Positions 1 through 64,000 of a DNA stretch of 64,000 nt are shown in pieces. The notes under the pieces were generated by a model that saw nothing but the letters and a program-made list of their open reading frames with translations, searched no databases and was not told the origin of the DNA. Numbering within the stretch: the first letter of the stretch is position 1; every line of letters begins with the position of its first letter. The position numbers were made by a program, and so were the translations under genes. This DNA comes from Luteolibacter rhizosphaerae (lineage in GTDB: Bacteria; Verrucomicrobiota; Verrucomicrobiia; Verrucomicrobiales; Akkermansiaceae): positions 1 to 64,000 of the forward strand of contig NZ_JAPDDR010000015.1 in NCBI RefSeq assembly GCF_025950095.1, read 5' to 3'.

Positions 1-89
1 TCGAAACCTTTTACAACCCGGTGCGCCTCCACAGCTCGCTGGGCTATCAATCGCCCGTGGAATACGAACAATCCCTCAACCACAGCTAA
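1..89 (+). CDS. IS3-family transposase, C-terminal fragment (cut by window edge)
   Basis: The frame open at the left edge ends with a TAA at 87-89 and encodes FYNPVRLHSSLGYQSPVEYE near its end. The pattern YNxxRxHSSLGYxSPxxYE is the C-terminal signature of IS3-family OrfB (rve/DDE integrase) transposases, which catalyse insertion of the element. Only about 28 residues lie in the window, so it is not possible to tell whether the element is intact. It is not operonic with the minus-strand gene that follows. Confidence 0.85.
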   Translation, partial: ETFYNPVRLHSSLGYQSPVEYEQSLNHS

Positions 90-127
90 CCCCCGAAACC
101 GTGTCCGCGCTTTCAAAGTAAGATCAA
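90..127 (+). mobile_element. Probable right end of the IS3-type element
   Basis: The DNA just after the transposase stop reads CCCCCGAAACCGTGTCCGC and runs to AAGATCA near 127. Short GC-rich ends containing a GTGTCCGC-like block directly behind the OrfB stop are usual for IS3-family elements. The exact end is inferred, because the left inverted repeat and target duplication lie outside the window. Positions 128-243 hold no gene I can support. Confidence 0.45.
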
Positions 128-243
128 GGAGCACGAGGAGGCCACTAAGTTCTTTCGCTCTCCGCTCGGCAAATCCGGGAAGATTCACCCGGCTCTCATC
201 GGCTACTCTAACCTCATTCAGAAATCCTCAACGGCATGGATCC

Positions 244-1284
244 TCAGCTCGGCAGCAGCAGCTTCTCGGATGCTCGGAACAGATCCTGCCGATAGAGGCG
301 GGTGAGGGGAGCCGCCGTCGTGTCGGGCAGCAATCCCGCGCCGCGCATGCCCGAGAGGAACCACGATGCCTTGTCCGCGGTCGGGCAGTTCAGGTCCGCA
401 CCATAGAAAAGATGGAAATCGGAAGCATCCAGATTCCCGCGCCCGGAGTCGAAGACCGGGCCCAGGCTGTTCCGCAGCGTGGCGGGAGCGCAGCCGGTGT
501 AGTTCGGCTTCGCCAGGATAGAGATCAGCTCGTTCCGGAAGGAGGGGTCTTGGCAGACCCGGCAGGCGTGCAGCAGCGCGGCACCCAAGGCGATGCATTC
601 CTCGCGGCGCTCGTTGACGAACTCGCCCGTCACCAGCAGCACCTTTTCCGGATGGCCGGTCGCCAGCTCGGCGGAGGTTGCCGGGCACCAACCGGTGCCG
701 CTAAGAATGCTTTCGGAGTTCCAAGGCTCGCCCACGCAGTAGCCGTCAATGTGGCCGATCGCGAGATTTCGCGGCATCAACGGCGGCGGCAGGAAGACGA
801 TCTCCGCATCCCGCCCCGGGACGATGCCGTGGCGCCGCAGCCACCCGTGAAGAAGCAGGTGGTGGGAGGAAAAGCGGTGCGCCGCGGCTAGCGTGAAGGG
901 GCGGTTCTTCTTCCAGCGATGCGTGAGATGGGCGGCCAGTCCTTCGCCGCTGCGGATCGATTCCGGCGGCAGGTCGCGCGTCAGGGTGATCGCATTGCCG
1001 TGGGCGCTTAGCACCAGCGGAACCGCGATCTCGCGGCGAGTCTTGCTCAGGCCCAAGGCCAGATAGAAGGCTAAGCCCGCGATCGATTGGGCGGCGTCCA
1101 GTTCCCCGTAGGAAAGCATGTCGCGCACGGTCGCCCAGCCCGGCTGGCGGGAGAGCTTCACGTTCAGCCCGTAGCTTTTGAAGAGTCCCAGCTCGTGGGC
1201 CACCGCCACCGGCGCGCAATCATTCAACGGAACAAAACCGAGGCGGATCGGTGAGCGGGATTCAGTGGCGACGTGGCTTTCCAT
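244..1284 (-). CDS. NrtA/CmpA-family substrate-binding protein without signal peptide (NasS-like)
   Basis: The 346-residue product matches the NrtA/CmpA/SsuA-type periplasmic-binding fold: it opens with IRLGFVPLNDCAPVAVAHE, has GWATVRDML, and a late GEPWNSE segment typical of nitrate/bicarbonate-binding members. There is no Sec or lipoprotein signal, so it is probably cytosolic, as in NasS-type nitrate sensors rather than transporter subunits. The reading frame extends to a TTG at 1293, but ATG at 1284 is the better start. It is divergent from a LysR gene, and a perfect 9-bp inverted repeat lies between them, so the LysR protein is its likely regulator. The ligand (nitrate, nitrite or another small molecule) is not shown by the sequence. 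No NasT antiterminator or ABC transporter is present in the window. Confidence 0.75.
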   Translation of the reverse strand: MESHVATESRSPIRLGFVPLNDCAPVAVAHELGLFKSYGLNVKLSRQPGWATVRDMLSYGELDAAQSIAGLAFYLALGLSKTRREIAVPLVLSAHGNAITLTRDLPPESIRSGEGLAAHLTHRWKKNRPFTLAAAHRFSSHHLLLHGWLRRHGIVPGRDAEIVFLPPPLMPRNLAIGHIDGYCVGEPWNSESILSGTGWCPATSAELATGHPEKVLLVTGEFVNERREECIALGAALLHACRVCQDPSFRNELISILAKPNYTGCAPATLRNSLGPVFDSGRGNLDASDFHLFYGADLNCPTADKASWFLSGMRGAGLLPDTTAAPLTRLYRQDLFRASEKLLLPS

Positions 1285-1287
1285 GCG

Positions 1288-1332
1288 TGCCAATGCGTAA
1301 GCGGAAAGGGTGCCAACACCGCAGCATTGGCA
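1288..1332. promoter_or_regulatory. Inverted repeat in divergent NasS-like/LysR promoter, candidate operator
   Basis: TGCCAATGC at 1288-1296 is repeated as its exact reverse complement, GCATTGGCA, at 1324-1332. The centres are 36 bp apart. The pair sits between the two divergent start codons (1284 and 1377), where LysR-type regulators usually bind. Binding is inferred from position only. Confidence 0.45.
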
Positions 1333-1376
1333 TGTCCCCTGCTGACCGAACCCCGGAATTCCGATGAGATTTGTTC

Positions 1377-2297
1377 ATGACTGACCTGCTGCCCGATCTC
1401 CGCCAATTGCGCGCTTTCGTGGCCGTCGCCGACGAAGGCAGCTTCACGCTTGCTGCCAAAAAACTGTTCCTGACCCAGTCGGCCATCAGTCACTCGATGA
1501 AGGCGCTGGAAGATAGCTTGGGCTGCCGGCTTCTCGACCGCCTCGGCAAAAAGACGGTGCTTACCGAGGAGGGCGAGGTCTTTCTCCGCCGCTGCCGCCG
1601 CGTGCTCGGCGAGCTGGAAGATGCCGGCCGCGAGCTCGATGGTCTCAAGCGCTGGGGACAGGGCCGCATCCGCATTGGGGCGCCGCACTCCCTTTGCCAG
1701 TTTCTTTTGCCCACGGTCCTCCGCGAGTTCCGCGATTGCTTTCCCCGCTGCGAACCCACCATCGAGGCGGATGATACCACCCGCCTGCTTGAGCGGATCG
1801 AGGAGCACGAGCTCGATCTCGTACTCGGCCTGCTCCCGCGCGGTGGTGCCCCGGAGGGCTACCGGCCGATCTTCCGGGACCGCATGACCTTCGCTGTCTC
1901 GCCGATGCACCCTTGGGCGGAGGCTGGACGCATCGACCTCGATGAGATGTCGCGCGTTCAGTTCATCATCTACGCCCGCGCCACCGAGACGCATCGCCTC
2001 ATCGAAGAGCATTTCGACAAGCTCGGCGTTCGCACCCGCCAGCCCCTCGTGCTTGGCGATATGGAGGCCATCAAGGGCATGGCCAAGATCGGCCTCGGCG
2101 TCGGCATCGTCGCTCCTTGGGTGGCCAAGCGCGAGTTCGACGATGGCTCGCTGGTTCCGATCCAGATTGAGGGTTCGGCCATCGAGCGCGAGTGGGGACT
2201 CTTCTACAATACCGACCGCAAGCTCAGCCTGATCGAGGAGACCTTCGCAGGCATCGCCGAGATGGTCGGCCGTGAGTTGGGCGGTTCGGACCACTAA
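1377..2297 (+). CDS. LysR-family transcriptional regulator
   Basis: The 306-residue protein has the standard LysR layout: an N-terminal winged helix (about residues 8-66, including FVAVADEGSFTLAAKKLFLT and QSAISHSMKALEDSLG) and a two-lobed substrate-binding domain (about 92-295). The ATG at 1377 is preferred over an in-frame TTG at 1371, because the helix-turn-helix then begins at its usual distance from the N terminus. It is divergent from the NasS-like gene and probably controls it and itself through the inverted repeat at 1288-1332. LysR proteins of this kind respond to a small-molecule co-inducer; the effector cannot be read from the sequence. A clear intrinsic terminator follows at 2329-2359. 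Confidence 0.93.
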   Translation: MTDLLPDLRQLRAFVAVADEGSFTLAAKKLFLTQSAISHSMKALEDSLGCRLLDRLGKKTVLTEEGEVFLRRCRRVLGELEDAGRELDGLKRWGQGRIRIGAPHSLCQFLLPTVLREFRDCFPRCEPTIEADDTTRLLERIEEHELDLVLGLLPRGGAPEGYRPIFRDRMTFAVSPMHPWAEAGRIDLDEMSRVQFIIYARATETHRLIEEHFDKLGVRTRQPLVLGDMEAIKGMAKIGLGVGIVAPWVAKREFDDGSLVPIQIEGSAIEREWGLFYNTDRKLSLIEETFAGIAEMVGRELGGSDH

Positions 2298-2328
2298 CTC
2301 TGAAAGGCCTCACACCCTTTAAACGAAG

Positions 2329-2359
2329 AGCGCCGGGTGAATACCCGGCGCTTCTGTTT
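2329..2359 (+). terminator. Intrinsic terminator after the LysR gene
   Basis: GCGCCGGGT (2330-2338) pairs perfectly with ACCCGGCGC (2343-2351) across a 4-nt loop, followed by a T-rich tail TTCTGTTT. It lies 32 bases after the lysR stop. Confidence 0.85.
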
Positions 2360-2478
2360 ATGAGGTGAGAATCCTCCTCGGAAAGATCAGACGGAAGGGA
2401 TGACGGGCTGAATCCGAATCACGCGGATTTCAATCCTATCGATCCCGTCCATCCCGGTCCCTTTCCCGATAGGCTTCC

Positions 2479-3702
2479 TTAGAACGTATAGTTCAGCTCC
2501 ACACTGGCGCGCGTGGTGGAAAGATAGAGCGAATCCTCCGAGTCGAAGTAGCCCAGCTTCGCGATCGCGGTGAAGTGATCGTCAAACTTCTTCGTCAGCA
2601 CGGAGTCGAAGCCAAAGCCCAGGTCGTTGCTGATCGCGTTGTCGCCGAAGATGTGGACCGCGTTCATCCACTTGATGCCGTAGAAGAGCGGCAGGGTGTA
2701 GCTGGCGTAGGTGTCCGTCAGGCCGCCATGCGTACCGGCGAGGCGGCGCGCATCGGTGGCATCCGCGAATCCATTGACTGCGTGCAAGGTGGCGAGCGGT
2801 GTCTGCACACCGGCGTCCAGATGCTCCACGCCGACCGTCAGCGAGTGCGTGCCGATCGCTTTGGTCGCGAAGAAGTGGGCGTAGAGGCCCTCCTCGTTGT
2901 TCAGCGGGCCGGCATCCTCTTGGAAGGCGAGTTCGCCGTGCAGGGCCACGCCGGCCAAGGTCCCCTTGGCGCTCAGGCCGAAGGTGTTGTTGTCCCAGCC
3001 CGTGCTGCCCGCGTCGTCGAATTTCATCAGGTAGGCATAGCCGCCCAAGGTCACCCCCTTGATTCCGGTATAGGAGGCGTTGAAGAGGTGGATCTCGCCG
3101 GGAGCGTTCTCGAAGATCCCGGTGGCGTCCGTGCCGAAGACCCGGTTGACTTGGTTGATGTAGGCGTAGTTCGCCGTCAGGCCCGGCAGGGAGGTGTTGG
3201 TGATCGAGATCCCGTCGTAGGTCTGCTCGTTCTGGCGCCAACCCACGTTGCCGATAATGTAGGCGTTATCGTAGATGATCCGCTGGCGTCCCACTTTGAC
3301 AGTGGTGTCGAAGCCGCTGTACTGCAGGTAGAGCTGGTTTAGCTCGTTGTTCTCGGGATCGGGGATGGTGGTGTTGTTCGGATCGAAGGGATCCACGCCG
3401 GGGGCACCGCCATGGTAGTCGTCGATCGCGGCCTGCGTGAACTCGCCTTCAATGAATGCGGAGAAACCATGCCAGTCCTTCGTCTTCAGCCCGAGCCGCT
3501 CGCGTACTGTCAGGGCGTGGGAGGGATCGAAGCGGTCCACATCCGCGAATTCATAGCGCATGCGGATATCGATCACCGGTTTGATCCACGGGGCTTCCTT
3601 GGCCGCGGCGATCTCGGGAGAGGGCTCGGCGGTTCCGGCACGGCTGACGACGGTGCTCGCGGCCAAGGCGAGCAGGGAGGCGAGGGCGGTTTGGTGTTTC
3701 AT
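2479..3702 (-). CDS. Outer-membrane beta-barrel porin, alginate-export-like
   Basis: The 407-residue protein begins with a Sec signal (MKHQTALASLLALAAS) and consists of alternating amphipathic strands. It ends in YTF with a terminal aromatic residue, the usual BAM recognition end. Segments such as VKVGRQRIIYDNAYIIGNVGW resemble the alginate-export/porin families (PF13372-like), which form passive channels for small anions or sugars. The ATG at 3702 is chosen because upstream codons would bury the signal peptide. Proximity to the NasS-like/LysR pair suggests uptake of a related solute, but this is only inference. A 9-bp palindrome lies about 110 bp upstream. Confidence 0.75.
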   Translation of the reverse strand: MKHQTALASLLALAASTVVSRAGTAEPSPEIAAAKEAPWIKPVIDIRMRYEFADVDRFDPSHALTVRERLGLKTKDWHGFSAFIEGEFTQAAIDDYHGGAPGVDPFDPNNTTIPDPENNELNQLYLQYSGFDTTVKVGRQRIIYDNAYIIGNVGWRQNEQTYDGISITNTSLPGLTANYAYINQVNRVFGTDATGIFENAPGEIHLFNASYTGIKGVTLGGYAYLMKFDDAGSTGWDNNTFGLSAKGTLAGVALHGELAFQEDAGPLNNEEGLYAHFFATKAIGTHSLTVGVEHLDAGVQTPLATLHAVNGFADATDARRLAGTHGGLTDTYASYTLPLFYGIKWMNAVHIFGDNAISNDLGFGFDSVLTKKFDDHFTAIAKLGYFDSEDSLYLSTTRASVELNYTF

Positions 3703-3811
3703 TGTCTGAGGTGGCTCCGTGGAAAGCCGCTCGCTTGCCAAGCGGCGGCTTGCCCATTGTTAGAGCCGTGCGAATTACGCACATCAGCGATGAAACACAC
3801 TCATCCCGGCG

Positions 3812-3834
3812 GACAATGAAGCTCATTCATTGTC
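3812..3834. promoter_or_regulatory. Perfect 9-bp inverted repeat upstream of the porin
   Basis: GACAATGAA (3812-3820) and TTCATTGTC (3826-3834) are exact reverse complements with a 5-nt spacer, lying between the S10 peptidase stop and the porin start. There is no T-tract, so it is more likely a protein-binding site than a terminator. Confidence 0.4.
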
Positions 3835-3864
3835 ATGGCCTTCTGGCATGAGCAGGCTGCACTT

Positions 3865-5370
3865 TCAGCCCTCTCCCGCGGAGATGAATTCCACCAGATC
3901 CTTCCGCCCTTTGGCGAGATCCGGCGGGTTCAGGTAGAACATGTGACCGGCTTCGTACTGGGTGAAAACGATGTTCTTCCGAGCGCTCTCCGGCAGCTCC
4001 ATCATGTGTGACAGGGAGTAGGCGATGCCGTCAGGCGGGGTGGCCAGATCCGCATGACCGCCCATCACCAGGATGCGGAGGTGCGGGTTGTCGCGCATCG
4101 CCGTGGCCAGACGGCTGGCCATGTTCACGTAGCCGTTGCCCGATCCCATCTTCCACGGCTGCACCTTCCCGGTCAGGATCTCGTAGGGAGAGTCCTCTTT
4201 CCAGCCGAGTTCGCCGCTCAGGTAGGACAGCATCGCGGTGGAATAGGCACCCAAGGCCAGAGAGAAAGACGGATCATACTCGGGATAGGGAGACGAAAGG
4301 TCGGTGGAAGGCCAGGCCACGCGCGCGTCGAAGCGGCCCAGGACTTTGCCTTCTTTCTTCAGCAGTTCGCCCCGGAAGCGGGTCGGGTCGATCCGCAGCC
4401 CGCATTCCAGGATCAGGGACGCGGGCAGCGAGGTGAGCGCGGAGAGCTTCTCGGCCACCGCCTGCTTCTTCGCCGGGTCCAGTTTGTTGCCCGCGTAGAG
4501 AGCTTGGGAATATTCACCGGAAGCAAACTCTTGTGCCTCTTTCACCAGTGCATCGCGGTCGCCTTTCAGTTTGCCGTGGAAGTGTGCCACGGAGGCGTAG
4601 ACCGGCAGGAAGACTTGGTAGGCCAAATCATTCCCGGATGACGGGCTCAGCGTCCGGAAGTCGAGCAGGGAGGACAGCAGCACCACGCCGTTCAGCGACA
4701 TGCCGTAGCGGGATTGAAGCTGTGAGGCCAAGCCCGAGACCCGGATGCCGCCGTAGGACTCGCCCAGCAGATATTTCGGCGAGTTCCAGCGCTGGTTTTC
4801 CGTGACCCAGCGGCGGATGAAATCGCTCAGGGATTCGACATCGCCTTCCACACCGTGGAATTCCTCCGGCTTCCCGTCCTTTTCCACGCGGCTGTAGCCG
4901 GTCGTCACCGGATCCACGAAGACGAGGTCGGCCACGTCCAGGATCGAGAATTCGTTCGCCACCAGCTTGGCCGGCGGCACGGGTGCGCTGGTTCCGTCCC
5001 CGGGCAGTTCCACCCGCTTCGGGCCCAGGGTGCCGAGGTGCAGCCAGACCGCGGAAGAGCCCGGACCACCGTTGAAGGCGAACAGCACCGGGCGCTTGGA
5101 GAGATCCCCGGCGTTTTTCTTCAGGTAGCTCACGTGGAAAACAGAGGCCCGCGGGGCCCCGTCATCCTTCTGCAGCGTCAGTTTCGCGGTGGTGACCTGA
5201 TAGTCGATCTTCTTGCCCCCGATGGTGACGGATCCCTCCTTGGTCACCGGCTCGACCTTCTTGTCCTCCTTATTCTCCTCCTTCGGCGGCTCGGGCTTGG
5301 CCTCCGGAGCTTTTTCCTGGGCGGTGCACAGGCCGGTAAAAAGGGCGAGCAGAAGGAGTGTCGGGCGCAT
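3865..5370 (-). CDS. Secreted S10-family serine carboxypeptidase-like peptidase
   Basis: The 501-residue protein has a signal peptide (MRPTLLLLALFTGLCTA), then a charged Pro/Glu/Lys-rich linker (about 20-45), then an alpha/beta-hydrolase peptidase domain. S10 landmarks are visible: NGGPGSS (100-106, oxyanion region), GESYGG with nucleophile Ser205, an acidic residue at Asp441 in GGHADLATPP, and His476 in YEAGHMFY. The triad is therefore complete. S10 enzymes remove C-terminal residues from peptides at acid pH; the signal peptide puts this one in the periplasm or outside. An in-frame extension to 5568 was discarded because it precedes the signal peptide. It reads in the same direction as the porin but a 162-bp gap separates them. 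Confidence 0.88.
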   Translation of the reverse strand: MRPTLLLLALFTGLCTAQEKAPEAKPEPPKEENKEDKKVEPVTKEGSVTIGGKKIDYQVTTAKLTLQKDDGAPRASVFHVSYLKKNAGDLSKRPVLFAFNGGPGSSAVWLHLGTLGPKRVELPGDGTSAPVPPAKLVANEFSILDVADLVFVDPVTTGYSRVEKDGKPEEFHGVEGDVESLSDFIRRWVTENQRWNSPKYLLGESYGGIRVSGLASQLQSRYGMSLNGVVLLSSLLDFRTLSPSSGNDLAYQVFLPVYASVAHFHGKLKGDRDALVKEAQEFASGEYSQALYAGNKLDPAKKQAVAEKLSALTSLPASLILECGLRIDPTRFRGELLKKEGKVLGRFDARVAWPSTDLSSPYPEYDPSFSLALGAYSTAMLSYLSGELGWKEDSPYEILTGKVQPWKMGSGNGYVNMASRLATAMRDNPHLRILVMGGHADLATPPDGIAYSLSHMMELPESARKNIVFTQYEAGHMFYLNPPDLAKGRKDLVEFISAGEG

Positions 5371-5566
5371 GGTATCGCGGAGATTAGAAACTGGGCGGGG
5401 CTTGTCCACGCCAAGAGCGAACCCGTCCCGCCGCTTCGCCTGTAGAAAGTGGCGGTACTCGCCACCCGCTGCCGTCCGGAGGGTCTTTGACAGTTCTCGA
5501 CGATATCCATGCGATTTCGGGTCAACTCTCTGCGCTTCTGGGACAGCGAACCTCTGAAATGCGCAC

Positions 5567-5604
5567 AAAAAAACGCCGGTCCCCGAGTGCGGAAACCGGC
5601 GTTT
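5567..5604 (-). terminator. Strong intrinsic terminator closing the his/xylR-like run
   Basis: On the minus strand the arm at 5604-5595 pairs with the arm at 5580-5571 (core AACGCCGGT/ACCGGCGTT) and is followed by a run of seven T. It faces transcripts coming from the hisB-hisH-regulator genes and the small ORF. Confidence 0.85.
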
Positions 5605-5622
5605 TGGGAAAGCTTGGCGAGC

Positions 5623-5694
5623 TTAGCGGCGGGCGCCGTTTTGCTGCGTGGAACCAGTGTTCACCGGGAAAGAAATGGCAGAAGGAACGGACAT
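5623..5694 (-). CDS. Possible 23-residue peptide just before the terminator
   Basis: An ATG at 5694 opens a 23-codon frame (MSVPSAISFPVNTGS then TQQNGARR) whose TAA lies 18 bases before the terminator hairpin. It lies about 140 bp downstream of the AraC-type regulator. No strong Shine-Dalgarno sequence is visible and no family is recognised. The placement suggests either a translated micro-ORF or the body of a small 3' RNA. This is a weak call based on position alone. Confidence 0.25.
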   Translation of the reverse strand: MSVPSAISFPVNTGSTQQNGARR

Positions 5695-5837
5695 GGCTTG
5701 ATTTGGTTCGAGGTCTTTTTGATGTGTGTTCCGGGAGGAATGCTCCCAACGGGTGACATCAAAGTAACCCGGAGACCCTTGCCATGCATTATGAAGACGG
5801 GAAGCCGCCTTGCGATTTTGCGAAGGCCGGAATCGCC

Positions 5838-6986
5838 TCAGATTCCCGTGGATTTACGGTATTCGCCGGGCGTCATCCCCGTCTGTCTGCGGAAAAGATG
5901 GCTCAATCTTTCCGCATGTTCGAACCCTAACAGGTCGGCGATATGGGCCAAGGTGTAGTCCGTCTGGGACAGGAATTTCTGGATCCCGTCCACCAGTGTC
6001 TGGCTCAACAATTGCCGCGGGGTCTTGCCCGTGGCCGATTTCACCCGCTGCTCTAACAGACGCCGCGAGACGTGGCAGTCCCGCGACAGCTCCTCGATGC
6101 TCAGCATCCCCGGCTTCTGCTGCCGCAGGAGCTCCAAAAACCTCCGTACCACCGGATCCTCGATCGCATCCAGCGCCGTCGATTGACGGATCACCAGTCC
6201 CTTCGGCGGCACCAGCCGCTCCAGCTTGAGCTGCTTCAGCGCCTTCCCCTCCATCAGTCCGGAAAGCCAGGTCGCGGCCAAGAAGCCCATCCTCACGATA
6301 TCGGGATCGATGCTCGAAAGAGGGATCCTCGAGGTGCTGGAAAACACCGGATCATTGTCCACGCCCAGTACCGCCAGATCTTCCGGCACCGCGATCTTCA
6401 ACTCGATCGCGGACTGCACCGCCCGGAATGCCACCTCGTCCCAGCAGCAGAAGAGTGCGCAGGGCTTCGGCAGGGAAGCGATGAAAGCTTCGTCACCGCG
6501 TTGCAGGGTTTCAAAGGTCCGCGCCTTGCGTTCCGGGGTGTGGTGGCAGAGCGGTTTGAAGCCACGGGTCGCCAGCGCCTCCGTGAAACCGATCTCCCGC
6601 TCGCGGGAAACGCTGTGGTCGCTGAAGCCGAGGAAAGCGAAATGACGGTGTCCTTTCTCGATGAAGTGCTCAGCGGCCATGCGCCCGACAGCGCGGTGAT
6701 CGCTGTCCACCAAGAGATGTTCTCCCGCGGGGTCGACATGGGTGCCCTCGAGATCCACTACGGCAATTCCATTTTCACGCAGGGCGCGCGAGTGGCGTTG
6801 ATCGGGGCTGGTGGTGATCACTCCGTCCCCTTTGAAATCAGCCAGCCAATCCGGCTCCGCCGCAGTCTTGCCGCGGTATTCGAAGTGGATCTGCCAATCG
6901 TGCAGGCGTCCGAAGCGTGCGATGCCCCGGATAAGGTTCCGCCCGTACTGGGTGGAGGTTTCAACAATGACCGCGACGTGCCGCAC
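5838..6986 (-). CDS. XylR-type AraC-family regulator with LacI-like sensor domain
   Basis: The 382-residue protein starts at a GTG (6986). Residues about 1-270 form a LacI/periplasmic-binding-like sensor (VIVETSTQYGRNLIRGIARF, then LAVLGVDNDPVFSSTSRIPL), and the last hundred residues form an AraC double helix-turn-helix ending HLFRRQTGMTPGEYRKS. This architecture and length match XylR-type regulators of pentose or other sugar catabolism, which bind sugar and activate transcription. It begins 12 bp after the hisH stop, so it is probably cotranscribed with hisB-hisH although the function is unrelated. A LacI-type palindrome spans its upstream edge (6990-7003). The ligand cannot be named. Confidence 0.88.
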   Translation of the reverse strand: MRHVAVIVETSTQYGRNLIRGIARFGRLHDWQIHFEYRGKTAAEPDWLADFKGDGVITTSPDQRHSRALRENGIAVVDLEGTHVDPAGEHLLVDSDHRAVGRMAAEHFIEKGHRHFAFLGFSDHSVSREREIGFTEALATRGFKPLCHHTPERKARTFETLQRGDEAFIASLPKPCALFCCWDEVAFRAVQSAIELKIAVPEDLAVLGVDNDPVFSSTSRIPLSSIDPDIVRMGFLAATWLSGLMEGKALKQLKLERLVPPKGLVIRQSTALDAIEDPVVRRFLELLRQQKPGMLSIEELSRDCHVSRRLLEQRVKSATGKTPRQLLSQTLVDGIQKFLSQTDYTLAHIADLLGFEHAERLSHLFRRQTGMTPGEYRKSTGI

Positions 6987-6989
6987 GCT

Positions 6990-7003
6990 TGGTAGCGCTT
7001 ACA
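6990..7003. promoter_or_regulatory. LacI/XylR-type half-palindrome at the regulator's start
   Basis: On the minus strand the site reads TGTAAGCGCTACCA, matching 12 of 14 positions of a perfect TGTAAGCGCTTACA palindrome, the general type bound by LacI-superfamily regulators. It overlaps the hisH stop codon and lies just upstream of the regulator's GTG, so autoregulation is possible. The match may be partly coincidental. Confidence 0.3.
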
Positions 7004-7619
7004 CCGCGGCGGGGACCGCGCCTAGGAAATTGCCGAGCAGGCGCAAGCCCGCTTGCTGGCTCTTCTCCGGGTGGAACTGGGTTCCCACCACCGCTCCCGA
7101 GCGGATCGCGCTGGCGAAGGTTTCACCATACTCGGTCCGCATCGCCACGATGGCAGGGTCTGCCGGCTCGGGGAAATAGGAGTGCACGAAGTAGAAGTAG
7201 GGGAATTCGCCGAGGCCTTCCCAGAGTTCGTCCTCCGGCTTCACTGGCAGGGCCGCGTTCCAGCCCATGTGCGGGATCTTCCGTCCGTCCTCGCGGAAAC
7301 GGCGGACGCTGCCCGGAAAGACCCCCAGGCCTTCGGTGCCGCCGGCTTCCTCGCTGCCTTCGAATAGGATTTGGTAGCCGAGGCAGATGCCGAAGTAGGG
7401 CTTGCCAGCCTTCGCCCAATCCCGCACCGGCTCGATCAAGTCGCGCTTGCTGAGTTCGGCCATGCAATCGCCGAAGGCGCCCACGCCCGGAAGAATAAGA
7501 TGGCTCACGCCCTCCAGATCGGAAGCCTTTGAAACCAGCCGCGGTTCGATACCCAGCGCGTGCACGGCATTGGCCACGCTGCGCAGGTTCCCGGCCCCGT
7601 AATCGATGATACCCGTCAT
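6999..7619 (-). CDS. hisH: Imidazole glycerol phosphate synthase, glutamine amidotransferase subunit
   Basis: The 206-residue product is HisH. It hydrolyses glutamine and channels ammonia to HisF, which forms imidazole glycerol phosphate and AICAR in histidine biosynthesis. The class I amidotransferase triad is visible: Cys79 in FGICLGYQ, and His and Glu in TQFHPEKS near residue 183. The N terminus GIIDYGAGNLRSV is characteristic. ATG at 7619 is the start; an in-frame extension to 7685 overlaps hisB and has no family similarity. It lies 11 bp after the hisB stop. HisF is not in the window, so the histidine genes are scattered in this genome. Confidence 0.96.
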   Translation of the reverse strand: MTGIIDYGAGNLRSVANAVHALGIEPRLVSKASDLEGVSHLILPGVGAFGDCMAELSKRDLIEPVRDWAKAGKPYFGICLGYQILFEGSEEAGGTEGLGVFPGSVRRFREDGRKIPHMGWNAALPVKPEDELWEGLGEFPYFYFVHSYFPEPADPAIVAMRTEYGETFASAIRSGAVVGTQFHPEKSQQAGLRLLGNFLGAVPAAV

Positions 7620-7630
7620 GATCGGATGTC

Positions 7631-8221
7631 TCAGAGCGCCTCTTTCGTGCTGGGAATGCCCTTCACGCGCGGATCCTTCTCGCAAGCCTCGCGGAGAGCA
7701 CGTGCAAGACCTTTGAAGATGGCTTCCGCGATGTGGTGACCGTCGCGACCGTAGAGTAGTTCGACATGGATGTTCGCCCGCAGGTTCGAGGCCAGCGCTC
7801 GGCAGAACTCCTCCACCAGCGTGAAGGGAAAGTTCGGGGCCGATGGCGTGCCTGGCGCCGCACGGAACTCGAGGTGCGGGCGATTGCTCAAATCAACCAC
7901 CACCCGCGCTAGAGTTTCGTCCATGGGGAGGTAGAAGCTTCCGTAGCGCTTGATCCCTTCCTTGGTCCCGAGCGCCTCGCGCATCGCATCCCCGATCACG
8001 ATCCCGGTGTCTTCCACCGTGTGGTGGAAGTCCACTTCCAGATCGCCCTTGGCATCGAGATTCAGATCGAACAGCCCGTGACGCGAGAAAAGCGTCAGCA
8101 TGTGATCGAAGAAGGCGATTCCGGTGGCGATCTTCGACTCGCCCGACCCGTCGAGGTCGATGGAGAGTTCGATTTGCGTTTCGGCGGTCTTGCGGCTGCG
8201 GCGGGCGGTGCGGTTGGACAT
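7631..8221 (-). CDS. hisB: Imidazoleglycerol-phosphate dehydratase
   Basis: The 196-residue monofunctional HisB removes water from imidazole glycerol phosphate to form imidazole acetol phosphate. The two metal-binding signatures FHHTVEDTGI and GRDGHHIAEAIFK are intact, as is the N-terminal GIAFFDHMLTLFSRHG block. There is no fused phosphatase domain, as is usual outside the enterobacteria. It is immediately upstream of hisH and follows a secreted protein gene by 20 bp on the same strand. Confidence 0.97.
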   Translation of the reverse strand: MSNRTARRSRKTAETQIELSIDLDGSGESKIATGIAFFDHMLTLFSRHGLFDLNLDAKGDLEVDFHHTVEDTGIVIGDAMREALGTKEGIKRYGSFYLPMDETLARVVVDLSNRPHLEFRAAPGTPSAPNFPFTLVEEFCRALASNLRANIHVELLYGRDGHHIAEAIFKGLARALREACEKDPRVKGIPSTKEAL

Positions 8222-8241
8222 GAAATGGGCAAGGGGATGTC

Positions 8242-9303
8242 TCAGGGTGCGGGCGTGGCAGGTGCCAGCTTCTGCAACTCGTCGATGTACTTCTGAGGCA
8301 TGTTGAAGCCGCGGGCCTTGGAGATGGCGGCATCGATTTCCTGCTTCTTGGCACCGGCCTTGGTGATGGAGGCGTAGGCTTCCTCATAGGCGGCTTCGGT
8401 ATTTTGAAGCGTGCTGGTGTCGAGAGAGGTCAGACGGCGAATCTCGGTTTCCAAGCTGCGCTTGGCTTCATCGAGTTCTTTCTTCGCGAAGGGATCGAGC
8501 GTGTGCCACTTGATGCCATCGGCCTTTTCGCGTTCGACCCGTGCGGCGTAGGCGGATTGCTCTTCTTGGATCGCCTGCTCGCTGCGCACCCGGTCGCTTT
8601 GGTCCATGCCTTGGAGGCCGGTCTGGCGGGCCTTCACCCGGGCATCGTAACCACTCAGCACGGAGGTCACGTTGGCGAGATGGGTCTTCATCAGGGTCAG
8701 TGCGTAGTCCTTGTTGTCGCGATAGGCACTGCTACCCAGGAAATCCTTCTCCAGCTTGGTCCACTCGCGCAGGGCCGAAACCACTTCTCCCTTATCACCG
8801 GCCTTCTTCAAGTTGCTGGCGGCGATGCTGGCGTCGAGGCCATAGGCCTTCGGGGCACGCTCGGAAGCGGGGATCATCCGGCCTTCGAATTTCACGCCGC
8901 CGGTTTTGATGGCGGCCAGTTCGGTTTCGAGCGTGTCGTAGATCTTCTGGGCGTCCTTCTTGCGAGGGGAGTTCGGGTGCTTCTTGATGAAGCTCTGCAC
9001 CTTGGCGGAAGCGACCTCGTACTCGCTCTCGCTGTAAAGATCGGGCGCGGGAACCAAGGCCGCGATCGCGGCGAATTCCGTCTGGTCCTTCTGCTCGGCG
9101 ACTTGCTTCACAACATCCGCTTTCGGGATGCGGCGCTCGTCCTTGATCGACTTGGTCACCTGCACTTCGATGATATAGTCGGAACCATCGGTACGCAGGA
9201 TCGTGCCTTCGATCTTCGAGCCGTCCTTCAGTTCAAAGCTATCTGCCGACGCAGAGGCGGCAAGAAGGACGGGCAGCAGCGGCAAGAGGCGGTAGGTTTT
9301 CAT
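8242..9303 (-). CDS. Secreted coiled-coil protein, PTPDL-like (unknown function)
   Basis: The 353-residue protein has a signal peptide (KTYRLLPLLPVLLAASASA). Next comes a short beta segment DSFELKDGSKIEGTILRTDG of the kind seen at the start of many Verrucomicrobia/Planctomycetes secreted proteins, and then mostly charged helix with coiled-coil character. A PAPDL motif near residue 78 is close to the motif that names the PTPDL family, but that match is from memory. The ATG at 9303 is used rather than an upstream TTG. It lies 20 bp upstream of hisB in the same direction and is probably cotranscribed. No catalytic motif is seen. Confidence 0.7.
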   Translation of the reverse strand: MKTYRLLPLLPVLLAASASADSFELKDGSKIEGTILRTDGSDYIIEVQVTKSIKDERRIPKADVVKQVAEQKDQTEFAAIAALVPAPDLYSESEYEVASAKVQSFIKKHPNSPRKKDAQKIYDTLETELAAIKTGGVKFEGRMIPASERAPKAYGLDASIAASNLKKAGDKGEVVSALREWTKLEKDFLGSSAYRDNKDYALTLMKTHLANVTSVLSGYDARVKARQTGLQGMDQSDRVRSEQAIQEEQSAYAARVEREKADGIKWHTLDPFAKKELDEAKRSLETEIRRLTSLDTSTLQNTEAAYEEAYASITKAGAKKQEIDAAISKARGFNMPQKYIDELQKLAPATPAP

Positions 9304-9354
9304 TTGCGGCAAACAATCCCAATGAAATCCACGGACGCGAGAGGAAAAATCGCG

Positions 9355-11496
9355 TCAGGGGGCCGGATGTGCCGCGAAAGTCTCCAGATCGGCCGGGGCG
9401 GATAGCGGAATCTCCGTGCCTCCGGGGCCTACAGACTTGGGTCCGGAGGCGCTGGAAAGCTTCCGGGCGATGCGGTCGAGCGGTAGACGGGAGGCCGCTT
9501 CTTTCCACTCTTCCGAAGCATTCCGGGGTAGGTGGACCACCATCCGGGAGCGGGAGAAGGATGCTGCCAGAATCGAATCCGTGAAGATGACGGGGACCGT
9601 GGTAAAAGCTGGCAAGGAGCGGAGCCACGGGGCCAATGCGGGGGGCGGGGGCTGCCCCAAAGCTTCCAAACGGGCCAAGTTCATCCGCATCAAGCCCGCG
9701 GTGGAGTCGTCGAAGACCATGACCCGGCTTTCGACCGGAAAGCGCAGGGGGCTGGCCTCAGGCCGGGCTTCGAGCAGCCTGCCCTCCTTATCAACGAAGC
9801 TTTCCGCCGTCACCGAGACCATATCCCCGGCCCAGATCCGCCAGTTCTCGTCCAAGGTGATCTCCGCCAAGTCGAGCCCTGCTTGGATCGCGAGCGCATA
9901 GGTAAACGCGCGGGCGGCACACACCGGGGCGGGGGTGGCAGGGCTGACCTCGACGAGACGATCGCCCGAAGTGAAAAGTTCGCGGCTACGCTGAGCCAAC
10001 CGGAGCGCCTTCTCTCGCCATGCCGGATCGCCGGTGGCGGTAAACAGGGCTGCATAGGCGGAGACCATCCGGAAGCTGGTTCCTGCCGAGGCGGAGGGGT
10101 TCGGGGCTTGCTCGGAAACCCGGGCGGAGCGGGCTTCCCAAAGTTTTTTCCGACCGGATTCCTGAAGTTTGGCCGCTTCCTCGACCGGGAGGCCCAGCTT
10201 CGCCGCAGCTTCTGCCAAGGTCATGCGGTAACCCAAAGAGTTGAGACGGAAGAACTCGCGTGCTGGATCCGTGTCCGGAGCCAGATTTCCGATTTCGGAG
10301 ATGCCGCATAGGGCGATCCACAGCGCGGCTTCTTGAGGGGCGAGCGCTTCGTCGATCTGCTTCTTGCTCCAGAGCCAGTTGGCAGGTGACATCGCCTCCG
10401 AGAGACGCTGATTCGAGAAAAGCCCATCTTCCGTGGCATATTGCTGCTCGGCAAACCTCACCGCTCCGAGAGCCACTTCCAAGGTGCGCGCATCCCCGGT
10501 GGCGCGGTAAAGCGTCACCAAAGCCCGCACGGCACGCGCCTGCGTGCCACAATTACGCTGCGGCATGGGCAGATCCCAGCTATTGCCGCGCCGGGTCGAA
10601 TACACGCCGCCATCAAGCGGATCGACCATCGCGCTGGAGAGGACGCTGCGCCCGAATGCAGCCACAATCTGCTTACTACGTGCGGCGACTTCCACAGGCG
10701 TGTCCGGATCCTGCGAGGCGCTGGCCAAACATTGGAGAATACCCAGAGGCAGCAAGCCGCCTGAGCCGGACATCGTGCCTGCATCCTGCTCGTAAAGGCT
10801 TCCGAGTTGGCGTATCGCGCGGTCGAGAAGTCCGTTTCTTTCCTCGTCCGTAGCCGGCGTTGAGTCCGGCTTGGCCAAGTTGGTGATGCGTCGGTCTTGG
10901 TCGGACGCGCTATTTTTCAGGACGTAGCCTGGGGATTCCTGCCACATGCTCGTGACGAGTTCCGCGGCCTCGTCGAACATTGTCTCAATCCCGGCGCTAT
11001 TCGAGTAGGGTAGTGAGCGCCAAGTCACCGGGTTGCCGTCCGGGGACAGTACCAGAATGTAGGGAAAGGAGATCGGCATCTTGAGCTCCTGCGAGAGCAT
11101 CGCAGCGGCGATTCCGGCTTCCGGGCAAAGGTCCAGATCCACCAAGACCGGTACGAATTCTCGGTTGAGGCGATCTGCCAAGCCCCTGCTGCGATCGATC
11201 GCATCAAGGGTCTCCAAGCAGCCCGGGTAGCGCGAGGAGCCTAGGACGGCGAAGATCAAGCGCTCGGTTTGCTTCGCCTGCTCCAGCGTGGCCGGTTCCC
11301 AATGCTGCCAGTGAACCGGGGATGAGGCCCTGCGCTCAAGCAGTCCTTTGGGCGCTCCGGACATCGCATTGGGCGCCAGGTCACGCACCATTGGAGCAGG
11401 GACAGCGGCGGGTGCGGATTCCTTTGCCCGCTCGCGGCAAGAGGTGCTCAGGGCCAAGGTGGCCAGCAGGCAGGCACGGGTTCCGGATTTCAGCAT
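9355..11496 (-). CDS. Lipoprotein related to DUF255/YyaL thioredoxin-like family
   Basis: The 713-residue protein carries a lipoprotein-like signal with Cys20 (ATLALSTSC). The order of parts is that of the DUF255/YyaL (SSP411) family: LLERRASSPVHWQHWEPATLEQAK, then a thioredoxin-like region (about 60-190), then a long alpha/alpha-barrel of six-hairpin type (about 220-690). The family's N-terminal CxxC pair is lost: the corresponding segment reads SSRYPGCLETLD with a single cysteine, so redox activity is doubtful. An ATG at 11496 is chosen over the TTG at 11511. It is first in the minus-strand run leading to hisB and is divergent from the ParA gene with only 36 bp between starts. Confidence 0.72.
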   Translation of the reverse strand: MLKSGTRACLLATLALSTSCRERAKESAPAAVPAPMVRDLAPNAMSGAPKGLLERRASSPVHWQHWEPATLEQAKQTERLIFAVLGSSRYPGCLETLDAIDRSRGLADRLNREFVPVLVDLDLCPEAGIAAAMLSQELKMPISFPYILVLSPDGNPVTWRSLPYSNSAGIETMFDEAAELVTSMWQESPGYVLKNSASDQDRRITNLAKPDSTPATDEERNGLLDRAIRQLGSLYEQDAGTMSGSGGLLPLGILQCLASASQDPDTPVEVAARSKQIVAAFGRSVLSSAMVDPLDGGVYSTRRGNSWDLPMPQRNCGTQARAVRALVTLYRATGDARTLEVALGAVRFAEQQYATEDGLFSNQRLSEAMSPANWLWSKKQIDEALAPQEAALWIALCGISEIGNLAPDTDPAREFFRLNSLGYRMTLAEAAAKLGLPVEEAAKLQESGRKKLWEARSARVSEQAPNPSASAGTSFRMVSAYAALFTATGDPAWREKALRLAQRSRELFTSGDRLVEVSPATPAPVCAARAFTYALAIQAGLDLAEITLDENWRIWAGDMVSVTAESFVDKEGRLLEARPEASPLRFPVESRVMVFDDSTAGLMRMNLARLEALGQPPPPALAPWLRSLPAFTTVPVIFTDSILAASFSRSRMVVHLPRNASEEWKEAASRLPLDRIARKLSSASGPKSVGPGGTEIPLSAPADLETFAAHPAP

Positions 11497-11532
11497 TTCA
11501 ATGGGTGTCAAGAGGGGAAGGCTAGGGCCAAG

Positions 11533-12405
11533 ATGCAGAAAAGGCTTTCGCGCTTACAAGCCGAAGCTACGCTGCGGCAGCGATTTCCGGACCTTATCAG
11601 CGTGATTAGTATAGCGGTTTCCAGTCAGAAAGGTGGGGTGGGCAAGACCACCGTCTCGATCAATATGGCGCATGCCTTTGCTCGGGCCGGACTCCGCACT
11701 TTGCTCGTCGATGCCGACCCGCAAGGCTCGGTGGGACTCTCGCTGACGCGCCAATCGCGGATGCTTTCCGGCTTCTATGACTACTTGGCCGACCCCGGCA
11801 TCCCGCTCGAGCGAATCCTGGTCCCCACACGCTTGGAAACCTTCTCCTTGGTAGCCGCAGGTCAAGCCAGCGACTACGAGGTGGGAGGCTCGCCCACCGG
11901 GGCGAATCTGGCCCGGGTCAGGGGATTCCTTCGGGCGGTGGAAGCCCGCGGCTTCGACCTCTGTCTCGTCGATACCCCGGCGGGCCTTTTCGGCCTCACG
12001 GCTGATATCATTGCCTCCAGTGATGCCGTTCTCGTGCCCCAGCAGGCGGAGCCGCTCGGGATCCGGTCGGTGCCAAAAATGCTGGAAGGCCTGAACCGTC
12101 TCCGGGTGATCCACCCGCGCTTGCTCGTGCTCGGTGTGCTGATGACCATGGTCCAGCAGGAAATGGCCGAGAGCCGTGAGTCGGTGATCGCCCTTCGCCA
12201 GCTTTTGCCACCGGACCTCGTCCTGCAGACGATGATCCCGCGCGACGGGCTTTTCGTGAGGGCGAGTGCCCGCGGTTTGCCTGTCGGTGTCCTTGAGGAC
12301 GGTGCCGGGGCCCTCGCGGTATTCGACTCCCTGCGTGCCGAGATCGAAGCGAAGCTGGAACGAGCCGGGCATTCGCCCCAGCCCCGCCACCATGGATCCG
12401 CTTGA
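11533..12405 (+). CDS. ParA/MinD-like P-loop ATPase
   Basis: The 290-residue protein has the deviant Walker A box QKGGVGKTT, followed by LLVDADPQGS and the switch segment DLCLVDTPAG, which defines the ParA/Soj branch of SIMIBI ATPases. These ATPases position DNA or protein cargo by ATP-driven dimerisation. The start is uncertain: ATG at 11533 has a GGGGAAGG-like sequence 10-20 bases upstream, while GTG at 11602 would give the more usual N terminus VISIAVSSQKGG. There is no ParB beside it, so it is an orphan type. Its 3' end overlaps the next gene by 14 bp, which suggests translational coupling and a shared job. Confidence 0.87.
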   Translation: MQKRLSRLQAEATLRQRFPDLISVISIAVSSQKGGVGKTTVSINMAHAFARAGLRTLLVDADPQGSVGLSLTRQSRMLSGFYDYLADPGIPLERILVPTRLETFSLVAAGQASDYEVGGSPTGANLARVRGFLRAVEARGFDLCLVDTPAGLFGLTADIIASSDAVLVPQQAEPLGIRSVPKMLEGLNRLRVIHPRLLVLGVLMTMVQQEMAESRESVIALRQLLPPDLVLQTMIPRDGLFVRASARGLPVGVLEDGAGALAVFDSLRAEIEAKLERAGHSPQPRHHGSA

Positions 12406-13051
12406 ACCATGGATCGATGCCTCCTCCGTCCGGAGGATGGCGGAGAGCTTGCTCTCGGAACCGCGAGGAGCCACGGCGGATCCCGGGCCCGACGCGGGGT
12501 TTGGCCGGGAGTTCGTCGGTTTTGCGGCTGAGCCCGCTTCACCCGCGAGTTCCGCACCGACACCGGTAGCGCCAACTCCGCCGGTTAACGTCCCTGAACC
12601 GGTAGCAGTGGCGGAGGTTCAGCCCCCTGCTCCTGCCGGAGAGACGGTCACCCCGCCGCCCATTCCGCCCTCAACACCGGCAACCGAGCGCCGCGGTCCG
12701 CTGCTCGAGCGCCTTGCCCGCTTCCGCGATAGCCTGATCCGTCACACCAGTGCCCAAGGCGTGTTTATCTTGGATCGGGAAGGGAAGCCGGTGATGGAGG
12801 ACCCCGCTTTCGCAAAGCTGCACTTCCTCGCCCGCAGTCTGGCTCAGGCTTATCGGCCGGTGTCCGGCCAAGCCGGTAACGTGCACGTGAAGATCGGCTC
12901 GAATGCAGTTCTTGAAGTCGTGCCGGTGGAAACCGCTTTCGGATGTCTTGTCTTGGGTGCCGTAATGCCGCGTCCCTTGACCGCTGCCGCCGTCGCCGAG
13001 ATCGCTACCGCCTTGCGCCAAGCGGCGACCCCGCGTGGTGAGGCGATCTGA
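12392..13051 (+). CDS. Proline-rich protein with roadblock/LC7-like C-terminal domain
   Basis: The 219-residue protein starts at ATG 12392 inside the end of the ParA gene. Residues about 50-110 are a Pro/Ala/Val-rich linker. Residues about 112-219 (LARFRDSLIRHTSAQGVFIL, then KIGSNAVLEVVPVETAFGCL) have the helix-strand-helix pattern of roadblock/LC7 (MglB-like) domains, which bind or regulate small GTPases. This fold assignment is by eye and is moderate. The N-terminal 45 residues could be a partner-binding peptide. Coupling to a ParA ATPase suggests a two-part positioning module. It is convergent with the large ABC transporter, whose stop is 4 bp away. Confidence 0.6.
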   Translation: MDPLEPWIDASSVRRMAESLLSEPRGATADPGPDAGFGREFVGFAAEPASPASSAPTPVAPTPPVNVPEPVAVAEVQPPAPAGETVTPPPIPPSTPATERRGPLLERLARFRDSLIRHTSAQGVFILDREGKPVMEDPAFAKLHFLARSLAQAYRPVSGQAGNVHVKIGSNAVLEVVPVETAFGCLVLGAVMPRPLTAAAVAEIATALRQAATPRGEAI

Positions 13052-13055
13052 TCCG

Positions 13056-16000
13056 CTACCTCGTGCGGCGATTCTGGATTCCCAAAACCGCGGCGGTGAG
13101 TCCGCCGGAGCTGATCATCACCAAGAGCAGCAGGATGGCGTCGTAATCCACGGTTTCCAGCCAGTCTCCGCCGACCGGCTTCTTGAGGCCGAGGAAGATG
13201 TTCCGCGTGCCGTCGTTGTTGCGGTAGTCCACGCGGAAGGTCTCCGCCTCGCGAACCAGCAGGTCGATGCGGTTGTTCACGAAGAACTCGGAGATTGGCC
13301 GTGCCTTCGGGTCGGAACTCTGGACGCGGATGGATTCGATCTGAAGACGGGTGCCGCCGCGGGCGAGATCGGTGATGCGTTCGGCGAGATCGCGGGCATC
13401 GGCAGTGTTGGTCGAGTCCGCGGCCCCCAGCTTCACCAGAGCTTCAAGCATGAGTTGGAGGCGCTCCGCCACGGCGGGCTCGAGCGTCTCCGTCACTTCC
13501 TTGATCGCATCGACGCGCCGCTGAATCCGGATACGTTCGATCTCGTAGGGATTGCGGGTTGCCTGTGTCACCACCATCGCCTCATAGGCATGGCGCAGCG
13601 GCATGAAGCGGGAAGGCACCGGGGTGCCGCCCCGTTCACGTTCGATGCCGCTGTTCTCGAAGAGACCGCGGTTCATTTCGCGGAAAGGCACGAGAGCCCC
13701 CGCGAGAAGCATCTGCGGAACCAGCAGCAGCGGCACGGCGGTAAGCGCCGCGCGCTCGGTCTTCACTAGGGAGGATACCAGCAACGCCAGTCCGGTGCCG
13801 GTGCAGGCTGTTAGAGTCATCCATAGCCATTGGCTCAAGATCGTCCCCTTGATCTCCAGGATCGTATGGCCAATGACGGTGTAAGCGAGGCACTGTGCGG
13901 CGGCGACCAAGCCGAGTGCTCCAAACTTCGCGGTGACGTAGAGCAGGGGATTCGGCCGGCAGTTGCGCTCGCGGCGCAGGATCGGGCGGTCGCGCAGGAT
14001 CTCGGTGGCCGAGTTCGTGAGGCCCAGGAACATCGCCACCGTGGCGGAGAGAAAGAGGTAGGCCGGAATGTGCAGCGCCGTGTGGAACTCGTAAGAACCT
14101 TCCTTTGAAGATCGCAGGGTGACTCCGACCAGGAGAGCGAGGAGAGGCGCTTCTAACAGGGTCGAGTAAAGCGTGCCGCGGTTGCGGACTTTCGAAAGCA
14201 GCGAGCGATGAAACTGCGTCTGTAGTACCGACCACGAACGCTTCAGTCCGTAAATCCAACCCGCGCCGCCGCTCGCCGAAGGCACGGGCGAATTGGCGAG
14301 ACGCTCGACCCGCGAAGGCGGCGCGACTTCTCCCAGCGAATTCACCAGCGATTGGCTCTCGAAGCGTTCCTGCCAGAAGCTCGGTGGGAAACGTCGGGCG
14401 GCCGACGGGTTCTGGCCGCCGCCGATGTGGGCGAGCGGAGTCTCCAGCACATCGAAGACGAAATCCGCGCCGAGCGGGACATTCTCCGAGACCGAGGGAT
14501 GCGAGATCCCGAGCTCGCCGGCCATCTCGCGGAAATAAGCGATCATCGCCTGCGGCGTGCCGTAAAAGGCGAGCTTGCCACCGTTATCTAACAGCAGGAC
14601 CTTGTCGAAGAGTCCCATCACCTTCGCACCCGGGCGGTGCAGGGACGCGATGACGATCTTGTCTCGGGCGAGCGAGCGCAGGGTTTCCGCCACGTGCTCG
14701 GAGTCCTTCGAGGAAAGTCCCGAGATCGGCTCGTCGAAGAGATAGACCTCCGCCGGGCTGCCGAGATCGAGTCCGAGATTCAACCGGCTGCGCTCCCCGC
14801 CGCTGAGCGTCTTCTCCCCGGGGGATCCCACCCGCCGCCTGCCGATTGCCTGCAGGCCCAACTCCGCCATGATGCCGTGGGCGCGTCGCTCGACTTCCTC
14901 CGCCGAAAGGAAGGGGCGGCGGATTGTGGTCGCATGCCGCAGATGCTCGAGCACAGTGAGCTGCGGATTCAGCGCCTCCTCCTGCGGCATGTAAGCGATG
15001 AAGCGGATCAGCTCGAGCCGGTTCTGATAGAGCGAGGATTCGTTCAGCCGAACCCGTCCACGGCTCGGCTCGATCTGCCCGGCGAGCACCGAAAGCAAGG
15101 TGCTCTTGCCGCTGCCGCTGGGGCCGATGATGCAGAGCATCTCGCCGCGCCCGATCTCGAAGTTCACGTTATCGAGCGCGCGGATCCCCGGAACGAATTC
15201 GTGGATGAGATCTTGGGCGCGGAGCGATTCGATGAGATTGCGCTCCTCATCAATGATGCCCTCGCTAAAGCGGCACCGCAGGGCCTGGGTGCGGGAGAGG
15301 CGGATGATCGAGCCCTCGCGCAGGGGCGCGGACCCTTTGACGGGAATCCCGTCCGCGGTCACGGTTTCCTCCGCCTCGCGGACGAAGACGTCACCGGTCC
15401 GGCGTTCCAAGTCGAAGCGCACCCGCAGGATCACCCGAGGAGCCATGCCGGGGGCGAGCAGCAGATCGCCCCGGTCGAGCATCGCGGGATCGTTCGAGAC
15501 CAGGAAGTCGCGCTGGTCCGCCTCCAAGCGGAAACGGCCGCCGGCTTCCACCCGGCGTCGGCGCAGGGCATCCAGCGGGATCGAGAAGCCGGAGGGATCG
15601 GATAGCCGCTCGTCATGGCGGCAGAGCACCGGCTTCCCCGGGGTGAGCAGCCCGCGACCTTCGACCACCAGTTCGGTCGGGCGCAGGGCTTCGATCTCGG
15701 CTTCCAGGCCGAAGCGGATGCGCACCGCACTCTGGCGGCTCCGCGCCCGCTCGCTGGTGAGACCCTCCTCCGTGGAGGCGAGAAAGATCGCCGGGCGATT
15801 CCCGGTGAGCTTCACGTTGAGGAAAAAGACGAGGTCCTCGCAGGTCAGGGTCCAGCCGGGCACCACGAGTTGCTGTCGCTCCCGCATCCGCAGGAAGGCA
15901 CCGCTTTCCAAGGACCGCCCCCGCATCCAGAGCGGATTTTCACCGGTGTTCCGGACCAGCAGCAGGTCCGAGGCGCGGTAAACGCGGAAGGCGTGCCCCT

Positions 16001-16559
16001 TCGCTTCCTGGGGAAGCGCCACGTCGGCGTCCGCGTCGGCGGAGAAGATCAGACGCTCGAAGCCGCTGTGCTCGCTGGGAGCTTCCCCGCTCATTTCTGC
16101 CAGGATCAAGCGGGCCTGATCGGGGCGGCCGAGGCGTCGCAGGAAGACCTCGAAGGAGGCGCGGCTGCGTTCCGAGCGGCCCACGGCATCCACCAGCGTG
16201 TAGAGCTGGAGGCCCACCGCCATCTTCTGGGAGTCGTCTAGCAACTCTCTCAAATCCAGCGCAGTGCGCGCGAGCGGCTTCTGGTCGCGCACGGCCTTCT
16301 GCACCCGCCGGGCCAGCCAGCTGTGGTCCGCCTCGGGGAAGGCGCTGCGCAGCAGATCGAGGATCAGGTCGGCCTCGTCGGCATCCATCCGGCCGTCCAG
16401 GGTGGCGAAGCCGGTGAACGCATCCACCATCAGTGCCAAGACGCGGGATCCGGAGGAGCCGGAACGACGGCGATGGCGGAAGGCCCGCCACCAACTGCCG
16501 GTGACGTTGCGCGTTTCCTGGGCATCGTCGCCAGCCGTCTCGGGATCCATCCGCGCCAT
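13056..16559 (-). CDS. Giant fusion: TerB-like + FHA-like regions + ABCG-type ATPase and permease
   Basis: The 1167-residue protein combines several parts. Residues about 20-135 form an alpha-helical TerB-like domain ([20 protein letters not shown]). Residues about 150-430 are beta-rich with FHA-like segments. Residues about 435-680 are an ABC ATPase with Walker [11 protein letters not shown]-loop PQEE, signature LSGGERSR, Walker [13 protein letters not shown] and an H-loop histidine in ASLHRPG. The last 400 residues are an ABC2/ABCG-type membrane domain with about six hydrophobic segments and a long soluble loop before the final one. ABCG half-transporters dimerise to export lipids or drugs; FHA domains read phospho-threonine. 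The start is ATG 16559, with 16550 as an alternative. It is divergent from ftsH. The substrate is unknown. Confidence 0.85.
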
Positions 16560-16712
16560 CAATGGCAAACAGGCTTGCGCCGGGCAAGAGCGCCGGAAAA
16601 AATTGGGTTTTCTTTCGAGGAACCGGGGCTACCCTGTCGCGCCCTTTGCACGTCCTGCCGGAGATGCTATGATCCCCGCGGGTTGCAGCAGGAGCTGCCC
16701 TCTAAAAGAATC

Positions 16713-19052
16713 ATGTCTGAATCACCCCAGAACCGTCCGCCGCAGGGTCCAGGGACGCGCGGACCAAACGAACCGCCCGGTTTCAATTGGCGTCTGGCCA
16801 TCCTTCTCGGTGCCGCGTTCCTCATTCTCGGCCTCGCCTTCTTCAATGCCGGCGGCAGAACGGCGGCCCAGCCCATGAACTATGCGGAGTTCCGCAAGAA
16901 CTGGGACCAAGGCCGCGTGATCCTCGATGACCCGAAGCACCCGCTGAAGGTCACCACCAAGGAGAATGTCTACAGCGCCGAGATCTCCGGCTATCTGTAC
17001 AAGGTTCCGCCGCGGAACAGCAACGAGGAGCCCGGCTCCCGCAAGAGCATCCAGGTTTCATCCCTGCCGATCTCGGAACTTTCCGATATCCTGGGCGAGA
17101 AGCTGCCGTTCCGGGTGGTGAACGAAGCCCCGCCTCAGCAAGGCGTGGAGGCGGTCTATCTTTCCAAGTTGGATTTCCGCCGCGTCGCCGCGCTTGAGGA
17201 GGTGAAGCCCGTCCAAGAGAACGCGCCGATCACGGTTTACTCGACCGACGGCACCAATGGTGTGGTCGTGGCCGTGCACGAGGTGCCCCCGGCTCCTTCC
17301 GAAGCCGATGCCAAGGCCCAGCCGATTCCTTTCCAAGTCAGCGCGAACCTGCTGATGCTCGGTGACGAGGTCGGTTCGATCCTTCGGGAGAAGGGGAGCG
17401 TCTACAAGGTGGAGAGCGATTTCCTCCGTAGCGCGATCTTCACCTTCCTGCCGGTCCTGCTGATCGTGCTGCTCCTGTTCTTCCTGTTCCGCCAGCAGAT
17501 GAAGGCGGCGGGTCGCGGGGCGATGTCCTTCGGCAAGTCGAAGGCCCGCCTGCTTACCAGGGATCACAACAAGGTCACTTTCAAGGATGTCGCCGGGATT
17601 CAGGAAGCGAAGGAAGAGCTTTGGGAAATCGTCGATTTCCTCCGCGATCCCCGCAAGTTCCAGAAGCTTGGCGGCTCGATCCCGAAGGGCGTTCTGATGG
17701 TCGGTCCTCCGGGCACCGGCAAGACCCTGCTTGCCCGCGCTATCGCCGGTGAGGCGGATGTGCCCTTCTTCTCGATTTCCGGTTCCGACTTCGTCGAAAT
17801 GTTCGTCGGCGTGGGTGCTTCCCGCGTGCGCGACATGTTCGAGCAGGGCAAGAAGCACGCGCCTTGCCTGATCTTCATCGACGAAATTGACGCTGTCGGT
17901 CGCCACCGCGGCCATGGCATGGGTGGCGGTCACGACGAGCGCGAGCAGACGCTCAACCAGCTCCTCGTGGAGATGGACGGCTTCGACACGCAGGAGGGTG
18001 TGATCATCATCGCCGCGACCAACCGTCCGGACGTGCTCGACCCTGCCTTGCTCCGTCCCGGTCGTTTCGACCGTCAGGTGACCGTTTCCCTTCCTGATGT
18101 GAACGGCCGCGAAGAAATCCTTCGCGTGCACGTGAAGAAGATCAAGCTGGCCCCGGGCACGGACCTCGGTGTCATTGCTCGCGGCACGCCCGGTTTCTCC
18201 GGTGCCGAGCTGGCGAACCTGATCAACGAGGCGGCCCTGCTTGCCGCCCGCCGCGGACTTTCCGCCGTGACCATCGCCGAGATGGAAGAAGCGCGCGACA
18301 AGGTCCGCTGGGGCCGCGAGCGCCGCAGCCTGGCCATGTCGGACAAGGAGCGCATCGGCACGGCTTGGCATGAAGCCGGTCACGCCTACCTCAACATGGT
18401 GCTGCCGCACACGCACCCGCTGCACAAGGTGACCATCATCCCGCGCGGGCCCTACCTCGGCGCGACGATGTATCTGCCGGAAGGGGACAAGTATTCCACC
18501 CAGCGGAAGGAAGCCCTTGCCAACCTCGTGGTGACCATGGGTGGCCGCATCGCGGAGTGCTTCATCACTGATGACGTTTCGAACGGTGCCTCGGGCGATA
18601 TCCGCCAGGCCACCTCGCTGGCCCGTCACATGGTCTGCGAGTGGGGCATGAGCGAGAAGCTCGGCATGATCGAATATGGCGATGGCGACAGCCCCGTCTT
18701 CCTCGCTCGCGACGTTTCCCGCAGCCGCAACTACTCGGAAGATACCGCGCGCATCATCGATGCCGAGATCAAGCGCTTCATCGATGAAGCCTACGATCAA
18801 GCCACCGATATCCTCACCAAGAACAAGCACACCGTCGAGCTGATCGCGAAGGCTTTGCTGGAGTATGAAACCCTCGATGCCTCGCATCTGAAGGACATCA
18901 TCGACCACGGCGAGATGCGCAATCCACCGAGCGCGCCCAAGCCGCCGCCGGTGCCCGAGGAATTCCGCAAGAAGCCGGCAGCGAAGCCGACCGAGGACAA
19001 GCCGGATGAAGGCGGTCCGCTGGCCGGTGAAGTGGTCGGAGCCCCGGCCTGA
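16713..19052 (+). CDS. ftsH: ATP-dependent zinc metalloprotease FtsH
   Basis: The 779-residue membrane protease degrades misfolded membrane proteins and regulators. Visible in order are TM1 (about 28-46), a periplasmic domain, TM2 (about 245-265), AAA+ Walker A GPPGTGKT (about 331), Walker [13 protein letters not shown] block [20 protein letters not shown], and the zinc site HEAGH at about 553. The C-terminal tail is Pro/Lys-rich. The periplasmic part is longer than in E. coli FtsH, which accounts for the extra length. ATG 16713 gives the conserved short cytosolic leader; an open frame upstream to 16323 lies inside the divergent transporter gene and is not used. A strong terminator follows. 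Confidence 0.97.
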
Positions 19053-19081
19053 GCTAGGTCTGGCAAGATCCTGATTTCAAG

Positions 19082-19114
19082 GCGGCGTGGAGAGATCCAC
19101 GCCGCTTTCGTTTT
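19082..19114 (+). terminator. Intrinsic terminator after ftsH
   Basis: GCGGCGTGGA (19082-19091) pairs exactly with TCCACGCCGC (19096-19105) across a GAGA tetraloop, followed by TTTCGTTTT. The hairpin begins 30 bases after the ftsH stop. Confidence 0.9.
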
Positions 19115-19177
19115 GCCCGGAGGATCGGAAGGACGGATCCTATGGCAACTCTGCCCGGCTAGAGCCGGAGAGGTGTC

Positions 19178-20041
19178 TCACATCCCCGCGAGGCGGTGAT
19201 TCATCGCCACCGACTTTCTCAGGGCGCGCATCACATCGATCATCGGGATGTGGCCCTTGGCCGCATTGCGGCACTCGTCGTTGATGAAGGCGTTCCGGCT
19301 GACGTGGCGGCCGATCTCGCTGAAAAGCTGGCGCATCTGCGTGTCGATCAGGCCGAGTTGGGCCTTGAGCGAAGAGATGTCGCGGTTGGCCTGGCCGATC
19401 TGTTGGAAAGCGACCGAGGCCTCGGCCCGGTGCTTCTGGCGCTCCTCTGCCAGCTCCGTGTCGATTGCGTCCACCTTCGCATCGCCTTCGGCAATGCTGG
19501 CGGCGACCACGTCGCGGCGCTGCTTGAGCTCGGTGAACTGACCTTTGAGGTCGATCATCCGGCTCTTGGTCTTCTCGATCGCATCGGTGGTGCCCTCGCG
19601 CTGGAGGACCTCCAACTTCATCTTGAGGCCGTCATAGATCCGGCGGATCTCACGCGCTTGCTGGATCACCGAATCACGCTCGCGGGAGAGCTTCTCAAGG
19701 TCCGCAAGCAGCTCGGCACGCTCGCCCTCCAAGTCGGACTGTGAGTCCGACTTGGATCCGAGCAAATTTGAACGCTGCTCATGGGCATCCGCGAGGATCG
19801 CCTCGCAATCCTCCAGCTTGCCCCGGATTTCGTCCCGCTCCTTGATGAGCTTGCGCAGGTTCCAGTATTCCACGCCGAGCTCTTCGACTTCCTCCACCTG
19901 CTCCCATACCGACTGCCCGAGCACCTGCTCCGCCTCGCGCAGCAGGTGCATTTCGGAGGCTGCTTCGGCCATCCGGCGTTGGCGCCGGTTGACCCCGAAG
20001 GCTTGGGCCATTCGCGCGAGTATGTAGCGGGTGGTGGTCAT
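19178..20041 (-). CDS. Long coiled-coil protein of unknown function
   Basis: The 287-residue protein has a short basic N-terminal head (TTTRYILARMAQAFGVNRRQ). About 180 residues of heptad-like charged helix (residues 45-230) follow, then a C-terminal helical tail ending RKSVAMNHRLAGM. There is no signal peptide, membrane segment or catalytic motif. It starts 3 bp after the acs stop and must share its transcript. Coiled coils of this kind often scaffold complexes or act in DNA or cell-division machinery, but nothing in the sequence decides this. No family is recognised. Confidence 0.75.
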   Translation of the reverse strand: MTTTRYILARMAQAFGVNRRQRRMAEAASEMHLLREAEQVLGQSVWEQVEEVEELGVEYWNLRKLIKERDEIRGKLEDCEAILADAHEQRSNLLGSKSDSQSDLEGERAELLADLEKLSRERDSVIQQAREIRRIYDGLKMKLEVLQREGTTDAIEKTKSRMIDLKGQFTELKQRRDVVAASIAEGDAKVDAIDTELAEERQKHRAEASVAFQQIGQANRDISSLKAQLGLIDTQMRQLFSEIGRHVSRNAFINDECRNAAKGHIPMIDVMRALRKSVAMNHRLAGM

Positions 20042-20044
20042 TCG

Positions 20045-22003
20045 TTATTTCTTCGCACCGGCGATCCTTTCCTGAAGATTGGCAATTACGCTGAAATCTT
20101 CAAGCGTCGTGGTGTTCCCGGTGACCTTCCCGGTGGCAACCAGCTCCTTCAGGAGTCGGCGCATGATTTTGCCCGAGCGGGTTTTCGGCAGGGCCGGGGC
20201 GAAATGGAGGTCGTCCGGCTTCGCGATGGCACCGATGACCTTGCCCACGTGCTCCCGCAATTCCTTCTGCAGGGAGGGGGTCTCGGCGATTCCGGCCTTC
20301 AGGGTGACGAAGGCGACAACCGCTTGGCCCTTCAGGTCGTCGGGGCGGCCGACCACCGCCGATTCCGCCACGGCAGGGTGACCGACGAGAGCGCTTTCGA
20401 CTTCCGCGGTGCCGAGGCGGTGCCCGGAGACGTTGAGCACGTCGTCGAGGCGTCCCACGATCCAGAAGTTCCCCTGTTTGTCGCGGCGGGCTCCATCGCC
20501 GGCAGTATACATGCCGGGATAATCGGACCAGTAGGTCTTCTTGTAGCGCGCCTTGTCCCCGTAGATCGTGCGGGTCATGGAGGGCCATGGCTTGCGGATG
20601 ACCAGGCGTCCGCCTTCGTTCGCCTTACATTCCTGGCCGCTTTCATCGAGGATGGCGGCATCGATGCCGAAGAAGGGCAAGGTGGCGGTGCCGGGCTTGA
20701 GCGGGGTGCAGCCGGGCAGGGGAGTGATCATGATCGCACCCGTTTCCGTCTGCCACCAGGTATCGACGATGGGGCAACGTCCGCCGCCGATCTTTTCGTG
20801 ATACCACATCCACGCTTCCGGATTGATCGGCTCGCCGACCGATCCGAGCAGGCGCAGCGAGGATAAGTCATGCTTTGCCGGGAAGTGGTCGCCGGCCTTG
20901 ATGAAGGCGCGGATCGCGGTGGGCGCGGTGTAGAAGATGGTCACGCCATACTCCTCAATCATCTGCCAGAAACGGCCGAAGTCCGGTTGGTTCGGCGCGC
21001 CTTCATACATCACTTGGGTCGCACCCATCGCGAGCGGGCCGTAAACGATGTAGCTGTGACCGGTGATCCAGCCGACATCGGCGGTGCACCAGTAGACATC
21101 GTCATCCCGCATGTCGAAGACGTACTTGCAGGTGGTGTAGGTGCCGGTGAGGTAGCCGCCGCTGGTGTGGAGGATGCCCTTCGGCTTTCCGGTGGAACCG
21201 GAGGTGTAGAGGATGAAAAGCGGGTGCTCGGAGTCGAAGGCCTTGGCCTCGTGTTTCGCGCTCACCTTGGCAATCTCGTCGTGCCACCAGGTGTCGCGGC
21301 CTTTCGTCATCGAGATCTCCTGCTTGGTGCGCTGGTAGACGACCACGGACTTGATGCCCTTGTAGCGCTTCAGCGCTTCATCGACGTTCTCCTTGAGCGG
21401 GACGATTTTGCCACGGCGCCAACCGCCATCCGCGGTGATCACGTGGGTGGCGCCGGAGTCCTCCAAGCGGTCCACGATCGAGTCGGAGGAGAAGCCGCCG
21501 AAAACCACGGAGTGCACCGCGCCGATCCGGGCGCAGGCGAGCATGGCAACCGCCGCCTCCGGAATCATCGGCATGTAAACCAGCACCCGGTCCTTCGCCT
21601 TTACGCCCTTCGCCAGCAAGACGTTGGCGAATTGGCTGACCTCGCGGTGAAGCTGGGCGTAGGTGATCACCCGCTTGTCGCCGGGCTCCCCTTCGAAGAT
21701 GATCGCGGCCTTGTTCTTGCGCTCGCCCTTGGCATGGCGGTCCACGCAGTTCTCACAGACGTTCAGCTTGCCGTCCACGAACCACTTCGCATCCGGTGCT
21801 TTCCAATCGAGCACCTTGCTCCAAGGCTGGCGCCAGGAGAGCTCCTTGGCTTCGCGGGCCCAGAAGACCTGCGGCTTATCCACGGACTCCTGCCAGAGCT
21901 TCTTGTACTGGGCGAGACTGGAGATGCGTGCCTTGGCGGAGAACTCCTTCGCAGGCTTGAAGATGCGATCTTCGACGAGATGACTTTCGATCTTGTTGCT
22001 CAT
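20045..22003 (-). CDS. acs: Acetyl-CoA synthetase (AMP-forming)
   Basis: The 652-residue length is typical for Acs, which makes acetyl-CoA from acetate, ATP and CoA via acetyl-AMP. The adenylation P-loop [20 protein letters not shown] is intact, as are the acetate-pocket region [11 protein letters not shown] and the hinge/C-terminal core. The regulatory lysine sits at about 612 in [13 protein letters not shown], the site normally controlled by reversible acetylation. The enzyme lets the cell use free acetate. The coiled-coil gene follows 3 bp downstream, and the pseudouridine synthase gene lies upstream on the same strand with a 75-bp gap. Confidence 0.97.
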
Positions 22004-22078
22004 GGTCCTTGGGTTTCCGGCGCAAGTCGGGTTGCCGGACGTGCGGGAAGCTACAAGGCACCATTCGCAGGGGGCGAC

Positions 22079-23002
22079 TCAAAACTTGCGTTTTGGCGCC
22101 CTCTTCGCGGTCTTTTTCGAGGTATGGCGCGAACTTGGCGGCAGGGATAGGCTGCCCGGCTTGCGTTTGGACTTCGGGGCGGATCCGGCCCGGCCGCTTG
22201 TTGGCGGCGGTGGTGGTGCGCCAGCCCTGCGCGGCGCTTTCTTGGCTGCCTTTTTCGCGGCCTTCACCGCGGGCCGGCGCTCGGATTTCTGCTTGGGATT
22301 GATCTGCAGGCGCTTGATCTCCTCGGCTTCCAAGGGGCGCCACGCGCCGACCGGGAAATCCGCTAGCTCAAGGGTGCCGATGCGGGTCCGCACCAGCCTC
22401 TGGACCTGATAGCCGAGCGTGAGGAACATCTGGCGGATCTGGCGCTTCAGGCCGGTTTCCAGCACGATGCGATAACGGCGGGAGGAGATGCGTTGGACGT
22501 GCTTGGCCCGCAGGCGCTGCTTCTCCACGTAGACTCCGGAGACGAAGAGATCGAGGTGCTCGTTGAGAACCGGCTGGTTCGAGGTCACGAGATACTCCTT
22601 CTCGACCAGCTTCGAAGGGTGCATCAGCTGCTGGGAGAGATCGCCATCGTTGGTCAGGATCAGCAGCCCTTCCGAGTCCCGGTCGAGGCGACCGACGTGG
22701 TGGAGGTGTTGGAGGATCGAGGGAAGGATCGTGTAGATCGTATCGCGGCCCAGTTCGTCCTCGCGCGAGCAGACGTACCCCCGTGGTTTGTAGAAGAGCA
22801 CGGTGTTGGTCTGCTTGGCCTGCACCCGCTTGCCATCCACCCGGACGAAATCGGAGGGCTCCACACGCTGGGCGGGATTCAGGCAGGGCTTGCCGTTGAT
22901 CTCGACGTGCCCCTCCTGCACCAAGGCGTCGCAGGCGCGGCGGGACCCGACCCCGCAGGAGGCGAGGAACTTGTTCAGGCGGATACCTTCGGCTTCGGAC
23001 AT
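22079..23002 (-). CDS. S4-domain 23S rRNA pseudouridine synthase (RluB/RsuA family)
   Basis: The 307-residue protein has an S4 RNA-binding domain (about 7-66, RLNKFLASCGVGSRRACDAL) and a pseudouridine synthase domain whose catalytic Asp107 lies in GRLDRDSEGLLILTNDG. It also carries the KRQIRQMF motif. Enzymes of this family isomerise specific uridines in 23S or 16S rRNA; RluB-type is the best guess. After about residue 245 there is a very basic Lys/Arg/Pro/Ala-rich tail, probably disordered and RNA-binding, common in this family. ATG at 23002 is the start. It follows the small basic protein gene and its terminator. Confidence 0.93.
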   Translation of the reverse strand: MSEAEGIRLNKFLASCGVGSRRACDALVQEGHVEINGKPCLNPAQRVEPSDFVRVDGKRVQAKQTNTVLFYKPRGYVCSREDELGRDTIYTILPSILQHLHHVGRLDRDSEGLLILTNDGDLSQQLMHPSKLVEKEYLVTSNQPVLNEHLDLFVSGVYVEKQRLRAKHVQRISSRRYRIVLETGLKRQIRQMFLTLGYQVQRLVRTRIGTLELADFPVGAWRPLEAEEIKRLQINPKQKSERRPAVKAAKKAAKKAPRRAGAPPPPPTSGRAGSAPKSKRKPGSLSLPPSSRHTSKKTAKRAPKRKF

Positions 23003-23035
23003 GGTGGCGATACGGGAGATCTATAACGGATGGCT

Positions 23036-23073
23036 GAAAACGCAAAGAGCGCAGGCCCTTGCGGAACCTGCGC
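23036..23073 (-). terminator. Intrinsic terminator after the small basic protein gene
   Basis: On the minus strand GCGCAGG (23073-23067) pairs with CCTGCGC (23055-23049), followed by TCTTTGCGTTTTC. It lies about 30 bases downstream of the small basic protein stop. Confidence 0.65.
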
Positions 23074-23103
23074 GCCTGCGGAAAATCGGGTGAAGACGGG
23101 GCT

Positions 23104-23259
23104 TCAGGCCTCGCCCTTGGTCTTGGGCAGGCCGATCGGGCTGCGACCGTCCTTCCAGACGCCGCGCTCCTTCATGAGCTTCACGCGCTCGAAACGCTTC
23201 ATCACGGAGCGCTTGCCTTCAGCGCCGCCTTTTGCCTTGAGACTGTTGTGCTTGGACAT
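23104..23259 (-). CDS. Chlamydiae/Verrucomicrobia-type small basic protein
   Basis: This 51-codon gene encodes MSKHNSLKAKGGAEGKRSV followed by MKRFERVKLMKERGVWKDGR and SPIGLPKTKGEA. It is very rich in Lys/Arg, and it matches the conserved small basic protein family (TIGR04137-like) known in Chlamydiae, Verrucomicrobia and Planctomycetes. Its function is not established; the composition suggests binding to RNA or the ribosome. ATG at 23259 is the only sensible start. Its own terminator lies downstream. The gene is a good lineage marker for this window. Confidence 0.85.
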   Translation of the reverse strand: MSKHNSLKAKGGAEGKRSVMKRFERVKLMKERGVWKDGRSPIGLPKTKGEA

Positions 23260-23349
23260 GGGAAAATCGGTAGATCCTACGCGGGGCGCGGAAACTAGGA
23301 AGGTCCGGCGCGCTTGGCAATGGGAAAATCCGGGTAGTGGCAGCTTTTC

Positions 23350-23970
23350 TCAGGCGGTCCCGAAAAGCCGGTCTCCGGCATCGCCCAAGCCAGGCACGAT
23401 GTAGCCGCGGTCGTTCAAGCCGCGGTCGATGGCTGCCGTGAAGATGGGCACCTCCGGCCAAGCGGCCTCGAAGGTGGCGATGCCTTCCGGCGCGGCGACC
23501 AGGCAGGCGAAACGGATATGGGTGGCTCCGAGCTCCGTAAGCCGCCTCACGGCTTCGACTGCGGATCCGCCGGTGGCCAGCATGGGATCGAGCACGATCA
23601 CCTCGCTCTCGGCGAGGATCGGCGGGGTTTTGATGTAGTAGGGCTCGGGCAGTAGGGTTTCCTCGTTGCGGGCGAGGCCGATGTGGGCGACGGCAGCATC
23701 CGGCAACAGATCGAAGAAGCCATCCAGGAAACCGAGCCCGGCGCGCAGGATCGGGGTCAGGATGATCCGGCGGGTGAGTTCTTGGCCGCTGGTCAGTTCC
23801 AGCGGTGTCTCGCAGCCGATCACCTTCGTTTCAAAGCTGGCGGTGACGGCAGGAACCATGAGCGAGGCGATGCGGCGGAGGCGCTGGCGGAACTCGGGGC
23901 CGGGACAGTTCCGGCAGCGGAGACCGGTCAGCTCGGCCTGGACAAGGGGATGATCGACGACGTGTACCAC
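23350..23970 (-). CDS. upp: Uracil phosphoribosyltransferase
   Basis: The 206-residue product is a UPRTase, converting uracil and PRPP to UMP in pyrimidine salvage. The type I PRTase PRPP loop VIVLDPMLATGGSA is intact. The segments ILRAGLGFLDG and the C-terminal IVPGLGDAGDRLFGT, which binds uracil, are present. The start is a GTG at 23970. It reads toward the small basic protein gene, 90 bp apart, and is divergent from an alpha/beta hydrolase. Together with deoA and deoB elsewhere in the window it gives a nucleoside-salvage capacity. Confidence 0.96.
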   Translation of the reverse strand: MVHVVDHPLVQAELTGLRCRNCPGPEFRQRLRRIASLMVPAVTASFETKVIGCETPLELTSGQELTRRIILTPILRAGLGFLDGFFDLLPDAAVAHIGLARNEETLLPEPYYIKTPPILAESEVIVLDPMLATGGSAVEAVRRLTELGATHIRFACLVAAPEGIATFEAAWPEVPIFTAAIDRGLNDRGYIVPGLGDAGDRLFGTA

Positions 23971-24066
23971 GCTTGCTTACAAAGCGCGATCCGTGCCGCG
24001 AGGCAAGCTGTCAGGCGCGGAGATCGCGCGGACTTGACCATGTGGGATCGAGCCCGAGCTTTCCGG

Positions 24067-24963
24067 ATGATCGCGCATCGTTATCTCGATCTCGAAGGGG
24101 TGAGAGTCTTTTACCGGGAGGCGGGACCGGTGAATGCCCCGGTGCTCCTGCTGCCTCATGGCTACCCTTGTTCTTCATTCCAGTACCGCCGCCTGATGCC
24201 GGCGCTCGAGGATGGCTGGCGCATTGTCGCGCCGGACTTCCCCGGCTTCGGTCTGAGCGATACGCCGCCGCCGGGCGAGTTCGGATATGACTTCGATGGT
24301 TACGCGGCATTCCTCGACCGCTTCGTAAAGCGGCTGGGTCTGGACCGGTTCGCACTCTATCTCCACGACTACGGTTCCCAGATCGGCCTGAGGCTCGCGA
24401 TCCTCGACCCGGCAAGGATCCGCGGGCTGATCATCCAGAACGGGGATATCTATGAGGACGCGCTGGGTCCGAAGTACGAAACCATCCGTAACTATTGGGC
24501 GGATCCGAGCCCGAAGAACCGGAGCGTTCTTGAAGAGTCCGTGAGCGAGGACGGCTTCAGGCACGAATTCGTGGGTGAGATCCCGGAAGAACAGGTCGAG
24601 CGGATCCCGCCGGAGCTATGGAAACTGCATTGGCCGCTGATGAACACCCCGCTCCGTCGCGATGTGGCGGTCCGGCTGATGGAGGGCTTGAAGCAAAATC
24701 TCCGTTGGTTTCCGCGGTATCAAGCCTACTTGCGCGAGCATCAGCCGCCGACCCTCATTGTCTGGGGGCCGCATGACGGATACATGCCGGAACCTGCAGC
24801 CCGGGCTTACCTGCGCGACCTGCCTGAGGCCGAGTTGCATTTGCTAGGCGGAGGCCACTGGCTCCTCGAGACCCACTTCGAGGAAGCTTGTCCCCTGATT
24901 CGCGAGTTCTTAAGTGGTTTGGATGCGAGGGGCTCCGGTTTCGTCACGAAGCCCCCCGTTTGA
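24067..24963 (+). CDS. Alpha/beta hydrolase, haloalkane dehalogenase/epoxide hydrolase-like
   Basis: The 298-residue protein has an oxyanion motif HGYPCSSFQYR (31-41), an Asp nucleophile at 101 in LYLHDYGSQIGLRL, a late acidic residue in VWGPHDGYMP and a catalytic His in LLGGGHWLLETHF. An aspartate rather than serine nucleophile puts it with epoxide hydrolases, haloalkane dehalogenases and fluoroacetate dehalogenases, not esterases. The substrate is not predictable. ATG 24067 gives the best fit; an in-frame ATG at 24040 is possible. No signal peptide is present, so it is cytosolic. It ends 12 bp before the convergent TIM-barrel gene. Confidence 0.87.
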   Translation: MIAHRYLDLEGVRVFYREAGPVNAPVLLLPHGYPCSSFQYRRLMPALEDGWRIVAPDFPGFGLSDTPPPGEFGYDFDGYAAFLDRFVKRLGLDRFALYLHDYGSQIGLRLAILDPARIRGLIIQNGDIYEDALGPKYETIRNYWADPSPKNRSVLEESVSEDGFRHEFVGEIPEEQVERIPPELWKLHWPLMNTPLRRDVAVRLMEGLKQNLRWFPRYQAYLREHQPPTLIVWGPHDGYMPEPAARAYLRDLPEAELHLLGGGHWLLETHFEEACPLIREFLSGLDARGSGFVTKPPV

Positions 24964-24975
24964 TTCACGGGAGAA

Positions 24976-25821
24976 TCAGGAATCCAGGCACTCTTTGATG
25001 TAGGCGATGCCCTTCGTGTAAACTTCCTCCGGGGCGGGGAAGAGGTCGCGCCAGACGCGCGTTGCAGCAGCGAGCTCAGGCAGGGCACGGCCGAAGGCCT
25101 CGATGGTGAGCCAGCCGTTATAGCCTTCTTCCTTGAGCACCGCGATGCTCTCGCGGATCTGGGCGTGGCCGGTGCCCGGGGTGCCGCGGTCGTTCTCGGA
25201 AATGTGGACGTGGCCGACTCGCTTGATGTGCTTGCGCAGGGATTCGGCGGGTTGCTTCTCCTCGATGTTCGCGTGGAAGGTGTCGAACATGGTCGTGAAG
25301 TTCGGGTGATCCACCAGCGCGGCGTAGTCGGCACCCTGCTGCATGGTGGTGATGAAGTAGCACTCGAAGCGGTTCAGCCACTCGATCACGAGCTTCACCC
25401 CGGCTTCCTGGGCGTAGTCGGCGACCTTGCGGTGGACCTCGGCGGCATGCTTCCACTCGTCGCTGGTGACGGGATCGCCGGAGAAGACGCCAAGCGGTTG
25501 GTGATAGGGTCCCATGAGGATTTCGGTCCCGGCGGCATGGCAGGAATCCACGATGCTCTTGAGGTAGTCCACGGCAGCGGCGCGGTGAGCGGCCTCCGGG
25601 CTGCAGGGGCTATGGGCGGCATCCGGGATCACCGTGACGGCCGTGGAGCGCAGGCCTTGGTCGCGCAGGGCATCTCCCACCTTCTGGTAGTGAGCCGCAT
25701 CCGGGGCGAAGATCGGCAGTTCCACCCCGTCGTAGCCCGCGTTCTTCAGGGAAGAAAGAAGATGAAACTGGTCCTCTTGGAGCTGGCCGGTCCAGAGAAG
25801 AAGGTTGAAGCCGATTTTCAT
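24976..25821 (-). CDS. TIM-barrel sugar isomerase/epimerase (AP endonuclease 2-like fold)
   Basis: The 281-residue protein starts KIGFNLLLWTG and has metal-ligand segments typical of the D-tagatose/D-psicose 3-epimerase and hydroxypyruvate isomerase group: LVIEWLNRFE, MFDTFHANIEE, GHVHISENDRGTPGTG and WLTIEAFG. Such enzymes epimerise or isomerise keto-sugars with a divalent metal. It is divergent from a four-gene sugar operon with a 110-bp shared upstream region, so co-regulation is likely. ATG 25821 is chosen, since the longer frame runs across the regulatory region. Confidence 0.88.
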   Translation of the reverse strand: MKIGFNLLLWTGQLQEDQFHLLSSLKNAGYDGVELPIFAPDAAHYQKVGDALRDQGLRSTAVTVIPDAAHSPCSPEAAHRAAAVDYLKSIVDSCHAAGTEILMGPYHQPLGVFSGDPVTSDEWKHAAEVHRKVADYAQEAGVKLVIEWLNRFECYFITTMQQGADYAALVDHPNFTTMFDTFHANIEEKQPAESLRKHIKRVGHVHISENDRGTPGTGHAQIRESIAVLKEEGYNGWLTIEAFGRALPELAAATRVWRDLFPAPEEVYTKGIAYIKECLDS

Positions 25822-25931
25822 GGTGCCGCATTCCCTAATTGCCCGGGCCGGGGGGCGACCATTCCAATTTTCGTCAGATTGTGATTTTGCTTCCGTTTTT
25901 GTGAGATTTTTTCTGAATCGCGGCCTTCGCA

Positions 25932-27035
25932 ATGCTAGATCTCGTCCACGGTGAACCAAGTTGGTGTCTATCCCACGACCGGGTTAGGCTCTGGGTTACG
26001 CAGCTCGGAGGTCACTTGGCACCGGTGGAATTTACTCTCGGAGAACGTGTTGTCTCGCCTTATGCCTTGGCTCCCTGGCTTCCGGGAGAGATCGAGGATT
26101 CCATGCCGGTGCTACTGAAGGTGCTGCGCGGCGACTTTCTTTGCTTTCCCTTCGGGCCGCAGGAAAAGGCTCCGCCACACGGTGCCTCGGCAAATGCCAC
26201 GTGGAAGATCGTAGCGGGCGGCGACAACCTCCTCCACCTCGGGCTGGACGATCCCGACTCGGGCGCGTGGGTCGAAAAGCTCCTCACCCTCCGCGACGGC
26301 GAGTCCGCGATCTACTGCGAGCATCGTATCTCGGGTGCGGCCGGTCGCTACAGTTACGGGAATCATCCCGTGATCGACTTCACCAGCATGCCCGAAGGCT
26401 CAGCGAGGGTGAGCGTGTCCCCCTTCCGCTTTGGGATGGTTTATCCGGGATTCTTCGCGAATCCGGTCAACCGCGAGTATGGCATCTTGAAGCAAGGCGC
26501 CCGCTTCACCGATCTCCGCGAGGTGCCGCTGGCGACCGGTGAGAATGCGGATTTGACGGCCTATCCCGCGAGGCAGGGATTCGAAGATCTGGTGATGATG
26601 GTCAATGAGCCTGCCACGCTGGAGCAGCCCTTCGCATGGTCGGCTGCGGTAATGGATGGCTACCTCTGGTTCTCCCTCAAGAACGCCGCGGATTTTCCTT
26701 CGACGATCCTGTGGATTTCCAATGGCGGAAGACACAGTGCCCCATGGAACGGCCGCCATCTCGGCAGGATGGGCATCGAGGAAGTCTGCTCCTTCTTCGC
26801 CGATTCCGTGGACATCTCGCGCCAAGATCCGCTCGCCGCGGACGGCGTGCCGACCACCCGCGAGTTCCGCAAGGACGAGACCGTCTCGCTGCGTCTCGTG
26901 CAAGCGGTCGCCGCCGTGCCGGAAAAGTTCGGCCGCGTGACTTCCATCGTTCCCGCCGGTCCCGGCAAGGTCGTGATCACCGGTGAATCCGGCGCAACCG
27001 TCGAGTCGGCCGTCGACTGGAATTTCGTTCTCTAA
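25932..27035 (+). CDS. Aldose-1-epimerase-like carbohydrate protein
   Basis: The 367-residue cytosolic protein has the beta-sandwich look of the galactose mutarotase superfamily (WVTQLGGHLAPVEFTLGER at the N terminus; RYSYGNHPVIDFTSMPEG; a later WNGRHLGRMGIEEV), though the classic catalytic residues cannot be assigned with confidence. It would interconvert sugar anomers or bind a modified sugar. It is the first gene of an operon whose next member starts 63 bp downstream. No signal peptide is visible. Confidence 0.65.
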   Translation: MLDLVHGEPSWCLSHDRVRLWVTQLGGHLAPVEFTLGERVVSPYALAPWLPGEIEDSMPVLLKVLRGDFLCFPFGPQEKAPPHGASANATWKIVAGGDNLLHLGLDDPDSGAWVEKLLTLRDGESAIYCEHRISGAAGRYSYGNHPVIDFTSMPEGSARVSVSPFRFGMVYPGFFANPVNREYGILKQGARFTDLREVPLATGENADLTAYPARQGFEDLVMMVNEPATLEQPFAWSAAVMDGYLWFSLKNAADFPSTILWISNGGRHSAPWNGRHLGRMGIEEVCSFFADSVDISRQDPLAADGVPTTREFRKDETVSLRLVQAVAAVPEKFGRVTSIVPAGPGKVVITGESGATVESAVDWNFVL

Positions 27036-27098
27036 CATCAAGGCATCCGCAAACAGGACTTTGAGTCACCTAGCACCCAACATCTACAACCCAAGATC

Positions 27099-28100
27099 AT
27101 GAAACTTCACAATGCCATGTGGCCCGGCCTGGTCGGGAAGGAACCCGGCACCTACCATCCGCCGATCTCGCTCGAGCGCATGCTCGAAATGACCGCCGCC
27201 GCCTCCGTCAATGGCCGCAAATACGACGGTGTGGACCTGTTCCTGTTTCACCCGCACACCGACCCCGACGCTTCCGACGACGCGATCAAGGCAATGGCCG
27301 ACAAGATCGCGGCGCACGGCTTGAAGGTGGGCTCGCTGGTGGCCCCGGTCTGGCCGGGCACGGTCGGCGGACCGGCTTTCGGCTCGGCTGATGATCGCAA
27401 GAACTTCGTTCTCGCCGTCGAGAAGGCCTGCCGCATCGCCGACATCCTCAAGGCACATGGCGTGCGTGAGTATGGACTGATCCGCATCGACTCCGCCGGT
27501 GGCGTGCACGATTGGGCAGAGGATCCCGCGGGCAATACCAAGAAGATCGCCGAGACCTGGCGTGAAGCCGGCAAGGTCGCCGCCCAACACGGCGAGCGCC
27601 TCGCTGCGGAAGGTGAGATCTGCTGGGGTGGCATGCACTCGTGGAAGGCGATGATCGACACGCTGGAAGCGACCGGCATGCCGGAGACCGTTGGCTTCCA
27701 GGCTGACCTCGCCCACACCTACCTCTACCTCATGGGCTACAATGCTCCCGAGGCGGCCCTCCTCAAGGAAGGCTACACCGACGAGGAGTTCTGGCCTGCC
27801 TACAAGACGCTGACCGATGCGCTGCGCCCGTGGACCATCGACTTCCACGTCGCACAGAACGATGGCTCGGTCCACGGAACCGGCAGCCACGACAAGACCG
27901 GCCGCCACTGCCGTGCCGATGACCCGAATGGCAAGCTGGACATCGTCAAGTGCTCCACCTTCTGGCTGCAAGGCGCTGCCGATCGCGGCATGAAGCACAT
28001 CTGTTGGGACGGTTGCATGTTCTCCAACGACATCCTTGAGGACGCCCGCACCTGGGAGACCATCCTCGGCAAGATGATCGAAGTCGACAAAGCGCTCTGA
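27099..28100 (+). CDS. TIM-barrel sugar phosphate isomerase/epimerase family protein
   Basis: The 333-residue protein begins [15 protein letters not shown] and carries a barrel with [51 protein letters not shown] and HICWDGCMF, where the His, Asp and Glu residues look like metal ligands of the xylose-isomerase-like superfamily. The substrate is not known. It lies in a tight operon: 63 bp behind the mutarotase-like gene and 43 bp before the cupin-like gene. It differs clearly from the other TIM-barrel gene at 24976, so the two probably act on different intermediates. Confidence 0.8.
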
Positions 28101-28143
28101 AGCGGCGGCCACTCCATTCTCCATTATTCAGGACCCATCTACC

Positions 28144-29454
28144 ATGGCTGCCCCGACTTCAATTCTTGCGGAGAAACTGCATGAATATCCTAATCACGAT
28201 GTCATCGACGGAGGATCGGATTCGATTCTCGATGACTGCCTCAATCAGAACGACGGGGTGCTGCAGCTTCTGCACCGCTACGCCGGCCGGACATTCTGCT
28301 CGCCGGGCAAACGCCTTCGCCTGGATGAGAAATCCTACTATCCGGACTACATGGGCGGAACCGGCCTCGATGAAGTCTGGATGTGCTGCACCGTGCCCAT
28401 TGTGACCGGCGTCATCGATACCCGCACGGGGAAGGCGCCGTTCCGTGAAGGAGAAGCCCACGTTCTCACTCCGGGCGGGCAAGTCATCTCGCTTCAGGAT
28501 CTGATCGAGGCCAATCCTGAAGCCGTCATGGGAGAAAAGCTGGTGGCGGTTTCCCAATCCCTGTTCGGCAGGGTCACCTGGCCGATCGTGTCCAAGAAGT
28601 TCGACAACCTGAACCCCATTCCCCATCACCTTCACTGGTCGAAGTGGGAGGTTTACGACATCAATTCCTTCGATAACCCCGGAGTCAGCCCGTCGCACTA
28701 CCACACCACGGCCATGGGGCTGTATCCGTTCGTCACCAAGGACCAGTTTCTTGCCTGCATGCAGCGTTGGGGGCAGGGCGAATACAACGGGGTGCGGCAC
28801 TTGTCGTCGCACACGATGATGAAACTGGATGACGGCTTCGTGATGCCGAATGGCGTGCTGCACTCGCCGACGGACCTTTGCACGCACGAGCTTCACGTCA
28901 CGATGGACGAGCATTTCCTGGCCGAGGACCTGACGCTTGACGGAAAGATCGGAGCGGCCGATGCGTTCTACGCCTGCCGGGAAGAGGACTATCCGAAAGA
29001 CCGGCATGAAGACTGGGAATACCTGGTGGACAAGTTCGACTTCGAGGCGAACCAGGATCCCGACTTTGTTCAGAAGAATTCGCGTCCGGCCATCACCGCC
29101 AAGGAATTTTCCGGCGACGGAGTGAACGCACAGTGGATTGTTTACGGTGATTTCCTCGGCGACCAGAAGTGCTCCATTCTCCGGCTGACCCTTGAGCCCG
29201 GAGCTAGGACGAGTTTCCGCCCGGAAAGCCCCGCTCTATTCCACACGAACGGCGGACGCGGCCGGGTCGGAAAACTCGAAGTGCGCTATCACCAGGACAT
29301 GAAGCTCGGCGATATCTATCCCGAGATCGGATTCATCACCCAGGCCGCGCTGAATCGCGGTGGTGTGGAAATCGAGAACATGGGAGATGAACCGCTCGTG
29401 CTGACCTTCGACTTCCCGCAACACGCGCATTCCCAAACACCCGGCGCCGCATGA
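28144..29454 (+). CDS. Cupin-like protein of unknown function in the sugar operon
   Basis: The 436-residue protein is not one I recognise. Features seen are paired histidines HYHTTAMGLYPF (about 181-192) and THELHVTMDEHF (about 248-259), suggesting a metal-binding cupin, and a second beta-rich domain from about 330 to the end (ILRLTLEPGARTSFRPESPA). There is no signal peptide. It may be an isomerase or lyase on a sugar intermediate; its neighbours (TIM-barrel isomerase before, Gfo/Idh/MocA dehydrogenase after) support a carbohydrate role. By eye its codon choice looks more mixed than its neighbours, possibly a sign of separate acquisition. Confidence 0.6.
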   Translation: MAAPTSILAEKLHEYPNHDVIDGGSDSILDDCLNQNDGVLQLLHRYAGRTFCSPGKRLRLDEKSYYPDYMGGTGLDEVWMCCTVPIVTGVIDTRTGKAPFREGEAHVLTPGGQVISLQDLIEANPEAVMGEKLVAVSQSLFGRVTWPIVSKKFDNLNPIPHHLHWSKWEVYDINSFDNPGVSPSHYHTTAMGLYPFVTKDQFLACMQRWGQGEYNGVRHLSSHTMMKLDDGFVMPNGVLHSPTDLCTHELHVTMDEHFLAEDLTLDGKIGAADAFYACREEDYPKDRHEDWEYLVDKFDFEANQDPDFVQKNSRPAITAKEFSGDGVNAQWIVYGDFLGDQKCSILRLTLEPGARTSFRPESPALFHTNGGRGRVGKLEVRYHQDMKLGDIYPEIGFITQAALNRGGVEIENMGDEPLVLTFDFPQHAHSQTPGAA

Positions 29455-29502
29455 CGCCGTTTTGAATCAAACATCAACCCAAGACGCACCCTCTTCCCCA
29501 TC

Positions 29503-30651
29503 ATGAAAAAGGAAATCCGCATCGGCCTCATCGGCTACGGCTTCATGGGCCGTACCCATTCGAACGCCTATTCCCAACTCTCGCACTTCTTCGACACCAC
29601 GCACGTCCCTGTCCGCCAGGCCGTCTGCGGTCGGGACGAGGCCAAAGTGAAGGCCTTCGCCGAAAAGTGGGGCTACGCGTCCTACGAGACCGACTGGCGC
29701 AAGCTGGTCGCCCGCGAGGACATCGATGCTGTCGACATCTGCACCCCGAACGACTCGCATGCCGAGATCGCGCTCGAGTGCATCAAGCATGGCAAGATGA
29801 TCCTCTGCGAAAAGCCGCTCGCGCTGAACGGCACGCAAGGCGAGGAGATGGTCAAGGCCGTCGAAGCCTCCGGCCTGCCGAACCTCGTCTGGTACAACTA
29901 CCGCTTCCTGCCCGCCGTCACCCTCGCGAAAAACATCGTCGATGCCGGCGAACTCGGCCGGGTCTTCCACTACCGCGCGAACTTCCTGCAGGACTGGACG
30001 ATCTCCGAAGAGTTGCCGCAAGGCGGTGCCGGCCTCTGGCGTCTCGATGCCGCAGCGGCAGGTTCCGGCGTGACCGGCGACCTGTTGGCTCACTGCATCG
30101 ACACCGCGCGCTGGATCAACGGTGACATCGTCTCAGTTTCCGCGATGACGGAAACCTTCATCAAGGAGCGCGTGCACACCGCCACCGGTGAGAAGCACCC
30201 AGTCACCATCGACGATGCCTGCGCCTTCCTCGCCCGCTTCGAAAACGGCTCGCTGGCGATCTTCGAGAGCACCCGCTACGCCCGTGGCCACAAGGCGCTC
30301 TACACCTTCGAGATTAACGGCGAGAAGAAGTCGCTGGCGTGGGATCTTCACGATCTCAACTACCTGTCCTACTTCGATCACGGCGTCCCCGGCGATCGTC
30401 GCGGCTGGACCAATATCCACACCACGGACGGGGATCATCCCTACTCCGGCAACTGGTGGGTGCCCGGCCTCTGCCTCGGCTACGAGCACTCCTTCACCCA
30501 CGAACTGGCCGAGTTTTTCAAGGACCTCGACAGCCCGCAGAAGGAGAAGCGCTACCCCGACTTCCGCCACGCCCTCGGCACGCAGTATGTCTGCGATGCC
30601 GTGCTTGAGTCCGCGAAGACCAAGCAGTGGGTGGATGTGAAGAAGGCTTGA
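29503..30651 (+). CDS. Gfo/Idh/MocA-family NAD(P)-dependent oxidoreductase
   Basis: The 382-residue protein opens with the Rossmann motif [19 protein letters not shown]. It contains the family's EKPLALNG segment (catalytic Lys in ILCEKPLA) and the [16 protein letters not shown] region with the active-site histidine/aspartate. Members oxidise or reduce sugars, including formation of 3-keto-glycosides. It closes the four-gene plus-strand operon and is followed by a terminator at 30669-30710. No Tat or Sec signal is present, so it acts in the cytosol. Confidence 0.92.
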
Positions 30652-30668
30652 TCCGATTTGTTAGAAGC

Positions 30669-30710
30669 CCGCCGGGTTCCGTTTGCAGCGGGATCCGGCG
30701 GTTTTGTTTT
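30669..30710 (+). terminator. Intrinsic terminator after the sugar operon
   Basis: CCGCCGG (30669-30675) pairs with CCGGCGG (30695-30701) around an imperfect inner stem, followed by TTTTGTTTT. Confidence 0.75.
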
Positions 30711-30715
30711 CGAGC

Positions 30716-31792
30716 CTATGGCTTGAGCGTCCGCTTGAAGATCCGCTCCTTGCTGCCCTTTTCGGTGATCTGGGTCCACCTCTCGTCAAACTCGTAGACG
30801 ACGGGCTCCCCGCCGTTCCATCGGGCATTGAACTTGTTGTTCCCGTCAGGCGCCCACTCGCCGATCATGCGGCCCTTGGTCACGACGCCGCCGACCGCGA
30901 AGACGATATCCTCGCGACCATTGCGCCAGCGGGTGCCGGTAACCCAGAGTTGGAGTTCCTCGGCATCTTGAGGGCCGGCGAAGGCTTCATAGATCGCCGC
31001 GCTGTTCTCGCCCCAGCCGCGCTCGCGGGTCTTGCCGTTCTTCTCGAAGGTGACCTGGAGGTGCTTGTTCCAGCCGGGATTCGGGTCCGCTCCCATGGAT
31101 CCGGGATTTGACCAGAAGTCGCTCTTGTTGGCGATGTAGGAGCGAACCTTGTCGGTGACCTCGATGCTCTTGTCCCAGGTTCCGTACGTGGCTTTCACGA
31201 TTCTCACGGAGGAGGGGGGCATCGCTCCGGGAACCAGAGGAGTCGATTTTTTGAGAGCGATCAAAGGTGCCTGCATCACTTGAGCGAGATGTCGGGCGGC
31301 GGCTGTTGCTTGGTCCTCTACCGCCACCGAGTCCTCTAGCTCATCCCGTTTCCCCAGATCGGCTGCCATCTTCGTGAGTTGGTCCACGTAGGCCTTCTCG
31401 GCTTTGTGCACGAATGGCTGGATCTGCTGTGCCAGCTTCTGCTGCTGTACCAGATAGATCTTTTCGGCTTTGGCGAGATCGGGATGAAGGGCCTCGCCAT
31501 CCGCGATTCCCGATTCCGCCAACTCCTGTAGCGAGGCTTCAGCAACCCCTACTAGGTCTGCCTTTCCGGCGGCCTGGGCTTGGTCGCGGATCTTGGCGAG
31601 CGTGGCTTGATACTTCTCCTCCAGTTCGACCAAGGGCTCCTTTGCCTTGAGCACTGCCTCGTCGCGCAGGTTGCGGAGATGCTCGATCTCGATGGCGGTG
31701 GAAGGGGAGAGCCGGGTTTCCTGAGCCGGGGCTCTCACCCCTGTCAGCCAGAGCGAGCAAGCTAGGATCGGAATGGCATGGCGAAGCTTCAT
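30716..31792 (-). CDS. Secreted coiled-coil protein of unknown function
   Basis: The 358-residue protein has a signal peptide (KLRHAIPILACSLWLTGV...AQ) and a helical coiled-coil region (about 30-170, rich in Lys, Glu and Ala). A C-terminal globular region (about 185-358) contains WDKSIEVTDKVRSY and ELQLWVTGTRWRNGREDIV. The C-terminal portion looks beta-rich and might bind carbohydrate. The arrangement of signal peptide, EEKYQATLAKIRDQA-type helix and globular end is frequent in Verrucomicrobia and Planctomycetes secretomes but has no assigned function. It stands alone, downstream of a PhyH-type gene on the same strand. Confidence 0.7.
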   Translation of the reverse strand: MKLRHAIPILACSLWLTGVRAPAQETRLSPSTAIEIEHLRNLRDEAVLKAKEPLVELEEKYQATLAKIRDQAQAAGKADLVGVAEASLQELAESGIADGEALHPDLAKAEKIYLVQQQKLAQQIQPFVHKAEKAYVDQLTKMAADLGKRDELEDSVAVEDQATAAARHLAQVMQAPLIALKKSTPLVPGAMPPSSVRIVKATYGTWDKSIEVTDKVRSYIANKSDFWSNPGSMGADPNPGWNKHLQVTFEKNGKTRERGWGENSAAIYEAFAGPQDAEELQLWVTGTRWRNGREDIVFAVGGVVTKGRMIGEWAPDGNNKFNARWNGGEPVVYEFDERWTQITEKGSKERIFKRTLKP

Positions 31793-31898
31793 CGGTATCG
31801 TCCGCGTAGATAGGGGGCGGACGAGAGCAGTTATCAGAAACCAAGCCGAGTCTTCAAGCTTCCGCTTCCCGGGTTACGCGATCATCGGGGTTTGCCCC

Positions 31899-32570
31899 TC
31901 ACCGGACCGAGCGATGCCATGGTTCTTCCGCACGACCTGCGCCATGATAGACGAGGTGTAGAACACGCCGATGACCGGGCTCAGTCGCCTGGGACGATGC
32001 ATGGAGTAGCAGCGGACGCATGAGGATGACCTCTCCTTGCTCGGCAAGCGCAGCATACTCGCCATGAGTCGATGCAAAAGCTCCGCACTCCTGAGAGGGG
32101 ATGAAACCATGATGATGGCTCCCCGGGCAGACCCGCAGGGGGCCATTGTTGGGTCCACAGGGGTCCAGATGGAGTCGCACTGCCAGCAGCTCTTCTAGTA
32201 TCCGGAGCGGCGGGCGCGCGTAGTCGACCCCGCCCTTCCTTACCGGCAGGTCATAGCCGGGCGCAGTCACCGGCCGCGCGAACGGGAACATGAGGTCCTG
32301 ATGCCATGCCACCTTCCAATTCGTTCCGGGCGTCTTGTCGAAGGCAATGGCTTGGATCGCCACGGCATCACCGCTGATAAGTCCTTGCACGGTGAGCTCG
32401 ACCTTGAGTTGCTTGGCCATCGCCGCGACCGGAGGCAGATCGAGCAGGCAGCGTGTGCCTGCCAAGCCCTCGGCAAAGAGAGTGGCCCGGAGCTCCGCTT
32501 GGAGCTCCGGCGAGATACCGGTCGACACCCGCGTCCATCCTTCGTTCGCGAGCTCTTGGATCGGACTCAC
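31899..32570 (-). CDS. PhyH-type Fe(II)/2-oxoglutarate dioxygenase
   Basis: The 223-residue protein starts at a GTG (32570) whose GTGA overlaps the stop of the preceding oxidoreductase gene, a translationally coupled pair. It shows the phytanoyl-CoA dioxygenase pattern: HxD metal ligands in VAWHQDLMFPF, a gap, then PGSHHHGFIP and the distal His/Arg region LLLHASSQATEPGHRRVLHL. These enzymes hydroxylate small molecules using 2-oxoglutarate and O2. The substrate is unknown. It is the last gene of the sulfatase operon. Confidence 0.83.
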   Translation of the reverse strand: MSPIQELANEGWTRVSTGISPELQAELRATLFAEGLAGTRCLLDLPPVAAMAKQLKVELTVQGLISGDAVAIQAIAFDKTPGTNWKVAWHQDLMFPFARPVTAPGYDLPVRKGGVDYARPPLRILEELLAVRLHLDPCGPNNGPLRVCPGSHHHGFIPSQECGAFASTHGEYAALAEQGEVILMRPLLLHASSQATEPGHRRVLHLVYHGAGRAEEPWHRSVR

Positions 32571-33592
32571 CACGCGACTTCGAGCACTTGCTTGCCGATC
32601 ATGCGGCCCGCCTCTTGCTCGCGATGCGCGGCGGCGAGGGTCTCCGGAGAAAGCGTGCCGCCATGGCTGGTGATGGTGCTGCGGATCCGCCCGGCATCCA
32701 CCAGCGTGGCTACTTCCTTGAGCAGTTCGTGTTGCTCGATCATGTCGGGCGTCTGGAACATGGAGCGGGTGAACATGAACTCCCAGATGAAGGCGGCGCT
32801 CTTGCTTTTCAGGAGGCCGATGTCCGGCACCTCGGGAGATTCGACGATCGCGGTGATCTTGCCTTGCGGCACGATGGCCTCCGCCATGGCCTTCCAATGA
32901 GCCGTCGTGTCGCCGAAGCACGCGATGTAGTCCACGTGCTTGAAGCCGATCTTGCCGAGTTCGGCCGGCCAATCACCCGAATGATTGATCACGTGATGGG
33001 CGCCCATCTTGTGGCACCAGGCTACGGTCTCCGGGCGTGAGGCCGTCGCGATGATGGTGAAGCCGGTTAGCACCGCCGCGAGCTGGATGCCGATTGATCC
33101 GACCCCGCCGGCTCCGCTCAGGATAAGCAAGGTCTTGCCCTTACCTTCGTCGAGATCACCGGGGGTGAGTCCGAGACGATCGAAAAGGCACTCCCATGCA
33201 GTGATCGCGGTGAGAGGCAGCGCAGCCGCTTCGGGGAAGCCGAGGCTCTCGGGCTTCTTGGCCACGATGCGTTCGTCCACCAGTTGGAGCTCGGCATTCG
33301 ATCCGGGTCGGGTGATGTCCCCGGCGTAGAAGACTTCGTCACCGGGACGGAAGAGAGTCACCTCGCTGCCGACGGCTTCCACGATGCCAGCCCCGTCGTA
33401 GCCGAGGATCTTGGGCTCGGAATCACCTTCGATTCGGGAGCGGCGGACCTTGTAGTCCACGGGGTTGATGCCGATGGCCTTCACCCGGATCACGAGGTCG
33501 CGCGGGCCGGGCTGGGGATCGGGAAGATCGAGGGTGACGAAGCAGGAGGGGTCCTCAAGGGGCAGCTTCCGGGTAGTGGCGACGGCTTTCAT
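32567..33592 (-). CDS. MDR-family NADPH oxidoreductase (zinc-type alcohol dehydrogenase-like)
   Basis: The 341-residue protein has the medium-chain dehydrogenase layout: a GroES-like N-terminal domain (GINPVDYKVRRSRIEGD, LGYDGAGIVEAVGS) and a Rossmann domain with GAGGVGSIGIQLA. The structural-zinc cysteine cluster is missing, as in quinone oxidoreductase and YogA-like members, so it is likely a zinc-free NADPH reductase. It sits 8 bp after the sulfatase stop and its own stop overlaps the PhyH gene by 4 bp. The three genes probably form one transcript. Confidence 0.9.
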   Translation of the reverse strand: MKAVATTRKLPLEDPSCFVTLDLPDPQPGPRDLVIRVKAIGINPVDYKVRRSRIEGDSEPKILGYDGAGIVEAVGSEVTLFRPGDEVFYAGDITRPGSNAELQLVDERIVAKKPESLGFPEAAALPLTAITAWECLFDRLGLTPGDLDEGKGKTLLILSGAGGVGSIGIQLAAVLTGFTIIATASRPETVAWCHKMGAHHVINHSGDWPAELGKIGFKHVDYIACFGDTTAHWKAMAEAIVPQGKITAIVESPEVPDIGLLKSKSAAFIWEFMFTRSMFQTPDMIEQHELLKEVATLVDAGRIRSTITSHGGTLSPETLAAAHREQEAGRMIGKQVLEVAW

Positions 33593-33600
33593 GGTCGTGT

Positions 33601-35781
33601 CTATTTGATCTCGGCGGTTCCTGTAAGCTCGGCGATTTTGGATTCAACCGCTTTTGCCCACATTTCATATCCCGCCGCCTGCGGGTGCAAGTAGTCCGGC
33701 ATCACGCTGGCGGGCAGAGCTCCGTCCGGAGCGAGGAAGGACCCGCTCACATCCAGCCATTGGATCTTGTCACCGTCGGCGAAGGTTTTGATGCGCTCGT
33801 TGATCGCGTTGTTGAGCTGGCGCTTCGGACCCTCAGGCTTCTCGTCGCGGGGGAAGATGGAGAGGAGCAAGATCTTCGCATCCGGCTTCCGGTCTTGGAG
33901 TAGCTCTAGGATAAGCTTGATCCCGTCGGCCGTCTGCTCCGGCGGGTCCATGCGATGGCCGGTATTGTTCGTGCCGATCATCAGGACAAAGAGCTTTGGG
34001 TCGACGTTCTCCAGTTCGCCATTCATCAGGCGCCACAGCACGTGCTCCGTGCGATCCCCGGAGAAGCCGAGGTTCAGCGCCTTGCGCCCGGCGTAGTATT
34101 TTTCCCACACGGCCTTGCCATGGCCCTCCCAGCCTTGGGTGATGGAGTCGCCGATGAAGACGAGATCGTGGCCGCCTTTCCGCGCGAGCGTGCTCTTCTC
34201 CTGATGGCGCGGTCGCCACCAGCCGGGATTGCCGAAGCGGTTCACGGGCACCGTGGCTTCGCTCATGCGGTAGCTGGCGCGGATCTCGGTGTAGCGCTTC
34301 TTCATTCCTTCGAAGGCCTCCGCGTAGGCAGGATCGGCATGGAGCGATTTCATCTCGTCCGGATCCTTGGCCAGGTCGAAGAGGTTCCACTCCTTGGTCT
34401 TCGGAAAGAACATCAGCTTGTAGCTCTCAGAGCGGATGCCGTCATGGGCGGCCACGCGGTGCGTCGGCTCGCCGGTGTAGAAGTAATAGATTTCCTTTCT
34501 CCAGTCTGCGGGTGTTTGGCCTTTCAGCACCGGGAGCAGGCTTTTGCCCTGCATCGTGCTGGGCACCGGCGCTCCGGCCGCTTCCAGGAAGGTCGGGGCG
34601 TAGTCGATGTTTTGGATCAGTGCTTCGTTCCTCCCGCCGGGGTTCACCACTCCGGGCCAGCGGACGAGAAAGGGCATCGCGAGGCTCTGCTCGAACATCC
34701 AGCGCTTGTCGTACCAGCCGTGCTCGCCGAGGTAGAAGCCCTGATCCGAGGAGTAGATCACCAGCGTGTTCTTTGCCAGTCCGCTCTTGTCCAGATAGTC
34801 GAGCATGCGCCCCACGTTCTCGTCCACGGCGCGCACGCAGCGCAGATAGTCCTTCAGATAGCGCTGGTACTTCCAGCGCGTGATGTCTTGTCCTTGGATC
34901 TTGCCGACCTTCATGTCGGCGATGAAGGCTTCGTTCTCCGGGCTATAGGCGGCGTCCCATGCCGCCTGCTGGTCGGCATTCATCCGCTGGTATTCATGGT
35001 TCTGGCCCTCGGAGGTGAAGCTATCCGGGAAAAGGTTCTCTCCCTTGAACTTCATGTCGTGACCCCAGGACATGTCCTTCGCGATGCTCATCTTCTGTTC
35101 CGCCAGCGTGCTACTACGTCCTGCGTAGTCGTCGAAGAGGCTGGCAGGAAGCGGGAAGCTGCTGTCCTTGAAGAGGCCCAGGTGCCGCGGGGCGGGGGAC
35201 CAGTTCCGGTGCGGTGCCTTGTGCTGGCACATCAGCAGGAAGGGCTTGTTCTTGTCGCGGCCTTCCAGCCAGGAGATCGCCTTGTCCGTGATGATGTCGG
35301 TGCAGTAGCCCTCCACCTTGCTCTTGCCCGTGGCTGAGATGAAGTCCGGGTTGTAATAGCTGCCCTGTCCGGGCAGGATTTCCCAGTGGTCAAACCCGGT
35401 TGGCTGGGTGACCAGATGCCACTTGCCGATCAGCGAGGTTTGGTAGCCCGTCTTCTGGAGCAGCTTGGGAAACGTCGTCTGGCTGCCGTCGAAGCGCGCA
35501 TCGTCGTTGTCGAGGAAGCCGTTGATATGGCTGTGCTTGCCCGTCAGGATGGTCGCGCGGGATGGGCCGCAGATCGAGTTCCCGCAGTAGGAGCGGGTGA
35601 AGATGGCTCCCTCCCTGGCAATGCGGTCGAGGTTCGGCGTGGGCGCGAGATCCTTCAGCGGGCCTCCGTAGGCGGAGATAGCATTCAGGGCATGATCATC
35701 GGAAAAGAGGAAAAGGATGTTCGGCCGCTCCTGCGCCATCAGGGTCGGCGCGAGCAGGGCGAGAAGTAGAAGGGAGCGCAT
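33601..35781 (-). CDS. Secreted sulfatase fused to SGNH/GDSL hydrolase
   Basis: The 726-residue protein has a signal peptide (RSLLLLALLAPTLMA), a type I sulfatase domain (about 18-500) and a C-terminal SGNH hydrolase (about 535-720). In the sulfatase, Cys71 in NSICGPSRATILTG is the formylglycine precursor and Asp28/Asp29 in LFSDDH are metal ligands. In the SGNH part, VFIGDSITQGWEG (544-546 GDS), MIGTNN and DYLHP supply nucleophile, oxyanion Asn and His. It would remove sulfate and an acyl group, probably from a decorated glycan outside the cell. It is the first gene of an operon with the MDR reductase and PhyH dioxygenase. A maturase (FGE or anSME) is required but is not in the window. Confidence 0.92.
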   Translation of the reverse strand: MRSLLLLALLAPTLMAQERPNILFLFSDDHALNAISAYGGPLKDLAPTPNLDRIAREGAIFTRSYCGNSICGPSRATILTGKHSHINGFLDNDDARFDGSQTTFPKLLQKTGYQTSLIGKWHLVTQPTGFDHWEILPGQGSYYNPDFISATGKSKVEGYCTDIITDKAISWLEGRDKNKPFLLMCQHKAPHRNWSPAPRHLGLFKDSSFPLPASLFDDYAGRSSTLAEQKMSIAKDMSWGHDMKFKGENLFPDSFTSEGQNHEYQRMNADQQAAWDAAYSPENEAFIADMKVGKIQGQDITRWKYQRYLKDYLRCVRAVDENVGRMLDYLDKSGLAKNTLVIYSSDQGFYLGEHGWYDKRWMFEQSLAMPFLVRWPGVVNPGGRNEALIQNIDYAPTFLEAAGAPVPSTMQGKSLLPVLKGQTPADWRKEIYYFYTGEPTHRVAAHDGIRSESYKLMFFPKTKEWNLFDLAKDPDEMKSLHADPAYAEAFEGMKKRYTEIRASYRMSEATVPVNRFGNPGWWRPRHQEKSTLARKGGHDLVFIGDSITQGWEGHGKAVWEKYYAGRKALNLGFSGDRTEHVLWRLMNGELENVDPKLFVLMIGTNNTGHRMDPPEQTADGIKLILELLQDRKPDAKILLLSIFPRDEKPEGPKRQLNNAINERIKTFADGDKIQWLDVSGSFLAPDGALPASVMPDYLHPQAAGYEMWAKAVESKIAELTGTAEIK

Positions 35782-35882
35782 GCCCCGATGATACGATGAG
35801 GGTCTCCGGTCCTTGCAAGCGGAAGAGATTGTCGAAGGCGTCGTTTGACGGGGACGGATCGAGGGCCTTAGCTGGTCGGGCT

Positions 35883-36320
35883 ATGAAACTCGTACCGCTT
35901 ATCAGCTCCGGCACCGCCGGCCCCCTCGGTGTTCTCCATCTCCCGCGGCTTTGGCTCAAGGTTTCGCTCGAATCCCGCGGCGCGCTCGCCGATGGCTATC
36001 CCGGTGCCGGAAAGGGCTTCGACCAGATGGTGATCGATGGCCTCGGCTTGAACCGCGATGCCGTGCTCTCCTACATCGCCGACAGCCGCCCGACCTACCC
36101 CGAGTTCGAAGCCTGGGTAAAGGCGAACGGCAGCTCCGTCGATGCCGCGTCGATCGCGACCCTGAATGCCGCGATCACCGGCTACAATCACGACGACGAA
36201 ACCCGCAAGTCGATCCTCTCCGCCAGCGGCCTGCCGGATGACAGCGCTGCCCCGAAGGATGCGGTGCACCTGAACAATCTCGATGATTGGCAGGAGTTTC
36301 ACGCGGCGGTGTTGAAGTAA
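35883..36320 (+). CDS. DUF5069-family protein
   Basis: The 145-residue protein starts at ATG 35883 (KLVPLISSGTAGPLGVLHLP). It shows the pattern LPRLWLKVSLESRGALADGY, then GKGFDQMVIDGLGLNRDAVL, then YPEFEAWVKANG, which is typical of the DUF5069 proteins common in Verrucomicrobia. Its function is unknown. It has no signal peptide and is divergent from the sulfatase operon. A 14-bp inverted repeat begins 12 bases after its stop. Confidence 0.75.
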   Translation: MKLVPLISSGTAGPLGVLHLPRLWLKVSLESRGALADGYPGAGKGFDQMVIDGLGLNRDAVLSYIADSRPTYPEFEAWVKANGSSVDAASIATLNAAITGYNHDDETRKSILSASGLPDDSAAPKDAVHLNNLDDWQEFHAAVLK

Positions 36321-36331
36321 GATCCGCTCTG

Positions 36332-36369
36332 CTGCATAACCCCGGTAGCCAACCTCCGGGGTTATGCAG
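36332..36369 (+). repeat. Perfect 14-bp inverted repeat spanning the next start codon
   Basis: CTGCATAACCCCGG (36332-36345) and CCGGGGTTATGCAG (36356-36369) are exact reverse complements with a 10-nt loop. The right arm holds the ATG at 36364. There is no T-tract. It could end DUF5069 transcription weakly or hide the start of the membrane-protein gene. Confidence 0.6.
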
Positions 36370-36915
36370 GACCAAAGTAAGCGGGACATCAAGCGGGCTC
36401 CATTTGCGATCCGGGCTACCGTCGTCTTTGTCGAACTGGTGGCCGCGGGAATCGGGATGCTGCTTTCCTTGGCCGCGCTTGGGTTGGTGGGGGTGTTATT
36501 CTCCGTCGAGTTTAGTGGGAGCGAGGTGCTGATGACGGTAGCAGGCCCGTTCGTTTTTCTTCTCGTATTCCTAGTCCTACTGGCGATGTGCCTCGCCGTC
36601 TTCTGGTTCACCCGGCACCTCTCCATCAGCTACAGGATCGGCGATTCGAAGCGAATCCCGACTTGGTTCGCGGATCCCGGGCGCTACTTTGCGGATATCA
36701 CGCTTCAAGTGATCGTGGGTTACTCCGTTCTTGCGCTTTTCGTCGGTGGAGTCGCGACTTTCCGGGATGGTTTCGGAGCAATCTCGGTGAGCTGGTCCGG
36801 CCTTTGGACGGCCATGCTTCTCGGTGCTTTGCTCGTCCTCAGGCGTTTCAAGAATCGGTCGCAGGCCTCTCCCCGTGCGCGACAGGGGGAGAAAGATGAG
36901 GCCGTTTCGCCCTAA
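36364..36915 (+). CDS. Small integral membrane protein of unknown function
   Basis: The 183-residue protein has a basic N-terminal stretch and then about four hydrophobic segments: roughly 17-47, 58-82, 118-133 and 145-163. The charged loop SISYRIGDSKRIPTWFADPG is also present. No family motif is recognised. ATG 36364 lies within the right arm of a hairpin, so its true translation start could be later. It is plus-strand and its end lies 112 bp before the convergent deoA stop. Four-helix membrane proteins of this size are often accessory proteins; no role is assigned. Confidence 0.5.
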   Translation: MQDQSKRDIKRAPFAIRATVVFVELVAAGIGMLLSLAALGLVGVLFSVEFSGSEVLMTVAGPFVFLLVFLVLLAMCLAVFWFTRHLSISYRIGDSKRIPTWFADPGRYFADITLQVIVGYSVLALFVGGVATFRDGFGAISVSWSGLWTAMLLGALLVLRRFKNRSQASPRARQGEKDEAVSP

Positions 36916-37027
36916 TTCCTGCACAGTGGATTCGCACGAACATCGCCATCCGTCCCGCTCCGAAGCTCCCTCGGGCTTGCAGTGGACTCTCGTGTTCCTC
37001 GATCTCCTGGTGGTTCTGATGGCCGGA

Positions 37028-38269
37028 CTAGGGCTCGATCCGGATCGCCTTCCCCAGCATCGCCTCCGCGATCTCGAAGTCCACGGTCGTGCGGGCGTGA
37101 ATGCGACACAGCGCATGCCCTTGGTGAATGGAATCTCCAATCTTCACCAGTTGATCGAATCCGACCGCGTGATCGACACCATCGCTGGCCCGGGCCCGGC
37201 CCGCGCCGAGCTGCAACGCCGCTTGACCGACCATCCCGGCATCGACCTCCACGATCGTCCCCGTATCCGGCGCGGGGAACTCACGGATGACTGGTGCATG
37301 GTGGATCTCAGCCAGCTTCGGCAGATCGGCCGGATTGCCACCGTGCGCTTTCACGATCTCGTCGAACTTTTTTCGGGCGCTCCCGTCATCCAGAAGCTTC
37401 TCCAATTCGTCACGAGGAACAGGACTAATCTTCTCCGCGAGATCCAGCACCAGCTTCCGCAGGTCCAGCGGACCTCCGCCTTCAAGGCATTCGATCGACT
37501 CGATCACCTCCAGCGAATTTCCTACCGCCTTGCCTAGCGGCTCGCTCATCGGATTGAGGATCGCATGGACCTCCACGCCCATCTCCTTGCCCACGGCGAT
37601 CATCGAATCGGCGAGGATCTTCGCATCCGCCTCGGTCTTCATGAAAGCCCCCGTGCCGAACTTCACGTCCAGCACCAGCTTGTCGAGCGACTCGGCCAGC
37701 TTCTTCGACATGATCGAAGCCGTGATCAGCGGGATCGATGGCACGGTCCCGGTCACGTCACGCAGCGAATAGAGCTTCTTGTCCGCGGGGCAGAATCGGT
37801 CCGTCTGTCCCATCATCACCACGCCGATCTTCTCTAACATCTCCTGCGCCTCCGGGATCGTGATCCCTACCTTGAAGCCGGGGATCGACTCCAGCTTGTC
37901 CAAGGTGCCACCGGTAATGCCGAGCCCGCGCCCGGAAACCATCGGCACCCACACGCCCGTGCAGGCCACCAGCGGGGCGAGGATCAGCGAGACCTTGTCG
38001 CCGATACCGCCGGTCGAGTGCTTGTCCACCACCTCCGGATGACCCGCGCGATGCTCGAAGACATCGCCGCTCGCCAGCATCGCCTTGGTCAGCGCCGCCG
38101 TCTCCACCGCATCCATGCCCTTGAAGAACACCGCCATGGCGAAGGCGGACATCTGGTAGTCCGGGATCTCGCCGCTGGTATAGCCTTCGATCAGGAGCTT
38201 GATCTCGGCCGGATCGAGAGTCTCGCCTTCACGCTTGCGGGAAATGAGTGTGGGGACGTGGAGCTTCAT
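37028..38269 (-). CDS. deoA: Pyrimidine-nucleoside/thymidine phosphorylase
   Basis: The 413-residue protein cleaves thymidine or other pyrimidine nucleosides to the base and deoxyribose-1-phosphate. The diagnostic block KHSTGGIGDKVSLILAPLVA is present, with SGRGLGITGGTLDKLESIPG and DVKFGTGAF. Length and layout match DeoA/Pdp. It starts 17 bp after the deoB stop on the same strand. The product feeds DeoB, which moves phosphate to C5 for ribose/deoxyribose catabolism, so the pair makes a compact salvage operon. Confidence 0.95.
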   Translation of the reverse strand: MKLHVPTLISRKREGETLDPAEIKLLIEGYTSGEIPDYQMSAFAMAVFFKGMDAVETAALTKAMLASGDVFEHRAGHPEVVDKHSTGGIGDKVSLILAPLVACTGVWVPMVSGRGLGITGGTLDKLESIPGFKVGITIPEAQEMLEKIGVVMMGQTDRFCPADKKLYSLRDVTGTVPSIPLITASIMSKKLAESLDKLVLDVKFGTGAFMKTEADAKILADSMIAVGKEMGVEVHAILNPMSEPLGKAVGNSLEVIESIECLEGGGPLDLRKLVLDLAEKISPVPRDELEKLLDDGSARKKFDEIVKAHGGNPADLPKLAEIHHAPVIREFPAPDTGTIVEVDAGMVGQAALQLGAGRARASDGVDHAVGFDQLVKIGDSIHQGHALCRIHARTTVDFEIAEAMLGKAIRIEP

Positions 38270-38286
38270 GAGAGTAACGGGGCAAA

Positions 38287-39384
38287 CTAATCCAATCCAA
38301 ACCGGGCCGCAATGAGCCGCGCCACCTGCGTGAAATCCTCCGAGTTCAACAGCTCTAACGGCGCATTCAAGGTCAGCAAGGGGACCTGCTCCCGCGTGTG
38401 ATCGGTGCCTTGATGGTAGGGATCATTCCCATGATCCGCCGTGATCAGCAGGAAGTCCTCGCCCACCTCGGGCAGGAATCCTCCCAGCCAGGCATCGAAC
38501 TCGCGCAGGCATTGCGCATACCCGGCAGGATCCCGGCGATGACCGTAGAGCATGTCGAAGTCCACCAGGTTCGCGAAGATCAGGTGCGGCTGCTCACGCT
38601 TCTCGCGCCAAAGTCGCTCGATCACCGCCATGCCATCGGCATTCGATTTTGTGGGATGCGACTCGCTGATGCCGGAACCCGCGAAGATATCCGAGATCTT
38701 GCCAACTCCGATCGTCTCCACCCCAGCAGCCTGCAGCCGGTTCAGCACCGTCTCCGGCGGCATCAGCGAGTAGTCATGACGGTTCGCGGTCCGCTTGAAG
38801 CTCGCGGCCGAGTCTCCAAGAAACGGCCGCGCAATCACACGACCGACGCGGATTCCCCTCTGGTCAAGAACCTCCCGCGCGCGCTGGCAGAGTTCGTAAA
38901 GCTCCTTCAAGCCATACCTCTCCTCATGCGCCGCAATCTGCAGCACCGAGTCCGCACTGGTGTAGACGATCGGATATCCGCTCTTCAGATGCTCCTCGCC
39001 GAGCCTCTCCAGAATCTCCGTGCCCGACGCCGCGACATTGCCCAGAAACGGCCCCCCGATCTCATCGAGCAAATCCTGCGGGAACAACTCGAAGGTATCG
39101 AAGGGCTTCTCTAACACACAGCCCGCGATCTCCCAGTGCCCCGTAGTCGTATCCTTGCCCACCGACTTCTCCCGCATCCTCGCCCAAGCCGCGCCGGGAA
39201 GGGTGGGGGACTCGCCTCGATCGAGCACCTCTAGCAGCCCCAGCTTCGCCAGGTTCGGTAGCTCCAGTCCCTCCCTCTCGAAAAGGTGCCCGAGGGTGTC
39301 CGCCCCGGCGTCGCCGAAGTCAGCCGCATCCGGTGCAGCGCCACAACCCACCGAATCCAGCACGATCAGCAAGGCCCGTTTCAC
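38287..39384 (-). CDS. deoB: Phosphopentomutase
   Basis: The 365-residue DeoB interconverts (deoxy)ribose 1- and 5-phosphate. The N-terminal metal motif LLIVLDSVGCGAAPDA and LGHLF, the HEERYGLKELYELC segment, and the C-terminal TADHGNDP metal site are intact. The GTG at 39384 is the best start because it gives VKRALLIVLDSVG, as in the family; an in-frame TTG at 39420 is weaker. It lies 58 bp downstream of the membrane-anchored protein gene and directly upstream of deoA. Confidence 0.94.
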   Translation of the reverse strand: MKRALLIVLDSVGCGAAPDAADFGDAGADTLGHLFEREGLELPNLAKLGLLEVLDRGESPTLPGAAWARMREKSVGKDTTTGHWEIAGCVLEKPFDTFELFPQDLLDEIGGPFLGNVAASGTEILERLGEEHLKSGYPIVYTSADSVLQIAAHEERYGLKELYELCQRAREVLDQRGIRVGRVIARPFLGDSAASFKRTANRHDYSLMPPETVLNRLQAAGVETIGVGKISDIFAGSGISESHPTKSNADGMAVIERLWREKREQPHLIFANLVDFDMLYGHRRDPAGYAQCLREFDAWLGGFLPEVGEDFLLITADHGNDPYHQGTDHTREQVPLLTLNAPLELLNSEDFTQVARLIAARFGLD

Positions 39385-39442
39385 GCGCCAAGCCTCGCCC
39401 AAAGATCCGGCTTCGCCCAATCAAATCGCGCTATCGCGGTGG

Positions 39443-40570
39443 CTAATGCCGCGGCGATGGGTGCGCCAGCGCTTCCTGATGCGCTCGTAAGGCACGGTCG
39501 CGATCCTCACCCGGAGACTGCCGCTCGATCCACCTCGCCACGGACTGCGGGTTCTCCTGCGTCCAGGACTCCACCAGTCGGTCCAAGCTATCACCTCGCA
39601 GCGCAGGATCGGTGTTGCTCACAAACCACTCCATCCCGCGTGGCAGATCCGCCGGATCCAGCCTGGCCACGGCAGCCTCGCCGATCTTCGTGAAGCTCGC
39701 AGGCGGCAGCTCGACCTGCTTCAGATAGTCCCGCGCCAGATGAGGATCGGGATGCCTGGCCATCGCCAGCTCCACCAGGTCTTCACGCCCTTCTTTGGAA
39801 AGCCGCCTCAAGAACACCGGCAGGTTGTCGCCAGACATTACCTGCAGAACATCCTCCATCCTCCGATCCAAGTCTTTCCCCTCGAGCGTGATGATCCGCC
39901 CGAGATCGGCGCTCGAGGGCGCGGCGGCGATCCGTGCCGTGTCCACCAGTCCCGGCAGGTCCAGCGGCGCATTCCCACCGTAGGCGGCAAGAGTCTTCTC
40001 ATCGAGAGGCGGATCGGCCTTTCCTCGCATCTCCAGCCATTCCGCCGCCTTCTCCGGGTCGCGGGAAATCCAAGTTCTCACCACCAGCCGGAAGTTTTCC
40101 AGATCCCCGCCTTTGATCGCATGTTCGCAAGCCAGCGCCGGATCCCTGTCCAGCAACCGCACTGAGGTGCTCTCGTTCAAAAACATCGCGGCCTCGTCCG
40201 GCAGACCCGCATCACGCATCATCTGCGGAAGCAGGAGAATCTCATCCACGCTGGCATCCAAGAGATCTTCTTGGATGAACCTCTCTTCCTCTGGGAGGGT
40301 GTCCCGCTGCATGGCGATCGCGAAGAGACTCTTGAACTTCCCGATGTAGCTCCCGGCATCGAAGTTCCGCTTGCCGGAACGATCCAGCTTCACGGCCTTC
40401 GTCGTGCTACCCGTCCTGCGATCCTCGTCCCCGGTGCCGTGGCTCTCCGCGGTATGCCGGGCCCTTCGATTCAATTCGCGCTCCCGAGTCGCCAGCCGCT
40501 CGGCTTCCCCGGCTTGGTTAATTCCTAACAGGATTGCCATCACCACGATGGCGGCTAGCAGGACCTTCAT
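39443..40570 (-). CDS. Membrane-anchored protein coupled to the sigma-fusion gene
   Basis: The 375-residue protein has a single N-terminal membrane segment (LLAAIVVMAILLGI) and a long soluble helical domain, probably periplasmic. Repeated W-containing segments with a nearby Pro and Ala recur (RDPEKAAEWLEMRG, ENPQSVARWIERQ), similar in style to those in the sigma-factor extension upstream. Its ATG overlaps the sigma gene's stop (ATGA, 40570-40567), so the two are translationally coupled. It may sense or modulate whatever the sigma fusion responds to. No catalytic motif is seen. Confidence 0.68.
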   Translation of the reverse strand: MKVLLAAIVVMAILLGINQAGEAERLATRERELNRRARHTAESHGTGDEDRRTGSTTKAVKLDRSGKRNFDAGSYIGKFKSLFAIAMQRDTLPEEERFIQEDLLDASVDEILLLPQMMRDAGLPDEAAMFLNESTSVRLLDRDPALACEHAIKGGDLENFRLVVRTWISRDPEKAAEWLEMRGKADPPLDEKTLAAYGGNAPLDLPGLVDTARIAAAPSSADLGRIITLEGKDLDRRMEDVLQVMSGDNLPVFLRRLSKEGREDLVELAMARHPDPHLARDYLKQVELPPASFTKIGEAAVARLDPADLPRGMEWFVSNTDPALRGDSLDRLVESWTQENPQSVARWIERQSPGEDRDRALRAHQEALAHPSPRH

Positions 40571-42588
40571 CGGAAGAGTTCGGCAGGAAGTTGGGCTTCA
40601 TCGAGATCCTCCTGGCTGATCCCGCGCTCACGCATCTTCGCGAGCACCTCTTGGCCGCCGGGACTCGAGAGTAGTTCGCGCAGAATCTCCTCCCGCGTTG
40701 CGGTATTGCTGAGGTAGCGGTAGCGATCCAGCGCATCCACCACCGCCCGGGCGGAGGATCCGGCGTTGCGCATGTAGCTTTCCAGCATCTGCTGGTCGGG
40801 GTTTCGCTCCCACTCCGCGTCCAGCGCCTTCCCGGCATTCTCCGGAACGGACTTCATCATCTCCGCCAGGAAGAAACCGACGGCCGCAGCGGACTCCTCG
40901 CCCATGGCCGGGTCTTGCAGCCATGCGATGCGCTCCGCGATCTCCTCGGTCTTCATCTTTATCAGGTGGCTCACCACGCCCTCCGTGTAGGGGTCGCCGG
41001 CAGCGGAGAGCCCTAACAGTTCCGCCGCATCCTGCCCGCACGCTCCCGCACGATCCACCCAGGCCCGCACCTCCCCGGGTTCCTTGTCTTTCGTGCCGTA
41101 CTGGAAGATATTGCGGAGCGCGGATTGCCGCCTCTCCGGATCGTCGAACTTCGCCGCCATCTCCATGGACTTTTCGGCACCCGCAGCATTGAAGCGGTTC
41201 GCGATCGGGAATTGCTGATCCTCGGGCAGCGTGGCGTAAAATTCGTCCGCCAGCCGGGGATCGGCCTGCATCAGCCCGGCATAAATATCCGCCGAAGTGT
41301 AGAGGTTCACCCGCGTGTAGTCGAGCCGCCCGCAGCGGATCTGGTCACGATACCAGGCCATTGCCTTCTGCGGGTCCGCCGTCGCCCAGCGATTGAGCGT
41401 CCTTGCGGTCCAGCCCCACACCATGTCCTGACCTTCCCTCCCCAAGTGATCGGCGAGATACTCGCTCGTCCGCACAATGCGCTCTAGGTCGGCATCGGGA
41501 GTCGGCCGGTGGGCATAGCGCAGCAGCAGCTTGGAGATGAGGCCTCGTCTCTTGCCCGAGGGAAGCTCGGTGTCGATCGCCTCGCGGAGCAGCCCATCCA
41601 GCTCGTCCGCGCTCAGGCCTTGGATCATGCGCTCGGCTTTCGCCAGATCGGGGCGGGATCCCTTGCTTCCCTTTTCGATCGCGTCCGCCAGCCAAAGGAC
41701 GTCGTGCCGCTTGTTCCTGACCGTCATATTGGAGGTAACCGGATAGGTCTCACTCGCGGTGAGAGGCGGAGCATCACCAGCGACCATCTCCAGTCTCGCC
41801 ACCCGCTCGCGCGCCGATGCATTGGCGATCGCCTGCAGGGTGAGCGGCAGGGCGGCGAGAAGCAGCGTGGCCAGAATCGGAGTGGCAGGATGAAGTTTCA
41901 TCAGGTGCAGGGAGTGGGATGTCAGCGTTGTCCAAGAGATCGCCGCCGCACCGGCCGCGGGAGAACTGGCGAGACTTGCCAGCACCGGTGCCGGCGCCGC
42001 TTGCGAGAGACCGCTCCCCAGTCCGCTCGCCAGCACCGCGCCACTCACCGCGGCACCCCGTTTGCCCAGGCGCACCCGCAGCTTCTCCACCGCCCTCGAT
42101 CCACGCTGCCGCCATGTCGCGGACTCCCCGCCGAAACGCCGCGCCATCTCCTCGAAGCTCAGGCCTTCGAAGTAGCGCAGGAAGATCACCTCCCGATCCT
42201 TCGCGGGCAGGCCGTCGAGCGCCTGATCCAGCAGCGGCGCCGCCTCTTTCCAGCCTTCGGTTTCTTCCTCGGGACCATCCGGAGAGGGCATATGTTTCAT
42301 CCTCGCATCGTGCCGGCGCTCCCGGCGTTGGAGTTTGGAAGCCTCGTAGCACACCGTCCGGTGCAGCCACCCCGCGAGGTTCGGCACCTCCCGCAGCCCC
42401 TTGGCCTTGCGCGCCAGGATCAGCAGCGCGCCCTGCGCCGCTTCCCCCGCCAGATCGCTCCGACCGGTCCGCCGCAGCGCCGTGTGATAGAGCAGCCCGC
42501 CATAGCGCCGCGCCAGTTCCGCGAAGGCCCTCTCCGAGCCTTCCGCGCACCAGTCTTGCAGCAATTCGTCGTCACTCTGTTCCGTCAT
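40567..42588 (-). CDS. ECF sigma factor with transmembrane segment and long extracytoplasmic domain
   Basis: The 673-residue protein combines an ECF sigma-70 module (region 2 about 15-85; region 4 about 120-175, with EVIFLRYFEGLSFEEMARRF), a hydrophobic Ala-rich stretch (180-217), a membrane segment (about 235-255, ILATLLLAALPLTLQ) and a 400-residue extracytoplasmic helical domain. The domain contains short repeats of the type ADPQKAMAWYRDQI and KEPGEVRAWVDRAG. A normal ECF protein is about 190 residues. The long C-terminal part may serve as a built-in sensor or anti-sigma. Its stop overlaps the start of the next gene, and deoB-deoA follow. It is divergent from clpB. Confidence 0.88.
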   Translation of the reverse strand: MTEQSDDELLQDWCAEGSERAFAELARRYGGLLYHTALRRTGRSDLAGEAAQGALLILARKAKGLREVPNLAGWLHRTVCYEASKLQRRERRHDARMKHMPSPDGPEEETEGWKEAAPLLDQALDGLPAKDREVIFLRYFEGLSFEEMARRFGGESATWRQRGSRAVEKLRVRLGKRGAAVSGAVLASGLGSGLSQAAPAPVLASLASSPAAGAAAISWTTLTSHSLHLMKLHPATPILATLLLAALPLTLQAIANASARERVARLEMVAGDAPPLTASETYPVTSNMTVRNKRHDVLWLADAIEKGSKGSRPDLAKAERMIQGLSADELDGLLREAIDTELPSGKRRGLISKLLLRYAHRPTPDADLERIVRTSEYLADHLGREGQDMVWGWTARTLNRWATADPQKAMAWYRDQIRCGRLDYTRVNLYTSADIYAGLMQADPRLADEFYATLPEDQQFPIANRFNAAGAEKSMEMAAKFDDPERRQSALRNIFQYGTKDKEPGEVRAWVDRAGACGQDAAELLGLSAAGDPYTEGVVSHLIKMKTEEIAERIAWLQDPAMGEESAAAVGFFLAEMMKSVPENAGKALDAEWERNPDQQMLESYMRNAGSSARAVVDALDRYRYLSNTATREEILRELLSSPGGQEVLAKMRERGISQEDLDEAQLPAELFR

Positions 42589-42658
42589 TCCACCCTTATT
42601 CCTCCGCCTCCCCGCCTACCGTGACAGGAAAAATCGGGGCATTTGCCCGGGTTCGCAT

Positions 42659-42704
42659 CATAGCAATAATACGGAACAAATAATTTGAATAAACCCGTTG
42701 CTAT
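42659..42704. promoter_or_regulatory. Inverted repeat in the sigma-fusion/clpB divergent region
   Basis: CATAGCAA (42659-42666) and TTGCTATG (42697-42704) are exact reverse complements, centres about 38 bp apart, in an AT-rich stretch between the start codons at 42588 and 42789. No CIRCE element or sigma-32-type promoter could be identified nearby. Confidence 0.3.
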
Positions 42705-42788
42705 GCGATCCAATGATCAACAAATCGCAAGCGGGGTGTGGCGCGTCGCCGCACCTGCTTCTAATCTACTGCTGAAACTCCGACTCCC

Positions 42789-45362
<2,574 letters not shown>

Positions 45363-45371
45363 TCAAGAAAT

Positions 45372-45403
45372 CTCCGGATCGCGCACCACGGCGCGGTCCG
45401 GAG
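45372..45403. terminator. Possible hairpin terminator between convergent genes
   Basis: CTCCGGA (45372-45378) pairs with TCCGGAG (45397-45403), extended by an inner CGCG stem. It lies 10 bases after clpB and 23 before the convergent peptidase stop. The tail has few T residues, so efficiency is uncertain. Confidence 0.4.
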
Positions 45404-45425
45404 CGACTTCTTCCAAGGGGGCTGA

Positions 45426-46823
45426 TCAGCGGTCGCCCCGGCCCGCTTTTGGGGAATAGCGGATCTGCGCTTTCTCCAGTGCGAGCTTGATCTCCTCGAT
45501 CAAATCCGCCGGGGTCCGCCCGTCGAGCAAGAGCTCCAGATCTTCGACATGCAGCTGCTCCGGGCTGCCCTTGTAGGGCCAGGCGGGAGCCGATGGCGGC
45601 TTCATCGTCGCCGGATACTGGCAGCGACCATCCGGCAGTACGGTCACCTCGGGATGCCGTTTGAAGGCTTCCACGTCTTCGTTGTAGCGCTCGCCCTTCT
45701 TGATGTGCTCCTCCAGCCGCTCGCTGTTTTTCACGCAGGCGGAGATGAACCGCTGCAGGCGCGCCGCATCTCCCGCACCGTCGAAATGGATGAAGTAGTA
45801 GGTGAGCAGCAGGCCTGCCTCATAGAGCGAGAGAATCTCCTCCTGAAGTCCCATGGTAGTCTGCCCCGTGCGCCCGGTGATCACAGGCCCGAACCGATCC
45901 GGCCGGCTCGGAGGGGAGGGGCTTGTTTCGATCCCGCCTCGATCCCAAGTCTCGCGGGACATCGTCAGCGTCTTCAGCAGATCGAAGTTCCTCTGCTGCG
46001 AGTGGTGCTCCTTCAGCGCGGCGAGATGGGAGCCAGGGCTGAAGGTTCCGATCTTCATCGGCATCAGCTCCATGTATTCGGCACAGCCCTCCGCCAGCCA
46101 GGTCGGCATGGCCATCAGCGCATCGTCCATGAGCATGTGGGTCAGCTCGTGGATCAGGGTCTTGGTCGAGTATTCCTCGCTACGCTGCCAGCCGGACGGA
46201 GTTTCCTTCAGGCCGAGCGTCTCGAAGGGCACCATGAAAACTTTCTTCTGAAGCAGATACACGCCCGCGCTTTGCGGTGGTCCGCCGGCTTTGATGTAGG
46301 ACTCGCGGTTCGCGTAGAGCTCCGCCTTGAAGCGCTCGCCCTTCGGTGGCTTCGCGAGGATGCCCCAGGGGGATGCCTTCAGCAGCGAATAGGTGGTTTC
46401 GAACATCCGTGCGATATCCCGCGCCGGCGTCTGGGCCAGCTCGGCCTCGGACACGAATTCAAAATGCGGGCTGTGATAGACATAGCGCCCGTCCGAGGAG
46501 ACTAGCCGCACGTCGGCATCCGCGATCCCCATCTTGATGTCGTTGGGCCACTTGCTCCATGGCTTGGGCAAGCGCCACCCGGTCTCCACGATGAATGCCT
46601 GATCCTTCGCCGAGAGGCGGGTGAACGGCACTTTCGCCGGCTTGCCGCTGGCCGCCAGTTGCACCGTCACCGATTGGTCGTCGATCCCGAGCATCCGCCC
46701 CGAGAGCGTCTTGCCGTCGGCGCTGGTCCAGTCGCGCACTTGGCTTCCGGCACCGGGGATTTCCGCGCTTGCCAGGCATGCCCCCAGCGCCAGCAGGAGG
46801 ATTGTTCTCGGGAGGATGTACAT
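45426..46823 (-). CDS. Secreted SHD1-domain metallopeptidase (gluzincin type)
   Basis: The 465-residue protein has a signal peptide (MYILPRTILLLALGACLASA) and an SHD1-like domain (26-80, RDWTSADGKTLSGRMLGIDD). A peptidase region follows with the HExxH zinc motif HELTHML (H225, E226, H229) and downstream TWLAEGCAEYME supplying a third ligand, most likely Glu245 or Glu249. This arrangement suits gluzincin-like peptidases. SHD1-like leading domains are common in Verrucomicrobia/Planctomycetes secreted proteins. Substrate and physiological role are unknown. It is convergent with clpB. Confidence 0.82.
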   Translation of the reverse strand: MYILPRTILLLALGACLASAEIPGAGSQVRDWTSADGKTLSGRMLGIDDQSVTVQLAASGKPAKVPFTRLSAKDQAFIVETGWRLPKPWSKWPNDIKMGIADADVRLVSSDGRYVYHSPHFEFVSEAELAQTPARDIARMFETTYSLLKASPWGILAKPPKGERFKAELYANRESYIKAGGPPQSAGVYLLQKKVFMVPFETLGLKETPSGWQRSEEYSTKTLIHELTHMLMDDALMAMPTWLAEGCAEYMELMPMKIGTFSPGSHLAALKEHHSQQRNFDLLKTLTMSRETWDRGGIETSPSPPSRPDRFGPVITGRTGQTTMGLQEEILSLYEAGLLLTYYFIHFDGAGDAARLQRFISACVKNSERLEEHIKKGERYNEDVEAFKRHPEVTVLPDGRCQYPATMKPPSAPAWPYKGSPEQLHVEDLELLLDGRTPADLIEEIKLALEKAQIRYSPKAGRGDR

Positions 46824-46949
46824 CTCGCGACTTATCGGCTCAGATAGGCGAGCGAGTCAAGACCACTGCCCACTGTTAGGGCCGCCCGGAACTTCCGACG
46901 TCACCCGTCCGACACCGGACACGGCTCGATCTCTATGCCTGAGGACAAC

Positions 46950-46980
46950 AAAACCCGGTCCGGCGAACCGGACCGGGCTT
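46950..46980 (-). terminator. Intrinsic terminator after the giant repeat protein
   Basis: CCCGGTCCGG (46954-46963) pairs exactly with CCGGACCGGG (46968-46977) across CGAA, and on the minus strand is followed by TTTTGTTGT. It lies about 27 bases downstream of the repeat-protein stop. Confidence 0.85.
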
Positions 46981-47004
46981 TGAAACCCATGGATACCCAA
47001 ACTC

Positions 47005-50000
47005 TTACTGCACCCGGGCGCGGATGAACTCGCGCGGATCACCCACCACGGAGCCCGGGCTGCGGAAGGTGCGATACACCCAGCCGGCGCCGCTCAAGGC
47101 GGGGAGGTCTGCCTGGATGGCCGTGGCATCTGCACCGGTCACTTCATCCACATCCAGCGTCCAGGGGCCGAGGTTGTCGCTGGCCTCTACCGTGTAGGTC
47201 ACGCCGTCACCCGTCGCGGTGAGGAAGGTGCCACCGCTGAAGGCTCCCACCGCGCTGCGTACCGGCAGGGTCAGCGTGAGGACTTGCTGGCCTCCCACCG
47301 AAGCCACTTTTACCACGATCTTGCCACCGGTCGCTCCGGAGAGCGGGTTGCCGTCGAGCGCGAACTCGCCCAGGTTGTCGAGCCCGTCTTGGTCAGGGTT
47401 GTCAGCCGGGTCATCGTTCGCGGCGGTCAGGCCTTTGTCCGCTGCCCAGGTTTCAAAAGGCGTGGCACTGCCGCTGCTGGTGACGTTCAGGCGCCCCGTA
47501 CCCGTGATGAAGGCGGTCTCAAATTGGGCACCGGAGCCCAAGGCACCGTAGACGCCCACTGCCTGTGCCGCGCCGTTGATGAACAGTTTCGCCACCGTGT
47601 CCGTTTCAGGATGGAACAGATCCAGCTTCCCGGTCCCCGAGATGCGGATGGCCGAGCCATCGTTGAAGTTCGGCAGGGTGTGCGAGAGCGTGCCGTTCGT
47701 GATGATGGTGTCGCCGCTGTAGGTGTTCGCGCCGCCCAGGAAGGTCAGCGCAGGTCCCGAATGGGTGAGGGAACCTGTGCCCGAGATGTTGTTATTGAAG
47801 ACGAACTCCGTCACTCCTTCAGCCAGGCTCCGGTTGATCACCAGCGCCGCGTTGTTGATCACATCGGTGGTGCTGAGATTGCCGGTGGTGCCGCCATTGC
47901 CGACCTGCACGATGCCCGCGCTGATCGTGGTCGTCTGGAGATAAGCGTTGTCGTTGCTCAGGATTAGTGTCCCGGCCCCTGCCTTGGTGAGCGTCGCGGT
48001 GGATGCGGCACCGCTCAAGATCCCGCTGAACTCCGTGACCGCGTTGTTCACCGTGAAAGTCTTCGCCGCACCTCCCGTGGCGACCGCCCCGGTGAAGAGC
48101 AGATTACCCGTGGTAGCTGTTCCGAATACTGCCGGGTTGCTGAAGGAGATCGGGTTCGTGATCGTCCGCGGGCTCGCATCGGAGGACTGGAGTCCGCCGC
48201 CGCGCAGGTCGATCAGGCCCACGCCGAAGACAGTGTCATTGGAGCCTGCGGCGAGCATGCCACCTCCGACCCGGGTGATCCCGGTGTAGGTATTGGCACC
48301 GGTCAGGGTCACCGTGTTGGCTCCCACCTTGCTCACTGCCCCGGGATCGGCGCCGTTGGCCGGCGGGCCCGCGCCGTTGATCACGTTGGTGATGGTTACG
48401 TCGTCGGAGCGGTTGATGATCAGACCGGAGGTGGTCGTGACCAGCTCCACCGGATTGGTATTGATCGCCCCGGTGGTGCCACCGCTGCCGAGCTGCAGGA
48501 AGCCGTTCGAGATCGTCGTGTTGCCGGTGTGACCCGAAGTCGTCGCGAGTGTTAGCGTGCCGGTGCCGTTCTTGATCAGCGGACGGCTGCCGCCGCTTTC
48601 CGCAAGCGTGCCGCTGATCACGATGGGCTGACCATTGGTGTCGATCGCCGCGTTGGCACCGGCGAGGGTGATCGTGCCGGTCCATGTCCCCGTGCCCCCG
48701 CCTTGGTTGTGCAGCGTGCCACCCGCATTCAGCGTCACCGGCGTGGCGATGCTGCGGTTGCCGAAGGTGCCTGCCCGGGCGCCGGTATTGACTGTGACCG
48801 TGCCGGTGGCACCGCCGAAGGCGTTGTCGGTATCTTCCGCCCAGATGCTACCGGCATTGCCCACGATGTTGATCGGCGTGCCACTCGCATTGCCCCGGAA
48901 ACCGACGCCTTCCGCGTTGGTGACTGTGAGGGTGTGGCCGTTGCCGGTGATCGTCCCGAAGCCCGCCGTGTTCGCGGAGCCGATGTCGATTCGGGTGGCT
49001 CCGCTGATCGTGGCATTGCCGGTGAGGACCAGGCTCTTCACGCCCGCATTCGATTGGACCGACACGCCCGTGTTCACCAGCGCTCCCGCATTCGCAGGCG
49101 CAGGGCCGGTTCCGGCGATCGTGTAGGTGTAGCCGCCCGTGGCGACGGTGCCCGGCGTTTGTCCATTGATGTCGACCTGTGCACCGCTGGCCACGGTGAT
49201 GCCGGAGGTCTGCCCGAAGCCATCGCGGCTGCCCATCCGCAGGATCCCCGCGTTGACCGCGATCGGGCCGGTGAAGTTTTGGCCGTTCGCACCGCCCAGG
49301 ATCACTACGCCGGCGTTGTTCTTGGTGATCGCCGCTCCGCCGGAGATGAACCCCGTGCCGGTACCCGAAAGGAGGTAGTCGCTACCCGCCTCGTTCTGGA
49401 ACAGGATGCTCCGCGGACTGACCGTGGCGGTCATGTTCACGAACTTTGTCGTCGCGACGTTCGGGAAGGTCACCGCATCCACCTGGAAGAACTTGTCCGA
49501 GGTGCCGCTCCAGTTGGCCGTGGCGTTCACATCCCAGTTGCCGCTCAGGTTACCCGTCCATGTTACGGCACCCGCGTTGATGCTCAGGTCGATCTTCTTG
49601 CCTGCCGTGTCATTGGTGAAGGTGAAGCCGCGATAGGCCCCCGTTCCGCCCGCCAGCGTGAGGTTGGTTTCATCGCCCGTCAGGAAGCCGGAGTAGCTCA
49701 GCACCTTGAAGGGAGTGTTGATCGGAACCGCCCCTTGCACCGCCACCGTGGAGGTGCCGCTCAGGAACAGGTCCAGATTCGCATGCATGCTGTTCGCGGT
49801 GGAAGGAGCCACGGTGAGGTTCACCGAGGAAAGATCGACATTTCCCGTCACCACCGGTTCGCCGATCACCGTTCCGGTGCTGCCATTGAGGTTCCCCCCG
49901 ACCGCGCCGTTGACGGTGGCCGTTCCGCCTTGCACGTTCACGGTTCCCGCGATGGCTCCGTTCAGGGTCATCGTGCCGGTCGTGATCGCGGCATCGCCAT

Positions 50001-51069
50001 TGATGGCTCCCGCCACCGTGGCGGTTCCGCCGGTTACCGACACGCTTCCGGCCACCGACGAAGAAGCCGTGGCCGTGCCTCCGCTCACCGTCAGGCCGCC
50101 CCCGAAGGCATTCGAGATATTGAGCGTTCCGGCGGTGTTGGTGAAGGTTCCGAGGAAGCCCGAGGTATCTCCGGTGAGATTGAGAATGCTGCCACCAGCG
50201 CGGGTGACGGAAGGATTCCCGCTCACGGTCCCTGCGAGGGTAAAGTTCCGCGAAACGGTGAACGAATGGGATCCGTTGAAGGTGAAACTATTGTTGATCG
50301 TCGTGTTGTCGGTGTTACCGCCGAATACGAGCGAGGCGCTATCGTTCAAGATCACCGGGCGGGTGATGTTGAAGGTGCCGGAGTTGCGCGAGAATAGCAG
50401 GGCGCTACTGCCGTTGGCCGTGATGTTTCCGGTGCCTCCGATCACCAGCGGCTGGTTGCCCCCGGCGTTGAATTTGAGTGTGCCCGTGCTGGCAATGAAG
50501 TTGCCCGCTCCCGTAATGTTGAAGCCGAGGATCACGAGCTGCCCCACACCGTCCTTGGTGAGGTTGCCATTCATCGTGAGATTCCCGCTGGGCACCGTGG
50601 CGGCCGTGTCGTTCACGCCGCGAAGGAACATGCCCCGGTCGGTCACGACATCGCCCGCCGCGCCAGCGATCGTGAAGTTCTGGTCTTGGGCAATGGTGAA
50701 GTTACCTCGGAAAGTGGGCCCGACGGCTCCAAAATTTCCGTTCGCCGTTACCCCTTCCCGCAGGGTCAGGACATTCGCGTTCGTCTGGAGGGCGAATGCC
50801 GCGGTCCGGAGCCCGTCCGTTCCGAACAGGATATTATCCACCGTGTGGTTCGCATCCACATTGAGCGCGTTGCCCGTGGTGGTGGTGGCGAGAACGATGT
50901 CGCTGGGATCGGTGGGAACGACTCCGCCGCTCCAGTTGGCTCCGGTACTCCAGAGGTTGGTTCCGCCACCGTTGTAGGTGGCCTGTCCCGATGCGATGAT
51001 CGGGGTAAGTAGATAGCCGGCAGGGAGGGTCAGGGCTAGAAGCCGCTGATTCAGGCGGTGCGATGTCAT
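47005..51069 (-). CDS. Giant autotransporter-associated beta-strand repeat protein
   Basis: The 1354-residue protein starts with a signal peptide (MTSHRLNQRLLALTLPAGYL) and YNGGGTNLWSTGANWSGGVV, a common opening in Verrucomicrobia surface proteins. The body is many beta-helix repeats of the PATR/TIGR02601 type (KVGANTVTLTGANTYTGITR; KNGTGTLTLATTSGHTGNTT), with Gly/Thr/Ala-rich strands. The C terminus (DQDGLDNLGEFALDGNP, then a beta-sandwich) carries no PEP-CTERM or obvious autotransporter barrel, so the way it reaches the surface is unclear. It probably works as an adhesin or matrix protein. The ATG at 51069 is chosen, ignoring 26 upstream codons. Confidence 0.85.
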   Translation of the reverse strand: MTSHRLNQRLLALTLPAGYLLTPIIASGQATYNGGGTNLWSTGANWSGGVVPTDPSDIVLATTTTGNALNVDANHTVDNILFGTDGLRTAAFALQTNANVLTLREGVTANGNFGAVGPTFRGNFTIAQDQNFTIAGAAGDVVTDRGMFLRGVNDTAATVPSGNLTMNGNLTKDGVGQLVILGFNITGAGNFIASTGTLKFNAGGNQPLVIGGTGNITANGSSALLFSRNSGTFNITRPVILNDSASLVFGGNTDNTTINNSFTFNGSHSFTVSRNFTLAGTVSGNPSVTRAGGSILNLTGDTSGFLGTFTNTAGTLNISNAFGGGLTVSGGTATASSSVAGSVSVTGGTATVAGAINGDAAITTGTMTLNGAIAGTVNVQGGTATVNGAVGGNLNGSTGTVIGEPVVTGNVDLSSVNLTVAPSTANSMHANLDLFLSGTSTVAVQGAVPINTPFKVLSYSGFLTGDETNLTLAGGTGAYRGFTFTNDTAGKKIDLSINAGAVTWTGNLSGNWDVNATANWSGTSDKFFQVDAVTFPNVATTKFVNMTATVSPRSILFQNEAGSDYLLSGTGTGFISGGAAITKNNAGVVILGGANGQNFTGPIAVNAGILRMGSRDGFGQTSGITVASGAQVDINGQTPGTVATGGYTYTIAGTGPAPANAGALVNTGVSVQSNAGVKSLVLTGNATISGATRIDIGSANTAGFGTITGNGHTLTVTNAEGVGFRGNASGTPINIVGNAGSIWAEDTDNAFGGATGTVTVNTGARAGTFGNRSIATPVTLNAGGTLHNQGGGTGTWTGTITLAGANAAIDTNGQPIVISGTLAESGGSRPLIKNGTGTLTLATTSGHTGNTTISNGFLQLGSGGTTGAINTNPVELVTTTSGLIINRSDDVTITNVINGAGPPANGADPGAVSKVGANTVTLTGANTYTGITRVGGGMLAAGSNDTVFGVGLIDLRGGGLQSSDASPRTITNPISFSNPAVFGTATTGNLLFTGAVATGGAAKTFTVNNAVTEFSGILSGAASTATLTKAGAGTLILSNDNAYLQTTTISAGIVQVGNGGTTGNLSTTDVINNAALVINRSLAEGVTEFVFNNNISGTGSLTHSGPALTFLGGANTYSGDTIITNGTLSHTLPNFNDGSAIRISGTGKLDLFHPETDTVAKLFINGAAQAVGVYGALGSGAQFETAFITGTGRLNVTSSGSATPFETWAADKGLTAANDDPADNPDQDGLDNLGEFALDGNPLSGATGGKIVVKVASVGGQQVLTLTLPVRSAVGAFSGGTFLTATGDGVTYTVEASDNLGPWTLDVDEVTGADATAIQADLPALSGAGWVYRTFRSPGSVVGDPREFIRARVQ

Positions 51070-51190
51070 TGGGTTTGTCGGACGAGGGTTTAGCGACCGG
51101 GGTCTCCTGAAACGGAAGGGCCCAAGATCTCTAAAGTTGTCTGACAAATGCGTCTTTAGGTCAAGATGCTTGAGGGAAATTGATGAAAAT

Positions 51191-51231
51191 GTATTACAGC
51201 AGGCGGTAACGTGAAATCGCAGTTGTAATAC
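51191..51231. promoter_or_regulatory. Inverted repeat 3 helical turns apart, upstream of the giant repeat protein
   Basis: GTATTACA (51191-51198) and TGTAATAC (51224-51231) are exact reverse complements with centres 33 bp apart, about three turns of DNA, in the AT-rich upstream region of the repeat protein. Two dimer sites on the same face of the helix would fit this spacing; no regulator is identified. Confidence 0.35.
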
Positions 51232-51329
51232 AACATGCTGATCTTGTTAAAGTTGGGAGAAGACGGTGTCGCCGAAAGGTGCGGGATTCGGTAGGGACCC
51301 CGTCCACTCCCTCTTTAGGGTTAATCCTC

Positions 51330-53684
51330 CTATCGGGGATAAAGAAGATAAGGATGCCGGGCCTTGAGAAAGGCTGGCAGATTCCGATCTCTTACCGGTT
51401 TCAGCGCCTCGATGGACTTCCCCTCGCGGATACCTTTCAAGGTCTCTTCGTCGCCTAGCAGGAGCTTCATCTTCTCGAGCCCGAGGCTTTCGCCATGGAA
51501 GCCTTGGAGCGTGGTCGCCAGTAACAGCCCGAGATCCGCCGCACGGAAGCGGTCGCGGTTGGTGAGCAGGATCTTCACCCCCCGGCATTCCTCGCCTGCG
51601 AAGACGCTGCCGGCGGGCGTGAAACGCGCCGGGATGAAACGGACTCCGTCCAATCCCGCGCGGTTGAGCTCCGCCGCGAACTTCAGTTCATCGATGTAAG
51701 GCGCACCGAAGATCTCGAAGGGGGTCTCCGTTCCGCGGCCGACGCTCACCTTGCAAAACTCCAGCAGTCCCACTCCCGGATATAAGGTCGCCGCGGTGAG
51801 CCCCCGCATGTTGGGCGAGGGATTCTGCCAAGGCTGCCCGCTGCGGTCGAACCAGCGCAGCGGCGATCCACCCTCGCAGCGGATCACGCTCAGATCGGTT
51901 CCGAACTTCCGCTCCGCGTTGATCAGGCGTGCCAGCTCTCCTGTCGTCATGCCGTGGCGCAGGGGGATCTCGTGCGTGGCCACGAAGGTCCGTTCGGTGC
52001 TCAGTACGGGCCCTTCCACCTCGGGCCCGATCGGGTTCACCCGGTCCAGCACGATGAAGCGGATCTTCGCCTTGCCCGCCGCCTCCAGGCAGTTCGCCAT
52101 GGTGGAGGTGTAGGTGTAGAAGCGGCAGCCGATGTCCTGGATGTCGAACACCAAGGTATCGATGTCCTCGAGTTGCTCGGGCGCCGGAGTACGACGCTCG
52201 CCGTACAAACTGTAGACCGGCAGCCCGGTCTTCTCGTCCGTGGTATCGCCGATGCCCTCGCGGTCAAGATCCCCGCGGATCCCGTGCTCCGGACTGAAGA
52301 GCGCCACCAGCTTCACCTCCGCCGCCTTGTGGAGCAGGTCGATCGTCGTGTTCCTCTCGCGATCGATCCCGGTGTGGTTGGTGATCAGCCCGACATTCCG
52401 GCCCCGCAATTGCCGGAAGCCATCCCGCTTCAGCACGTCGATGCCGTTCAAGACCACTTCCTCGTTCTTCGGCGGAGCTGCCGCCACCCGCACCGCATCC
52501 GGCGGCAAAGCTCCCGGCACCTTGGCGAAGTTGAAGTCCGGAATCGCCAGTGCCGCCAAAGTCCCCAGCTCCCGCTGCAAGGCCACCACGCCGCCCCTCT
52601 CGTCTGGGTGGTTCCGGTTGGACAGGAAGATCACCGTCGTCTTTGAAAACGGATCGATCCACAGCCGCGTCCCGGTCCAGCCCGTGTGCCCGTAGCTGCC
52701 GATCGGGAACCACTCACCCCGCGGACCCGCATACGGTGAATCGATATCCCACCCGAATCCCCGCCGCGGCAGCCCCGCGGGCGACTGCACCGAAGTCATC
52801 GCCGCCACCGTCTCGGCACGGAAAACCCGCACCCCGTCGAGCTCGCCACCCGCCAGCATCATCCGCGAAAAGCGCCCTAGGTCCGCCGCCGTCGTGAATA
52901 GCCCCGCATGTCCTGCCACGCCGCCCATCCGCCGCGCCGTCGGATCATGCACGATCCCCCGCAGCACCGTCCCGTCCTTCAGCACCTCGGTGGGCGCCAC
53001 CCGCGCATCGCCGGAGCGGGGCAGGGGAACCGTGGGATCAAAGGGCCGGAAACCGCTATCCTTCATCCCCAGCGGCCCGAAGATCTCATTCCCGCAGAAC
53101 TCATCCAGACCCGTTCCCGCCACCCGCTCCACCGTCAGGCCCAGCAGGATGAAATTGATATCGCTGTAACAATACGAGCTGCCCGGCTCAGCGGTCGGCT
53201 TCTCCCCGCAGGCCTTCCTCAGCGCCGCCTCCTTGCCCTTCCAATCGCCATTGGGCGAAAGCCCCGGCCGCATCCCCGAGCTATGGGTCAGCACCTGCCG
53301 CAGCGTGATCCGCTCCTTACCCTCGCCCTTGAACTCCGGCAGATAGCGGCTCACCGGGGCCTCCAGATCCAGCTTCCCCATCTCCACCAGCTTCATAACC
53401 GCGGACGTCGTCGCCACCACCTTGGTCAGCGAGGCCGCATCGAAGACCGTGTCCTCCCTCATGACCTCGCGCTCCGGCACGATCGCCTTCGACCCGTACG
53501 CCTTCTGATAGACCTTGCCCTCCCGCTCCATCAGGAACACCGCCCCCGGCGTCCTCGCATCCGTGACCGCCTGCCCGATCGCATCGTCGATGGCACGCAA
53601 ACCTTCTTCGCGGAAATCGCCCGCAGCCATCAGCAGCGGGGCGGCGAGCAATCCAAGGGTGGCAAAAATATAGCTACGGATCAT
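51330..53684 (-). CDS. Fusion of AmiE-like serine hydrolase and NamZ-like exo-muramidase (DUF1343)
   Basis: The 784-residue secreted protein has a signal peptide (IRSYIFATLGLLAAPLLMA), then a beta-lactamase-fold serine hydrolase (about 25-390) with the SxxK motif Ser85-Leu-Thr-Lys88 and a YSD element in SYCYSDINF, then a DUF1343 domain (about 420-784) with NHTGIDRERNTT and SPEHGIRGDLDREG. In Bacillus, AmiE (beta-lactamase-fold MurNAc-L-Ala amidase) and NamZ (DUF1343 exo-N-acetylmuramidase) act in turn in muropeptide recycling, so one polypeptide could cut both the peptide and the sugar. It is divergent from acpS. Activity is predicted from family only. Confidence 0.85.
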   Translation of the reverse strand: MIRSYIFATLGLLAAPLLMAAGDFREEGLRAIDDAIGQAVTDARTPGAVFLMEREGKVYQKAYGSKAIVPEREVMREDTVFDAASLTKVVATTSAVMKLVEMGKLDLEAPVSRYLPEFKGEGKERITLRQVLTHSSGMRPGLSPNGDWKGKEAALRKACGEKPTAEPGSSYCYSDINFILLGLTVERVAGTGLDEFCGNEIFGPLGMKDSGFRPFDPTVPLPRSGDARVAPTEVLKDGTVLRGIVHDPTARRMGGVAGHAGLFTTAADLGRFSRMMLAGGELDGVRVFRAETVAAMTSVQSPAGLPRRGFGWDIDSPYAGPRGEWFPIGSYGHTGWTGTRLWIDPFSKTTVIFLSNRNHPDERGGVVALQRELGTLAALAIPDFNFAKVPGALPPDAVRVAAAPPKNEEVVLNGIDVLKRDGFRQLRGRNVGLITNHTGIDRERNTTIDLLHKAAEVKLVALFSPEHGIRGDLDREGIGDTTDEKTGLPVYSLYGERRTPAPEQLEDIDTLVFDIQDIGCRFYTYTSTMANCLEAAGKAKIRFIVLDRVNPIGPEVEGPVLSTERTFVATHEIPLRHGMTTGELARLINAERKFGTDLSVIRCEGGSPLRWFDRSGQPWQNPSPNMRGLTAATLYPGVGLLEFCKVSVGRGTETPFEIFGAPYIDELKFAAELNRAGLDGVRFIPARFTPAGSVFAGEECRGVKILLTNRDRFRAADLGLLLATTLQGFHGESLGLEKMKLLLGDEETLKGIREGKSIEALKPVRDRNLPAFLKARHPYLLYPR

Positions 53685-53800
53685 GGGTCGGTCCTTCGGG
53701 CCGCAGGGATACGTGCCCGATCCCGCATTTGCTGCATCATCCTCGATTCCGGCGCGAGTTCCAGCTTGGCACCCGCCTCTTTTCCCGTCGCACTCCCGCC

Positions 53801-54184
53801 ATGCGCATCATCGGCATCGGCATCGACGTGGTGGAAGTGGAGCGGATCGGCTCCTCCATGGCCGAATTCGGCGAGCGCTTCGCCACCCGCATCTTCACCC
53901 CCGCCGAGCGTGCCTACTGCGATGCCCAGCGCCGCCCGGAGATCCACTACGCCGCCCGCTTCGCAGCCAAGGAAGCCGTCGCCAAGGCCTTCGGCACCGG
54001 CATCGGCAAGGAACTCGGCTGGCTCGACATGGAAATCGTCCGCCGGGAAAGCGGCGAGCCCGCCCTCGTCCTCAGCGGGGCAGGGAAGGCCTACGCCGAG
54101 GCGAAGGGCATCGGCGAAATCAAGATCAGCCTCAGCCACGCCCAGCACTACGCCGCGGCAAACGCAGTGGCCCTGGGCGTATAA
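53801..54184 (+). CDS. acpS: Holo-[acyl-carrier-protein] synthase
   Basis: The 127-residue AcpS transfers 4'-phosphopantetheine from CoA to acyl-carrier protein for fatty-acid synthesis. The metal-binding N terminus IIGIGIDVVEVERI and the RFAAKEAVAKAFGTG block are intact, with the C-terminal SLSHAQHYAAA. The 127-residue length is normal. ATG 53801 matches the family; upstream codons in frame have no counterpart. It is divergent from the amidase-muramidase fusion and convergent with the M16 peptidase. Confidence 0.95.
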   Translation: MRIIGIGIDVVEVERIGSSMAEFGERFATRIFTPAERAYCDAQRRPEIHYAARFAAKEAVAKAFGTGIGKELGWLDMEIVRRESGEPALVLSGAGKAYAEAKGIGEIKISLSHAQHYAAANAVALGV

Positions 54185-54188
54185 ACGA

Positions 54189-54212
54189 AGAGGACGCCCT
54201 CAGGCGCCCTCT
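54189..54212. terminator. Weak hairpin between convergent acpS and M16 peptidase
   Basis: AGAGGACGCC (54189-54198) pairs with GGCGCCCTCT (54203-54212) with one mismatch and a 4-nt loop. There is no T-tract in either direction, so this may be a bidirectional but inefficient terminator. Confidence 0.35.
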
Positions 54213-54236
54213 TGAGAATCGGTTGCCAAGTTCGTC

Positions 54237-57212
54237 TTACTTGGCTTCCGAAGTGATCTGCACCTTCAGTGCGTTCTTCTGGCCCAGATACTTCTTGGCA
54301 ATCTCGCTCAGCTCCTTCGGCGTGATCGAGGCCACATCCGCATCGCGCCCGCGGATCAAGTCCAGTCGCTCCGGCTGCTCCTGCGATTGCGAAAGCACCG
54401 TGACCAGCCAGTAACTGTTGTCCCGCTTGCTCTTCTCGATCTGCGCCAGGATCGGCTTGCGCGCGCGGTCGAGCTCGTCCTCGTCCGTGCCCTTTTCCGC
54501 CAGCTCCGCACCCAGGGTCACAGCCACCTCCGCGAGCCGCTTCGTGTCCTCCGGCTTGCCCACGGATTCGGAGGCCAGGAAGCCATAGCCCTCCAGCCCC
54601 TCGGAGCCATCCGGACCCGCATTCGGGCTATAGGATGCCCCCAGCTTCTCGCGGATCTCCTTGCGCAGGCGATCGCTGAAGATCTCGCCCAAGATGTTCA
54701 AGCGGCGGAAGAGCTTGGTGTTATTCCGCCAGCCTTCCGTCTTCCACACCACCAGCGCCGTCCCTTGCGGGATCTTGCTATCATAAGTGAAGCTCTTCTC
54801 GGCCGGAGCCTTCGGGAAATTCACCTTGCGCGCGGCAGGCAGCGCCGGCTTCTCCGTCTCGCGCGGGCCCAGCGCGCCGAAGGTCTTCAGCACCAGCGGC
54901 AGCATCGTGCTCTCGTCGAAGTCACCCACGATGCTCAGTTCCAGATAGCCCTTCGTCAGCGCGGGGGTCAGCCACTTGCGGGCATCCTCCAGCGTGTAGG
55001 AGGAGAGCTTGGACTCTTCCGGCAGAGTCCAGCGGAAGTCACCGCCGTGCAGCCAGGATTCCATCTCCATCTGCGCACCCATCGGCGTGTGCCGCACCTG
55101 CTGATAGATCTCCGGGATGCCCTTGCGGAACTGCACCAGCGCCTCCTCGCGGAAACCCGGGTCGGTCATCGCCGCACACATCAGTTGCAGCTGCAGCTCC
55201 AGATCTTCCGGCGTGGTGCGACCGGAAAGCGTGAAGGCATCGTCGGAAATCGCGAAGCCGCCACCCGTCACATTCCGCCCCGCCAGGATCTGCTGCAGGT
55301 CGTCGTTGGAATGCTTCCCGAGACCGCCCGCATTGAAGACACTCGCGGCGAAAAAATCGAATCCCGGCATGTCCTTCGGCTGGGTCAGCTTGCCCGATCC
55401 GATCCGCGCCAGCAGCCGCACGCTGCCCTTCTCGAAGTCGGTCTTCTTGAAGTTCAGCCGCACCCCGTTCGAAAGCATGCACTGGATCAAGCCCGGGTCC
55501 GCGATCTCCTTGCGCGTCTTCACCGTGCCCGGCGTGCCGAATTCGCTGTAAGCGAAGGGAATCACCCGCTTCTGCTCCGGCGCTTCCACTTCCTTGCTAC
55601 GGGACTCCTCGTAGATCGAGGTCAGCGTGCTCAGCGCATTGTCCGGCTCTTCCTTGGTCGTCAGCACCAGGTGGAAGCCCTTGTCCGCCCAGAACTCGCG
55701 GAAGGCCGCGTGGCAGGTCTCCGGCGTGGCCGTGTCCAGCCCGCCCTTGATTACCTCCAGGTTCATCTCCGGAGTCGAGAAAACCGAACCATCGCTGATC
55801 GAGCGCGCGATCCCCGTCGCCAGTCCCTCGGACTTGCGGCTTGGCGCGGTCTTCACCGCCTGTTGATAGGCATTCAGCAGGTTCGCCTTGGCCTCGGAGA
55901 TCTCTGCATCGGTGAAGCCGAATTCCAGCACCCGGCGGTATTCCTGCTCCAGCACCGGCAGCGCTTCCTGCCAGCGGTCTTCCGCCACCGCCACATCCAG
56001 CGAGCCGACTTCCACGTGATTGAAGAGCTCGTCGCGGCTCGCGCTACCACCGGTGATGGGGGAGCCCTCGGTCTTCGCGATCCGCTCGAAGCGGCGGGCC
56101 AGCGCGGTTTGCGCCAGCTCCAGCGGCAGCTTGGAGAGACGCCGCGTCCGCGTGTCCGGCACCGGGCTGAAGGGCTGCACGAAGGTGAAGCCCAGCGAGG
56201 TGGCCGGCACTTCCTTGTCGGAGAAGACCGCCGCCTTCACACCTTCCACCGGTGTGATCTTGCCCAAGTCCGGCTCTTTGCCGGGCTCCGCCGGGTTCGC
56301 CAAGCTGCTGAAGTTCTCCTTGATCAGCCCCTCGAATTTCGCCGCATCCACGTCGCCCACCACGATGAAGGTCATCCGCTCCGGCGTGTAGTAGCGGGTG
56401 TAGTAGTCCACGAAGCGCTCGCGCGGCGCGCTCTTGATCACCTCTTCCTCACCGATCGGGAAGCGCTTCGGCAGCAGGGATTCCGGCAGCAGTTCGTCGA
56501 ATTGCTGCTGCATCAGCCGCATCCCCACGCTGTCGCGGGTCGTCTTCTCGGATAGGATCACCCCGCGCTCCTTGTCGATCTCCTCCGGGTCCAGCTTCGC
56601 CCCGTCACCGAAGTCGCGCATCACCGTGAAGCCCAGCCCCAGCATCTCGTCGGTCAGGCTCGGCAGGTCCAGCATGTAGACCGTCTCGTTGAAGGAAGTG
56701 TAGGCATTCACGTGGGCCCCGAAGCCGATTCCCAGGTGCTGCATCTTCGGGATCAGGTCATCCGGCGTGAAGTGCTTGGTGCCGTTGAAGACCATGTGCT
56801 CCAGGAAGTGCGCTAGTCCCCGCTGGTCCTCCGCCTCCATCAGCGACCCCGTCGCGATGTGCAGGCGCAGAGAAACCCGGCCCGGCGGCTCGCTGTTCGG
56901 GTAGATCATGTAGCGCAGCCCGTTCGGCAGCTTGCCGAAGACCGCCTTCGGGTCCGCCGGGATGTCGCTCTGCTCCTGCGGCCAGGTCTTCGGTTCCGCC
57001 TCGGCCACGGAGGTATCCGTCTTCGCCACCTCCGGCGGCGGCGGTTTCACCGCTTCCTCCGTCTTCGGCACCTCGGGGGCAGGGGCCTCCGCTGGCGCGG
57101 CTGCTTCCGCTGGCGGCGGGGCCGGTTTCGGCGCCTCCGGGGCACGGATCAGGAAAAATGCCGCCACTGCGGCTAGGAGCAGGCTCAGGATGATAGGAGC
57201 GGGGTTCCGCAT
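54237..57212 (-). CDS. M16-family zinc peptidase (pitrilysin/insulinase-like)
   Basis: The 991-residue protein has a hydrophobic N-terminal anchor or signal (about 7-23, IILSLLLAAVAAFFLI). A Pro/Ala/Glu-rich linker (24-80) follows, then the two-halved M16 fold. The inverted zinc motif HFLEH is at 135-139 and the rest of the active site lies in the N half. The C half contains GASYSPNAGPDG, typical of the non-catalytic R/Y region. Such enzymes degrade peptides in the periplasm. Its start at 57212 puts the linker directly after the anchor. It is divergent from the tRNA-Leu gene. Confidence 0.92.
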   Translation of the reverse strand: MRNPAPIILSLLLAAVAAFFLIRAPEAPKPAPPPAEAAAPAEAPAPEVPKTEEAVKPPPPEVAKTDTSVAEAEPKTWPQEQSDIPADPKAVFGKLPNGLRYMIYPNSEPPGRVSLRLHIATGSLMEAEDQRGLAHFLEHMVFNGTKHFTPDDLIPKMQHLGIGFGAHVNAYTSFNETVYMLDLPSLTDEMLGLGFTVMRDFGDGAKLDPEEIDKERGVILSEKTTRDSVGMRLMQQQFDELLPESLLPKRFPIGEEEVIKSAPRERFVDYYTRYYTPERMTFIVVGDVDAAKFEGLIKENFSSLANPAEPGKEPDLGKITPVEGVKAAVFSDKEVPATSLGFTFVQPFSPVPDTRTRRLSKLPLELAQTALARRFERIAKTEGSPITGGSASRDELFNHVEVGSLDVAVAEDRWQEALPVLEQEYRRVLEFGFTDAEISEAKANLLNAYQQAVKTAPSRKSEGLATGIARSISDGSVFSTPEMNLEVIKGGLDTATPETCHAAFREFWADKGFHLVLTTKEEPDNALSTLTSIYEESRSKEVEAPEQKRVIPFAYSEFGTPGTVKTRKEIADPGLIQCMLSNGVRLNFKKTDFEKGSVRLLARIGSGKLTQPKDMPGFDFFAASVFNAGGLGKHSNDDLQQILAGRNVTGGGFAISDDAFTLSGRTTPEDLELQLQLMCAAMTDPGFREEALVQFRKGIPEIYQQVRHTPMGAQMEMESWLHGGDFRWTLPEESKLSSYTLEDARKWLTPALTKGYLELSIVGDFDESTMLPLVLKTFGALGPRETEKPALPAARKVNFPKAPAEKSFTYDSKIPQGTALVVWKTEGWRNNTKLFRRLNILGEIFSDRLRKEIREKLGASYSPNAGPDGSEGLEGYGFLASESVGKPEDTKRLAEVAVTLGAELAEKGTDEDELDRARKPILAQIEKSKRDNSYWLVTVLSQSQEQPERLDLIRGRDADVASITPKELSEIAKKYLGQKNALKVQITSEAK

Positions 57213-57362
57213 GGCATGAAGCTGGCTTGACGCTGCCGGGATTGGCAACGGGGAAGCGTCGCCGCATTCAGAGAATTTTTCCAACAATCGGTGTTGCAAA
57301 ATTTCGTGCGCCGTGGTGCTTTCGCGGCCCGCCGCTCCGGCGGGAACACAATAACAGGAAAC

Positions 57363-57446
57363 GCGCGCGTGGCGGAATTGGTAGACGCGCTAGATTCAGG
57401 TTCTAGTGAGAGCAATCTCGTGGAGGTTCGAGTCCTCTCGCGCGTA
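57363..57446 (+). tRNA. tRNA-Leu(CAG)
   Basis: The 84-nt cloverleaf has a 7-bp acceptor (GCGCGCG with CGCGCGT), a D-arm beginning GGCGGAATTGGTAGACGC and an anticodon arm CTAGA-TTCAGGT-TCTAG with anticodon CAG. A long variable arm GAGAGCAATCTC, as expected for a class II tRNA, and a T-arm GGAGG-TTCGAGT-CCTCT complete it. CCA is not encoded. A terminator follows 14 bases downstream. Confidence 0.95.
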
Positions 57447-57459
57447 TTCCGTTGATGAT

Positions 57460-57492
57460 AAAAGCCCGGCAAACCGCCGGGCTTTTGCTTTT
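57460..57492 (+). terminator. Intrinsic terminator after tRNA-Leu
   Basis: AGCCCGGC (57463-57470) pairs with GCCGGGCT (57476-57483), flanked by A and T tracts (TTTTGCTTTT). Confidence 0.9.
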
Positions 57493-57509
57493 CGGGGTGA
57501 TGGGCCCCG

Positions 57510-57543
57510 AAGACAAAAGGCCGGACCCCATCGGGATCCGGCC
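57510..57543 (-). terminator. Intrinsic terminator after the PEP-CTERM gene
   Basis: GGCCGGACCCC (57519-57529) pairs, with one G-T, with GGGATCCGGCC (57533-57543). On the minus strand it is followed by TTTTGTCTT. Confidence 0.75.
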
Positions 57544-57575
57544 CGCAAATCTCACGCCGATCGGTCGATCGATCT

Positions 57576-58274
57576 TCACGCCCGGCGCCGCCGGAGCAGA
57601 CCCGCCAGTCCCAAAACCCCGAGCAAGGCTGCCGATGGTTCCGGCACCGAAGAGAAGGTGATCGTATCCAGACCGAAGTCGTTTCCGGCCGAGACGTCCT
57701 GCGAGTTGAAGATGCTCAGATCCGCCGTCGTCGAATCAGCCTGCCAACGATAGGTGAATTGCTGCCACCCGGTCGCCCCCGTGTAGGTCGCCGTCCCGGG
57801 ATTGGTCACCCCGTCCACCACCAGCGAGCTCAGCGACACCCCGTTGATCTGGGCCGTCAGCTGGGCGGGAGCGATGTTGTTGATTCCCGCCAGATAGAAG
57901 GAGAACTCGTAAATCTCACCCACCTCCACGGTGATGGTCTGGCTGCTATTGGTTCCCCAAACTTCGCCCGCCGGAATGGTCCCGAGCGTGTTCGTGTGGA
58001 GAAAGTAGCTCGCGCTGTGCGCGACCAGCGGTCCTGCCTGTGTGAGCAGGCGACCGTTGAGATTGGCGTTTCCTCCCAGGCTGGCGCCGGTCGGAGTTCC
58101 GCTGATCCCGTCGTAAACGGGAGCCGCATCATAAAACACCGTGCTGTTCGGCACGTCGTCGAACGTGTCGAAGTTCTGGGTGTAGATCACCGCACCGGAA
58201 CTCGCCGATATCAGGCAAGTCATGCTAACGGCGCGAATGGCTAATGCTTGGGGCAGGCTAAGGGTGAAGTTCAC
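57576..58274 (-). CDS. PEP-CTERM sorting-signal secreted protein
   Basis: The 232-residue protein begins at a GTG (58274) with a signal peptide (MNFTLSLPQALAIRAV...SSGA). It has a beta-sandwich body (about 35-200, with NSSQTITVEVGEIYEFSFYL), and ends with the canonical PEP-CTERM tail: VPEP, a hydrophobic ALLGVLGLAGLL and RRRRA. Proteins with this tail are processed by exosortase and attached to, or released from, the cell envelope. The exosortase is not in the window. The body resembles carbohydrate-binding domains, but no binding residues can be assigned. Confidence 0.9.
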   Translation of the reverse strand: MNFTLSLPQALAIRAVSMTCLISASSGAVIYTQNFDTFDDVPNSTVFYDAAPVYDGISGTPTGASLGGNANLNGRLLTQAGPLVAHSASYFLHTNTLGTIPAGEVWGTNSSQTITVEVGEIYEFSFYLAGINNIAPAQLTAQINGVSLSSLVVDGVTNPGTATYTGATGWQQFTYRWQADSTTADLSIFNSQDVSAGNDFGLDTITFSSVPEPSAALLGVLGLAGLLRRRRA

Positions 58275-58653
58275 AGCACTCCGATATTTTGGAGCGATGG
58301 AATGTCAGTCAAGATCACCCTGCAATCTTGCAAAATTTGCAGGGTGAGCAGTTAGAGTCATAGGCCTATCCCGTTAAGGACTCATTGCGGATGAGGGGAT
58401 CCCCGGTAGGCATCAGGCCGGTTTACCACGGACGATACGGATTCAACAAATTGCACGGATGAATTCCCACGATGGATCCACCGGTTGAAGGCTTCTATTC
58501 CGGTCACCGTTCCTACGGATCTGAAATCCGTGCAATCCGTTGAATCCGTCGTCAATCGCGTTCCCTAGTCCTTAAAAGCATCGAGTGATGGGCGGGAATG
58601 GAGTGATATACCCGGGTCTCCTGTTAGTTCAATGCACCCGCCCGTGCCCGGAA
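58275..58653. other. Gene-poor region with a long inverted repeat
   Basis: No convincing ORF is present. An imperfect inverted repeat of about 30 nt per arm lies at 58432-58461 and 58526-58553; both arms carry the motif ATCCGTGCAATCCGTTGAATC or its complement. Its 64-bp centre is unremarkable. Confidence 0.7.
58432..58553. repeat. Imperfect inverted repeat, CGGATT-type dispersed repeat candidate
   Basis: The left arm reads GACGATACGGATTCAACA then AATTGCACGGAT. The right arm is the complement of GACGACGGATTCAACGGA then TTGCACGGAT. CGGATT recurs inside each arm. A related fragment seems to lie at 2405-2440, behind the porin gene (TGAAATCCG-like on the minus strand). Confidence 0.65.
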
Positions 58654-59613
58654 CTACTTCTTCACCAGCCAGATATTCCGGTAGCGCACTGGATTGCCGT
58701 GATCCTGTAGCAGGATCGGCCCGGGCTCGGCGTTGTCCTTGAGTACAGCTCCCCCCGTCGGACCCGGGAGTTCGAGCTCCTTGTGTACCACCACGCCGTT
58801 GTGTCGCACCGTCACCACCGCCTTCTTCTTTTTCTCGTCCTTGTTGAACTTCGCGGCGGTGAACTCGATGTCGTAGGTCTGCCAGCTCAGAGGCGGGAAG
58901 CACATGTTCACCGCCGGCTGCGCCGTCTGATAGATCCCCGCACACTCGTTGTCCTTTCCTTCCAGACCGAAGCTATCGAGCATCTGGATCTCGTATCGCC
59001 CCTGCAGGTAGAGGCCGCTGTTCCCGCGTGCCTGACCCTGTTCCTTCGGCATGTAGGGCAGCAGGAATTCGATGTGGAGCGTGAAGCTCTCGAAGGTCTC
59101 CGTCGTCTTCGCCCCCTGCATCAGCAGACCGTCGGAGCCCACCTTGTCTTTCTCGAAGAGGTTGGCCCCTTCGCCGAAGAGAATCACCGCACCCTTCGGC
59201 GGCTTCATGCCCAGGGTGGGGGACTCGCGATTCACGCGGGTCAGCTCCAGCGGCTTGCCGGAAGTTCCCTCCAGCACGAACTTGTTGCCATCCACCTCGC
59301 CCTTGAGGTCCGAGCTCTCGAACTTCACCGGACCGGAGCCTTCGCTGCGAGCCCCCTTGCCTTGTGTCACCGAGTTCCACTTGCCCTCCCAGCCCGCACC
59401 CGGCAGCCCGCGCTTGTAGGCCACCGCATCGAACCTCCCGTCACCGCGCGCGATCACCTGGATGCCCATGCCCTTCTGTCCTCCTTTACCCTCCAGCAGA
59501 TACTCGCCCTGGATCTTGAAGTCCGGATCGGCCGCAGCCGCCTCCGCGTGCGAAGCATTTTGCGCCGAAAGGGTCGTCGCGATCAAAGGGAGGATAAACA
59601 GGGATGCCTTCAT
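58654..59613 (-). CDS. Secreted DUF1080 (3-keto-disaccharide hydrolase-like) protein
   Basis: The 319-residue protein has a signal peptide (KASLFILPLIATTLSAQ). Residues about 25-120 form a small domain (ADPDFKIQGEYLLEGKGGQK), and residues about 130-319 form the DUF1080 beta-sandwich with GLYLQGRYEIQMLDSFGLE and ILLQDHGNPVRYRNIWLVKK. DUF1080 domains occur in enzymes that act on 3-keto-glycosides. The extra N-terminal domain is common in Verrucomicrobia and Planctomycetes. Its start is ATG 59613. The repeat-rich DNA at 59680-59776 lies upstream. Confidence 0.88.
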   Translation of the reverse strand: MKASLFILPLIATTLSAQNASHAEAAAADPDFKIQGEYLLEGKGGQKGMGIQVIARGDGRFDAVAYKRGLPGAGWEGKWNSVTQGKGARSEGSGPVKFESSDLKGEVDGNKFVLEGTSGKPLELTRVNRESPTLGMKPPKGAVILFGEGANLFEKDKVGSDGLLMQGAKTTETFESFTLHIEFLLPYMPKEQGQARGNSGLYLQGRYEIQMLDSFGLEGKDNECAGIYQTAQPAVNMCFPPLSWQTYDIEFTAAKFNKDEKKKKAVVTVRHNGVVVHKELELPGPTGGAVLKDNAEPGPILLQDHGNPVRYRNIWLVKK

Positions 59614-59679
59614 GTAATCAAAAGGCTCACAGGCCCCGCCGCGACATTCAAGCAGGAAGCCCGCCCCCCGAACTCCAGA

Positions 59680-59776
59680 GCCCCAAAGGGGCGACAATGA
59701 GAAAGCCCAGGGTAAGGAGCACCGCGACGCAACCCTGGGTACCCTCCGAAAAATGATTCGCGCCCTGAAGGGGCGC
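59680..59776. repeat. Three consecutive hairpins, dispersed intergenic repeat candidate
   Basis: Three stems follow each other: GCCCC/GGGGC (59680-59692), CCCAGGGT/ACCCTGGG (59706-59739) and GCGCCC/GGGCGC (59760-59776). Elements combining AGCCCCAAAGGGGC, an AGCCCAGGGT stem and CGCCCTGAAGGGGCG are known to me, from memory, as recurrent intergenic repeats in Verrucomicrobia and Planctomycetes. The region lies upstream of the DUF1080 gene. Confidence 0.65.
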
Positions 59777-59878
59777 AAGGAGCTTGCGATCGTGAAGACA
59801 CCTCCGCTCTCGGGCGGCAAGGCTGCGCTGTAAGAGCCTGCTTGCGATGTCCTGAGGGACACGATAGGGTGCATCCTT

Positions 59879-60067
59879 ATGAAATCACTGCTCAAGAAAT
59901 ACACCATCCCCGTCGCAATCGTTGCGCTTCCGGGTGGAATCTTGGCTTTGACCTGGTGGATGAATGGCTGCGAGTCTGAGGATTCATGGCTTTACTACAC
60001 CTCTTTCATGGCGGTGATCTGGAGCGGTTGGGAGGCGATCCCCAGAGAAAAACCCGGAGAGAGCTAA
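59879..60067 (+). CDS. Small membrane-associated protein (62 aa), possible
   Basis: A 62-codon frame encodes KSLLKKYTIPVAIVALPGG and ILALTWWMNGCESED, with a single hydrophobic helix (about 9-27), a soluble end and a cysteine. It starts at ATG 59879 without a strong Shine-Dalgarno sequence. The basic-hydrophobic profile looks protein-like, unlike the surrounding frames. No relatives are recognised, so existence and function both remain open. Confidence 0.4.
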   Translation: MKSLLKKYTIPVAIVALPGGILALTWWMNGCESEDSWLYYTSFMAVIWSGWEAIPREKPGES

Positions 60068-60500
60068 AGAGATGTCGGCACCTCCCGCGATCGGGTGGGC
60101 GATCCGCTGAGGTCGGTGCCAATGTGATCCGGCCCGCCAATTTATGTCGTGCCGCTATTTTGCCGCCGTGAAACTCGCCTGGCTTCTGAAGTGCCACGAG
60201 CCCTGTGGTTTATCAGCCGGAGTTGCCAGGCTACATGATCTCAATGCGCTCGAGTTGGAATCCCAAGCCGCCGGTCTGGTATTTCACGCCATGTTGCGCG
60301 GCGAACTGCGGGCCGCTCAAGCCGCTTCGCCTCATAGGCATGAGTCTGCGGCCGCAATATCAAGGGCGCGGTGCGTCGCACACGCTTGCTCCGCCGAGAC
60401 AAGCCGGTTCGGAGAGCGGACTGAGCACGGGAACCACCAAGGGTAATCGCACCGCGGTTCAGACCACCCTTAAAGCAGGCGCTCACTTCTCCTCTAACCA

Positions 60501-60528
60501 TTTTGCGTCTCTTTCGCGCCTTTTTGCG
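60501..60528. repeat. Phased TTTYGCG repeat, about 10-11 bp period
   Basis: TTTTGCG (60501), TTTCGCG (60512) and TTTTGCG (60522) recur at helical spacing within a pyrimidine-rich strand. Repeats such as GCAAAAAGGCGCGAAAGAG are, to my recollection, scattered through several Verrucomicrobia genomes. Confidence 0.5.
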
Positions 60529-60743
60529 GCAGACAACTTTCTCCCGCCTCACCTCAAGGACTCAGTTTCAAAGCCCTACGCTCTGAAACAGCCGTTGGAT
60601 CATCCATCTGCCCGGATCCTCACCCGAGATAACAAGCTCTTATGACTAGGAATGGATCTCTACTCCGGATCTAAGATTAGAGAATCATGAGTATGACTCG
60701 GAATCTTAATCCGCCGCTCATCTTTGGCAATCCACCGCCAGAC

Positions 60744-60749
60744 AGGAGG
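60744..60749 (+). promoter_or_regulatory. Strong Shine-Dalgarno for the MATE gene
   Basis: AGGAGG sits 5 nt before the ATG at 60755. Strong sites like this are rare elsewhere in the window, so it decides the start in favour of 60755 over 60818. Confidence 0.7.
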
Positions 60750-60754
60750 GTCGG

Positions 60755-62209
60755 ATGCGAGCCTACCGTGCGCCACTGTTTCAAATGTGCTGCCCGGAAG
60801 CTTCGTCGCCATCTTCCATGCCCGAGAATGAATCTACCTCCGTGGTCACCCACGGACCGCTGCTCCGCACCTTCCTGCGCTTCGTCATTCCGTCGGCCCT
60901 GAGCCTCACGGCCATCTCGACCACCAGCTTCGTCGATAGCGTCATTGTCGGCCGCTTCGTCGGTGCCGATGCCTTGGCGGCGGTGAGTCTGCTCATCCCG
61001 TACATCTCCTTCCTGTTCGGCATCGCGTTGATGTTCGCCGTCGGCGGCGCGGTCCGGGTCGCGAATTGCTTGGGGGCAAGGGACGACAAGGAGGCCTCGG
61101 AGATCTTCAGCTTGACCTTGGCTGCCGTGGTCCTGCTGAGCGCATCGGCTGCTCTCCTCGGGAATCTCTTCTCCGGCCCGCTCTTCCGCTTGTTAGGCGC
61201 GGACCAAGGCCTTGCCGCCTTGATGGGGCAATACTTCCCGGTCCTCTCGGTCGCGATGATCGTCCAACTCGGAACGCTCGTCCTCTACTACTTCGTTCGG
61301 GCCGACGACCGCCCCGGTTTGGGAACCAAGGCCCTGCTCACGGGGGCGCTCACGAATATCCTGATCGACTACCTCCTCGTCGCGCACTTGCGCATGGGCT
61401 TGCAGGGCTCCGCGTGGGGCACGCTGCTGGCGCAGCTCGTCCAGCTCGCCGTCCTTTCGAGCTATTTCCGCCACCCGCAGCGGCACCTGAGCCTCCATGT
61501 GGTGCGCGCCGGCTGGAACCGACTCTTCCGCACCGCCGGCAATGGCGCTTCGGAGTTCGTCAACGAGTTCTCCGTCGGGGCCGTGATCTTCACCATGAAC
61601 TTCCTGCTCATGCGGCGCTACGGCACCGACGGCGTCGCCGCATGGGGCATCCTGAATGCCTTCATCTTCATCAGCCTGATGGTCTACTACGGGGTGGTGG
61701 ACGCCATGCACGTCCTCTTCGGCCGCAATATGGGCGCCGGTCGCTGGGATCGCGTCCGCGGCTTCCTCGGTCTCGCCGCCGCCTTTGTCGGAACTCTCGC
61801 GATCTCCGTGACCCTCCTGCTCGTCATCGGCGGTGACCGCGCGATCGGCATTTTCCTCAGCGCTGAAGGCGCCGGGGCCGAGCGTCTCGCTCACGAGTTC
61901 GTTCGTTGGATGTGGCCGCTCTTTCTCGTCAGCGGCTTCAATGTGCTGATCTGCTCTTACCTCACCTCCCGCGAGAAGGCCTCTCTCTCGGCCACCATCG
62001 CCTTGTTGCGCACCCTGCTCCTTCCGATCGGCTTCGGCGTGGCACTCTCCTTTTTCATGCCGGACACGCCCGTGGTCACGGCCTTCGCCGTGGCCGAGTG
62101 GGTCACCTTTGCCGTGGCCCTCGTGTTTCTCTGGCGTCACCGCCCGCTGGCCGAGGAGACCGCGCCATCCCTCTGCCTCGATGACCTGACCGCCGGCAGC
62201 CATGATTGA
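60755..62209 (+). CDS. MATE-family multidrug/siderophore exporter
   Basis: The 484-residue protein has twelve predicted hydrophobic helices in the MATE arrangement, beginning with ISTTSFVDSVIVGRFVGADA and including LFGIALMFAVGGAVRVA and NEFSVGAVIFTMNFLLM. MATE proteins export organic cations or, in siderophore clusters, the siderophore itself, using an ion gradient. The start is ATG 60755 because of the AGGAGG sequence; a later ATG at 60818 is an alternative. Its stop overlaps the next gene by 8 bp, which ties it to siderophore biosynthesis. Confidence 0.9.
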   Translation: MRAYRAPLFQMCCPEASSPSSMPENESTSVVTHGPLLRTFLRFVIPSALSLTAISTTSFVDSVIVGRFVGADALAAVSLLIPYISFLFGIALMFAVGGAVRVANCLGARDDKEASEIFSLTLAAVVLLSASAALLGNLFSGPLFRLLGADQGLAALMGQYFPVLSVAMIVQLGTLVLYYFVRADDRPGLGTKALLTGALTNILIDYLLVAHLRMGLQGSAWGTLLAQLVQLAVLSSYFRHPQRHLSLHVVRAGWNRLFRTAGNGASEFVNEFSVGAVIFTMNFLLMRRYGTDGVAAWGILNAFIFISLMVYYGVVDAMHVLFGRNMGAGRWDRVRGFLGLAAAFVGTLAISVTLLLVIGGDRAIGIFLSAEGAGAERLAHEFVRWMWPLFLVSGFNVLICSYLTSREKASLSATIALLRTLLLPIGFGVALSFFMPDTPVVTAFAVAEWVTFAVALVFLWRHRPLAEETAPSLCLDDLTAGSHD

Positions 62210-64000
62210 TTCCACCAAGCTTTCCGAAGCGACCCCGGAGGAGGAGATAGACGCCTTCGCCGAGCGTTCGGGCTTCGAGGCCATTGCCAATACCTACCTG
62301 CGTGAAGCCGACCCAGGCAGGTGGTTCCGTGCCGCTGCATGGATGACCCTGCGCGGTGATCGGGTGAAGATCATGGGACCATGGGTGCTTGAGCTGGAAC
62401 TTTCGGACGGCTCTCTCCTGGCCCTCGATATCGCTTACCGCTCAACGGTAGGAAAACATCGGGTGGCCGCGGTGTTCTCGCGGGGTGGGGGAGTCGACAG
62501 TCTTGCCCCTCTTCCTCCCTTCCAAGCGGCACTTGCGCTGGTCTGCGAGATCTATCGGACGGCCCGGGAGGGTGCGGTCACTTCCATCCGTGAACTGGAG
62601 TTGACCGGTCGTCTGGTCGAAAGCTTCCAGTCCATGGCCATGGCCTTGCGACAGCGTTGCGACGAACCTTCGCTCCGTGAGAACGACTTTCTTGCCTCGG
62701 AGCAATCGCTGCTCCTCGGTCATTGGCTCCACCCGACACCCAAGAGCCGCCAGGGAATGGCGTGGTGGCAGCAAGACGACTGCGCCCCGGAGTTGAAGGG
62801 CGGTTTGAGGCTACACTTCTTCTCGGTCCGCCCGGATCTCGTCGCTCACGACTCCGCTGCCGGGATCAGTGCCATCGTGATCGCCGCGGAAGCCTTCGGG
62901 GATGATCTCCGGCACGGACCCACCTTCGGGGAAGTAGTGGTTCCCGTGCATCCGCTCCAAGCGGCATGGCTCCTTGCCCAACCGCACGTCCGCGAGGCGA
63001 TCAATCTCGGCTGGATGCGTTACCTTGGGGAGCGTGGTGAAGTGTTTCACCCGACCTCTTCGGTGCGGACGCTCTTCCGCCGCTCGTCGGACTGGATGTT
63101 CAAGTTCTCGATCCCGGTGAAGATCACCAACTCGCTGCGACGGAACCGCACTCATGAGTTGAACGTGGGTGTGGTGATGACCCGGCTGATGCGCAAGCTC
63201 GAGTTCTTCACCCTCTACCCCTATTTCCATGTGCTCGATGATCCGGCCTTCATCACCGTGCGCCTGCCGGGCCATCGCGAGACCGGCTTCGAGACGATCA
63301 TCCGTTCAAATCCTTTTCGGGACGGGCGGGGCCATGGGGTGATCTCGATCGCCGCGCTGACCCAGGATCCCCTGCCAGCTCCCCGCAAGGGCGATGCCAT
63401 GACCAGTCGTTTGGCCGCGATCATCGACGATCTCGCTGACCTGGAGGGACGACCGCGTGCCGTCGTCGCCCGCGATTGGTTCGAGCAGTACTGGCAGTGC
63501 GCGATCGAGCCCTTGATCCTGCTCTTCGATCAGCACGGCATCGCGCTGGAGGCCCACCAGCAGAACAGCCTGCTCAATGTTCGCAACGGCTACCCGACGC
63601 ACTACCACTTCCGGGACAACCAGGGCTTCTATCTCTCGAAGACCTGCCGCACGCAGTTGCTGCAGATCGAGGGCGGCGTGGCGGATCTGGAAGACTTGTT
63701 CTTCGAGGATGCGATGATCTTCCGCCGCTTCGGCTATTACCTGATCTTCAATCAACTCTTCTCCGTAATCTACCGCTTGGGGGCGGACGGCCATCTCTCG
63801 GAGTCGGAGGCGATCGCGCTCTGCCGTGGCTGGCTTGGCGAGCTTCACCCGCGGCTCGCAGGCCCCGGCAATGACTTCGTTGCCTACCTGCTGACCAAGC
63901 CCGCACTGGCCACCAAGGCCAACCTGCTAACCCGGGTCCGCGATGTCGATGAACTCGAGGCGGCTCAGGAGCTTGCCGTTTACGTGGATCTGCCGAATCC
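62202..64000 (+). CDS. IucA/IucC-family NRPS-independent siderophore synthetase (runs off window)
   Basis: About 600 residues are present with no stop. The N-terminal part is loosely conserved. Then come the nucleotide-binding landmarks of the IucA/IucC family: LLLGHWLHPTPKSRQG, VPVHPLQAAWL, FKFSIPVKITNSLRRN, EAHQQNSLL and RDNQGFYLS. These enzymes adenylate a citrate-type carboxylate and condense it with an amine. The ATG (62202) overlaps the MATE stop (ATGATTGA), so it is translationally coupled. The gene is complete through the main ATP-binding signatures; the C-terminal end is outside the window. Confidence 0.92.
   Translation, partial: MIDSTKLSEATPEEEIDAFAERSGFEAIANTYLREADPGRWFRAAAWMTLRGDRVKIMGPWVLELELSDGSLLALDIAYRSTVGKHRVAAVFSRGGGVDSLAPLPPFQAALALVCEIYRTAREGAVTSIRELELTGRLVESFQSMAMALRQRCDEPSLRENDFLASEQSLLLGHWLHPTPKSRQGMAWWQQDDCAPELKGGLRLHFFSVRPDLVAHDSAAGISAIVIAAEAFGDDLRHGPTFGEVVVPVHPLQAAWLLAQPHVREAINLGWMRYLGERGEVFHPTSSVRTLFRRSSDWMFKFSIPVKITNSLRRNRTHELNVGVVMTRLMRKLEFFTLYPYFHVLDDPAFITVRLPGHRETGFETIIRSNPFRDGRGHGVISIAALTQDPLPAPRKGDAMTSRLAAIIDDLADLEGRPRAVVARDWFEQYWQCAIEPLILLFDQHGIALEAHQQNSLLNVRNGYPTHYHFRDNQGFYLSKTCRTQLLQIEGGVADLEDLFFEDAMIFRRFGYYLIFNQLFSVIYRLGADGHLSESEAIALCRGWLGELHPRLAGPGNDFVAYLLTKPALATKANLLTRVRDVDELEAAQELAVYVDLPN

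Follow-up and report, generated by a model that had tools for sequence, protein, structure and literature searches.

We describe an ECF sigma factor of Luteolibacter rhizosphaerae that carries, in one polypeptide of 673 residues, a predicted membrane segment and a predicted outer solenoid domain, and whose gene overlaps that of a 375-residue partner homologous to this outer domain. On balance, we lean towards reading the sigma protein as a one-piece receptor and sigma factor that would lie inactive at the membrane until regulated proteolysis frees it, the partner acting as its outer co-regulator. If this is right, membrane-tethered sigma factors come in a further, repeated form that consists of two proteins and has no recognisable anti-sigma domain. 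All coordinates are positions in the window, which is the whole 64,000-nucleotide stretch of L. rhizosphaerae contig NZ_JAPDDR010000015.1 that was analysed.

40567..42588, minus strand: ECF sigma factor of 673 aa with a membrane segment and an outer solenoid domain (ORF, Pfam, NCBIfam, model)
42295..42588, minus strand: sigma2, residues 1-98
42055..42237, minus strand: sigma4, residues 118-178, including the recognition helix and S164, which covaries with the upstream element (Pfam, alignment)
41887..42054, minus strand: conserved Ala/Ser/Pro-rich linker from sigma4 to the membrane segment, residues 179-234 (column identity)
41818..41886, minus strand: predicted membrane segment, residues 235-257; P248, L249 and Q252 invariant (hydropathy, orthologues)
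40609..41718, minus strand: sigma outer domain, predicted helical solenoid, residues 291-660 (AlphaFold2)
40567..40570, minus strand: ATGA stop-start overlap of the sigma and partner genes (ORFs)
39443..40570, minus strand: partner protein, 375 aa, homologue of the sigma outer domain (ORF, profile comparison, model)
40502..40570, minus strand: predicted N-terminal membrane segment of the partner, residues 1-23 (hydropathy; Met-Lys alone before the hydrophobic core)
39446..40369, minus strand: predicted helical solenoid of the partner, residues 68-375 (model)

The sigma protein and its partner

The two reading frames of the original prediction, a 673-residue sigma ORF and a following ORF that shares its ATGA, were both found (40567-42588 and 39443-40570); the second has 375 residues. 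Pfam matched Sigma70_r2 at residues 25-92 and Sigma70_r4_2 at 120-170, both above the curated cut-off, and listed no other sigma region (sigma1.1, sigma3) for the sigma protein; TIGR02937 matched above cut-off in NCBIfam, and in structure comparison the sigma fold matched sigmaE, SigW and AlgU. By its domains, sigma2 and sigma4, the protein is an ECF (group IV) sigma factor. The hydrophobic segment at 235-257 has a 19-residue mean of 1.92; among 14 aligned sigma orthologues the best segment scored 1.44 to 2.15, with 13 at 1.5 or more, and a segment of at least 1.5 was found in 46 of 50 distinct paralogues, our sample of long sigma genes from the window's genome and five relatives. The membrane tether that had been proposed is thus supported by sequence, and with this segment after sigma4 and an extracytoplasmic domain behind it, the protein is predicted to be a membrane-tethered ECF sigma factor.

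AlphaFold2 modelled the outer domain of about 370 residues as all helical, with ten-residue means mostly of 81-95 and dips at 421-430 and 531-550; the linker was modelled poorly (ten-residue means of 33-42 for 191-250), and the pTM of the whole model was 0.52. The model of the partner solenoid gave ten-residue means of 59-96, mostly above 80, with 86-95 for residues 201-370. The partner had been taken to be membrane-anchored, and it does begin with a hydrophobic segment (residues 1-23, mean 2.24). Because only Met-Lys precedes the hydrophobic core, which begins at residue 3, the partner was ruled out as a canonical membrane anti-sigma factor, in which a cytoplasmic part that binds sigma comes ahead of the membrane segment.

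Comparison of the HMM profiles of the two extracytoplasmic domains found them related, hhalign giving a score of 72.1 (E 7.3e-9), above all controls (16.6 for the reversed control, and maxima of 24.0 over 100 column shuffles and 37.0 over 60 block shuffles). Judged by these profiles, the sigma and partner outer domains are homologous. The sigma outer domain holds a single copy of the motif W-x(3)-[DN]-P-x2-A-x2-W (about 401-412), and so does the partner (167-178); a near copy, at about 336-347, carries Val in place of Ala. The earlier claim of short repeats common to both proteins therefore holds in substance, since the motif is in both and the whole outer domains are homologous; its description of a Trp with a nearby Pro-Ala was imprecise, the Ala standing three residues after the Pro. 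In the orthologue L137 of genome G009 the motif counts were 1 and 2, versus 0.0 and 0.02 in shuffles (by script), and the motif also occurs in 13 of 188 non-sigma ORFs longer than 300 aa from the same stretches, a count that includes partners and leaves out the window itself. As far as sequence allows, neither of the findings that would have spoken against the predicted pair, unrelated repeats or a sigma region that is non-functional or untethered, came up.

The outer parts of the window's two proteins held no known domain above the Pfam or NCBIfam cut-off. The same two libraries gave none in 22 partner relatives, save a weak TPR_19 in one (E 0.0076), and 19 sigma paralogues and one partner showed no extracellular domain above the Pfam cut-off beyond the sigma regions. 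Sequence searches of solved structures with two orthologue profiles reached E 0.27 at best, and a broad partner profile gave one match, to the designed protein 8gaq (E 9e-5). Foldseek alone returned no match at E 0.001 or below, the best matches listed being ECF sigma factors.

Proposed release from the membrane and known systems

In the mechanism we propose, the tethered sigma protein would be inactive or weakly active. The partner, anchored beside it, would pair with or shield the sigma outer domain through its homologous solenoid, a role suggested by the related outer domains, the overlapping genes and their co-inheritance. A signal at the envelope would alter the solenoid pairing so that the sigma outer domain is cut, a site-2 protease would then cut the membrane segment, and the freed sigma part would join RNA polymerase; this two-step cleavage and release is modelled by analogy on IutY. 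Conservation of a TGTCAC element before the sigma gene, and covariation of sigma4 residue 164 with it, suggest that the freed sigma part would read this element and raise its own operon, possibly with the downstream deoB and deoA. The genome holds a site-2 protease homologue, which says little because M50 family matches occur in all 14 control genomes too. The homology of the outer domains raises the question whether they form a solenoid pair, receptor and co-receptor, that holds the sigma factor at the membrane.

Membrane-tethered ECF sigma factors are already known (IutY, ECF48, ECF52, ECF53), and the solenoid pair adds a new form to them; we compare it with these and other systems. The anti-sigma domain of IutY is of the FecR type; neither this type nor a zinc-finger anti-sigma domain was matched by Pfam or NCBIfam in the sigma linker or outer domain. 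Like the window protein, IutY of Pseudomonas putida (ECF243) joins a cytosolic ECF sigma factor and a periplasmic domain in one polypeptide (PMC5411451), but its outer part is an anti-sigma domain answering an outer-membrane receptor, whereas here we find a helical solenoid and a homologous coupled partner. The actinobacterial ECF48, ECF52 and ECF53 (e.g. SCO4117) also have a membrane-spanning C-terminal extension, of up to about 400 residues, and activation by proteolysis is expected for them (PMC8999054). As described there, these groups have a zinc-finger domain and SCO4117 a carbohydrate-binding domain, whereas in the window's sigma protein only the sigma regions are above the Pfam cut-off.

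ECF57 of the Planctomycetes, whose ECFs include many young paralogues, resembles the window protein in its large C-terminal repeat extension, which is WD40-like (PMC8567305). The passages on ECF57 mention no homologous partner, whereas the window's sigma factor has an all-helical solenoid and a partner; assignment to ECF57 was rejected, there being no WD40 Pfam match and the model being all helical. ECF42 shares a helical-repeat (TPR) C-terminal extension, but the extension is given as about 200 residues with no membrane segment mentioned in the text available (PMC8999054), whereas here about 370 residues follow a membrane segment. Assignment to ECF42 was likewise rejected, since the sigma protein has no TPR Pfam match and the membrane segment is present. 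The RseA/RseB-sigmaE system is similar in that the operon encodes another extracytoplasmic protein, which attaches to the outer domain of the membrane protein and influences its cleavage, but sigmaE is a separate protein, whereas here sigma factor and outer domain are one polypeptide. RseB is not known to be homologous to the outer part of RseA.

ToxR and CadC provide a model for membrane-bound action without release. It is conceivable, though rather improbable, that the window's sigma factor likewise works tethered, binding RNA polymerase and promoter from the membrane and being switched by its outer domain through a change of conformation. The conserved 56-residue linker (mean column identity 74%, versus 55% in the outer domain) could fix the distance of the sigma part, and the sigma protein has no evident cleavage site. 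However, the invariant Pro of the membrane segment would suit intramembrane cleavage, and IutY, the tethered ECF called experimentally characterised in the review text available (PMC8999054), depends on Prc and RseP for its activation and works in truncated form (PMC8999054, PMC5411451).

The upstream element and sigma4 residue 164

The sigma gene is preceded by a conserved element.

42621..42633, minus strand: TTTTTCCTGTCAC, promoter-like element; its TGTC starts 38 bases before the sigma start codon (conservation)

This element sits about 39 bases before sigma start codons. Of 51 upstream regions, among which one gene is counted twice, 35 have TGTC[ACT] at -46 to -33; shuffles gave a mean of 2.3 (maximum 7 in 200 rounds), and four position ranges nearby gave 0 to 6. 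Ser stands at sigma4 position 164 in all ten genes with GTCA versus 3 of 27 with GTC[CT], the lowest p (8e-7) among 1152 column-residue tests; the next-best columns tracking the element variant, M230 (p 9e-6) and R260 (p 1e-5), both lie outside the DNA-binding part and may be clade markers. Kinship confounds the residue-164 association, as six of the ten Ser/GTCA genes are orthologues. In a gap-free alignment, position 164 falls on a His in the recognition helix of M. tuberculosis SigE; we take this His to correspond to SigW H174 and to F175 of E. coli sigmaE, residues that contact the -35 (PMC6713349). The upstream element and the covarying sigma4 residue hint that each sigma factor may read its own promoter.

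We consider it fairly unlikely that the element, rather than being the sigma factor's own -35, serves a different regulator as operator or is a feature of the RNA close to the start. Its distance to the start codon is narrow (31 of 35 at -36 to -42), and a subgroup of short-type sigma genes has TGTCCG followed about 15 bases on by CGGACA, an inverted repeat seen by eye, but it is within the recognition helix of sigma4 that the residue following the element variant most closely is located. Genome-wide, exact TTTCCTGTCAC has four copies, of which the window's alone has an ORF longer than 150 aa starting within 60 bases, and TTTTYCTGTCM has five sites including the window's, the other four being without an ORF longer than 150 aa starting 30 to 60 bases on; neither pattern revealed a further target in the genome. 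A scan for sigma70-type promoters gave a single match, on the opposite strand and near chance. Paralogous units whose elements vary along with sigma4 could be a natural supply of insulated sigma-promoter pairs.

A family of two-gene units

The outer solenoid domain is present in 32 of the 50 long sigma genes. A partner relative lies directly after 27 of these 32 and after none of the 18 without the domain; a first rule gave 23 of 32 versus 0 of 18 (Fisher p 4e-7), and four were added once the start codon beside the sigma stop was used. The four-base overlap recurs at 18 of the 27 junctions, and the pair is adjacent in 6 of 37 other genomes searched. The coupled genes are thus a conserved unit. 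Five solenoid sigma factors (L023, L169, L170, L172, L176) have no recognised partner beside them. A partner-profile scan of the genome collection confirmed two loci, one a full-length match in Haloferula sp. BvORR071 (47%) and the other a partial match in an uncultured Verrucomicrobia bin. Over the 27 units, partner distances correlated with those of the outer domain (r 0.89) and of the sigma domain (r 0.73), values reached by 0 of 9999 permutations. Because the correlations drop to 0.10 and 0.03 where sigma domains are less than 45% identical (298 of 351 pairs), co-inheritance is shown for the closer units only.

These counts bear on the partner's role. That it is a target or passenger, born by duplication, with an unrelated envelope job and merely co-expressed with the sigma factor, strikes us as unlikely: the solenoid family is large (79 matches to the partner profile at E 0.001 in the window's genome, several per ORF), with many such ORFs away from the genome's ten long sigma genes, but the adjacency to solenoid sigma genes, the four-base overlaps and the correlated distances of closer units argue against it. 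Returning to the partner as co-regulator, we tentatively entertain a wider reading, somewhat short of an even prospect, in which these proteins would form a large, unnamed Verrucomicrobiota receptor family. Each member would unite sigma factor and outer sensor in one protein, have a co-inherited solenoid co-receptor of its own and drive a private loop through a promoter fitting its sigma4 recognition helix, giving a single genome several parallel, insulated channels from envelope to genes. We found no published account of these Verrucomicrobiota proteins among the titles and abstract openings listed by searches of an open-access collection, and our impression is that signalling in this phylum has been little tested.

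A topology with sigma2 and sigma4 inside, the solenoid outside and the sigma protein in the inner membrane is supported by sequence and model. In 35 of the 50 distinct paralogues the sigma-side flank carries more positive charge, in 2 less and in 13 as much; because it is usually the more positive, the sigma part would be inside and the C-terminal domain outside, an orientation that rests on paralogues because both flanks are equally charged in the window's sigma protein. It is very improbable that the Ala-rich linker also spans the membrane, making the C-terminal domain a cytoplasmic protein-interaction extension like those of ECF42 and ECF57, for although linker hydropathy is 1.2 to 1.55 in several orthologues and reaches 1.5 in 2 of 14, just 3 of 50 paralogues have a second segment of at least 1.6, the charge bias favours N inside and C outside, and all 23 partners listed have a hydrophobic stretch near the N-terminus (15-residue mean at least 1.59). 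The starts of L017 and, by eye, L142 resemble those of lipoproteins, which also speaks for an outer location.

The tree, which has long branches, did not show a single ancestral split into a sigma clade and a partner clade; it takes 10 label changes (shuffled mean 21.4). Separately, L140, a sigma gene without the solenoid outer domain, has a weak solenoid ORF just upstream.

Predicted membrane-tethered sigma factor and overlapping partner gene

Sequence comparison supports the presence of an ECF sigma factor which carries an outer domain, a predicted helical solenoid, and which is tightly coupled at the gene level to a membrane-anchored partner homologous to that domain. Reading of both ORFs bore out the original prediction of a 673-residue sigma protein whose stop codon is overlapped, via ATGA, by the next gene.

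40567-42588, minus strand: sigma gene, 673 residues, from ORF reading
39443-40570, minus strand: partner gene, 375 residues, from ORF reading
40567-40570, minus strand: ATGA overlap common to the sigma and partner genes
37028-39384, minus strand: deoB and deoA, downstream of the pair on the same strand
42789-45362, plus strand: clpB, upstream of the pair and divergent

Both sigma2 and sigma4 scored above Pfam cut-offs. The membrane segment expected at about residues 235–255 was found as a hydrophobic segment at 235–257, and the anchor expected in the second protein corresponds to a hydrophobic segment at partner residues 1–23.

Six of 37 other genomes searched (G015, G009, G006, G011, G008 and G025) encode a protein related to the sigma factor over nearly its full length, and in all six a partner relative directly adjoins it. 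The close relatives with names are Luteolibacter and Haloferula, so the window probably belongs to this part of the Verrucomicrobiota. Among 14 aligned orthologues, mean column identity was 84% for both sigma2 and sigma4, compared with 74% for the linker, 65% for the membrane segment and 55% for the outer domain. Pro248, Leu249 and Gln252 are invariant within the membrane segment, as are Arg262, Leu266 and Glu267 right behind it.

The surroundings of the pair are conserved in part. Divergent clpB also lies upstream in G015 and G009; deoB lies downstream of the pair in G015 and, in G006 and G008, roughly one gene length farther away. It was not found in the stretch read for G009, and neither clpB nor deoB was found in those read for G011 and G025. 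Because three related genomes also have deoB close to the pair, the nucleoside salvage genes deoB and deoA may share its transcript.

A repeated two-gene unit

We surveyed paralogues in 52 fetched stretches plus the window, chosen from sigma matches. Sigma ORFs of 450 aa or more numbered 51, of which 50 are distinct: 10 in the window's genome (G000), 13 in G009, 9 in G006, 5 in G008, 10 in G011 and 3 in G025. Iterated profile search assigned a solenoid outer domain to 32 of the 50, and 18 lack one. Among the 32, 23 are immediately followed by a solenoid-family ORF, versus none of the 18 (Fisher p = 4e-7). Four further units have an available start codon with a four-base overlap of the sigma stop, the partner having been overlooked because the longest start had been chosen; this brings the count to 27 of 32. 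Four-base overlaps occur at 18 of the 27 junctions, one with a GTG start, and the junction in stretch L144 could be another. No recognised partner was found downstream of the solenoid sigma genes in L023, L169, L170, L172 (a stretch that stops 1.3 kb past the sigma gene) and L176.

The best 19-residue segment reached at least 1.5 in 46 of the 50 sigma proteins and began 52–59 residues past the end of sigma4 in 36; a second segment preceded it in three. Net charge on the sigma-side flank was higher in 35, lower in 2 and equal in 13. The charge bias and the segments fit a predicted orientation with the sigma part inside and the outer domain outside. The window's own protein has equal charge on both flanks, so its charges are neutral on orientation. 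All 23 partners of the first count begin with a hydrophobic stretch at or close to the N-terminus, with 15-residue means between 1.59 and 3.30. Four of them (L017, one of L022, L137 and L149) match a lipobox pattern, of which only L017 is taken for a lipoprotein, since the hydrophobic run continues in the others. By eye, the start of the L142 partner resembles that of L017.

Over 27 units, partner distances correlated with those of the outer domain (r = 0.89) and of the sigma domain (r = 0.73), values reached in 0 of 9999 permutations each; among unit pairs with sigma domains less than 45% identical (298 of 351), r was only 0.10 and 0.03, respectively. In a tree of outer domains and partners the two labels cluster (10 changes versus a shuffled mean of 21.4), with no single sigma/partner split.

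Several other arrangements were seen. At G000:C5 (L022:2346-10343) two tethered sigma units in tandem are followed by a third solenoid ORF, suggesting local duplication. G000 has 79 matches to this large, unnamed helical solenoid family, many of the ORFs being 400–500 aa. A second tethered sigma class in G000 and relatives (e.g., L015, L016 and L154) has a smaller outer part; 16 of the 18 sigma proteins without a solenoid are 494–571 aa, and a downstream solenoid partner is absent. A weak solenoid ORF in L140 (5693-6478, minus strand) directly precedes a sigma gene that lacks the solenoid outer domain, a class which otherwise has no solenoid neighbour in the stretches read.

Upstream element and sigma4 residue 164

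CTGTCAC lies upstream of the start codon in 7 of 7 orthologues compared, and TTTTCCTGTCAC in all but L032 (6 of 7). TGTC begins 38 or 39 bases ahead of the start codon in the six orthologues measured. Across 51 upstream regions, TGTC[ACT] occurs at −46 to −33 in 35, of which 31 at −36 to −42. Four adjacent position windows had it in 0 to 6 regions, and shuffling gave a mean of 2.3. If this is a −35 element, the leader would be short or absent. In five short-type sigma genes without a partner (L015, L138, L154, L161 and L165), TGTCCG is followed about 15 bases on by CGGACA, by eye; the two form an inverted repeat immediately ahead of the start codon.

With a slightly wider pattern, GTC was found in 37 of 50 genes, followed by A in 10, C in 20 and T in 7. 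In 1152 column-residue tests over residues 116–275 of the sigma proteins, Ser164, in the sigma4 recognition helix, showed the strongest association with this base: all 10 genes of the A group carry it, as do 3 of the other 27 (p = 8e-7). The next-best trackers, M230 and R260, lie outside the DNA-binding part. Ser164 aligns with a His in the recognition helix of M. tuberculosis SigE, a residue which we equate with SigW H174 and E. coli sigmaE F175, described in PMC6713349 as contacts of the −35 element. Six of the ten A-group genes are orthologues. The outer-domain tree places L020, L145 and L146 of this group with L148 and L156, in which residue 164 and the element base both differ from the A group; L155, also of the A group, falls elsewhere. 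The element in L020 and L146 is GGTCAC, not TGTCAC. The association is suggestive, not proof.

Known tethered sigma factors and a possible route of release

Membrane-spanning extensions are already known in sigma factors, so the tether itself is not new. Known tethered sigma factors differ from this one, in which the outer domain is a predicted helical solenoid, no anti-sigma domain is recognised, the partner gene is homologous and overlapping, and paralogous units are numerous. Titles and abstract openings, with the ECF classification literature partly covered, yielded no study of these proteins.

We propose that the sigma factor is inactive while tethered, that the solenoids of outer domain and partner pair, that a signal leads to cutting of the sigma protein, and that the freed sigma part would autoregulate its own operon. 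The cutting step leans on analogy with IutY, whose periplasmic part is trimmed by Prc and whose remainder is acted on by RseP, according to two reports (PMC5411451, PMC8999054). A site-2 protease homologue lies at G000:C3:441814-443103, as one likewise does in 14 of 14 control genomes.
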